This document shows positions 1-30,614 of a stretch of DNA of 30,614 nt, piece by piece. The notes beneath the pieces are model-generated. The model made no database searches, was not told the DNA's origin, and was given only the letters and a program-made list of their open reading frames with translations. The stretch covers positions 1-30,614 of IMG/VR virus record IMGVR_UViG_3300029309_000204; one strand, 5' to 3'. The DNA comes from a virus. A program made the translations under genes and the position numbers. Each line of letters opens with the position of its first letter. Position 1 is the stretch's first letter.

Positions 1-536
1 CTTAATCCATTTACAACATCAACATAAGCATTATTTTGTGAGTCTTGACCAGCATTAAAGACATAGCCAACAGTATTGCCATTTTGATTTACAGAATATT
101 GAAATCCATGTATTCTTGTAGCTATTGTTGTACTATTGGCATTTGTTAAATCAAAAACAAGTGTTCCTGTTTCTCCTGTTGCATTACCACTAGCACCACC
201 AATTTGCATTGTTGTACCTCCAACAGAATCATAATTATATGTTGAGCTAGTAAGAGCCGCATTTTCATAAGAATAATTTGCTGTGCTTTCAGAACCACTA
301 ACATAAAATCTTACATTTAAACCTACATTATCATTCACATATTGATACCCAGCAATAATTCTGTAATTATCATAAGTTGAATTTATATATGTGCTATCTA
401 CTGTATAATCTGATGCACCAGAAGAAGAAGTTGTATTTAATAATTTTATAAAACCACCAGCACCACTAACTGTGCCAGTAAAAGCAAACGTATCTGCTAA
501 ATTTATTCCCTCTGCTTGTATCTTATCTATTGCCAT
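1..536 (-). CDS. Tail fibre / receptor-binding-type protein, 3' end cut by the window edge
   Basis: The visible N-terminal 178 residues start MAIDKIQAEG at an ATG preceded by a good ribosome site (AAAAGGA, about 6 bases upstream). The frame stays open to the left edge, so the C-terminus is missing. The protein is rich in Ser, Thr, Gly, Asn and Tyr, has no Cys, and looks like beta-structured adhesin sequence. A glycine linker (about residues 24-28) is followed by a domain with alternating Thr/Ser/Tyr. It is the last of a run of fibre-like genes on the same strand, three bases after the preceding stop. A virion surface role is inferred from composition and context; I recognise no exact family. 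It may carry an alternative host-binding domain to the one encoded at 836-1702. Confidence 0.7.
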   Translation of the reverse strand, partial: MAIDKIQAEGINLADTFAFTGTVSGAGGFIKLLNTTSSSGASDYTVDSTYINSTYDNYRIIAGYQYVNDNVGLNVRFYVSGSESTANYSYENAALTSSTYNYDSVGGTTMQIGGASGNATGETGTLVFDLTNANSTTIATRIHGFQYSVNQNGNTVGYVFNAGQDSQNNAYVDVVNGL

Positions 537-539
537 ATT

Positions 540-836
540 CTATCCTTTTGGGTATTTATCCTTAACTGCTTTTATTGTTTTTTTCCATTCATCTATACCT
601 TTATGATAAATGGTATCTAGTTGAACTTCTATTCTTGGGTACTCTTTCTCTCTTTGCATCTTATATTCATTAGCCTTGTCTACTTTATCTAACTCTGCTT
701 TTTTATTTTTAATTTGGTCAACAGTAATTTTATTTGGATTGTTATCAAACCAAGTAATTTTATTATAATCTTCACCCACAACTTTTACTCTTGCATTTGA
801 GTCTAAAGCTAATATTGCATCAACTATAATTGCCAT
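540..836 (-). CDS. Small tail-fibre-associated protein (tail-assembly-like)
   Basis: This 98-residue charged protein lies between two fibre genes and starts by a TAATG overlap with the stop of the upstream fibre gene. The C-terminal half has the pattern YPRIEVQLDTIYHKG followed by a Trp and IKAVKDKYP. I know this signature from small phage proteins next to tail fibres, often annotated as tail fibre assembly or XkdW-like. The middle is lysine- and glutamate-rich and probably helical. A chaperone or accessory role in fibre assembly is inferred. The right-edge gene (30441-30614) carries the other motif often seen in such proteins (LLAECDW and YRQKLRD). Confidence 0.65.
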   Translation of the reverse strand: MAIIVDAILALDSNARVKVVGEDYNKITWFDNNPNKITVDQIKNKKAELDKVDKANEYKMQREKEYPRIEVQLDTIYHKGIDEWKKTIKAVKDKYPKG

Positions 837-1702
837 TATGCACCTATTTCCATTAAAGTAATATTTGAAGTTGGAACTGCTGTTTCTTTATTATTATAGT
901 TATAACCACCACCATTAATTATTAAAGTTGAATTGCTTAAACTACTACCAAAATGGTTAGCATATGCTTTAAAATTGTATGTAGTGGCAGAAGTTGTAGA
1001 TGGAGTATCTAAAAAATGTATAGGAACTGCACAATTTGGTTTTGAATAGCCACCACTATCCCCTCTATAAACTATTGAATGTGCTGTACCTACTCCACTA
1101 TTCCAGCTACTTGCATCACCTGTACCAATAACAGTTGAACCTCTTAATAATTCTATACCAAAGGTTTGAACACTTGAATTAGTTGAGGACATACTTATAA
1201 ATCCTGTGAGTAATATTTTACTACTTGTTGCACTAGGTGTTATTGCAAGTGTAAAAACTTGAACTTTACTGTCAACATTAGTGTTTGAATATGAAGCATA
1301 ATCATTATTATGAAGATTAACTTGTTGCAATATTTTACCACCACCAGCTTCTGCAAAACTATTATCACCTCGTAAAAATGTACTACTACTTTTTGTTCCA
1401 CTTGCTGATAACTGTGCTAAACCTACACTCCCAGTTGCAGGATTTACTGTACCCACCGCTTTTCCTAAATATACACAATACATATCATCTCCAGATGCAG
1501 TTGCAGCTGTAAGTGTCAAACTTGTGCCAGATGCAGAATAAGCAAAGGTAGGTTCTTGTCTTACATTGTTAATAAATAAAGCTATATCGTTAGCACTTGT
1601 TACTGATTGTGATAGTGTATAACCTGTCGTTGCACTAACAGAAAAATCTTGTTTTACTAACGAATGAAAAGAAGTTGCTGGTTGTTGTCCTATATATGGA
1701 AT
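836..1702 (-). CDS. Tail fibre protein with a probable ATT start codon
   Basis: The reading frame gives 288 residues if begun at ATT (1702-1700), read as initiator Met followed by PYIGQQPATSF. Marine phage fibre proteins commonly begin MPYIGQ. An AGGAG lies 6 bases upstream, and an in-frame TAG sits at 1714-1712, so no ATG, GTG or TTG is available before the conserved N-terminus. The first conventional start in frame is a TTG at 1519, which would remove 61 residues that look like a genuine fibre N-terminal domain. The middle contains GTKSSSTFLRGDNSFAE, a linker motif of phage fibres. The rest is Ser/Thr/Asn-rich beta-type sequence, probably the receptor-binding part. The stop overlaps the next ATG (TAATG). 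An error in the single base making ATT from ATG cannot be excluded. Confidence 0.75.
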   Translation of the reverse strand: MPYIGQQPATSFHSLVKQDFSVSATTGYTLSQSVTSANDIALFINNVRQEPTFAYSASGTSLTLTAATASGDDMYCVYLGKAVGTVNPATGSVGLAQLSASGTKSSSTFLRGDNSFAEAGGGKILQQVNLHNNDYASYSNTNVDSKVQVFTLAITPSATSSKILLTGFISMSSTNSSVQTFGIELLRGSTVIGTGDASSWNSGVGTAHSIVYRGDSGGYSKPNCAVPIHFLDTPSTTSATTYNFKAYANHFGSSLSNSTLIINGGGYNYNNKETAVPTSNITLMEIGA

Positions 1703-1711
1703 AATATTCTC

Positions 1712-2038
1712 CTATGTACTAATTGCATCTACTACACTCACCCAAACATCTACAGAACTAGCTGTATCTGAAATAACTTTAAGTGCATCTCCTGATTGTA
1801 CCACAAACTTTGCACCTCCGTCTAATACTTGTAAAGCTGACCCTGCTGGTATACTAACATCCTTAACTAAACTAATATCGTTTGAACCATCGTTAATATA
1901 ACAATGAACTGTTATCGGATTAGCATTGACATTTGCCAAACTAATACCAACAACTGTATCAAAACTATTTGCAGTAAATATGGTAACAGCCGAAGTGCCT
2001 ACCGCATTACTTGTAAATCTTCTAAAATTTTGTGCCAT
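1712..2038 (-). CDS. Small virion/fibre-associated protein
   Basis: This 108-residue protein starts MAQNFRRFTSN after a strong site (AAAGGAG). It is beta-rich, with repeated Val/Ile/Thr alternation and the segments GISLANVNANPITVHCYIND and LQVLDGGAKFVVQSGDALKV. I recognise this as a type of small protein often placed with tail fibres in marine phage contigs, possibly a compact beta-sandwich fibre or baseplate accessory. The function is not established. Its stop codon TAG is part of the ribosome site of the next fibre gene (836-1702), so the two are probably translationally coupled. Confidence 0.65.
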   Translation of the reverse strand: MAQNFRRFTSNAVGTSAVTIFTANSFDTVVGISLANVNANPITVHCYINDGSNDISLVKDVSIPAGSALQVLDGGAKFVVQSGDALKVISDTASSVDVWVSVVDAIST

Positions 2039-2047
2039 ATTTCTCCT

Positions 2048-2749
2048 TTATAAAGCTATACTCATAGCGATAGCAAACCCAGCAGATACATCTCCGTCTG
2101 CTCCGTCTGTACCATCACTTCCCGCAGCACCAGCAGGTCCTGTCGGAATACCTAATGTTAAATTTAATTGGTCACCACTTACACTTGCTGACCCTGTAGC
2201 ACTTGCTCCAGCAGATAATGTATTTGTTGTTAAAGCAACTGTACTTATCCCCTTACTTAACAAAGTTAAATCTGTACCATTTGTATTATAACCAATAACC
2301 TTATTAGCATTATTTGCGGTTGTGTCATTATATGGTACAGTTAGACTCGGAGCTGTTGAGCCTGTAACAAATTCAGGTAATTGTAATGTTCTATCAATCT
2401 TTTCTTCAAATTGCTGTAAAATCATCACAGTATTATCGAAATCTGTTTCTAATGATGCAGCTGTAAATGAAGCTCCTGTAGAATAAACACTTTCCCTTGA
2501 TAATGGTTTGTTGGCGAGAATGGTTAGTTTTTGTCCTGAACTTGGAGCTGAAGAATAATTAACTGTACCTGTTCCGTCAGCTGCTATAGTTACTGTATAA
2601 TGTACCGAAAGAGTTTGAGTTGTTTCTGCAAGGATTACTTTCAGTTCTGAGCCAGCATTAATCTGAAAACTAAAAGCAAAAGCAGTTTGACTTCCATTGG
2701 TGGTATATTGAACCCTGCGGTTTGTATCGTTAATGTTAAATGTTGCCAT
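2048..2749 (-). CDS. T7-type tail fibre N-terminal protein with collagen-like tail
   Basis: This 233-residue protein matches the T7 gp17 fibre N-terminal (tail-attachment) domain: NINDTNRRVQYTTNGSQTAFAFSF, then YTVTIAADGTGTVNYSSAP, ILANKPLSRES and a helical stretch with ILQQFEEKIDRTLQLPE. The C-terminal end has a short collagen-like Gly-X-Y run (about residues 203-221, GPAGAAGSDGTDGADGD) followed by a hydrophobic end. In this family the N-terminal domain anchors the fibre trimer to the tail tube. Here the distal adhesin seems to be encoded separately by the genes that follow, so this would be the anchor subunit. The ribosome site is weak (GCGAG), but a sigma-70-like promoter lies just upstream. 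Confidence 0.9.
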   Translation of the reverse strand: MATFNINDTNRRVQYTTNGSQTAFAFSFQINAGSELKVILAETTQTLSVHYTVTIAADGTGTVNYSSAPSSGQKLTILANKPLSRESVYSTGASFTAASLETDFDNTVMILQQFEEKIDRTLQLPEFVTGSTAPSLTVPYNDTTANNANKVIGYNTNGTDLTLLSKGISTVALTTNTLSAGASATGSASVSGDQLNLTLGIPTGPAGAAGSDGTDGADGDVSAGFAIAMSIAL

Positions 2750-2768
2750 GTAATTCTCGCTTATAATA

Positions 2769-2797
2769 TTTATACACTATATGACCTATATTATCAA
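2769..2797 (-). promoter_or_regulatory. Putative sigma-70-like promoter for the tail fibre cluster
   Basis: Reading the minus strand, TTGATA (2797-2792) and TATAAA (2774-2769) are separated by exactly 17 bases in the short gap between the ejection-protein gene and the fibre gene. The match is 4/6 and 5/6 to consensus at ideal spacing. Transcription would start near 2762, giving a leader of about a dozen bases. The region is AT-rich, so chance matches are possible. Confidence 0.5.
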
Positions 2798-2799
2798 TC

Positions 2800-5781
2800 T
2801 TAATCTCCATAGAGCAACTCCAGACTTTTAAATACTTTGTTTTGATTCTGAATGTTTTTTAAATTTTCAAATGTTTCATAAAGTTCAGGAAATAATTGTG
2901 GATTATTTCTTATTTGATTAGCTGCATTTTCTCTTTTTATATCCCAAACATTTTTTAAATATGTATATTTTTGTTCATTTGTTCCGTTCTGATACTCAGT
3001 AGTTTTCATAACTCTTCGCAAAGAATTTTTAAGATTAGTATTTTCGTTATAAAGTTTATTTCTTCCATTGTCAGAAATTTGTCCATTCTCATCCATCTCT
3101 GTCCATAACATATTAAAATAATCTTTTTGGTTTTTATTAAGTTTTATACCATCAATCTCATCAACATTCCAAGTCAGAGCTAGTGACTTATCTGACGGAG
3201 ATAAAGCTAGATTTAATATTTCTTTTTCCACATCATCAGGAGCTGAAGTTTGGATTCTGAAAGGAGAAAAAACAGCCTCATAACCAAAAGCGATATGTTC
3301 ACTAGCTCCTATAGGTTTGTTAAACATACCTCTCTGCTCATAGTATCTATCATTATACTGTGGATTCTTTGTAAACATCTGCCTTCTCTTATCATGAAAT
3401 GCCTTATAAAAAGTTCCCATTTGTTGCCTTTCATAAATTGAATAATCAAAAGTTGTATCTTCTTTTTCTGGTGATGCAGACCTTTCATAACTTCTGTAAA
3501 AACTACTTGTTGGCGGTGGTAAATCACCTAAAATAGGAACTTCATACTTATTTGCATAGGATAGTAAGGTATTACCCAAAGGCACACCTAAAGGATTTGT
3601 TATACTAAGAGTTGTTCCGATAACCTCCGCTGACTTACCGCCAAGCCATTCTACAAATGCTTCTCCTTGAGTTTTGTTATGACCCATAAATATTTTATTA
3701 AACTCAGCTACACCTTGCATAAAAGGTTGGTCACCTACATAGGTAGCCGCACTCATTGCCATCATTGTAGCCATAGCTTCTAAATCATCAGCACCTAATA
3801 CAGAGGCATATTGATTGTAATCTGCTCCCATAGCTAATAAACCTGATATAGGGTCAAGCCTAGTAAAAGGTGTATACTTGTAAGAACCATCATCCTGTTT
3901 CAAACCAATAGCATAATTTGGAATATTATTATCTCTCATTAATTTTCTAACCTTATAGTCAGGATGTGGACCACCCGTAATAACTACATTATCACCATGA
4001 GAACCTGAAGCCATAGCAGCAAACTGCATTACTATAAAACTTCCTGTTGTTACTTTGGCTAATGCTTTATCAAACTCTCTGCCCTGTCCTCTACTTAAAG
4101 CATCAATTACAGGAAAAATATTAAATGAGTTATCAAAGGTTGTTTTTGCAACATTAATTGGTGTTTTAACAAAAGGTGCTAAAAAGTTTAAAACAGGTAG
4201 TCTAAACACTTTAGATATTTTTGAGGTAACAGGGTCTAATGGTTGTTGAAATGTTATTTTTTGTGCATGAGCATCCGCTCTATCTAAAAAGTCCATTGGA
4301 AAATATTTATTAGGATTTGCCATGTATTGTTTAATTAAGGCATCCCCTTGTTCTTTTGCTTGACTAATTGGAATACCACTAGCAATATCTTGAGCAATTT
4401 GTGTGTCAGCAATTCTTAATGCTTCTTCATATAAAAAATGTCGTTTTGATAAAAACTTAAAAAAAGTATCCTCTGCCGATAGAAAACGAGATGGCATCCT
4501 TGTTAAGATACCTAACATATTCATCATTGCTTCTGGACCTCTTCCTTGATTTAGTTGGTCAAAAACATCTAGCATATTATCTGTACCCTCAGTTCCTGGT
4601 ATTTTTATTGCTGGTTGCCTTTTAAAATCAAATTTAGTAACTGTGTCAGCTCCTTCACCTGTAAGAATAATTTTACTAAATAATTGAAATGCTTCTCGTA
4701 AAGAATTTAAACTAGCTAATTCAGTATGTTTAGCTGCTCTAAAACTAATTCTATCATTCATATTTGGGTTAAACCCCATAGCCTTACCGACTTTTGTTCT
4801 GACATGACCTATACCACTAGCTAATACATTATCAATTTTATCTTTACCCATGTGTACAACAGTACCCAAAGAGTTAACGACATGAGTTGGAAAAGCACTT
4901 AGTAAAGAATTGTAGTAAAGTTCCATAACAACCCTATAACCCCCTTTAGTTGCATCAAACAATTTTTGGAAAAAACCCTCGTCCATTTGTTCACTTACTT
5001 TAATTAATTCATCTAGCTCAAATCTTGTGTAAAGTTTTGATACTTGGTCCATAGTAATAGCATCCATATTATCCAAAGGTAATCTAGCCAGACCCCTAAA
5101 TAAATCATTAAATGACAAGTCTTGCACTTTTCTACCATGTCTAGCAAATGCAACTTTTCTTGCTGATGTACTCGTTTCCTCCGAAATAGAGCTAGTTACT
5201 TTATGCAATATTCTGCTATGTATAATCATATTTTTAAATAGAGCTTGTTTTTCTCTAAGTGTTTGTTGTCTAGGTACTAACTTATGTAATGATTGTATTT
5301 CCGCTCCTAAGTTAATTGAGTTCATAAGATTAATAACATAATGTTTTTCTGACATTTGTTTGGTTTCGTTATATCTCATTGCAGCTTTGAGAGCATCTTG
5401 AATATCCTTTGGTGTAGCATTTTCAACAATATCTTTTACACTCATTTTTTTTGAAACAACTTTTCCGTAACTTTCTTCTAAATTTTTAACTAATGCCTCT
5501 AACGAGGTAATATCTTCAGCTGCATCTTCTTTTAGCCTTCCAAGAAATTTAGAATAGTTAGATAGGTTTTCTTGACTACCCTCTTTTAAAATTATTTTTA
5601 GAGGGTCTTTAAGTGTTTTAGAAATATCTTTAGCTACACTAATATCCCCTTGTATAATTATTTCATCACCCTCTATAACAAGTTTTGATGAAGGGTCTGC
5701 GTAATATGCTTCCTCTAATTTAACAGCCTTACCAACTTGTTTTTCAGTATATGCTTTCAGAAGTTCACTAATTTTACCCAT
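2800..5781 (-). CDS. Large internal virion (DNA ejection) protein, gp16-like by position
   Basis: This 993-residue, mostly helical protein lies immediately before the tail fibre gene, the position of T7 gene 16. It contains segments seen in large phage structural or polyvalent proteins: TRMPSRFLSAEDTFFKFLSK (about 430-450), LNFLAPFVKTPINVAKTTFD (about 535-555) and YTPFTRLDPISGLLAMGAD (about 640-660). I see no lysozyme or transglycosylase motif, which T7 gp16 has at its N-terminus. Start: ATG with AGGAG 8 bases upstream, overlapping the previous stop by 8 bases. It is inferred to be packaged in the capsid core and ejected with the DNA to form a channel across the envelope. Placement is confident; the biochemical role rests on synteny. 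Confidence 0.75.
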   Translation of the reverse strand: MGKISELLKAYTEKQVGKAVKLEEAYYADPSSKLVIEGDEIIIQGDISVAKDISKTLKDPLKIILKEGSQENLSNYSKFLGRLKEDAAEDITSLEALVKNLEESYGKVVSKKMSVKDIVENATPKDIQDALKAAMRYNETKQMSEKHYVINLMNSINLGAEIQSLHKLVPRQQTLREKQALFKNMIIHSRILHKVTSSISEETSTSARKVAFARHGRKVQDLSFNDLFRGLARLPLDNMDAITMDQVSKLYTRFELDELIKVSEQMDEGFFQKLFDATKGGYRVVMELYYNSLLSAFPTHVVNSLGTVVHMGKDKIDNVLASGIGHVRTKVGKAMGFNPNMNDRISFRAAKHTELASLNSLREAFQLFSKIILTGEGADTVTKFDFKRQPAIKIPGTEGTDNMLDVFDQLNQGRGPEAMMNMLGILTRMPSRFLSAEDTFFKFLSKRHFLYEEALRIADTQIAQDIASGIPISQAKEQGDALIKQYMANPNKYFPMDFLDRADAHAQKITFQQPLDPVTSKISKVFRLPVLNFLAPFVKTPINVAKTTFDNSFNIFPVIDALSRGQGREFDKALAKVTTGSFIVMQFAAMASGSHGDNVVITGGPHPDYKVRKLMRDNNIPNYAIGLKQDDGSYKYTPFTRLDPISGLLAMGADYNQYASVLGADDLEAMATMMAMSAATYVGDQPFMQGVAEFNKIFMGHNKTQGEAFVEWLGGKSAEVIGTTLSITNPLGVPLGNTLLSYANKYEVPILGDLPPPTSSFYRSYERSASPEKEDTTFDYSIYERQQMGTFYKAFHDKRRQMFTKNPQYNDRYYEQRGMFNKPIGASEHIAFGYEAVFSPFRIQTSAPDDVEKEILNLALSPSDKSLALTWNVDEIDGIKLNKNQKDYFNMLWTEMDENGQISDNGRNKLYNENTNLKNSLRRVMKTTEYQNGTNEQKYTYLKNVWDIKRENAANQIRNNPQLFPELYETFENLKNIQNQNKVFKSLELLYGD

Positions 5782-7720
5782 CAGGAATTTCTCCTGTGGT
5801 TATTGGCTCTGCTGTTGTTCTCTGATTTTTAATTTTAGAAGTTGCACTCGGTGAAATGCTTCCTTGGCTGTCATTGGTTTTTTCGTTAATGAGTTGTTTT
5901 GTAATTGTTTCATAATCTTCTGGTGTACTCCTTACTCCTAATTTTGTATATAAACCTTGTTCAAAGTACCATAGTACAGCTTGAGTGTCACGATTATTTA
6001 ATTCTATATTATATTTCGTTTTTAATTGATTTCTTGTATCTTCTATGTACTTATCCATAAGCTGTCTTTCTTCTAATGTTCTTGGTGCATCAATCGTTTC
6101 TCTATTTCCTGTTTTTGCCTCGTTAAACATAGTTCCTCTTTTTCTATTAAAACCTCTAGTAAACCAAACATCAGGAACATTCTCATCTGAAATACCTAAA
6201 AGATTTTGCATAAATTTACTTACCTTAGGACCAAATACATCTGCACCAACAATTTCTTTATCTAAAGGTCCAGATATTTTTTTAAATCCAATTTTTTCTC
6301 TAAAAGCATTTACTTCTCTTCTTGTTGTTGGTGTATGAATAAATTTTAAAAAATCATTTAAACTTTTGTTTTTAATAAAAGCATCAATAAATTCAAGTTG
6401 GTCTTTAGATGCAGGAAACCTACCAAAACCTTTACCTGTGTCAGGATTTATATTTGGCACATTATTTGTTTTTAAAAAATTGTCAGTTACTTTTAAAGCC
6501 GCTCTAAAATCTTTACCAACATTAAATCCAGGTGACATTATAGATGTTAAAACAATAACAAAATCTTTGTTTTCTGGATTAGTTTTAAAAACAGGATTAT
6601 AACTTTCAAGATTAGTCATAGCATTTTTTAATTTAATATCATACCAACCTATTCCATTTACATCTTGGTCAAGTTGATATTTTACTTCTTCAGCAGCTTG
6701 ATTTACCATTTTAGAAAAATCATCTGGATTTGTTATATCTAATTTTGGTTGCTTGTCGTAATATTCAAGAATATCATTTAATTTTACCTGTGGTCCTTTA
6801 GAAGGTATTTTAAAATCATCGCTAGACATAATTTTTAATGAATCAATCTCTGTGGGAGCTTGTTTAGATACATTTGTGCTAATATCTGCTTCTTCAATAA
6901 TTGATTGTGCTAATTCGCCTTTAGGATTTATTGCCGAACCAACAGATTGTTTGTCAAGTAATTCTTTTATTTCTTTTTCCAATTTTTGTGTGTTTTCATT
7001 TATTGTTGTTGAATCACCTTTTTTAATTGATTTTATAACAGTAGATATTGTTGGTATTAAAGCCTCAATAGGTAAATCAGCTAAAACATTTTTTAACCTT
7101 CCTTCAAATTCACTATCATCAGGATTTGTCATTAACTGTTGTAATACAGGAAAATCTTCTGGGTCTGCTCCCATTGCAATAATTGCGTCAGCTAGATTCT
7201 CGTCTGTTGCTTCATAAGCTGTAAATGTTGATGCAAGACTTCTTAGGGCATCTTGACCAAATGTTCCAAGTTTTGCAGTTTGAGAACCAAGTTTACCTAT
7301 AGCTAAAAGTTTACCTAAACCTAAAAACGAACCAAAAAATTTAGATGCTTCATATCCAAAATTGTTAAAGGTATATTCAGGGTCATACTTAACAGCCTCT
7401 CTTGCTTGTTGCATAAACACAGAATCATCAGGTAAAACTAAATCTAGTGGATTTACTATTCCTCCTTTAAATAAACCTTTACCAATACCTTCTACAAATT
7501 CACCTGTTGCCTTTAAATCTTTTTTTGTTTGTTCATTTAGTTTTAATCGTTCAAGAATTCCATCTACACCATCTCTAACTTCATCATCAAATGTATCTAA
7601 AAAAGATTTTTCTTTAACTGTAACATATCCATCTTTTATGGTTGGTGTCAGAACTCCCCCCTTTTGTTTTAATTCTATCTCATCAATTATGATGTCAAAC
7701 ATATCAATATCTTTATTCAT
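5774..7720 (-). CDS. Internal virion protein, large polyvalent-type, function unknown
   Basis: This 648-residue protein lies between the two other large ejection-type proteins. The N-terminal third has hydrophobic Gly-rich stretches (about 75-170, for example GKGLFKGGIVNPLDLVLP and SKFFGSFLGLGKLLAIGKLG) that could insert in membranes. The C-terminal half has a recognisable domain: GIGWYDIKLKNAM (about 345), VLTSIMSPGFNVGKDFRAAL, then VWFTRGFNRKRGTMFNEAK and NNRDTQAVLWYFEQGLYTKLG. I have seen this GWY...SPG...R...QAVLW pattern in large multi-domain phage proteins, but I know of no assigned activity. The start ATG has GGAG upstream and overlaps the preceding stop by 8 bases. It is probably an ejected virion protein. 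Confidence 0.65.
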   Translation of the reverse strand: MNKDIDMFDIIIDEIELKQKGGVLTPTIKDGYVTVKEKSFLDTFDDEVRDGVDGILERLKLNEQTKKDLKATGEFVEGIGKGLFKGGIVNPLDLVLPDDSVFMQQAREAVKYDPEYTFNNFGYEASKFFGSFLGLGKLLAIGKLGSQTAKLGTFGQDALRSLASTFTAYEATDENLADAIIAMGADPEDFPVLQQLMTNPDDSEFEGRLKNVLADLPIEALIPTISTVIKSIKKGDSTTINENTQKLEKEIKELLDKQSVGSAINPKGELAQSIIEEADISTNVSKQAPTEIDSLKIMSSDDFKIPSKGPQVKLNDILEYYDKQPKLDITNPDDFSKMVNQAAEEVKYQLDQDVNGIGWYDIKLKNAMTNLESYNPVFKTNPENKDFVIVLTSIMSPGFNVGKDFRAALKVTDNFLKTNNVPNINPDTGKGFGRFPASKDQLEFIDAFIKNKSLNDFLKFIHTPTTRREVNAFREKIGFKKISGPLDKEIVGADVFGPKVSKFMQNLLGISDENVPDVWFTRGFNRKRGTMFNEAKTGNRETIDAPRTLEERQLMDKYIEDTRNQLKTKYNIELNNRDTQAVLWYFEQGLYTKLGVRSTPEDYETITKQLINEKTNDSQGSISPSATSKIKNQRTTAEPITTGEIPDG

Positions 7721-9548
7721 TACCAGACTCCAGCTGTTTAATTCTTTGTCTTACTTTTTCAATAATATTTGTAAATGTGGTTGAGGTTAATCCTGTTTCT
7801 TTTTTACTCTTTATTATCCTAGATAATCGCATATTGAACTGTACATATTTTTTCTCAAAATCTTTATAAAATTCTAAATTATCAACAATATTCATATCAT
7901 CAGCAAGAATTCCAGCATCACGCAAAATACTTGATTTACCTGCTATATCAGAAATTACAGATTCAGCTGCTTTAGTTGCCTGTTCCTCTAACTGACTTTT
8001 AGTAATAAATTGAGGTAATCCTTTGATTACTTGTTTATAGGCTGTATCAGGGTCAAAAGGTTCTTGTTTTAATTTTGCTTGTTTTGCTAATTGCCTCATA
8101 CCAGCTTCAACTGTTTGTTGTCTTGCTAACTTTTCTTGTTCTCTTTCTTTTATATGAACTATTTGTGAATAATCAATGGCAAACTCAGGATACAATTTAT
8201 GTAATTTAGGGTCTGAAACAACCATTTCTTTAAAATCTTTTATTTCTGTCATTTGTATATCTAATGCTTTTTTACTATATTCTTTCCATTGGTCTGATGT
8301 AAGGTCCGCTAAATTATCTTTAATATCAGTAAACTCAAGAGTGCCATTATCTACCTTTTTATCTAAAAACTTCTTTAATGTTTGGTCAACATTAATATTA
8401 AAACCAGCATTTATATCGGCTATGTTTTCCTCATATTCTACAGCTGCATCTCTATCAATAATTTTAAGTTTTTGTATAGTGCTAGTAATATCATTTGGAA
8501 CATCCATACCAGGTTCAAATTGATTAAAAAATCTATTAAGTTTTTGTTCTATTTTATCTTTACTCAAAGTTATAAGTGTTGCTGTTTGTTTACTTTGAAT
8601 AGAGTTTTCAGCATTAATTTCAGAAAGTTTATTATTTATTTTATCAACATAATTACTTTTTGTGCTAGGTGATAACATACTGTATAAAGTTTTCATATAA
8701 GGGTTTGTCTGCTTAGTATCAATTAAAGTGTTTAAATCCAAACCTTGCTCCTGATAAAATTCAACCATACCTCTTATAATTGATTCATCAATTCTTTCTT
8801 CACCATTTTTAATATATTCGTATTTGTCGTTTACATCTAAATTACTATTCATAATTTGTGTTTTAAAACGATTCTTTAATTCTGTTAATTTTGTAACGAT
8901 TGTACTAGGTGGTTCATTTCTTATAAAAGTTTTTAAAACAACAGGGATAGTATCTATCTCTTGTTCAGTATTTAAAATTAATTTAAGTTGTTCATTTTGT
9001 TTTTGTTTTTTTATTACATCTGCTGCATAACTAGAATAATAAGAATTAGTTAGTTGTGATAATCTTGCCTTTGTATTTATGCCTGTTTGTGCATCAATCT
9101 GTTTTAATTTAGATGTGTACCCAATAGTAATTGCATCTAACCCATCAGCAACCTGTTCTATGGGTAAATTATTTATCTCTGCATTTGACATATAAGTTTG
9201 GTATTCTTTTGATGCCTCAATTTCTATTTCACTTTGTAGAGCTTGAAATGCTGCTTTACGAGCTGCCTTGCCTTTAGCACCATAACCAAGACGATTTGTT
9301 ATGTTTTGACCTTCCTCCATTTGTTCTAATTCTTTTAGTGTAATAGGATTAGTAGCTCCATAAATTTCTCCTTCTTCTACTGCTCTGGTTTGCATTTCCT
9401 TAAAAAAGAAATTGGTCATTTGATTTAGATTTTGTGACAATACGGACATTCCAGATTGTGCCTGGTTAAATACACCCATCTCTGCCTCTGACGATGGAGA
9501 GTAGCGAGGACCGAGAAATTGTCTTTGTAATGTTTTTCTTGTTGCCAT
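7713..9548 (-). CDS. Internal virion protein, gp15-like by position
   Basis: This 611-residue, strongly charged and almost entirely helical protein has few aromatic residues and a Lys/Glu/Gln-rich composition with coiled-coil-like stretches (about 445-500 and the last 50 residues). It follows the gp14-like gene with a TAATG stop/start overlap, which is T7 gene 15 order. Ejection proteins of this class form the capsid inner core and then a periplasmic tube. The N-terminus carries LGPRYSPSSEAEMGVFNQAQ, after which conserved motifs are hard to see. The assignment rests on synteny, size and composition. Confidence 0.7.
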   Translation of the reverse strand: MATRKTLQRQFLGPRYSPSSEAEMGVFNQAQSGMSVLSQNLNQMTNFFFKEMQTRAVEEGEIYGATNPITLKELEQMEEGQNITNRLGYGAKGKAARKAAFQALQSEIEIEASKEYQTYMSNAEINNLPIEQVADGLDAITIGYTSKLKQIDAQTGINTKARLSQLTNSYYSSYAADVIKKQKQNEQLKLILNTEQEIDTIPVVLKTFIRNEPPSTIVTKLTELKNRFKTQIMNSNLDVNDKYEYIKNGEERIDESIIRGMVEFYQEQGLDLNTLIDTKQTNPYMKTLYSMLSPSTKSNYVDKINNKLSEINAENSIQSKQTATLITLSKDKIEQKLNRFFNQFEPGMDVPNDITSTIQKLKIIDRDAAVEYEENIADINAGFNINVDQTLKKFLDKKVDNGTLEFTDIKDNLADLTSDQWKEYSKKALDIQMTEIKDFKEMVVSDPKLHKLYPEFAIDYSQIVHIKEREQEKLARQQTVEAGMRQLAKQAKLKQEPFDPDTAYKQVIKGLPQFITKSQLEEQATKAAESVISDIAGKSSILRDAGILADDMNIVDNLEFYKDFEKKYVQFNMRLSRIIKSKKETGLTSTTFTNIIEKVRQRIKQLESGNE

Positions 9549-10201
9549 TATATACCTGGTATCATGTTAGTTGAACTTTTCATAAATGGTGCTACACCAC
9601 TTAAACTCCCTAATCCTGTTGTTCCAGCAGCTGTACTTCCAACTGCTAGATTACCCATGACAGGAGTTGTTGTCATAGCCGACCTACCCATTCCAAATTT
9701 ATTACCTAAATCAAGTGAAAGATTTGGTGTTAAAGCACTAAACGCACCAGATAAACCAACCTGTAATGCTGCCATACCCAGACCACCAAGTGCTTGACTT
9801 TTAGCTTGGGTTTGTGCCATCTGTCCTCTGTACTCTAAATAACGAGCTTCCCTATCCGCTTTTTCAACAGCTAATAAAGCCTCTTCTTCTTGAACATTTA
9901 CATCTAAAGCAGCTGGTCTTAAAATCTGTTGTTTACTTACAGTATCAACAGAACCAACAAAAGGATTTACTGCACTTGCATAACCACCAGCTATATTACT
10001 AGCTAAAGCAATCTTTGCTCGTCTTAATATTTCATTGGCTTTTTCTTTAGCACTTACCGCTTCTACTCTTCCCTCTAATCTTCTATTTCTTGCTTGAGCT
10101 TCATAGGCTTGTCTTTGTATCTTACCACCAGCAACAGTTGCCTGATATTGTCGGTAAGCTAAAAATAAACCAAGTCCACCAAATACTGCTGAAGCACTCA
10201 T
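9548..10201 (-). CDS. Internal virion protein, gp14-like
   Basis: This 217-residue protein begins with a hydrophobic segment (about residues 2-22) and continues with a long Ala/Glu/Arg/Gln-rich helix (about 27-150: AYEAQARNRRLEGRVEAVSAKEKANEILRR and onward). It ends Gly- and Ala-rich with a second hydrophobic stretch (about 140-160, LGGLGMAALQVGLSGAFSAL). T7 gp14-type proteins have this hydrophobic-helical-Gly layout and insert in the outer membrane during DNA entry. It overlaps the tail tubular B gene by ATGA and the next gene by TAATG, so the three are surely co-translated. The call is by composition and position. Confidence 0.7.
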   Translation of the reverse strand: MSASAVFGGLGLFLAYRQYQATVAGGKIQRQAYEAQARNRRLEGRVEAVSAKEKANEILRRAKIALASNIAGGYASAVNPFVGSVDTVSKQQILRPAALDVNVQEEEALLAVEKADREARYLEYRGQMAQTQAKSQALGGLGMAALQVGLSGAFSALTPNLSLDLGNKFGMGRSAMTTTPVMGNLAVGSTAAGTTGLGSLSGVAPFMKSSTNMIPGI

Positions 10202-12231
10202 TGACTACCACTCACATTGTATTCTAAACCAAGTAATGTAAAAAACAAAGGCTTAGTCTGGGTTATTTCTAATTGTACTTCGCTACTATATCCAAGTATT
10301 GGAGTGACTCTTTTACGACCAGAAAAAATAGTTTCGGCTGAATCAAGAGTATAAGGAAACTGTTTTAAGGGAACTTCCTTGCCATTGATAGCAATGTTCT
10401 GAGTTTGAAATAAAATAGGACTAGCATCCACAATTCTTTTCTTTCTACCAACCATAGTTCCAGAAGGGAGTTTAGGTTCAGCTGGTAAAGTTCTAGCAAC
10501 CACATCATAATGCAAACCTATCTCTACATAGGTAGTTGGTATTTGGTCAATAGTTACTTGCCCAGACGAAACAGTTTTCGTACCCAAGAATATGTCATCT
10601 CTAATAACTTCCACAGTTTTTCCTTCAAGGTGCGTAAGACCTGTAACTGTTGTTGAGGTAGGCTTATTCCCATCATCAGACCCATCAAAAAGCTGAAAAG
10701 AGCAATCAGTAGTTCTATCGTCATCTAAAATCTCCACATAGTGTTTTGTTGCTGAGTTAATTGTTCTTTTTACAATAACATAAATATCATTAATATCTAC
10801 ACTACAATCTTCAAAAGTACCGTCAGTTATAAATTCACTAGGTGCAACAACTTTCTGTGTTCTGTGTATAGAATAGGCTGCCATCGTTCCGTCTTGCCCA
10901 TTGACAATAATTAACAAATCTCCATCATCGGTGGAGGTTGCTCTACGAAATGTCATCTTAACAGGAGTTTTTAATAGGTGGCTAGATAATAAAGATATGT
11001 TGTTTGATTGATAAGATAATTCAACATCACTAAATAAAAATTCTCGTAAGGCTTTGCCTGACCTTTGTAAAAATATAGTACCACCTTCAGCAGCTACAGG
11101 CATAAGATTTTCTTTTGACCCAGATTTAGTTGCAGCTTTGATTGTTAAATTACCTGGTGTAATTGGTTGACCTTCTGCCTGTTGAACAAAAAACTCGTTA
11201 CCTGTTGTAAATATTTGTAAATCCCTTCCGCTTCTCAATCCTGTTATTGCGTTTACAGCATCCGAAGAAAGTATGGCAAAGATTGCGTCATCATCTAACC
11301 CTTCGGACTCCTGGAAATTAAAAAAATCTCCAACCTTGCTGCCAAATAATGCAGAGGGTAGACTCTTTGCACCACCAAAATATAAACGACCCTCATGGAA
11401 TGTACCTGACCTTGGGTAACCTTTAGTAGCTGACCAAACATCCTCATAACCTGTTTCTAATTCCCAATTTCCATTAGCTACTGCACTCGTATTAAAGAAG
11501 GGTACTTCAACATTTACTTTTACACTTGTTGCAGAAACAAATTCAATTATTCTTGCTCTTCCAAAACCATTAGTAACATTGAGATATTGATTAACATGAC
11601 TTGAACTAAATACACTTGCAGAGGCAGTTATTGTTGCTGTTCCGTCAATGGATGATGGTGTAATTGTTCCAGATGGATTTGTTGTGGAAAGTGTAAACCC
11701 AAATTGTGGTGAAGTTAAAGATATAGTTGATGCTGTCCAAGTTTGATTATTTGCACCTCTTACAATCTTGATAGGTGCTAAATCCTCATTCATTAAAATT
11801 AAAGTGTCAGCGGATTGTGTAAATGTTAATTTATCAAAAGATATATTACCCAAGGAAACTGTTAAATAATTATTTCCGCTTGAATTTATATTTGTAATAA
11901 GTTGACCATTACTAAAAACAAACATCCTAGCATTGTTGGTTGAGCTTGATGATACTTTGACAAATACCAACATAAATGAGTCAGTAGTAGAAAATTCAAA
12001 AGGTATTAATCTTATACCTTGCTGAGCAGTAATACCTGAACCTAAATGACTTGAAACATCTAATAAAAATTGTGTACCTGGTCTGCGTTCTATAGCTCCT
12101 TGAGGAATACATACAATGTTTGTCGCTTTCTCAAGTGCATTTTGATATTGTTGAATATCAACCCTACCTTTTACTAATGGGTCAAACTCACCCATTGTGA
12201 ATGACGATTGATACTGAACAATCCTAGACAT
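10198..12231 (-). CDS. Tail tubular protein B (nozzle), gp12-like
   Basis: This 677-residue protein opens with QSSFTMGEFDPLVKGRVDIQQYQNALEKATN and GAIERRPGTQFL, the N-terminal signature of T7 gp12-type tail nozzle proteins. Further family hallmarks are SATKGYPRSGTFHEGRLYFGG (about 270), IFAILSSDAVNAITGL, and FFVQQAEGQPITPGNL with SGSKENLMPVAAEGGTIFLQ. The usual family length is 700-800 residues, so it is slightly short but complete. It forms the distal tail tube and docks on gp11. The start overlaps the stop of the gp11-like gene (TAATG). Confidence 0.93.
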   Translation of the reverse strand: MSRIVQYQSSFTMGEFDPLVKGRVDIQQYQNALEKATNIVCIPQGAIERRPGTQFLLDVSSHLGSGITAQQGIRLIPFEFSTTDSFMLVFVKVSSSSTNNARMFVFSNGQLITNINSSGNNYLTVSLGNISFDKLTFTQSADTLILMNEDLAPIKIVRGANNQTWTASTISLTSPQFGFTLSTTNPSGTITPSSIDGTATITASASVFSSSHVNQYLNVTNGFGRARIIEFVSATSVKVNVEVPFFNTSAVANGNWELETGYEDVWSATKGYPRSGTFHEGRLYFGGAKSLPSALFGSKVGDFFNFQESEGLDDDAIFAILSSDAVNAITGLRSGRDLQIFTTGNEFFVQQAEGQPITPGNLTIKAATKSGSKENLMPVAAEGGTIFLQRSGKALREFLFSDVELSYQSNNISLLSSHLLKTPVKMTFRRATSTDDGDLLIIVNGQDGTMAAYSIHRTQKVVAPSEFITDGTFEDCSVDINDIYVIVKRTINSATKHYVEILDDDRTTDCSFQLFDGSDDGNKPTSTTVTGLTHLEGKTVEVIRDDIFLGTKTVSSGQVTIDQIPTTYVEIGLHYDVVARTLPAEPKLPSGTMVGRKKRIVDASPILFQTQNIAINGKEVPLKQFPYTLDSAETIFSGRKRVTPILGYSSEVQLEITQTKPLFFTLLGLEYNVSGSQ

Positions 12232-12851
12232 TAGTTTCTAACCTCAGTTAACAGATACTGAGCAATAACAGGTGGTGTTTCTCCAGCACCATCAATGTTA
12301 ATAGCTGTTCTGAAATAACCTCCTCTGTTGTTGTCAGCTGCTGTACCTAATGCAATTTGTTTGTAATATGCACCTTTCTCTGTTTGGTCTGTTATTGGTT
12401 CGGCTAAGTTCCAAGCTAACATATATACAAGTAATTGTGTAAAGTAACTCGGTAGTTTACCTTCAACAACATCCTGTTGATAATCAACAAAAATTTTATC
12501 TCTGTCCGTTAATAATGTTTCGCCTTGTACTTCCCATTCACCATTTATTTTTGGTGAGCCTCGGTCACCACTTGCATAAACCGCTCTCGGAACACTATTA
12601 AGCATATCAGGGGGGAGGGCATATTGATATAAAAAATGTGCTGTTGGTGCGGTGGATAACCGAGAAAGCTCAGCCTTTTTTAAAGAAAAACTCCAAGGAT
12701 ACATACCTAGAGTTGTAGCTTTAACCTTTGGAAAAATTATAGAACACGCATTACCTACTGCTGTTCCGTTTGTGAAATTTGATATTGTATCAGCACCAAG
12801 CAACAATAGAGCTTGATTTGCTATACTTACTTGAGTGTCACCTGCTGCCAT
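12231..12851 (-). CDS. Tail tubular protein A (adaptor/gatekeeper), gp11-like
   Basis: This 206-residue protein has the typical family opening, TQVSIANQALLLLGADTISNF, then the YPWSFSLKKAELSRL segment, FLYQYALPPDMLNSVPRAVYASG and IFVDYQQDVVEGKLPSYFTQLLVYMLAWNLA. The length fits T7 gp11 (about 196). The protein forms the ring joining the portal to the gp12 nozzle. The ATG has AAGGA 5 bases upstream. It is the first gene after the hairpin at 12869-12887, which separates it from the capsid genes. Confidence 0.93.
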   Translation of the reverse strand: MAAGDTQVSIANQALLLLGADTISNFTNGTAVGNACSIIFPKVKATTLGMYPWSFSLKKAELSRLSTAPTAHFLYQYALPPDMLNSVPRAVYASGDRGSPKINGEWEVQGETLLTDRDKIFVDYQQDVVEGKLPSYFTQLLVYMLAWNLAEPITDQTEKGAYYKQIALGTAADNNRGGYFRTAINIDGAGETPPVIAQYLLTEVRN

Positions 12852-12868
12852 AAAAATCCTTTAAAGTA

Positions 12869-12887
12869 GGGAGGGAAAAACCCTCCC
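12869..12887 (-). terminator. GC-rich hairpin between capsid and tail genes
   Basis: GGGAGGG and CCCTCCC form a perfect 7-bp stem around a five-base loop, striking in this AT-rich genome. It sits between the capsid-associated gene and the gp11-like gene, where T7 has its partial terminator T-phi. On the minus strand the 3' side reads TACTTTAAAGG, so the U-tract is weak. It could act as a leaky terminator, an RNA-processing site or an mRNA stabiliser that raises capsid over tail expression. Confidence 0.55.
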
Positions 12888-12900
12888 CACAGTTTATAGT

Positions 12901-13176
12901 TTAGTCTGAGTCAGCAACACTTAATGCTGTTCCGTCACTAACATCTACTACACCACTAGCATTGCTTAATACAACAACTAGGGAAGCTGTAGGTGTGTTA
13001 GAGTCATGAACATAAATTAAATCACCGACTTTTACTTCATCCGATACTGAATTGAAGTAAGCAGCTGTATTCATCGTGGCTAAGCTGTCAGTTGTGGTAT
13101 AGCTCCACATTTGTGGTGCAGTACCTCTTTTACTCATGCCGCCGATTGGATTCCAGCCATCTCTTGAAAATGCCAT
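12901..13176 (-). CDS. Small capsid-associated protein (possible decoration or fibre)
   Basis: This 91-residue protein directly follows the major capsid gene, with GTAGGAGGT before its ATG. It starts MAFSRDGWNPIGGMSKRGTA and contains MWSYTTTDSLATMNTAAYFN, VKVGDLIYVHDS and SLVVVLSNASGVVDVS. Small beta-rich proteins with the pattern WSY.T.DSLATV...YFN...VGDLIYV follow the capsid gene in many marine phages. The likely role is a head decoration or stabilising protein, but none has been proven to my knowledge. It ends in a Ser/Asp-rich tail. Confidence 0.65.
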   Translation of the reverse strand: MAFSRDGWNPIGGMSKRGTAPQMWSYTTTDSLATMNTAAYFNSVSDEVKVGDLIYVHDSNTPTASLVVVLSNASGVVDVSDGTALSVADSD

Positions 13177-13186
13177 AATTTACCTC

Positions 13187-14041
13187 CTACGACTCTCTAC
13201 AAGTTACTTTAATAAGACCAGCTGTGTCAATCGCAACAGCACCAGCAGAATACATAGCACTCACTAGGAATGATGTTTTCTCAGGCACATAGTTGACCTC
13301 AACTTTTGGTGGGATACCCACACCGCAACCGATGGCTGAACGATGATAGAAGAAAGTATTTCTATCGCTGGAACCATCAATAGCTAGCCCGCCTTCATCT
13401 CTCGTGCCTACAATGTGAAACTGAAAACCCATCATGGTATTCAATTCACCAGCAACTAGAGCTTTGATGTTTTGGAAATCTCCAGAGATTGCTCTTTCAT
13501 CGCCAAGAAGACCTGCAAGATTGTTCGCATGAATAACTGCGTGTCTATCCTGCGGAGGAACATTAGCAGCATCCATAGCTTTTTTAGCTGCGATGATTTT
13601 ACCAATGTTCAAATCTGAAGCTGCCGCTGAACCTGAAGTTACTACTGTGTTGGCAATAGTCGCTCCTGGAGAAGCCGCTTCCATAACATCAATTATTATT
13701 TGGTCCTCGCGTCTGGCAATGGCTTTACCCACTACTTGTGCAAGTTCCTGTCTTTCGTCAAAATTAACCTTCGCTTGGTCAAAAATGTCCGAATATTCAG
13801 CCGCAATGTAGTTCTCCATCGTAGCTGTTACTGTTGAGAATGAAGTGTTTAAAGGAACAACATCTGTCTGTGGTGTTCTAATCTGTGCAGTACCCTTACC
13901 AATTTTAGGGAATTTTACAGTTGAACCCTCAACATTTGTACGCATCCTAACACTATCTCTTAATACTGCATCACCTTGATAAGCCTGTTTTACTTCAGCC
14001 TCAAACAAAGTAATAAATGCAGATGATAGTCCTGTACTCAT
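13187..14041 (-). CDS. Major capsid protein
   Basis: This 284-residue protein lies just downstream of the scaffold and HNH genes and has a strong ribosome site (AAGGAG, 7 bases from ATG). It starts MSTGLSSAFITLFEAEVKQAYQG, with VKFPKIGKGTAQIRTPQTDV (about 43-62), an E-loop-like region, FDERQELAQVVGKAIARREDQIIIDVMEAA (about 93-122) and VPPQDRHAVIHANNLAGLL (about 160-180). The pattern and length fit the HK97-fold capsid proteins of marine podoviruses. The codon choice is less AT-rich than that of its neighbours, as expected for the most expressed gene. It has its own putative promoter and a structured leader RNA. Confidence 0.9.
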   Translation of the reverse strand: MSTGLSSAFITLFEAEVKQAYQGDAVLRDSVRMRTNVEGSTVKFPKIGKGTAQIRTPQTDVVPLNTSFSTVTATMENYIAAEYSDIFDQAKVNFDERQELAQVVGKAIARREDQIIIDVMEAASPGATIANTVVTSGSAAASDLNIGKIIAAKKAMDAANVPPQDRHAVIHANNLAGLLGDERAISGDFQNIKALVAGELNTMMGFQFHIVGTRDEGGLAIDGSSDRNTFFYHRSAIGCGVGIPPKVEVNYVPEKTSFLVSAMYSAGAVAIDTAGLIKVTCRES

Positions 14042-14097
14042 TGTGTACTCCTTGTTAAAGTTATTATAAAACTAATCGCCTATCGGTTATTGAAAAA

Positions 14098-14178
14098 ATT
14101 CAGCCTTGGCTACAAGATTACGCTCTTGCAACGACTCATTTCTGAGCAGCCAAACTCGCCCTGAATAGGGTTGTGAGT
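14098..14178 (-). ncRNA. Candidate structured leader RNA of the capsid gene (multi-helix, pseudoknot)
   Basis: In the 178-base gap before the capsid gene, several perfect pairings nest together. Hairpin A: ACTC/GAGT (14178-14175 with 14157-14154) plus CCCT/AGGG around a four-base loop. A three-way junction is closed by TTGGCT/AGCCAA (14153-14148 with 14111-14106). It holds hairpin B, CTCA-GAAA-TGAG with a GNRA tetraloop (14146-14135), and hairpin C, CAAGA/TCTTG around six bases (14128-14113). The loop side of hairpin A (ATTCAG, 14166-14161) can also pair with CTGAAT (14103-14098), a 6-base pseudoknot that would compete with two base pairs of that stem. Local GC is much higher than in the flanks. 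It may be a cis-regulator, ribozyme or mRNA stabiliser; I cannot match it to a known class. Confidence 0.6.
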
Positions 14179-14182
14179 TAAT

Positions 14183-14217
14183 ATTATATTTATAACTCTT
14201 TTTTTATAAAAATTCAA
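14183..14217 (-). promoter_or_regulatory. Putative promoter for the capsid gene
   Basis: On the minus strand TTGAAT (14217-14212) and TATAAA (14194-14189) are 17 bases apart. A second -10-like TATAAT (14188-14183) follows directly. Initiation from either would fall near 14182-14176, right at the start of the structured RNA. The region is AT-rich, so confidence is limited, but the fit with the RNA start supports it. Confidence 0.45.
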
Positions 14218-14219
14218 AT

Positions 14220-14438
14220 TTATTTTTTTGCTCTATTATAAGAACGAGATACAATTTTTAGATTTGATGAATTATTGTTTTTAGGGTTTCCATCTTTATG
14301 GTCAATATCTTTATTATCACCTTTCTTTACAAGACCTTTTTTCATAAGTAATCTTCTATTTTTGTTTCTCATAACTCTGTTTTGTATATCACTTTTAGAA
14401 GATTGAAATTTTTTGTACTCATCCTTATATTTTCTCAT
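14220..14438 (-). CDS. Small HNH-type endonuclease-like protein
   Basis: This 72-residue, very basic protein (about a third Lys/Arg) has the HNH core DIDHKDGNPKNNNSSNLKIV (about 44-63) and a final Asn (N68). The D-H pair (46-47), the NNN/NL region and the terminal N fit the beta-beta-alpha metal fold of HNH nucleases. The N-terminal R-rich helix (RNKNRRLLMKKG) is like the leading part of many phage HNH proteins. It sits alone between scaffold and capsid genes, a typical site for a free-standing homing nuclease, and is followed by the structured RNA. It could be an active nicking enzyme or a degenerate remnant; the catalytic residues appear present. Confidence 0.75.
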   Translation of the reverse strand: MRKYKDEYKKFQSSKSDIQNRVMRNKNRRLLMKKGLVKKGDNKDIDHKDGNPKNNNSSNLKIVSRSYNRAKK

Positions 14439-14441
14439 AAT

Positions 14442-15254
14442 TTATAACTTTCCAGCTCTCTCTAATTCTTCTAAATCTCTCTCAACTTGTTTTCTAAATG
14501 CTACATCATCTCTATAACGAGGGTCAGCGACTCTAGACAGAACCTCGTCTTTAGCTAAACCACCATCAGAAACATTGACAGTAGGTATTTCTCTCTCACC
14601 CATCAATCCTCTAAATTTATTTAACAATCGTTGACCAGAGGCTGTGCCACCCCATATCTCAAGTTCACTATAATCTTGTTCCGATAATACACCTTTAGAA
14701 ACTAAACCCCTTCCCCATTTAATATTAGAGCTTACAATGTTGTCTGCATTCTCACCAAGTTTTTCTTTTTCTTCTTTAATATGGATTGTTTCTTGTTCTT
14801 GTTGTTCAACACCCATTTCTCCTATTTTAGATACTATTTGGTCAAAAGCAGTTTGTGAAATATTATTTTCTTTTGCCCAATCCTTAAATGTATCTAATAC
14901 AGGGTCACCTTCAGTAAAACCAAGTTCTTTTGATTTATCTAAAGAATACTCTTTCGGTGCTTTAAAATCTCCATTATGAAATTTTTTTTCAAGTTCACCA
15001 TAGGCTTTAGCCAAACCTTCTACATCAGGTCCATCCTTTTCATCCCAAAATTTTTCTGGAAAAGTATCTGGTTTAACAAACTCAAGATTTTCTAAATCCT
15101 CACCCTCAAGAACTTCTTCTTGTTTTCCTGTTGACATACCATCATCAGATACCTCTTTAGTATCTTCCTGTGGTTGTGACATTAATCCTTTATCTTCTAC
15201 AGGTTGTTGTTCTTCCTGTTGATTTTCTTGTTCAGTATTTTCATTTTCGTTCAT
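14442..15254 (-). CDS. Capsid scaffolding protein
   Basis: This 270-residue acidic protein sits between the portal and capsid genes. Its N-terminal 60 residues are Glu/Gln/Asp-rich and low in complexity (ENENTEQENQQEEQQPVED and onward). Next come FPEKFWDEKDGPDVEGLAKAYGELEKKF (about 65-92) and APKEYSL, the hallmark of podovirus scaffolds that resemble T7 gp9. The C-terminus is helical and charged (DVAFRKQVERDLEELERAGKL) and should bind capsid subunits. The start is preceded by AGAGGG and overlaps the previous gene's 3' end by 14 bases. It directs procapsid assembly and is then lost. Confidence 0.9.
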   Translation of the reverse strand: MNENENTEQENQQEEQQPVEDKGLMSQPQEDTKEVSDDGMSTGKQEEVLEGEDLENLEFVKPDTFPEKFWDEKDGPDVEGLAKAYGELEKKFHNGDFKAPKEYSLDKSKELGFTEGDPVLDTFKDWAKENNISQTAFDQIVSKIGEMGVEQQEQETIHIKEEKEKLGENADNIVSSNIKWGRGLVSKGVLSEQDYSELEIWGGTASGQRLLNKFRGLMGEREIPTVNVSDGGLAKDEVLSRVADPRYRDDVAFRKQVERDLEELERAGKL

Positions 15255-15579
15255 AAGTTGCCCTCTTCATTTTAATTATTATTTCTCTTATTATAGTGTT
15301 CTGACCATCTCTAAAATATCCAAAACTTGAATCATACCCAGGAGTCCATGTCGGTGTATCCAGATATGTTTTTTTAAGATGTATCAGTAATTTTTTCCCA
15401 TCGTTAGATGAAAAAACTCGTTGATATAGTTTATCTAATTCTGTTGGTTCTATAGTTTGATTAGGATTAGGTGTTGCATCTAAACCCTCCCAACCAGGAC
15501 TATTTATGTTTTGTGTTTCTTGATTTGTTGCTTTCATTTTTTTTTGCCCTCTTATAAATTTTTGAATCGTATCCCCCAT
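15241..15579 (-). CDS. Bbp19-like small head-associated protein
   Basis: The C-terminal half, LYQRVFSSNDGKKLLIHLKKTY followed by WTPGYDSSFGYFRDGQNTIIREIIIKM, matches the small Bbp19-like phage domain (F.S.DG..VL..L...Y, then a G/Y/R-GQ..I motif) found between portal and scaffold genes. The function is unknown; the virion-module position suggests a head or tail accessory. Two starts are possible. ATG at 15579 gives 112 residues but has a weak ribosome site. ATG at 15537 is preceded by AGAGGG and gives 98 residues beginning MKATNQETQN. The second looks better for translation, and the conserved region is intact either way. Confidence 0.75.
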   Translation of the reverse strand: MGDTIQKFIRGQKKMKATNQETQNINSPGWEGLDATPNPNQTIEPTELDKLYQRVFSSNDGKKLLIHLKKTYLDTPTWTPGYDSSFGYFRDGQNTIIREIIIKMKRATYERK

Positions 15580-15592
15580 AGTTATAATTCAT
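15500..15592 (-). CDS. Possible 30-residue basic peptide overlapping the Bbp19-like gene
   Basis: The portal stop overlaps an ATG (TAATG), with GAGG 7 bases upstream, opening a frame that begins MNYNYGGYDSKIYKRAKK and stops after 30 residues. It is aromatic and Gly-rich at the start and Lys-rich after, like other tiny basic proteins in this genome that begin by TAATG coupling. It overlaps the start region of the Bbp19-like gene in another frame. It may be a real peptide or merely a coupling device; I cannot tell. Confidence 0.3.
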   Translation of the reverse strand: MNYNYGGYDSKIYKRAKKNESNKSRNTKHK

Positions 15593-17148
15593 TATTGTTC
15601 CTCTTGCGGTGGTGGTGGTTGTGCTTGTTGTTGCTGAGCCATCATCTGAGCTTGTTCTGCCATGACCTGTTGCATCTGCATCCTCTCTTCCATAGTCGTT
15701 CTAATGTTTGCTGGAATACCCATAGCATCCGCCACAAAGTCAGCAACCTCCTCAAGTTTTACTGTCATCTGACCTGTCGGTCCTAACTGACTAGCTATCT
15801 GTGCGTACTGCATAACTTGGTTAACTTTAGCCATATTTGTTGCCATAGCAATTTCACCTATTGGTTGTATCTTAACTTGCAGACCATTTACTTTCAATGG
15901 TAACTGAATAATACCTAAAGTATCCATAACCTCTAATGTTCTTCTGACAACAGGATACATTGTTTCATTTATTAATCTACCATAGGCTGCACCAAGGTTC
16001 TGCGAAAGTTCTTTCATTCTTTGTGATACTTCTAAGGCTGTTCTCGCTGACATATTGTCAGGTGGTAATGATTCATCCAACATAATTTTTTTAATATTCA
16101 TTCTTAAATCATTCGCAACAATCTGTGATAACTGTGGGTCACCACTTCTCGGTAATGGTTGTAAGTCAGCTCCTCTAGGACCACCATTAGAATTTACAGG
16201 AATGATTGCACCAGGAACAAGATTTATAGAACCTGGATTAATTACACCAGAATCAACAGCAGTATACACTCCTGCAATAGTGAGTGAAGCATTTTTTAGA
16301 GTTAATTCTAAAACTCTGTTCAATGTTTTTATATCTGGTAACGCAGTTAGAACAGGTCCTCTACCATATCTTTCGTTAGCTGCTTTCATGTAACGAGCTA
16401 CGACCCAAGGAAAAGATTTTAATCGTCTATAAACTAACTCATTCTTTCCGCTATGGTCAACAATCTGATAATGATAATCTCCTGTTTCTTTGTCGTAATA
16501 TGTTCCCTCAATAAGTTTTACTGTTTCGTTTTCTCTACCTTGAAAACTGTTTTTCATATCTTGCGGTATTTTTATATCAGGAAACTCTTGGTCAAGAACA
16601 CCAAAAGGCTTTCGCATTTGTCTATATACTTTATCTACTGTTCCGAATGGTCCTTCCTCAAAGGTAACTAGGAAAGTCGGTACAGCAGTATATCGTATAG
16701 GTGTTACCTCATCACCTGGTTGGATAAGCATAATTGCACTACCTATGGCAAGCTCTAATAAAAATTCTCCCATCGCCTGGTCAAAATTAGATTGTCGCAT
16801 AACATCAAACATTTTGTTTTGATAACTATCTAATACTTGCTGTGTTTCTATTTGTCTTTCTTCTGGTATTTCAGAACCAGGAACTAAACGACACCATTGC
16901 GTAGCTGGAGGAAACAATCCTGATTGCATTTTATTTGCAAATTTTTGTGTGGAATCTATGGCTGTTGAATCAAACACCCTTGACATTTTATCTTGCCCTG
17001 GAGTATCGGATTCATAGTATCCATCGTAGAGATTCCTCATTGGCAGGGCATATCTGTAGGCATCTTCGTAAATAGACCTCCAATTATCCTTGTGACTATT
17101 TGTAAGCTCGTATTTTTTTTTTAATTGTTCTGGTCTAAGTTTTGCCAT
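15592..17148 (-). CDS. Portal (head-to-tail connector) protein
   Basis: This 518-residue protein matches the podovirus head-tail connector family. It has WRSIYEDAYRYALPMRNLY (about 23-41), MSRVFDSTAIDSTQKFANKMQSGLFPPATQWCRL (about 55-88), VPTFLVTFEEGPFGTVDKVYR (about 156-176), RYMKAANERYGRGPVLTALPDIKTLNRVLELTLKNA (about 246-281) and MLDESLPPDNMSARTALEVSQRMKEL (about 350-375). The C-terminus is Gln/Pro-rich, with a polyQ-like MAQQQQAQPPPPQEEQ end. The dodecameric portal nucleates capsid assembly and passes DNA. The ATG overlaps the stop of the preceding tiny gene (TAATG). Confidence 0.95.
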   Translation of the reverse strand: MAKLRPEQLKKKYELTNSHKDNWRSIYEDAYRYALPMRNLYDGYYESDTPGQDKMSRVFDSTAIDSTQKFANKMQSGLFPPATQWCRLVPGSEIPEERQIETQQVLDSYQNKMFDVMRQSNFDQAMGEFLLELAIGSAIMLIQPGDEVTPIRYTAVPTFLVTFEEGPFGTVDKVYRQMRKPFGVLDQEFPDIKIPQDMKNSFQGRENETVKLIEGTYYDKETGDYHYQIVDHSGKNELVYRRLKSFPWVVARYMKAANERYGRGPVLTALPDIKTLNRVLELTLKNASLTIAGVYTAVDSGVINPGSINLVPGAIIPVNSNGGPRGADLQPLPRSGDPQLSQIVANDLRMNIKKIMLDESLPPDNMSARTALEVSQRMKELSQNLGAAYGRLINETMYPVVRRTLEVMDTLGIIQLPLKVNGLQVKIQPIGEIAMATNMAKVNQVMQYAQIASQLGPTGQMTVKLEEVADFVADAMGIPANIRTTMEERMQMQQVMAEQAQMMAQQQQAQPPPPQEEQ

Positions 17149-17297
17149 TATTTTCCAACTTCTTTCATAGCAATTTTATGTGACTCTGTAAACGACATCC
17201 CTCTTTTCATTAACATTCTCATTGTTCTCATGTGCTTTTTTGTATGATGAATTTTGTGTTTTTTAAGTGTTTTTTCTTGTCTTTTTGTAATAGTCAT
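17148..17297 (-). CDS. Small basic protein, unknown, coupled to portal
   Basis: This 49-residue protein starts MTITKRQEKTLKKHKIHHTK and contains HMRTMRMLMKRGMSFTESHKIAMKEVGK. It is very rich in Lys, His, Met and Arg. The ribosome site AGAGGAC lies just before the ATG, its start overlaps the preceding gene's stop (ATGA), and its stop overlaps the portal start (TAATG). Such overlaps on both sides strongly suggest a real gene. The composition suggests nucleic-acid binding or a capsid-internal role, but I recognise no family. Confidence 0.65.
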   Translation of the reverse strand: MTITKRQEKTLKKHKIHHTKKHMRTMRMLMKRGMSFTESHKIAMKEVGK

Positions 17298-17566
17298 GTT
17301 GTCCTCTTATTTTTATTGGCAAAGTTACGAGCTGACTCTACACTTCTAAATCCCCAAGCTCTAAGAGCTAAAGCCTTTCTAGTCGGAGTACCATCAGGAT
17401 TTTTCATTGGTCCTTTCATTCCAGCAAACCGAGCTGCAAAACTTACTCGTCTAGGATTCGTTCCTGTTTTTACAGGTGGCTTTAAATTTGACCCTTCTTT
17501 TCTTTTAAAAAAATCTCTGCCTTTTTGTGTTAGACCACCTCTAGGATTTTTATGTTCTTTTCTCAT
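17294..17566 (-). CDS. Small basic conserved phage protein (DUF6321-like)
   Basis: This 90-residue basic protein has RGGLTQKGRDFFKRKEGSNL (about 9-28), then SFAARFAGMKGPMKNPDGTPTRKALALRAWGF (about 42-73). The pattern GL...GR....K.GSNLK.P and F..R..GMKGPM...G.PTRKALALR.W is a conserved family of small phage proteins that I remember as DUF6321; the family name is from memory. The function is unknown. Members lie in head and packaging modules. It overlaps the next gene by four bases (ATGA). Confidence 0.7.
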   Translation of the reverse strand: MRKEHKNPRGGLTQKGRDFFKRKEGSNLKPPVKTGTNPRRVSFAARFAGMKGPMKNPDGTPTRKALALRAWGFRSVESARNFANKNKRTT

Positions 17567-17586
17567 AATTATTCATTATAAGTTTT

Positions 17587-17754
17587 TTATGCTTTACCTT
17601 TTTTAGCAAATTTCATTTTAGATTCGTTTACAGACATTTTCATCTTACCACCTGTTAGTTTGGCAAAGGCTTTAGCCTGGTCTAATCCAGATTTATTATA
17701 ACTAAATGATTTGCTTTTCATACCATCTTTAGTTTTATACATTACCTGCGGCAT
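17587..17754 (-). CDS. Small basic protein, 55 residues
   Basis: The protein begins MPQVMYKTKDGMKSKSFSYN and ends with MSVNESKMKFAKKGKA. The ATG has AAAGGAGAGAAGAAG directly upstream, an excellent ribosome site. It is Lys-, Met- and Ser-rich, without Cys or hydrophobic segments. It sits in the run of small basic proteins before the portal. Similar short proteins of this kind (MP-V...K.GK.K.F.Y..G) occur in many marine phages, with no function known to me. Confidence 0.65.
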   Translation of the reverse strand: MPQVMYKTKDGMKSKSFSYNKSGLDQAKAFAKLTGGKMKMSVNESKMKFAKKGKA

Positions 17755-17796
17755 CTTCTTCTCTCCTTTTTTTTGGATTTCTAATATATTTTTTCA

Positions 17797-18042
17797 TTAA
17801 GCTCTCGGATTACGACTTGGACCTAATGTGCTTTGGCTATCCTCCTCTGGTGTTCTACCAATGAAAGCGGTCATCAAACCTTGAGAACCTCTTCTCACTC
17901 GTTTACGAGCAGCAATTTCTCTTGATTCTCTTGCCTTTGTTTCTTCAGCTAACTTCTCTCTTCTAGCAATAGCATCAAGCTCGGCTTGGCTAGGACCAGG
18001 TGGAGGAGCTGGTGCTTTTGGTGTTGAAAATATACCACCCAT
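17797..18042 (-). CDS. Small proline-rich virion-module protein
   Basis: This 81-residue protein begins MGGIFSTPKAPAPPPGPSQ and continues with a charged helix (AELDAIARREKLAEETKARESREIAARKRVRRGSQG). It ends in a disordered Ser/Thr/Pro tail. The MGG.F..PKAPAPP start followed by an Arg/Glu helix is common in small proteins next to portal genes of T7-like and related marine phages. The strong ribosome site AAGGAG lies 7 bases before the ATG. The role is unknown, possibly a head accessory. Confidence 0.65.
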   Translation of the reverse strand: MGGIFSTPKAPAPPPGPSQAELDAIARREKLAEETKARESREIAARKRVRRGSQGLMTAFIGRTPEEDSQSTLGPSRNPRA

Positions 18043-18045
18043 ATT

Positions 18046-18558
18046 TTACTCCTTTTCTTTTGTTTTAAACAAACGACTCATAATATAAAAGTCAGATTTG
18101 TCTGGACCATACTCTCGTAATAATCCTTCCTCAGTAAAGTAACACTTTTTTGCCCACTTGTATGCTAGACAATTTTGTCTATTAACATTTATCTGTAATC
18201 TGTGTATATTTAATTTCTCTGCAACATACTCAAAAAATTTTAAACTTGATTTATGAAATACAAATTTATTTTTAGTAAGGTTAGAACAAGGCACTAACCA
18301 TGCCTCATATACTCCTTCCCATAAAGGTATAACTCCAAAACAACAAACAATATCTCGGTGACACATTCCAGAAAAAGATAACCCCTCCACAGGATATGTT
18401 TTGATGCGGTCATCATAATCTATAAAACTATTAATTAAATCATTATCAGCTTTTCTAATATCCATAATTTTTAAATGTGTATAATGAAAAGGCACAACTC
18501 TATTAGTAATTCCATCTAAACCAAAAATAGCATTTAAATCGTTATAACTAACTTTCAT
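18046..18558 (-). CDS. Gp13-like protein with GNAT fold
   Basis: The central and C-terminal region of this 170-residue protein resembles the T7 gp13/DUF2833 family, which has an acetyltransferase-like fold. It reads CHRDIVCCFGVIPLWEGVYEAWLVPCS (about 67-93), a helix with FFEYVAEKLNIHRLQINVN (about 108-126), NCLAYKWAKKCYFTEEGLLREYG (about 129-150) and YIMSRLF at the end. The N.....RW...GF motif of GNATs is visible as N...AYKWAKKCYF. T7 gp13 is a minor protein needed for virion morphogenesis. No clear acetyl-CoA loop is seen, so enzymatic activity is doubtful. The start overlaps the upstream stop (ATGA). Confidence 0.7.
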   Translation of the reverse strand: MKVSYNDLNAIFGLDGITNRVVPFHYTHLKIMDIRKADNDLINSFIDYDDRIKTYPVEGLSFSGMCHRDIVCCFGVIPLWEGVYEAWLVPCSNLTKNKFVFHKSSLKFFEYVAEKLNIHRLQINVNRQNCLAYKWAKKCYFTEEGLLREYGPDKSDFYIMSRLFKTKEKE

Positions 18559-18785
18559 TTATTCATTTTCCTAATGTTGCGAATATGAGTAATAATCATA
18601 CAGATGCAAAGAAAGTATAAGGTCTTATGGTCATTGATGTAAGTAAATAACACCCACCAAAATTGCGAGAATAAACCAAAATATCCAGAATATTTCCAAC
18701 CATTACCATACAAATAGATAGAGGCTATAGCTGTAAATGTAGCAACAAACTCAACAAACAAATTAAACACCACACATACCTTCAT
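18555..18785 (-). CDS. Small membrane protein, two predicted spans
   Basis: The protein is hydrophobic and aromatic. Span 1 covers about the first 25 residues from MKVCVVFNLFVEFVATFTAI. A Gly/Tyr/Trp-rich stretch follows, and span 2 is near FLCICMIITHIR before a basic end (RNIRKMNK). An upstream ATG at 18809 would overlap the previous gene by 47 bases. The ATG at 18785, or a GTG a few codons later preceded by GAAGG, is more likely. The start is therefore uncertain by some residues. I recognise no family; the position between a PAPS-reductase-like gene and a virion gene gives no function. Confidence 0.55.
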   Translation of the reverse strand: MKVCVVFNLFVEFVATFTAIASIYLYGNGWKYSGYFGLFSQFWWVLFTYINDHKTLYFLCICMIITHIRNIRKMNK

Positions 18786-19581
18786 CACAGATAGTTTTAA
18801 AACCATCAAACATATCTAACTGACCATCATCTTCTAATGCTTTGTCTAATGGTTTAAAACTTTTATGTAAGTAAAACTCATCAAAATCTTTTACTGTTTT
18901 TGTTAATCTAATTTCTTTGTCCATTTTAACTGCCTTTGCAAATAACTCAGGGTCATTTTCTTGAATATCTTTCCAAAATGATTGGCTATGAAATGGACAA
19001 AAATAACAAGCTGACCTTGGAGGTGCTGGATAATTATTATCTTTCATCCACATAATACAATCTTGCCTTGACATGGCAAAATCATTGATTAATGGATATT
19101 GATTATTAATGTAACTAAGTTTATTTATTCTCATTCTACGCATTTCATCAGTTGATATTCCAAGTAATTGCTCAACCTTAACTTTCTTAAAATCTACTCT
19201 TTCACCTTTTTGATAACCTAAAAGATGTCTGATTTTTTTAATTATAGGTGCTACTTTATAATCTGCTGTACATTGTCTTTTCATCATTGATTTTTCTTGT
19301 GTTTTTGAGTTTTTAGCAAAAAAGGGTATTGTATATTTGTGGTATTTACCTTGAACTGCATCTAATACATCTTTTTCTAAATTTCTCCAAGTAACTATAT
19401 GCACAGGATAACTTACTGTTTTTTTTATAAACTTTAACCATTCATATACTTTTGGAGGTTCTGCTTGAGTATCAGCAAAGATAGCACAATCAACCATAGG
19501 TATTTCACCTTTATGTATCATTAATGCTAATGTACTTGATTGAACTCCTGCTCCTAATGATAATACTCTTAATGTTTTCAT
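18763..19581 (-). CDS. PAPS-reductase-like / adenine nucleotide alpha-hydrolase family protein
   Basis: This 272-residue protein starts with the PP-loop SLGAGVQSST (8-17), the ATP-pyrophosphatase signature of the PAPS reductase superfamily. Next come FADTQAEPPKVYEWL (35-49), CTADYKVAPI with Cys104, a DEMRRMR motif (145-151), the pair CYFC (192-195) and a final CDEGMC (265-270). The spread cysteines could hold an iron-sulfur cluster, as in some thiolation enzymes. The family includes sulfate-assimilation reductases, DNA phosphorothioation protein DndC and tRNA thiolases. The phage paralogues have no proven role I know of; DNA or tRNA modification is inferred. The start overlaps the terminase stop (ATGA), so it is expressed with the packaging genes. 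Confidence 0.8.
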   Translation of the reverse strand: MKTLRVLSLGAGVQSSTLALMIHKGEIPMVDCAIFADTQAEPPKVYEWLKFIKKTVSYPVHIVTWRNLEKDVLDAVQGKYHKYTIPFFAKNSKTQEKSMMKRQCTADYKVAPIIKKIRHLLGYQKGERVDFKKVKVEQLLGISTDEMRRMRINKLSYINNQYPLINDFAMSRQDCIMWMKDNNYPAPPRSACYFCPFHSQSFWKDIQENDPELFAKAVKMDKEIRLTKTVKDFDEFYLHKSFKPLDKALEDDGQLDMFDGFKTICDEGMCGV

Positions 19582-21095
19582 TTCAATGGGTCAAAATCTA
19601 TTTTAGCAACAAGCGGTTTTAATTGTTGTCGGTTACCTTTTGTCATTCGCCTATGTTCTCCTCCTCCAAGTAAACAATATCCAGCAGCATCACCAATATG
19701 CGAATGTTCATTTTTATTCGGTGTATCTCTAAATCGTTCTTGACCAGCTCCAATAGCAACTCGTTTAAAATGATAACCACCGCTTAACGATTTTCTTAAT
19801 CTTACACATTTTCTATCTACCCTAAATCCTGGCTTGTTATCTATGAGCCTAGACATCGGCATTGCTAATGCTTCTCGTCTGGTTCTAAAATCATTTGTCG
19901 CAGTAGGTTTGGCAAAGAGTCCATGTACATTTTTTAAATGGTCAAAACTCGTATTCTCAAATATCTGGTCGCGTTGCATACCAGCTGGGTCACCCCAGAT
20001 TGATAATTCATGTTTCGGAAAATATCTATTTATATCCTCTTTTAGTAAAGTACAGAATCGTTCTAATCCCATATCAAAAGTTACAAGTTCATGTAAAACA
20101 TTCCATACACCCTTCGGAGTTCTCTGGGCAAATACAGCAGCTGGTGTTAATCCAAAGTCAAGTCCTATCTGTATCGGTTCACCATCTAATATTTGACAAT
20201 CATCAACCATACTCGCATCGTCATACTCACTCCATACAGGTTTGCCTTCTTGAACATAAGTAAATTTACCTTCAGCATAACACCGAATCCAATCAAGATT
20301 CTTACCACCCAACAGCTGCTCGTAATATCCAACAGGTAAGTTATTTAAATTTTCTGCTTTATCATTTGTTTTCCACCACTTACCAGCTGCAAATACATAG
20401 CCTTGAGCTTCAGGCATTTCATCAGGTACATCCTTCGCCTCAAAAACTCCAGGCGGTTGGCGAAAAAATTTCCAGGCAAAACGACCTTTCGGTGGTTCTT
20501 TTTCGGATAATCTATAAATCCAATGGTCATCATCGCATGGGTTAGTATCAAGTATAACACCTCTCCAAGTAGGACCACCATCCTCCTTAACAGGATACCT
20601 GCCCACCCTATGAGTCAAACCATCCACTATTGATTTTGGTAACTCCCTCGCCTCGTTTATCCATCCTCCTGTAACTTCTAAAGATAATAACTTGCGGACA
20701 TCCTTGGGCTGGTCTAAAGCTAAAAAAATTACTTCCAAGTCTATACCAGCTGCTCCTTCTCTACTCGGTAATTTTATGTGGTGCGTGATTGGTGGAGAAT
20801 GGCGAACAGCTCCGTAGATATGTTCAGGAAACAATTCTAACCAAGTTTTTAAAGTTGTGGTTTTTAACATAGGATACGAGTTCCTAACAATAACAAACCG
20901 AGAATATTTTATGCCATCTCTTTTGCTTGGTTTTTGTTGTATAGCTCGTTTAAAAATTTCTGCACAACACGCATAGGATTTACCAGAACCGACAGGACCA
21001 ACCATACCTCTGACAAAACTATCATCATTCAAAAATTTCCAGACAGTTGGTGATTTACTAAAATCAAGTTTGAGTCCTGGAATATTACTTGTCAT
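19578..21095 (-). CDS. terL: Terminase large subunit
   Basis: This 505-residue packaging motor has both domains. The N-terminal ATPase shows Walker A GPVGSGKS (33-40), a Walker-B-like VTGGWINEARELP with Glu148, and ILDTNP (181-186) as the coupling motif. The C-terminal RNase H-like nuclease shows acidic residues at GLDFG (Asp313), WGDPAG (Asp369) and SHIGDAAGYCL (Asp469). It cuts concatemeric DNA and pumps it through the portal. T7 places its terminase after the fibre genes; here it comes before the portal. Confidence 0.95.
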   Translation of the reverse strand: MTSNIPGLKLDFSKSPTVWKFLNDDSFVRGMVGPVGSGKSYACCAEIFKRAIQQKPSKRDGIKYSRFVIVRNSYPMLKTTTLKTWLELFPEHIYGAVRHSPPITHHIKLPSREGAAGIDLEVIFLALDQPKDVRKLLSLEVTGGWINEARELPKSIVDGLTHRVGRYPVKEDGGPTWRGVILDTNPCDDDHWIYRLSEKEPPKGRFAWKFFRQPPGVFEAKDVPDEMPEAQGYVFAAGKWWKTNDKAENLNNLPVGYYEQLLGGKNLDWIRCYAEGKFTYVQEGKPVWSEYDDASMVDDCQILDGEPIQIGLDFGLTPAAVFAQRTPKGVWNVLHELVTFDMGLERFCTLLKEDINRYFPKHELSIWGDPAGMQRDQIFENTSFDHLKNVHGLFAKPTATNDFRTRREALAMPMSRLIDNKPGFRVDRKCVRLRKSLSGGYHFKRVAIGAGQERFRDTPNKNEHSHIGDAAGYCLLGGGEHRRMTKGNRQQLKPLVAKIDFDPLK

Positions 21096-21198
21096 TCTTT
21101 TTTCTTAATCTTTCTTTTTGTTCAATACATTTTTTTAAACGCATCTGTAAATAATGAACTTCCTTTTGTTTCTCATTTAACATTTTTTCAAGTGTCAT
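21085..21198 (-). CDS. Small coiled-coil peptide between the terminase genes
   Basis: This 37-residue frame begins MTLEKMLNEKQKEVHYLQMR and ends with a Lys/Arg-rich tail. Its hydrophobic heptad spacing (L, M, L, V, L, L) predicts a short coiled coil. GGAG lies 7 bases before its ATG. It overlaps the terminase small subunit gene by 11 bases and the large subunit gene by 11 bases. It fills an otherwise unexplained gap, so it is probably translated. The function is unknown, perhaps a linker between terminase subunits. Confidence 0.55.
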   Translation of the reverse strand: MTLEKMLNEKQKEVHYLQMRLKKCIEQKERLRKKNDK

Positions 21199-21583
21199 TG
21201 TTTTCTCCAGGTCCAACCATTTTAATATCAATAACCGCTGGTTTATCACCCTCAGTTTCGGTATCTAATAGTCCAGCACTCTTGGCAAGTAATTGTAAAA
21301 CACGCACCTTATCAACCATCTCAATATCAAGAGTACCATCTTTTAGTATCCTAATTCTCTTAATGGCTGATAATGCGTGTTCAGGTATATCCTTCACATC
21401 CTTGACCTTGGCTAAACCATTATCCCATGTAACAACATCCGAGATATTAGCTGTACCAATATTTATTAATTCACTAGCTAACGCATCACGATTTTTATAA
21501 ATAACTTCACTACCCTTAATCTTTCTTTTGATTTGTCGGACACTAGCAAAGTTGTCAAGGCGAGGAAGGACTCTTTTAGTCAT
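21188..21583 (-). CDS. terS: Terminase small subunit (probable)
   Basis: This 131-residue protein lies just before the large subunit. It contains VIYKNRDALASELINIGTAN and IPEHALSAIKRIRILKDGTLDIEMVDKVRVLQLLAKSAGLLD (about 66-108). The pattern 'AL.AIK.i.i.kdG.ldI...DK..aL.lLak..Gl' is the C-terminal half of small terminase proteins, preceded by a helical region. It would bind the packaging site and regulate TerL. The classical N-terminal HTH is not obvious in this short form, so the call rests on the C-terminal pattern and position. The start is coupled by TAATG to the SSB-like gene. Confidence 0.75.
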   Translation of the reverse strand: MTKRVLPRLDNFASVRQIKRKIKGSEVIYKNRDALASELINIGTANISDVVTWDNGLAKVKDVKDIPEHALSAIKRIRILKDGTLDIEMVDKVRVLQLLAKSAGLLDTETEGDKPAVIDIKMVGPGENNDT

Positions 21584-21840
21584 TAGAACGGAACATCATC
21601 GTTAAATTGATTATTCTGTCTAGGTTGTGGTGAAGGTGCTGATGTAGGACCATCCTTTTGTGGTAACAACATAACCTTCATAATTAGACTTCCGTCTTTG
21701 CTTTTCGTCTGTATTGGCAAAGAATTAAATATAACATCCCAGCCTCCTAACTTATTCTGAAAAGCCTTACCGACATTATGCCAATAAGTTTTACCATCTT
21801 TACCTTCTAAAGGTACGACAGCATTTAATCTATCAACCAT
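21583..21840 (-). CDS. Small protein with SSB-like acidic C-terminus
   Basis: The best start is ATG at 21840, with AGGAG 5 bases upstream, giving 85 residues from MVDRLNAVVPLEGKDGKTYW. A longer frame to 21924 reads through a G-rich run and lacks a ribosome site. The protein has GKTYWHNVGKAFQNKLGGW and VIFNSLPIQTKSKDGSLIMKVMLLP, then a disordered Pro/Gln/Asn tail ending FNDDVPF. That ending closely resembles the DDIPF tip with which bacterial SSB recruits partners. The body looks like a small OB-like beta domain of a family common in phages. A single-strand DNA-binding role beside the recombination genes is plausible but not proven. Confidence 0.6.
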   Translation of the reverse strand: MVDRLNAVVPLEGKDGKTYWHNVGKAFQNKLGGWDVIFNSLPIQTKSKDGSLIMKVMLLPQKDGPTSAPSPQPRQNNQFNDDVPF

Positions 21841-21881
21841 AAAAACTCCTTTGTAAAAGTTGAAAAATATTTTTGTGGCAT

Positions 21882-21912
21882 CCCCCCTATACGCATAGAC
21901 CCCCTCCCCCCC
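21882..21912 (-). other. G-tract cluster with quadruplex potential
   Basis: On the minus strand there are runs of 7, 5 and 6 G within 31 bases (21912-21882), separated by one base and by twelve. The first run can be split to give four tracts of three. In a genome this AT-rich such runs are exceptional. They lie in the leader of the SSB-like gene, on the coding strand, between it and the replication protein gene. The 173-base gap (21841-22013) otherwise holds only a short hairpin (CTAGA/TCTAG near 21988-22003) and a doubtful 32-residue frame. Confidence 0.6.
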
Positions 21913-22013
21913 TAGGTACACCACTTGGCACTTCGCCTTTTTTATTTTTGCGAGGTAGGATTACTGCGTATTCTTTGCTTTGCATTTCTAGACTTGACTC
22001 TAGGTTTGCTAAA

Positions 22014-22922
22014 TTAATCAAACTTCAATCTCCTTTTGGGTCGCATTGCTTTTGCCAAGTCCTTCATAACTTCTTTAACTGTGGTAGGCTCTGGCTTTAA
22101 ACAAGCTAGTATGTATGATATAGGAAACACAGGTGGTTTCTTTTTCTTTCTCAGTATATTCTCAATCTTAGTTAGTAGTGCTGATGTTGCATCCTGATGT
22201 TTAATGAGTTCTGTCATCTGCCTCCAATCTCTCCTATCTGGTTGGAATGTTGTTTGGTAGATTTTTAAATGTATGTTCTGGAACTTCTTCATCATTTCCA
22301 TTTCATTTAATTTATTCTCTTTAATAGTATTTCTATTATTATTATTTAAGTCTAGTTCATTGAGTCTAGTTTTAGTTGCGGTAGGCTCAACTTTTGTGTT
22401 GAGCTGAGAACAACTTCTTTGTGTTTTCTTATCTGGTTTCATAGCAACTCGTATTGTATCGTCCTGTTCTATTTGTTGCAACTCCTCATCGTTAATTAAT
22501 GCTCTGGAATGTACTTCCTTATCGTTCATTAATGGGTCATAAAGTATTCTATAAACACTTGATTTATGTTTTACATTTTTATACAGCGGAGAACCTTTTC
22601 TGAGTCGTTTAATATAACCCCATTCAATTAGAGATTTTATAGCTCTGGATACACTTGATTTATCTCTCATGACTTGATTACCGATGTATTGATATGTTGG
22701 AAAGCAGACTCCTGTATAATTATTTGCACAGCTGCATAACACAGATAATACCAGGTATTTAATTGGTGACTTGGCGATGCGTTTATCATTCAAAGCTCTT
22801 CTTGGTACAACAGTAAATGGTCCTCCAGAATATACACTCTGTATATTATTCTTACCATTATCCAGAATCTTCTTCCGTATTTTGTCCTTGTAGTCTGTAT
22901 CCATTCTTAACAAATTGTTCAT
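22014..22922 (-). CDS. Replication-initiation-type protein with winged helix
   Basis: This 302-residue basic protein has a winged-helix region at about 50-125: SPIKYLVLSVLCSCANNYTG, CFPTYQYIGNQVMRDKSSVSRAIKSLIEWGYIKRLRKG. The pattern 'a..yLvL..L.......g.cfPs...ia......s..tv.raik.L...Gyi.r' is that of phage and plasmid replication proteins (HTH_36-like). An Asn-rich linker (about 170-215) joins a helical C-terminus ending KRRLKFD, possibly the contact to a helicase or loader, as in lambda O. No helicase, primase or polymerase gene follows, so host enzymes would be used. Start sites at 22922 and 22904 are both weak, perhaps coupled to the upstream frame. Confidence 0.65.
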   Translation of the reverse strand: MNNLLRMDTDYKDKIRKKILDNGKNNIQSVYSGGPFTVVPRRALNDKRIAKSPIKYLVLSVLCSCANNYTGVCFPTYQYIGNQVMRDKSSVSRAIKSLIEWGYIKRLRKGSPLYKNVKHKSSVYRILYDPLMNDKEVHSRALINDEELQQIEQDDTIRVAMKPDKKTQRSCSQLNTKVEPTATKTRLNELDLNNNNRNTIKENKLNEMEMMKKFQNIHLKIYQTTFQPDRRDWRQMTELIKHQDATSALLTKIENILRKKKKPPVFPISYILACLKPEPTTVKEVMKDLAKAMRPKRRLKFD

Positions 22923-23037
22923 TGCACTTTAGTTCTAATGTTATTCTGTTTCCTGTCACAACAAAAGGTTCATCACTCCAGAATATCTTATTACACCAAT
23001 CACATTTAAGCCTATGCGGTCCGCTTTTCTTTTTCAT
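22858..23037 (-). CDS. Small CxxC (zinc-ribbon-like) protein, overlapping frame
   Basis: This 59-residue frame begins MKKKSGPHRLKCDWCNKIFW and ends with CNEQFVKNGYRLQGQNTEED plus two residues. The CDWC knuckle and a later Cys are similar to Com-like or zinc-ribbon phage proteins, though a fourth ligand is not evident. It fills the 89-base gap before the replication protein and overlaps that gene by 65 bases, an unusually long overlap. No strong ribosome site is seen. The alternative is non-coding sequence, but the Cys pattern favours a gene. Confidence 0.5.
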   Translation of the reverse strand: MKKKSGPHRLKCDWCNKIFWSDEPFVVTGNRITLELKCNEQFVKNGYRLQGQNTEEDSG

Positions 23038-23245
23038 TTTTCATGGATAGTCTGACATGACAATCAATATGTTCGTTAATTAATGCCTGAAGAACATTCG
23101 CATAGGTCAAGTTAGTCAGTTCTTTTTTAATATACATTCGCTGTATGTCACCTAGTTTCATATCATTATTCAGACAAAATAAAAGAAACTCTACAGCTTC
23201 CTTTGCGAGTAATCTATGCGTTTCACTATTTCTGTTCAGTATCAC
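23012..23245 (-). CDS. Small conserved-looking protein, unknown
   Basis: This 77-residue protein reads ETHRLLAKEAVEFLLFCLNN, then DMKLGDIQRMYIKKELTNLTYANVLQALINEHIDCHVRL and a Lys/Glu tail. It is helical and amphipathic, without recognisable motifs. It overlaps the DUF3310 gene by 20 bases and sits in the early minus-strand block. The start at 23245 has no clear ribosome site and may depend on coupling. The frame is well defined, but the function is unknown. Confidence 0.5.
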   Translation of the reverse strand: MILNRNSETHRLLAKEAVEFLLFCLNNDMKLGDIQRMYIKKELTNLTYANVLQALINEHIDCHVRLSMKNEKEKRTA

Positions 23246-23573
23246 TTGGTATATCCCCAGCTGAATATTCTACCTCTTGACGATTATCTACCTCCTCATG
23301 AGCTTCTATTTCCTTTTTAACTATATCCTGGTAGCGACATAGATACCACATTGCCTTGCGTAAATCTCTATCCTCTTCTTTTTTGCGTGAGAGTGGGTCA
23401 AGATGTTTGTGTTTGTAAGAAAAACGATAAGTATATTTGTAATGTGAACCCAGAAGGTAAGCCTTGAATCCTTCATAGCCAAGTCTATCTCGTATGTAAT
23501 CTATGCACTCAATAGTTCCTTGTTTGTAATGGTCAGGATTAATTAATTCTATATTGTATTTAGGGTCAGCCAT
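23226..23573 (-). CDS. DUF3310 protein (nucleotide-kinase-like small protein)
   Basis: This 115-residue protein has the DUF3310 pattern. LINPDHYKQGTIECIDYIRDRLGYEGFKAYLLGSHYKYTYRF (about 10-52) corresponds to 'P.HY..g.iE.ID.i......F..f..gN..KY..R', and DLRKAMWYLCRYQDIVKKE (about 70-89) to 'DL.KA.wYL'. The family is widespread in phages beside replication genes, with no proven function. It is sometimes called nucleotide kinase from similarity to T7 gp1.7. The Asn usually before KY is His here. It starts by TAATG overlap with the DUF1064 gene. Confidence 0.85.
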   Translation of the reverse strand: MADPKYNIELINPDHYKQGTIECIDYIRDRLGYEGFKAYLLGSHYKYTYRFSYKHKHLDPLSRKKEEDRDLRKAMWYLCRYQDIVKKEIEAHEEVDNRQEVEYSAGDIPSDTEQK

Positions 23574-23878
23574 TATACCTCCTTTATCGTTATATCATAA
23601 ATAGCTTCGGTTAGTTTTTTTTTTATTCTATACACAGAAGTTTTTACTCCCTTTACATCCTCAATAATCTTATTACCATTTTCGTAGTACATAAAATCAG
23701 CAATGTATGTGCATATCTTTTTCCCACAAACTTCAATAGGAAACTTTGGTTGTAATACTAAATCACTAATTCTTTTTTGTTCTCTTAAAAATTTCAATTC
23801 TTTGTATCGCATAGCCTCTTTCTTTGAGGCAAAGGTAATACCATCAACCTCAGTTCTAATCGCTTTGTATTTTGTCAT
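23573..23878 (-). CDS. DUF1064 nuclease-like protein (PD-(D/E)XK)
   Basis: This 101-residue protein matches DUF1064: FASKKEAMRYKELKFLREQKRISDLVLQPKF (16-46), YIADFMYYENGNKIIEDVKG (58-77), then TSVYRIKKKLTEAIYDITIKEV. Conserved Glu21, Asp61 and the E-D-V-K cluster (73-76) form the PD-(D/E)XK nuclease core. Members are thought to act as small Holliday-junction-type or endodeoxyribonuclease enzymes in phage recombination, although few were tested. It would complement the exonuclease and annealing genes on the other strand. Confidence 0.85.
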   Translation of the reverse strand: MTKYKAIRTEVDGITFASKKEAMRYKELKFLREQKRISDLVLQPKFPIEVCGKKICTYIADFMYYENGNKIIEDVKGVKTSVYRIKKKLTEAIYDITIKEV

Positions 23879-24107
23879 CGTTCACTCGGTCTTTATATCG
23901 CCTTCCAGCATATAATAAATTTAAATGTTCTTCCCATTTTAGGCATACCCATCCGTAATAACCCTTTGGTTTATGATGTTTGGCTATCCAATCGTCAACT
24001 AATTCCTGTGCGTTTTTACAAGTATTAGTATCACCTACATAATAATGATTAGCTGGTGGAGGGTAGTTAGAAAAAACCATAATCCAAATTGCAAATTTAA
24101 CAAACAC
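23856..24107 (-). CDS. Small protein with N-terminal hydrophobic segment, GTG start
   Basis: This 83-residue protein starts at GTG, which shares its G with the stop of the RHH gene (TAGTG). The N-terminus (MFVKFAIWIMVF) could be a short signal or anchor. Next come NHYYVGDTNTCKNAQELVDDWIAKHHKPKGYYGWVCLKW and a charged end. The two Cys (about 30 and 55) could pair in the periplasm. Similar Cys-containing 'KGYYGW.C' proteins occur in marine phages; function unknown. A start at the ATG at 24080 is also possible. It overlaps the DUF1064 gene by 23 bases. Confidence 0.55.
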   Translation of the reverse strand: MFVKFAIWIMVFSNYPPPANHYYVGDTNTCKNAQELVDDWIAKHHKPKGYYGWVCLKWEEHLNLLYAGRRYKDRVNDDKIQSD

Positions 24108-24262
24108 TACAAACCAAACAATCTTCTGAATGCACCGTGGTCCTGTAAACCCTCCTCACAATAATGTTCAACAAGTCTACCCATAGGAACTCTTTTATTT
24201 TTAGATTCTTTCTTTAATCTGTCGTAAACTCTCTCATCAATTCTAATAAATAAACCTTTCAT
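24107..24262 (-). CDS. Ribbon-helix-helix (Arc/CopG-type) repressor-like protein
   Basis: This 51-residue protein starts MKGLFIRIDERVYDRLKKES and ends with MGRLVEHYCEEGLQDHGAFRRLFGL. A short beta strand (GLFIRID), then a helix (ERVYDRLKKESK), a turn (KNKRVPMG) and a second helix (RLVEHYCEEGLQ) fit the RHH fold. Strand residues would contact operator DNA as a dimer. AAAGGA lies 5 bases before the ATG at 24262, and an in-frame ATG two codons upstream is less favoured. It is the first gene of the minus operon and faces the plus-strand block across a region rich in TAGGCA half-sites, so it is likely the repressor of one or both promoters. Confidence 0.75.
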   Translation of the reverse strand: MKGLFIRIDERVYDRLKKESKNKRVPMGRLVEHYCEEGLQDHGAFRRLFGL

Positions 24263-24276
24263 AATCATCCTTTCTG

Positions 24277-24328
24277 TGCCTACCTATGGCTAGTTATGGG
24301 GAAGGATACCAATAAATATAGGTAGGCA
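24277..24328. promoter_or_regulatory. Perfect 11-bp inverted repeat, probable operator
   Basis: TGCCTACCTAT (24277-24287) and ATAGGTAGGCA (24318-24328) are perfect inverted copies separated by 30 bases, in the gap between the RHH gene and the plus-strand operon. The inner arm ends one base before the -35 box of the plus promoter, and the outer arm sits 14 bases from the RHH start codon. Two separate half-sites bound by RHH dimers, with looping, are likely. A recombinase crossover site is an alternative, since a serine recombinase is encoded nearby. Confidence 0.6.
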
Positions 24329-24329
24329 T

Positions 24330-24357
24330 TTGACAATATATCAGAAATATATATACT
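24330..24357 (+). promoter_or_regulatory. Sigma-70-like promoter of the plus-strand recombination operon
   Basis: A perfect TTGACA (24330-24335) is followed after 16 bases by TATACT (24352-24357), one mismatch from TATAAT. Transcription would begin near 24364, where the second TAGGCA palindrome lies. The leader is short, with AAGGAAGG in front of the first ATG at 24399. This is the best promoter match in the window. Confidence 0.75.
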
Positions 24358-24363
24358 GTATAG

Positions 24364-24379
24364 TAGGCAATTATGCCTA
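24364..24379. promoter_or_regulatory. Palindromic operator TAGGCA-ATTA-TGCCTA at the transcription start
   Basis: TAGGCAATTATGCCTA has perfect 6-base arms around ATTA. It carries the same half-site as the inverted repeat at 24277-24328, giving four copies in about 100 bases. It overlaps the predicted +1 of the plus promoter, a classical position for repression, so the RHH protein at 24107-24262 probably binds here. Confidence 0.6.
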
Positions 24380-24398
24380 TAACAAAGGAAGGTAAATA

Positions 24399-24689
24399 AT
24401 GTATATTAAAGATTTAATTAACAACTTTGAAACACTTAACAAAACCCACAAATTTATTTTATCTGCTGGCATTAATCTAAAACATTTAGGAGTTTCTGGA
24501 TATGTGCATGAACCAGAAATTTTGAGTGTTAGTAACGACATTGATGAGTTTGGTAATGTATATGTTGAATTTTTGTTTAAAAATACACCAGAAAATAAGC
24601 AAGCATTTGAAGAGCTTCAAGGATACACCCATGCCATGATGCCTATTGATGATGATTTTTATTCAGAAGTTATTTTGGAGAAGAGGTAG
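24399..24689 (+). CDS. First gene of the plus operon, unknown
   Basis: This 96-residue protein begins MYIKDLINNFETLNKTHKF and contains LSAGINLKHLGVSGYVHEPE, FGNVYVEFLFKNTPENKQAFEELQGYTHAMMPIDDDFYSEV. It is mildly acidic, mixed alpha/beta, without Cys or membrane segments. An AAGGAAGG site lies 7 bases upstream. It directly follows the operator-promoter region. I do not recognise it. Immediate-early position suggests regulation of recombination or takeover of the host, but that is a guess. Confidence 0.6.
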   Translation: MYIKDLINNFETLNKTHKFILSAGINLKHLGVSGYVHEPEILSVSNDIDEFGNVYVEFLFKNTPENKQAFEELQGYTHAMMPIDDDFYSEVILEKR

Positions 24690-24694
24690 TTATA

Positions 24695-25405
24695 ATGATA
24701 GTAGCATACATCAGATTAAGTAATGACCAATCAGATATTGATAGGCAAAAGTTTATTATAAATGATTACATAAATCGTAATAACATTACAGACGATGTTC
24801 AGTTTGTTGAGGAGATAGGTACTTCAGGTGGAGTGCCTATCCTTGACAGACCGAAACTAGGTTCTGTTCTCAAAACTGCACCAAAAGGCACAACGATTCT
24901 AACTGCTGACTTGTCTAGGTTAGGTCGTCTAGACTATGACATGATGAAGTTTAGAGATAATAAAAATTTTAATTTAGTGGTGTGTAATAATCCAGAGATA
25001 ACTAAAGATAAAAATAGAATTATGTTTGGTGTCAATGCTATTATGGATGACCAATACAGAAGAGATTTATCTGCCAAGCAAAAAGAAAAATGTTTAGAAA
25101 TGAAAACTTCTATTGCTGAAAAAGGTTATTACATTACTAAATCCACAAATCGTAAGATGACGAAACTCGGTGTGCATAACTCTATGGATAAAGCAAGAGC
25201 AAAAGCAACAGAAGCTCTGAAACAAAAAGCAATAAATAATTTATCCAAAGTTCAGATTCATCTTAACGATGCAAAGAATCATTCCAGGTCTTTACTTGGT
25301 ATGGCTAATTATTTAAATGTTCGTAACATAAAAACTGCCAGAGGTTGTAGTTGGAGTGCCTCCACAGTTAAGAGAGCTTTAGATAGAATATCAACACTTC
25401 ACTAG
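24695..25405 (+). CDS. Serine recombinase (resolvase/integrase type, small)
   Basis: This 236-residue protein has the resolvase catalytic domain: AYIRLSNDQSDIDRQ with nucleophile Ser9, then EEIGTSGGVPILDRPKLGSVL and ILTADLSRLGRLD (69-80) with Arg75 and Arg78. The C-terminal part has SLLGMANYLNVRNIKTARGCSWSASTVKRALDRI (about 199-232), the helix-turn-helix-like 'A..LN..ni.T..G..Ws..tV...L.R' of recombinases. It is longer than Tn3 resolvases (about 185) but much shorter than large serine integrases (over 400), lacking their zinc and coiled-coil domains. It may invert or resolve DNA, or integrate the phage. No attachment site is identifiable. Confidence 0.85.
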   Translation: MIVAYIRLSNDQSDIDRQKFIINDYINRNNITDDVQFVEEIGTSGGVPILDRPKLGSVLKTAPKGTTILTADLSRLGRLDYDMMKFRDNKNFNLVVCNNPEITKDKNRIMFGVNAIMDDQYRRDLSAKQKEKCLEMKTSIAEKGYYITKSTNRKMTKLGVHNSMDKARAKATEALKQKAINNLSKVQIHLNDAKNHSRSLLGMANYLNVRNIKTARGCSWSASTVKRALDRISTLH

Positions 25406-25413
25406 GAGAAATA

Positions 25414-25620
25414 ATGGAAACATTAATTATTGGTCTTGTCTTTAACTTGTACTCTTGGAGCAATGCAGACTTCTTTGTGCAAAAGAAAAACAATGAAAGA
25501 CAATATACTTGCGTATGGGTTGATAAAGGTTGGTCAAAGGCTGACCCAAAAAACCCATCGCTTAATGTATTCGGCTATACGAAATATAAACAACAATGTG
25601 TAACAAAGGAGAAAGAATGA
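25414..25620 (+). CDS. Small exported or membrane-anchored protein, unknown
   Basis: This 68-residue protein has a hydrophobic N-terminus (METLIIGLVFNLYSW) that may be a signal or anchor, then a polar part with QYTCVWVDKGWSKADPKN and YTKYKQQCVTKEKE. The two Cys could pair outside the membrane. AGGAG lies 6 bases before the start. The stop overlaps the next ATG (ATGA). It could be a superinfection or envelope-modifying factor, but there is no family match. Confidence 0.55.
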   Translation: METLIIGLVFNLYSWSNADFFVQKKNNERQYTCVWVDKGWSKADPKNPSLNVFGYTKYKQQCVTKEKE

Positions 25621-25802
25621 GAAATAAAATATTAAAACATCTCAAAGATTATCTGGAGGTAATACCTTCAATACTTTTAATAACAATATTTATGGTCATG
25701 GCATATATGTTTTTGCTTGTAACTTGTGCCTCTGATGATGAATGTTATAACCTTCATATGAACCCAATACAGGAAGTGCCTTATGTCAGCAATAATGAAT
25801 AA
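25617..25802 (+). CDS. Small single-span membrane protein
   Basis: The start ATG at 25617 has AAAGGAGAAAG upstream and overlaps the previous stop (ATGA). A longer frame from 25596 lacks this. The 61-residue product begins MRNKILKHLKDYLEVIPSIL, with one membrane span (about 18-40, SILLITIFMVMAYMFLLVTC) and an acidic tail with Cys and Asp. It may work with the preceding small exported gene. The end overlaps the exonuclease gene by 20 bases. Confidence 0.6.
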   Translation: MRNKILKHLKDYLEVIPSILLITIFMVMAYMFLLVTCASDDECYNLHMNPIQEVPYVSNNE

Positions 25803-26742
25803 ATTTAGTCATGATGGATTTGAAATTGGAGCTTCTAAAATCGGTGTTATTGTCCTTGGTAAAAACAATTTCTATGTCAGAGAATATCTTCGCTACCAAT
25901 TTAGAAGGATTCAGTTAGGTGAGATTGAACAAATGGATTCTACATCAGCTCCCAATGCAGCAAAGAGAGGTCAATATCTTGAACCTGGATTGAGAGAATG
26001 GGTATCCGATGAGCTTGATGAGTTATGTTCTCAACAAGAAGGAAGGATGTCCTGTAATCTTCATATACCTAAAGAAGGTTTTCATAAAAAAAAATATAAG
26101 ATGGCAGCTTCTCTGGATGGTATTCTTGAAATCAAGGGTGGTGTTCTTCCGTTCTACGATAGGTTAGAGGATAAGATGGTAAACCTAGAAGGATTCGGAG
26201 TCTGTGAAATAAAGACTCAAGGATATAATAAAGATGCACCAACCTACGAGAACATACTACAAGTTCAAGCTCAGATGTTTTGTTCTGGTTATAAATGGGC
26301 AATCATAGGTAAGCTCGGTCCTAATCTTAAATTTGATATGTATGTCTACGAGTCTGATAAGGAGATTCAGGATACTATTGTTCAAGCGGTAAAAGATTTC
26401 TGGAAAAGAGTTGAGGATGATATTCCCTATGATGATGATAGTGAACCAGAAAAAACTTTCGTTGATTGGACTAATCACAGAAAGAGTAATGAGGTAATGA
26501 ATTATATTACTGACTTTGATAACTGCGATAAAGAAATTAAGGAACAAAAGCTATTAAAAGAGAATGCCAGAGAAAAGATTATTGGTACTCTTAAATCTGA
26601 AAATGTTTCTTACATTACAATCAATGATAGAAAGGTGGCACTAGATACTATCGTTAGAAAGGCTACTCCAGAAAAGATAGTTCCAGCAAAACCAGAATCT
26701 CAATATGAAAAATTAACAGTAAAGGAAATCAAAGATGAATAA
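25783..26742 (+). CDS. YqaJ-type phage recombination exonuclease
   Basis: This 319-residue protein has the lambda-exonuclease-type core. RGQYLEPGLREWV (62-74) gives Glu67, MAASLDGILEI (108-117) gives Asp112, GVCEIKTQG (139-147) gives the E-x-K pair Glu142/Lys144, and ENILQVQAQMFCSGY (156-170) gives the conserved Gln. These are the PD-(D/E)XK residues of YqaJ viral recombinases, which resect double-stranded DNA ends 5' to 3'. The start ATG at 25783 has AGGAAG 8 bases upstream. The C-terminal 100 residues are Lys/Glu-rich and may bind its partner, the annealing protein encoded next with an 8-base overlap. Confidence 0.88.
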   Translation: MSAIMNKFSHDGFEIGASKIGVIVLGKNNFYVREYLRYQFRRIQLGEIEQMDSTSAPNAAKRGQYLEPGLREWVSDELDELCSQQEGRMSCNLHIPKEGFHKKKYKMAASLDGILEIKGGVLPFYDRLEDKMVNLEGFGVCEIKTQGYNKDAPTYENILQVQAQMFCSGYKWAIIGKLGPNLKFDMYVYESDKEIQDTIVQAVKDFWKRVEDDIPYDDDSEPEKTFVDWTNHRKSNEVMNYITDFDNCDKEIKEQKLLKENAREKIIGTLKSENVSYITINDRKVALDTIVRKATPEKIVPAKPESQYEKLTVKEIKDE

Positions 26743-27469
26743 AATGAAAGATATGATGAATAAAATCCAAGAGTTAAATCAGACTCAAGGAATAACTCAA
26801 AAAGGTGGTAAAAAATATACGCAAGTTCAAGACAGAGTTGATGTCTTTAGAAAGTATTGCGAATTTAATTATGGTATAGAAACTTCTATGGTTATTGATG
26901 ATGGTACGCGAATAGTTTTTAAAGCTGTAATCAAAGACCTTGAAGGTACTATAATTGGATGTGGATATGCCGAAGAAATTAGAGGACAGGGTTATGTTAA
27001 TAAATTCTCTCCTGTTGAAAACTGTGAAACGAGTGCAATCGGTAGAGCTTTATCTAGTTGTGGACTAAGTGGTGGTGAATATGCCTCATCCTTGGAGATG
27101 GACATAGCTAAAAAGAAAAAAAAAGCCACAGAGAAAGCCACCAAGTCGCAAAACGCAGGTAAGATGAGTGGCAGTACCAAAGACTTAAAAGAGGCTATAC
27201 AACAAGCTAATATCCCTGAATGGACACTATCGTTTCCTGGTGGTAAGAAAAAAACATACGAAACACCAAATGACCTTATTGATGATATTGATTCAATGTT
27301 AGATAAGATATTTGAAAGCGATAAGAAAAGACCAGATGAAAAAATACAATACATTAAAGATTTTTTTGAGTTAAATGATACTCGGATTGCTTATCTTAGA
27401 AAAATAAATAATGACGATACTTTTAGTAACATAGACGAAAAAATTAGGAGGTTTGAAGATGAAAACTAA
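26735..27469 (+). CDS. Probable single-strand annealing protein
   Basis: This 244-residue protein follows the exonuclease with an overlap, as exonuclease/annealase pairs usually do. Its core reads VFKAVIKDLEGTIIGCGYAEEIR (61-83), then GYVNKFSPVENCETSAIGRALSSCG (86-110). The 'ENCETSAIGRAL' motif is conserved in many phage proteins of the Rad52/Erf-like annealing group, as I remember them. Next comes a Lys-rich linker (about 125-150), then a C-terminal domain from PEWTLSFPGGKKKTY, reminiscent of a small binding module. The role would be to anneal strands made by the exonuclease. The assignment to a specific annealase family is uncertain. Confidence 0.65.
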   Translation: MNKMKDMMNKIQELNQTQGITQKGGKKYTQVQDRVDVFRKYCEFNYGIETSMVIDDGTRIVFKAVIKDLEGTIIGCGYAEEIRGQGYVNKFSPVENCETSAIGRALSSCGLSGGEYASSLEMDIAKKKKKATEKATKSQNAGKMSGSTKDLKEAIQQANIPEWTLSFPGGKKKTYETPNDLIDDIDSMLDKIFESDKKRPDEKIQYIKDFFELNDTRIAYLRKINNDDTFSNIDEKIRRFEDEN

Positions 27470-27665
27470 ATCGTTAAAAGAAAGTGTATTTGACTTTATA
27501 ATATCCTACTCTAGCAGTAATGGATTCCCACCAACTCAAGCAGAGATTGCTGATGCACTTGGACATAATACTCGTTCAGCAGTAATACAAGCCTTAACAA
27601 AATTAGAGGTTGATAAAAAGATAACGAGAATCAAAGGTTCATCAAGGTCAATCAGAATACTTTAG
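27459..27665 (+). CDS. LexA-like winged-helix DNA-binding domain, stand-alone
   Basis: From ATG at 27459 (AGGAGG 7 bases upstream) the protein has 68 residues; a TTG at 27453 is too close to that site. The sequence fits the LexA N-terminal domain: VFDFIISYSSSNGFPPTQAE, IADALGHNTRSAVIQALTKLE, then KKITRIKGSSRSIRIL. The usual 'nG.pPT..EIA..lG......v...L..Le.kg.I.r....sR.i..' is clear. There is no peptidase domain, so it cannot self-cleave. It may regulate the phage operon or interfere with LexA sites of the host. It overlaps the annealase gene by 11 bases and the convergent nuclease gene tail to tail by 18. Confidence 0.8.
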   Translation: MKTKSLKESVFDFIISYSSSNGFPPTQAEIADALGHNTRSAVIQALTKLEVDKKITRIKGSSRSIRIL

Positions 27666-28055
27666 GGTACGCATTGCCTGATTCCATGTGATGAGGGCAA
27701 TGTCTTTTTTTTTAAACTCAGAAATTTTAACTCTTGCTGTAACATTTACTTTTGTTTTGACAGGCATAAATATAACTGATTTTTCTGGGATAGCTACTAA
27801 TCCGATAACATCACATTCTTTTCTGGTAAGTGCAATTTTTTTCTTAGCTCCCTTTGATGTAGTAAACATATAAACATTTTTTCTACGAGTATCAGGAACT
27901 GTTCTGGCTTTAACTTGTACTCGTATTAATCTACTATTGTAATGAGCAGCTAAATCAAATCCGTTAATGTGTGCAATCTCATTGGGAATACCTATCTCCT
28001 CTAATCGTAAACAACAGATTAACTCCCCAATCCTACCGACAGTAAGCTCAGACAT
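27648..28055 (-). CDS. PD-(D/E)XK endonuclease-like protein
   Basis: This 135-residue protein has VGRIGELICCLRLEEIGIPN (6-25) with Glu11, GFDLAAH with Asp34, and IRVQVKART with the Q-V-K motif (47-49). That is the E...D...QxK arrangement of the PD-(D/E)XK endonuclease group (PDDEXK_5 or group-intron-type). The remainder is basic with Thr/Lys-rich strands. It is the last gene of the lysis-side minus operon and overlaps the plus operon's last gene tail to tail. The substrate is unknown: possibly host DNA degradation, recombination or packaging. Confidence 0.75.
   Translation of the reverse strand: MSELTVGRIGELICCLRLEEIGIPNEIAHINGFDLAAHYNSRLIRVQVKARTVPDTRRKNVYMFTTSKGAKKKIALTRKECDVIGLVAIPEKSVIFMPVKTKVNVTARVKISEFKKKDIALITWNQAMRTLKYSD
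27671..27713 (+). terminator. Rho-independent terminator of the plus operon, inside the convergent gene
   Basis: CATTGCC (27672-27678) and GGCAATG (27696-27702) make a perfect 7-bp stem, with one extra G-U pair, around a 17-base loop. TCTTTTTTTTT follows (27703-27713). It starts six bases after the end of the LexA-like gene and works for the plus strand only. It lies within the coding 3' end of the minus-strand nuclease, so the DNA serves two functions. Confidence 0.75.
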
Positions 28056-28056
28056 T

Positions 28057-28512
28057 TTAGATTACCAATCCCTTGGCATATCCTTTCTCTTTACTGTAAG
28101 TTAATACTTCTTTTCTATTTTCTCCAGAGGTTAGACTTACATGAACCCACCCTGAGTTCATATCTCCTGGTGTGTAACATTCCAGAATACATTGGTCAAA
28201 ATCAAAATGGTTGATTATCATTTCCGCAAGGTTGAGAGTTGACATTCCAAGAGCTTCTATATCCACAGCCTCTCCCTTACAATGTTGTGAGTTTGCATTT
28301 GAACCTATTGCCTCACATAATTTAGCGGACCTGTAACCTGAAGTAACAATTATTGGTTTGTCAATTTTTTCTCGCAAGGGTTCAAGTATCTGACTACATA
28401 AGAAAGTAAGTTTAGGTATAACTTCTTCTGGAGGTGTATTATCAATACCCATACGAGCAGCTGTCTGTGACTTTGTAAACTCTGAAAGTTTGAAATGTTT
28501 TGATAGTTGCAT
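28057..28512 (-). CDS. Endolysin: M15-type D-Ala-D-Ala carboxypeptidase
   Basis: This 151-residue protein has the peptidase M15_3 fold motifs: LSEFTKSQTAARMGIDNTPP at the start, IIVTSGYRS (54-62), NSQHCKGEAVDI (74-85) with zinc ligands His77 and Asp84, and GWVHVS (121-126) with His124. It cuts the peptide cross-links of peptidoglycan. There is no signal peptide, so access to the wall depends on the holin gene just upstream, one base away. The size fits this lysin family. Confidence 0.92.
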   Translation of the reverse strand: MQLSKHFKLSEFTKSQTAARMGIDNTPPEEVIPKLTFLCSQILEPLREKIDKPIIVTSGYRSAKLCEAIGSNANSQHCKGEAVDIEALGMSTLNLAEMIINHFDFDQCILECYTPGDMNSGWVHVSLTSGENRKEVLTYSKEKGYAKGLVI

Positions 28513-28513
28513 T

Positions 28514-28924
28514 TTACTTCTTCATGTTTTCTCTAGCTACACCCTTAACTTTTTCATATCCTCTAATTCCAGACATTCCTAAAAGTGCAACTGTTAAACT
28601 TATAAGTTCACCTGTGTCCACAAAATTAGGCATATTTATTTCTGGTGCGAACAAATGTGTAAACCAAGTTAGAATTGGTAATATAAAAAAATTAACAAAT
28701 AATCCAATCGCACATACCCACATGATAGCTGGTCTTGCACCAGCCACAAACATACTTGGATGTTTAGCTGCTTCCGTATTTGCTTTGGCTTGTTCTTTTG
28801 CTAGAGCATTTGCGTGTTTTTCAGACATCGTAGCTATGTCATGAGCTAGTCTATTCTTCTGGTCTTTATCTTCTATAAACTTATCTAGTAACGAGGTCAC
28901 AGGACCTATTAAAGCAGTTAACAT
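28514..28924 (-). CDS. Holin, three-transmembrane type
   Basis: This 136-residue protein has a charged N-terminal helix (IEDKDQKNRLAHDIATMSEKHANALAKEQAKANTEAAKHP), then MFVAGARPAIMWVCAIGLFVNFFILPILTW (about 57-87), a loop and LISLTVALLGMSGIRGYEKVKGV (about 105-128). The 'W..m.g..Rp.im.v...gl...f...P' and C-terminal 'llGm.G.rgyEK.kg' patterns fit the 3TM holin superfamily (GTA holin type). It makes the membrane lesion that frees the endolysin. An ideal AAGGAGGT lies before the ATG. Confidence 0.88.
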   Translation of the reverse strand: MLTALIGPVTSLLDKFIEDKDQKNRLAHDIATMSEKHANALAKEQAKANTEAAKHPSMFVAGARPAIMWVCAIGLFVNFFILPILTWFTHLFAPEINMPNFVDTGELISLTVALLGMSGIRGYEKVKGVARENMKK

Positions 28925-28933
28925 TCTACCTCC

Positions 28934-29116
28934 TTAATGTAGACTCTCACCCTCTATGGCAATCATGTCTGTATTTAACATTATATTTAAGTGTTCTGCA
29001 AGTTTATTTGCATCGTTCATATCCTTGCATCCAAAGAATCTAATACATACTGTTGGCGGTTGTTTACGATTTTTTTTCTTTTCTATCTCAACAGTAAATG
29101 TATAGAAGTCTGTCAT
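28934..29116 (-). CDS. Small lysis-cluster protein, unknown
   Basis: This 60-residue protein begins MTDFYTFTVEIEKKKNRKQP and continues CIRFFGCKDMNDANKLAEHLNIMLNTDMI. It has two Cys, a beta-strand start and a helical end. It starts by ATGA overlap with the preceding gene and lies nine bases before the holin gene. I do not recognise a family. The soluble fold and position could suggest an antiholin or regulator, but this is speculative. Confidence 0.5.
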   Translation of the reverse strand: MTDFYTFTVEIEKKKNRKQPPTVCIRFFGCKDMNDANKLAEHLNIMLNTDMIAIEGESLH

Positions 29117-29589
29117 TTTACTCTCATCAAATAATAAAATTCTATTAGTAATATTGTAACCGCTAATCCTACAGAACCAAGTATTATTAAAGTATTTCTA
29201 ATTCTTTTTTTTCTGGCTATCTGTTCTTTAATTCTTTGTTTATTTAAAGCTCGTTGATGAGCAATTTCTTTTTGTAACTGTTCCCACTTATTTAAACCAT
29301 CATCAACATACAATAAAAAAATTTCTCTGAGTTCTGCTCGTTTTTTTTCTATCTCTTGTTTACGGATAAAAGCAGCGATAGCATCCTGTTCAACTCCTGT
29401 AAACTTACCGAGGAAACCTGTGTTACCTTTTCTTGATGAGTGTGTTTCTAAATGAGCTTCATTACTCGCCCACTTCATTATAGGTGAAGCCAGTTCATGC
29501 AATTCTTTTCCTGCTTTAATACCTCTTTCAACTAAGGATATACCTGTCTTGATTGCAGCAAAAGCGGTTAATGGGTCAATGAGAGCCAT
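29113..29589 (-). CDS. Protein with C-terminal membrane span and long helix (lysis or entry cluster)
   Basis: This 158-residue protein begins MALIDPLTAFAAIKTGISLVERG and continues IKAGKELHELASPIMKWA. A long charged helix (about 75-130, IRKQEIEKKRAELREIFLLYV and onward) leads to one C-terminal membrane span (about 133-153, NTLIILGSVGLAVTILLIEFYYL). The DP.TAF.AIK.GISLVE..I..GKE start is common in marine phage proteins found near holin genes. The function is unknown. Topology would put the helix in the cytoplasm or periplasm; spanin-like roles would need a different order, so I do not call it a spanin. Confidence 0.6.
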   Translation of the reverse strand: MALIDPLTAFAAIKTGISLVERGIKAGKELHELASPIMKWASNEAHLETHSSRKGNTGFLGKFTGVEQDAIAAFIRKQEIEKKRAELREIFLLYVDDGLNKWEQLQKEIAHQRALNKQRIKEQIARKKRIRNTLIILGSVGLAVTILLIEFYYLMRVK

Positions 29590-29591
29590 CG

Positions 29592-29780
29592 TTATAACTT
29601 CATAAACACAGAGATAAGAGCTACGAGAACAGCAACTGTGTTAGCCATCATGATTGTTTCAACTCTCTTCATCCTAGATTTTAAGTCGGCAATATTATCA
29701 TGAATATTGCGATACCTCTCAGAACAAACTTCCTCATGCTTACTTATTCTCATCTCATTCTTATCCGCTTTAGTTGTCAT
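29592..29780 (-). CDS. XhlA-like small membrane protein
   Basis: This 62-residue protein reads KHEEVCSERYRNIHDNIADL, then KSRMKRVETIMMANTVAVLVALISVFMKL. An amphipathic helix of about 40 residues is followed by a single membrane span at the end. This layout and the 'HE..C..RY..I...i..L..R..r.E' pattern fit XhlA-like proteins, which assist holin or lysis. It starts by TAATG overlap with the preceding gene. Confidence 0.6.
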   Translation of the reverse strand: MTTKADKNEMRISKHEEVCSERYRNIHDNIADLKSRMKRVETIMMANTVAVLVALISVFMKL

Positions 29781-29989
29781 TACTTTTTACCTAACAAATC
29801 CTTATCTGCTTTTCTAGCTCCACCCTTACCAGATACAAAAGATTTTACCCTGCCCATTGCCCAGGCATGAGCTGAAGTTTTTGGTCTACTGCCGCTACTA
29901 TAATAAGCACCCAACCCTCTACGATAAACTTTATCTAAGGTTGATTTTCCAAATCTTCCTGAACCTAGTATGCTAGAATATTTACTCAT
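29780..29989 (-). CDS. Small basic conserved phage protein (DUF5824-like)
   Basis: This 69-residue protein has SSILGSGRFGKSTLDKVYRR, then GLGAYYSSGSRPKTSAHAWA and MGRVKSFVSGKGGARKADKDLL. The pattern 'L..VY.RGLGAYYSSGSRP....WA..RV.SF..GkgGARKaDkDLL' is a small family that I remember as DUF5824; the name is from memory. It is common in tailed phages, with no function assigned. The start overlaps the previous stop by ATGA, and the end overlaps the next start by TAATG. Confidence 0.75.
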   Translation of the reverse strand: MSKYSSILGSGRFGKSTLDKVYRRGLGAYYSSGSRPKTSAHAWAMGRVKSFVSGKGGARKADKDLLGKK

Positions 29990-30093
29990 GTTTTTTTCCT
30001 CAATTTTTTTAAATCAGCTCCTGTAATTTTGTTTCTTGGTTTTGCAACCGCAGCTAACTTCTTTTGTTTTGGACTATATTTACTAAATGGCAT
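29986..30093 (-). CDS. Tiny basic protein, 35 residues
   Basis: The frame begins MPFSKYSPKQKKLAAVAKPR and ends with NKITGADLKKLRKKT. It starts by TAATG overlap, with AAGGA and GGAG near, and ends by ATGA overlap with the following gene. The motif SPKQKKLAAVAKPR.KITGAD.. is a recurring small-protein motif in marine phages, which supports a real gene even at this length. The basic composition suggests a nucleic-acid-binding or virion role. Confidence 0.65.
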   Translation of the reverse strand: MPFSKYSPKQKKLAAVAKPRNKITGADLKKLRKKT

Positions 30094-30284
30094 TATCCTT
30101 TACTCCTTTGTTTTGATATTTTATCCATCATTGCTGGTGTTAGTTTACCTTGCCTATAAAGTCTGGCAGTTCTTTTTATTTCCTCTTCCCTCGCCTTTGG
30201 GTTCTTAGCTCCAGATACATACTTCTTTGGAACACCGCCCTTAGTTTTAGGAACAGGATTAAACTTTCTCATTAAACTCCGCAT
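30093..30284 (-). CDS. Small basic protein, unknown
   Basis: The 63-residue protein contains KFNPVPKTKGGVPKKYVSGA, then KNPKAREEEIKRTARLYRQG and MMDKISKQRSKG. Two starts are plausible. ATG at 30284 is coupled by TAATG to the previous tiny frame. ATG at 30272, four codons on, is preceded by GGAG. The body 'PKKYVSG...R..EI..TA.LYR.GKLT...MD.IS..R' occurs in small phage proteins. It may interact with the tiny basic proteins around it. Confidence 0.6.
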   Translation of the reverse strand: MRSLMRKFNPVPKTKGGVPKKYVSGAKNPKAREEEIKRTARLYRQGKLTPAMMDKISKQRSKG

Positions 30285-30325
30285 TACTTTTTTTTCTTTT
30301 CTTTTTTCTTTTTTCCGTAAGCCAT
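30284..30325 (-). CDS. Possible 13-residue lysine-rich peptide
   Basis: MAYGKKKKEKKKK is framed by TAATG overlaps at both ends, with AAAGGAAAAG just before its ATG. Marine phage genomes often have small proteins beginning MAYGK followed by many Lys, usually longer than this. The A-rich coding strand ends with a run of eight A and then GTAATG; a +1 slip there would enter the frame of the next gene. Either a true mini-gene or the 5' part of a frameshifted protein. Confidence 0.35.
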   Translation of the reverse strand: MAYGKKKKEKKKK

Positions 30326-30441
30326 TACTTTTCCTTTCTATATCCCCAACGATTCTCAGAGTTATCCCATATACCCTTCATAGTTTTAGGTATAGATACA
30401 AACCAATTATTGAATCGTATGATATGTTTGGTTAATTGCAT
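30325..30441 (-). CDS. Tiny protein, 38 residues
   Basis: The frame begins MQLTKHIIRFNNWFVSIPKT and continues MKGIWDNSENRWGYRKEK. Both ends are TAATG overlaps with neighbours. It is aromatic and basic and may associate with membranes by its first half. No family is recognised. The exact coupling on both sides makes it a credible gene. Confidence 0.55.
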   Translation of the reverse strand: MQLTKHIIRFNNWFVSIPKTMKGIWDNSENRWGYRKEK

Positions 30442-30614
30442 TATTTAGGTTTCTCTGGCATAGTTACAGCTTTAGCTTTATCAACTGTATCTACATCCTT
30501 AGTTACATCTCGTAACTTTTGTCTATAGGTTTTCCAATCAGCAGACATAGTTAAATCTGACATTCCCATCCAATCACATTCAGCTAAAAGATTTGTTCTT
30601 TCTTCACGAATACT
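30441..30614 (-). CDS. Tail-assembly-like protein, 5' end cut by the window edge
   Basis: The visible 57 C-terminal residues contain RTNLLAECDWMGMSDLTMSA, then DWKTYRQKLRDVTKDVDTVD, and end PEKPK. The 'R..LL...DW........W..YRQ.LRD' pattern is the hallmark of the C-terminal part of tail fibre assembly or chaperone-like phage proteins. The N-terminus lies outside the window. Tail-related genes therefore flank both edges of the window. Confidence 0.7.
   Translation of the reverse strand, partial: SIREERTNLLAECDWMGMSDLTMSADWKTYRQKLRDVTKDVDTVDKAKAVTMPEKPK

What the first reader, a model, noticed from the sequence alone, without database searches (positions are those of the whole stretch)
14098..14178. 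Structured RNA with pseudoknot in the leader of the major capsid gene
Seen: four perfect short helices in about 80 bases, two of them inside a three-way junction and one capped by a GAAA tetraloop. A further 6-base complement (14161-14166 with 14098-14103) can form a pseudoknot. GC here is far above the flanks. A putative promoter starts transcription at its first base, and an HNH gene precedes it. Alternative pairing of AGCC (14109-14106) with the following GGCT is also possible, so it could switch. It could be a phage cis-regulator sensing capsid level or a metabolite, a self-cleaving RNA, or a stabilising 5' cap on the capsid mRNA. I cannot assign a known class.
Basis: partly seen in the sequence, partly recalled or inferred. 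Interest (0 to 1): 0.8.

Follow-up and report, generated by a model that had tools for sequence, protein, structure and literature searches.

The report
Structured RNA leading phage capsid messages
The messenger RNA for the main shell protein of a widespread group of aquatic viruses of bacteria starts with a precisely folded RNA of about 95 letters that evolution has kept in shape in about 175 examined relatives; it is in no RNA family database searched here, and it probably protects or controls this message.

Summary
On the minus strand (14179-14085) lies a conserved 5'-leader RNA of the major capsid gene. A covariance model built from other phages finds it in the window (50 bits, E=1.7e-9) and in 94 of 98 sources, once each and only there. 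A second model covers 81 of 81 OM43-phage-type relatives and cross-hits the first group (E=1e-6). Compensatory changes are massive: about 96% of pairs are kept and about 125 independent double changes were counted. All 12 pairs significant against a tree-based null lie inside the structure. Rfam 15 has no match.

The core is two copies of one asymmetric internal loop (NUAA opposite C, next to CC/GG), circularly permuted. Between them lies an optional two-hairpin domain. A sigma70 promoter lies at fixed spacing, so helix P1 starts at about +1. Many relatives have a terminator upstream, and a constant ~43-nt A+U-rich tract leads to the ATG.

Best explanation: a 5'-terminal leader that protects the capsid mRNA, with the paired loops as a probable docking site. 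Shown: fold, position, promoter geometry. Inferred: protection and any partner. A protein operator, put-like antitermination and a trans-acting RNA remain open.

The parts
14205..14210 (-). -35-like hexamer TTTATA
   Evidence: the spacing geometry is conserved in relatives
14183..14194 (-). -10 region (overlapping TATAAA 14194-14189 and TATAAT 14188-14183); predicted transcription start about 14182-14176, the start of P1
14175..14179 (-). P1 5' strand AACUC, the 5'-terminal helix
   Evidence: covariation, helix 1: 98.1% paired, all 5 pairs with double changes
14171..14174 (-). Module 1 long loop strand ACAA (AUAA in most relatives)
14159..14170 (-). P1a hairpin CCC-(U)AUUCA-GGG
14158..14158 (-). 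Module 1 single C opposite ACAA
   Evidence: invariant in seed alignment
14153..14157 (-). P1 3' strand GAGUU
14149..14152 (-). P2 5' strand UGGC
14134..14147 (-). P3 hairpin with GAAA tetraloop
   Evidence: helix 4: 98.8% paired, 4 of 5 pairs with double changes
14112..14129 (-). P4 hairpin GCAAGA-GCGUAA-UCUUGU
   Evidence: helix 5: 100% paired, all 4 pairs with double changes
14107..14110 (-). P2 3' strand GCCA
14104..14105 (-). P6 5' strand GG, base of module 2
   Evidence: helix 6; GG/CC to GA/UC or UAG/CUA changes in MEP301-type relatives
14103..14103 (-). Module 2 single C opposite AUAA
14091..14102 (-). P5 hairpin UGAA-UUUU-UUCA
   Evidence: helix 7: all 5 pairs with double changes
14087..14090 (-). 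Module 2 long loop strand AUAA, the same motif as module 1 but permuted
14085..14086 (-). P6 3' strand CC
14076..14084 (-). Conserved tail GAUAGGCGA
14042..14084 (-). 43-nt A+U-rich tract up to the ATG, with Shine-Dalgarno AAGGAG at 14053-14048
   Evidence: tract 36-51 nt in 51 leaders, always lower GC than its locus
13187..14041 (-). Major capsid protein gene (PF19821 Phage_capsid_2)
14220..14438 (-). 72-aa HNH_3 gene just upstream; an insertion not part of the element
14442..15254 (-). T7-type capsid assembly (scaffold) gene, the ancestral upstream neighbour
   Evidence: PF05396

Best explanation
A conserved cis-acting leader RNA forms the 5' end of the capsid transcript. Transcription from a dedicated sigma70 promoter starts at about the first base of helix P1, so the message begins base-paired. 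The RNA folds into two copies of one internal-loop module (NUAA opposite C, beside CC/GG), circularly permuted, usually with a P2/P3/P4 domain between them. An A+U-rich tract of about 43 nt then carries the ribosome-binding site. Shown: the fold, single copy, location and promoter geometry. Inferred: the base-paired 5' end shields the mRNA from 5'-end-dependent decay (RppH/RNase E) so that capsid protein is made in bulk, and the two identical loops dock a still unknown factor, or each other, to hold or tune this state.
For: Fold: two models from separate seed sets give the same architecture with 96.4% and 95.6% of cells paired; double-change cells are 347 and 293, against at most 49 and 52 in slid controls. 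Against a tree-based null all significant pairs (5 of 5, 7 of 7) are in the structure, with 65 and 60 independent double changes. One copy per locus, always in the capsid leader. Promoter at 5-8 nt before P1 in 17 of 23 and 33 of 39 non-redundant leaders, against typically 0-6 at distant gaps. Terminator with U-run between scaffold gene and promoter in many lineages, and a hairpin about 300 nt after the capsid stop in many, marking a discrete transcript. Constant A+U-rich tract. The P2-P4 domain is dispensable in L033 and L040, and CKB-S2 keeps only the two modules. L254, whose capsid protein is 83% identical to CKB-S2, has a plain strong hairpin in the same place instead. 5'-terminal stems stabilise ompA and papA mRNAs in E. 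coli (papers cited in PMC3997798).
Against: No expression, decay or binding data exist for any carrier. A mere stabiliser would not need invariant internal-loop bases, which point to specific recognition. Transcription starts are predicted, not mapped. Hosts of most carriers are unknown, and RppH/RNase E action in them is assumed. The exact start is ambiguous by a few bases in the window, where two -10 hexamers overlap.
Confidence: 0.42

Rival explanations
1. The RNA is an operator: a phage protein (capsid, scaffold or another) binds the two identical AUAA/C loops when in excess and spreads into or blocks the ribosome-binding tract, giving autogenous control of capsid synthesis.
For: Strict tie to one gene in all loci; duplicated, sequence-conserved loops; the layout of structured 5' element, A+U-rich tract and RBS resembles the T4 gene 32 operator described in PMC3014915.
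Against: The close Vibrio relative L254 keeps an 83%-identical capsid protein but lacks the RNA. No alternative structure that hides the SD is conserved. Binding untested.
Confidence: 0.25
2. The nascent RNA binds host RNA polymerase and makes it read through terminators in the late operon, as the HK022 put RNA does.
For: Starts at or near +1 of a sigma70 promoter; MEP301 has no RNA polymerase gene (PMC8024684); put RNA is about 70 nt, has two stem-loops with a bulged loop, and putL lies just downstream of its promoter (PMC9378689); hosts range from OM43 betaproteobacteria to Vibrio.
Against: Only at the capsid gene and single copy per genome, whereas HK022 has two put sites. Many carriers keep a hairpin about 300 nt after the capsid stop. 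No sequence or RNA-polymerase contact test was possible.
Confidence: 0.14
3. The leader is released or acts in trans as a small RNA in capsid assembly or DNA packaging, like the phi29 pRNA.
For: Compact multi-helix RNA next to the capsid gene.
Against: No terminator follows it, and it is continuous with a constant-length tract to the capsid SD and ATG. Reduced forms lose half the structure.
Confidence: 0.05
4. Metabolite-sensing riboswitch or self-cleaving ribozyme.
For: Compact and highly structured, with conserved loop bases.
Against: Tied to one structural gene, no hit to any Rfam riboswitch or ribozyme, no conserved SD switch, core reducible to two short hairpins.
Confidence: 0.04

Closest known systems
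5'-terminal stem-loop stabilisers (ompA, papA leaders)
   Same: Base-paired from the first transcribed base, followed by a single-stranded ribosome-binding tract, on a very highly expressed message
   Different: Those are simple hairpins; this has a conserved multi-helix fold with duplicated, sequence-conserved internal loops
T4 gene 32 leader operator
   Same: Phage structural element at the 5' side plus an A+U-rich tract reaching the RBS
   Different: Gene 32 uses a pseudoknot bound by an ssDNA-binding protein; no conserved pseudoknot here, the regulated gene is the capsid gene, and no binder is known
HK022 put RNA
   Same: Two stem-loops with internal bulges at or near +1 of a host-polymerase promoter in a phage
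   Different: put occurs at early promoters, twice per genome; this is single copy at the late capsid gene and has a different, permuted loop motif and an optional P2-P4 domain
phi29 pRNA
   Same: Phage structured RNA with a junction, linked to the capsid by function
   Different: pRNA is a free RNA with its own gene (general knowledge); this is a leader continuous with the capsid mRNA

Membership tests
Any Rfam 15 family | Covariance-model score at or above the gathering cut-off | tested here: not met
   Window plus 30 related loci, 0 matches; lax searches give only weak chance matches far below cut-off
5'-terminal stem-loop mRNA stabiliser | Helix starting within a few nucleotides of the transcription start | tested here: met
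   Comparative promoter geometry, (start predicted, not mapped)
5'-terminal stem-loop mRNA stabiliser | Removal of the stem shortens mRNA half-life | not testable with these tools
   Needs decay assays
T4 gene 32-type operator | Pseudoknot nucleation site | tested here: not met
   The proposed pseudoknot is lost in close relatives, and no covarying pair lies outside the nested structure
T4 gene 32-type operator | Unstructured A+U-rich tract overlapping the RBS | tested here: inconclusive
   Tract GC is below locus GC in 51 of 51, but mean predicted SD accessibility is only 0.34-0.44
HK022 put RNA | Two tandem stem-loops with bulges just downstream of a promoter | tested here: inconclusive
   Layout similar; homology or common fold not shown
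HK022 put RNA | Terminator read-through through the RNAP beta' zinc-binding domain | not testable with these tools
   Needs transcription assays
phi29 pRNA | Separate RNA transcript that joins the packaging motor | not tested
   Leader is continuous with capsid mRNA by sequence; no RNA data

The most novel reading that the evidence does not exclude
An RNA-only late-gene regulator: the leader's two permuted AUAA/C modules dock on host RNA polymerase as it leaves the capsid promoter and reprogram it for the structural operon, a second natural kind of put-like antiterminator RNA in abundant phages that lack their own polymerase.
Probability: 0.13. Interest if true: 0.92.

Novelty: new variant of a known kind. 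Interest (0 to 1): 0.7.

Why it matters
It is a covariation-supported RNA family absent from Rfam 15, carried by phages from marine metagenomes to OM43 and Vibrio isolates, and placed at about +1 of the gene for the most abundant virion protein. These phages have little known late-gene control. MEP301 and CKB-S2 were isolated on named hosts, so function can be tested directly. The permuted double use of one internal-loop module is an unusual RNA architecture and a clean target for structure and partner identification.

Tried and rejected
Pseudoknot 14161-14166/14098-14103: rejected, it is broken in close relatives and competes with P5. AGCC/GGCU switch: a 2-nt loop, not viable as a hairpin. 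Minimum-energy fold of the window alone mispairs P1 and P2 with the module-2 strand; comparative evidence overrides it. Plus-strand fold: weaker than the minus strand. HNH gene as functional partner: absent from near-identical relatives. A MAFFT alignment of all MEP301-type leaders (A2) misaligned P1a and P5, so a smaller seed (A3) was used. The element is not universal for related capsid genes: not found in HTVC010P, HTVC024P, Skadi, Hodr, SI2, ZCVPP1, 1.182 or most Vibrio phages tested. L255 and L250 have module-2-like sequences by eye, but my strict descriptor did not detect the two-module core, so I do not count them. R1 does not score MEP301-type loci; the groups are linked by R2 hitting L055. 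RNase III sites: the stems are too short by general knowledge. Literature searches found no description of this RNA in open-access papers; subscription papers were not covered.

Full report
WHAT WAS CLAIMED.

WHERE IT LIES. The capsid gene (PF19821) runs 14041..13187 on the minus strand, so the leader RNA is the reverse complement. Rfam 15 gives nothing at gathering level for the window or for 30 related loci, and only weak chance matches with relaxed thresholds. The window record is a 31,275-base virus contig.

RELATIVES. The capsid protein finds hundreds of relatives in IMG/VR. I used three queries and read 236 leaders, 62 of them non-redundant. Nearly all carry a homologous stretch. Two groups were aligned separately, one around L062 and one around Methylophilales phage MEP301. 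RNAalifold, without guidance, gave the same architecture for both.

STRUCTURE. Reading 5' to 3' in the window: P1 (AACUC/GAGUU) encloses an ACAA strand, the hairpin CCC..GGG and a single opposite C (module 1). Then P2 (UGGC/GCCA) holds P3 (GAAA loop) and P4. Then P6 (GG/CC) encloses a single C, the P5 hairpin UGAA-UUUU-UUCA and the strand AUAA (module 2). Modules 1 and 2 are the same internal loop, NUAA followed by CC opposite GG followed by C. In module 1 the CC/GG side is capped; in module 2 the other side is capped: a circular permutation. P2-P4 are missing in L033, L035, L040 and L041, which are exactly the four of 98 sources that model R1 does not find. Vibrio phage CKB-S2 keeps only the two modules (descriptor score never reached in 200 shuffles).

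PROOF OF STRUCTURE. Model R1, built from 27 L062-type leaders with no window-type sequence, hits the window at 14181-14077 minus with 50.2 bits, E=1.7e-9, and nothing else convincing there. It hits 94 of 98 sources once each, in the capsid leader. Model R2 hits all 81 MEP301-type loci and, across groups, L055 with E=1.2e-6. Pair counts: 96.4% of cells paired, 23 of 28 pairs with double changes, 347 double-change cells against 20-49 in slid controls; second group 95.6%, 22 of 26, 293 against 9-52. A mutual-information test with a null that re-scatters substitutions on the tree gives 5 and 7 significant pairs, all inside the structure, and 65 and 60 independent double changes. Caveat: the trees were built from the RNA itself, the pair-count alignments were fitted to the model structure, and the null is my own simplified version of the R-scape idea.

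PSEUDOKNOT. In L026, L030, L031, L039 and L042 the loop strand changes while its proposed partner does not, and the partner is the P5 strand. Rejected.

TRANSCRIPTION UNIT. Scoring -35/-10 pairs by distance from P1, 17 of 23 and 33 of 39 non-redundant leaders have a promoter ending 5-8 nt before P1, against typically 0-6 at distant gaps. So P1 starts at about +1. Many lineages carry a U-tailed terminator between scaffold gene and promoter, with different stems, and many a hairpin about 300 nt after the capsid stop. Between element and ATG lies a tract of 36-51 nt that always has lower GC than its locus, while the element always has higher GC (51 of 51 leaders). Predicted SD accessibility is middling, so I do not claim that the SD is free.

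MECHANISM. Shown: fold, place, copy number, promoter geometry. In one record, L102/G006, the model matches twice; the two matches lie at the two ends of the contig, as expected if it is circularly permuted. Inferred: protection of the 5' end and a docking role of the duplicated loops. The shared denominator of all forms is a stem at the 5' end, and a close relative of CKB-S2 (L254, 83% capsid identity) has a plain hairpin instead. This favours 5'-end protection as the basic function, by analogy with ompA and papA leaders (cited in PMC3997798). The sequence conservation of the loops argues that something specific is recognised, so an operator (T4 gene 32 as model, PMC3014915) and a put-like polymerase-binding RNA (PMC9378689; MEP301 lacks an RNA polymerase gene, PMC8024684) are serious rivals.

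NOVELTY. Structured 5' leaders are a known kind; this family, its permuted double module and its link to the capsid gene were not found in Rfam 15 or in the open-access papers searched.

Noticed in passing
L056, L062, L055 upstream of the leader: A perfect or near-perfect inverted repeat between -35 and -10 of the capsid promoter (ACAAGCTACAGCTTGT, ACAACCTCCAGGTTGT, ACAAGATGGGTCTTGT) whose arms change together, a likely operator for a phage regulator.
   Followed up: partly
window 27453-27665 (+): 70-aa LexA-type helix-turn-helix protein (PHROG 362, transcriptional repressor), a candidate regulator of phage promoters.
   Followed up: no
window 14438-14220 (-): 72-aa HNH_3 gene inserted between scaffold gene and capsid promoter, absent from near-identical relatives (L002, L003); the reduced RNA forms (L033, L035, L040, L041) also have an HNH-like coding end just upstream.
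   Followed up: partly
window 24695-25405 (+): Small serine recombinase (resolvase/invertase-like, PHROG 95/125) in a lytic-looking podovirus, as in MEP301.
   Followed up: no
window 12891-12868 (-): GC-rich hairpin GGGGAGGGTTTTTCCCTCCC after the small gene downstream of the capsid gene, possibly ending or attenuating the capsid transcript.
   Followed up: partly
L244, L246, L254 capsid leaders: Vibrio relatives have a plain strong hairpin at the same place as the structured element, apparently a replacement.
   Followed up: partly
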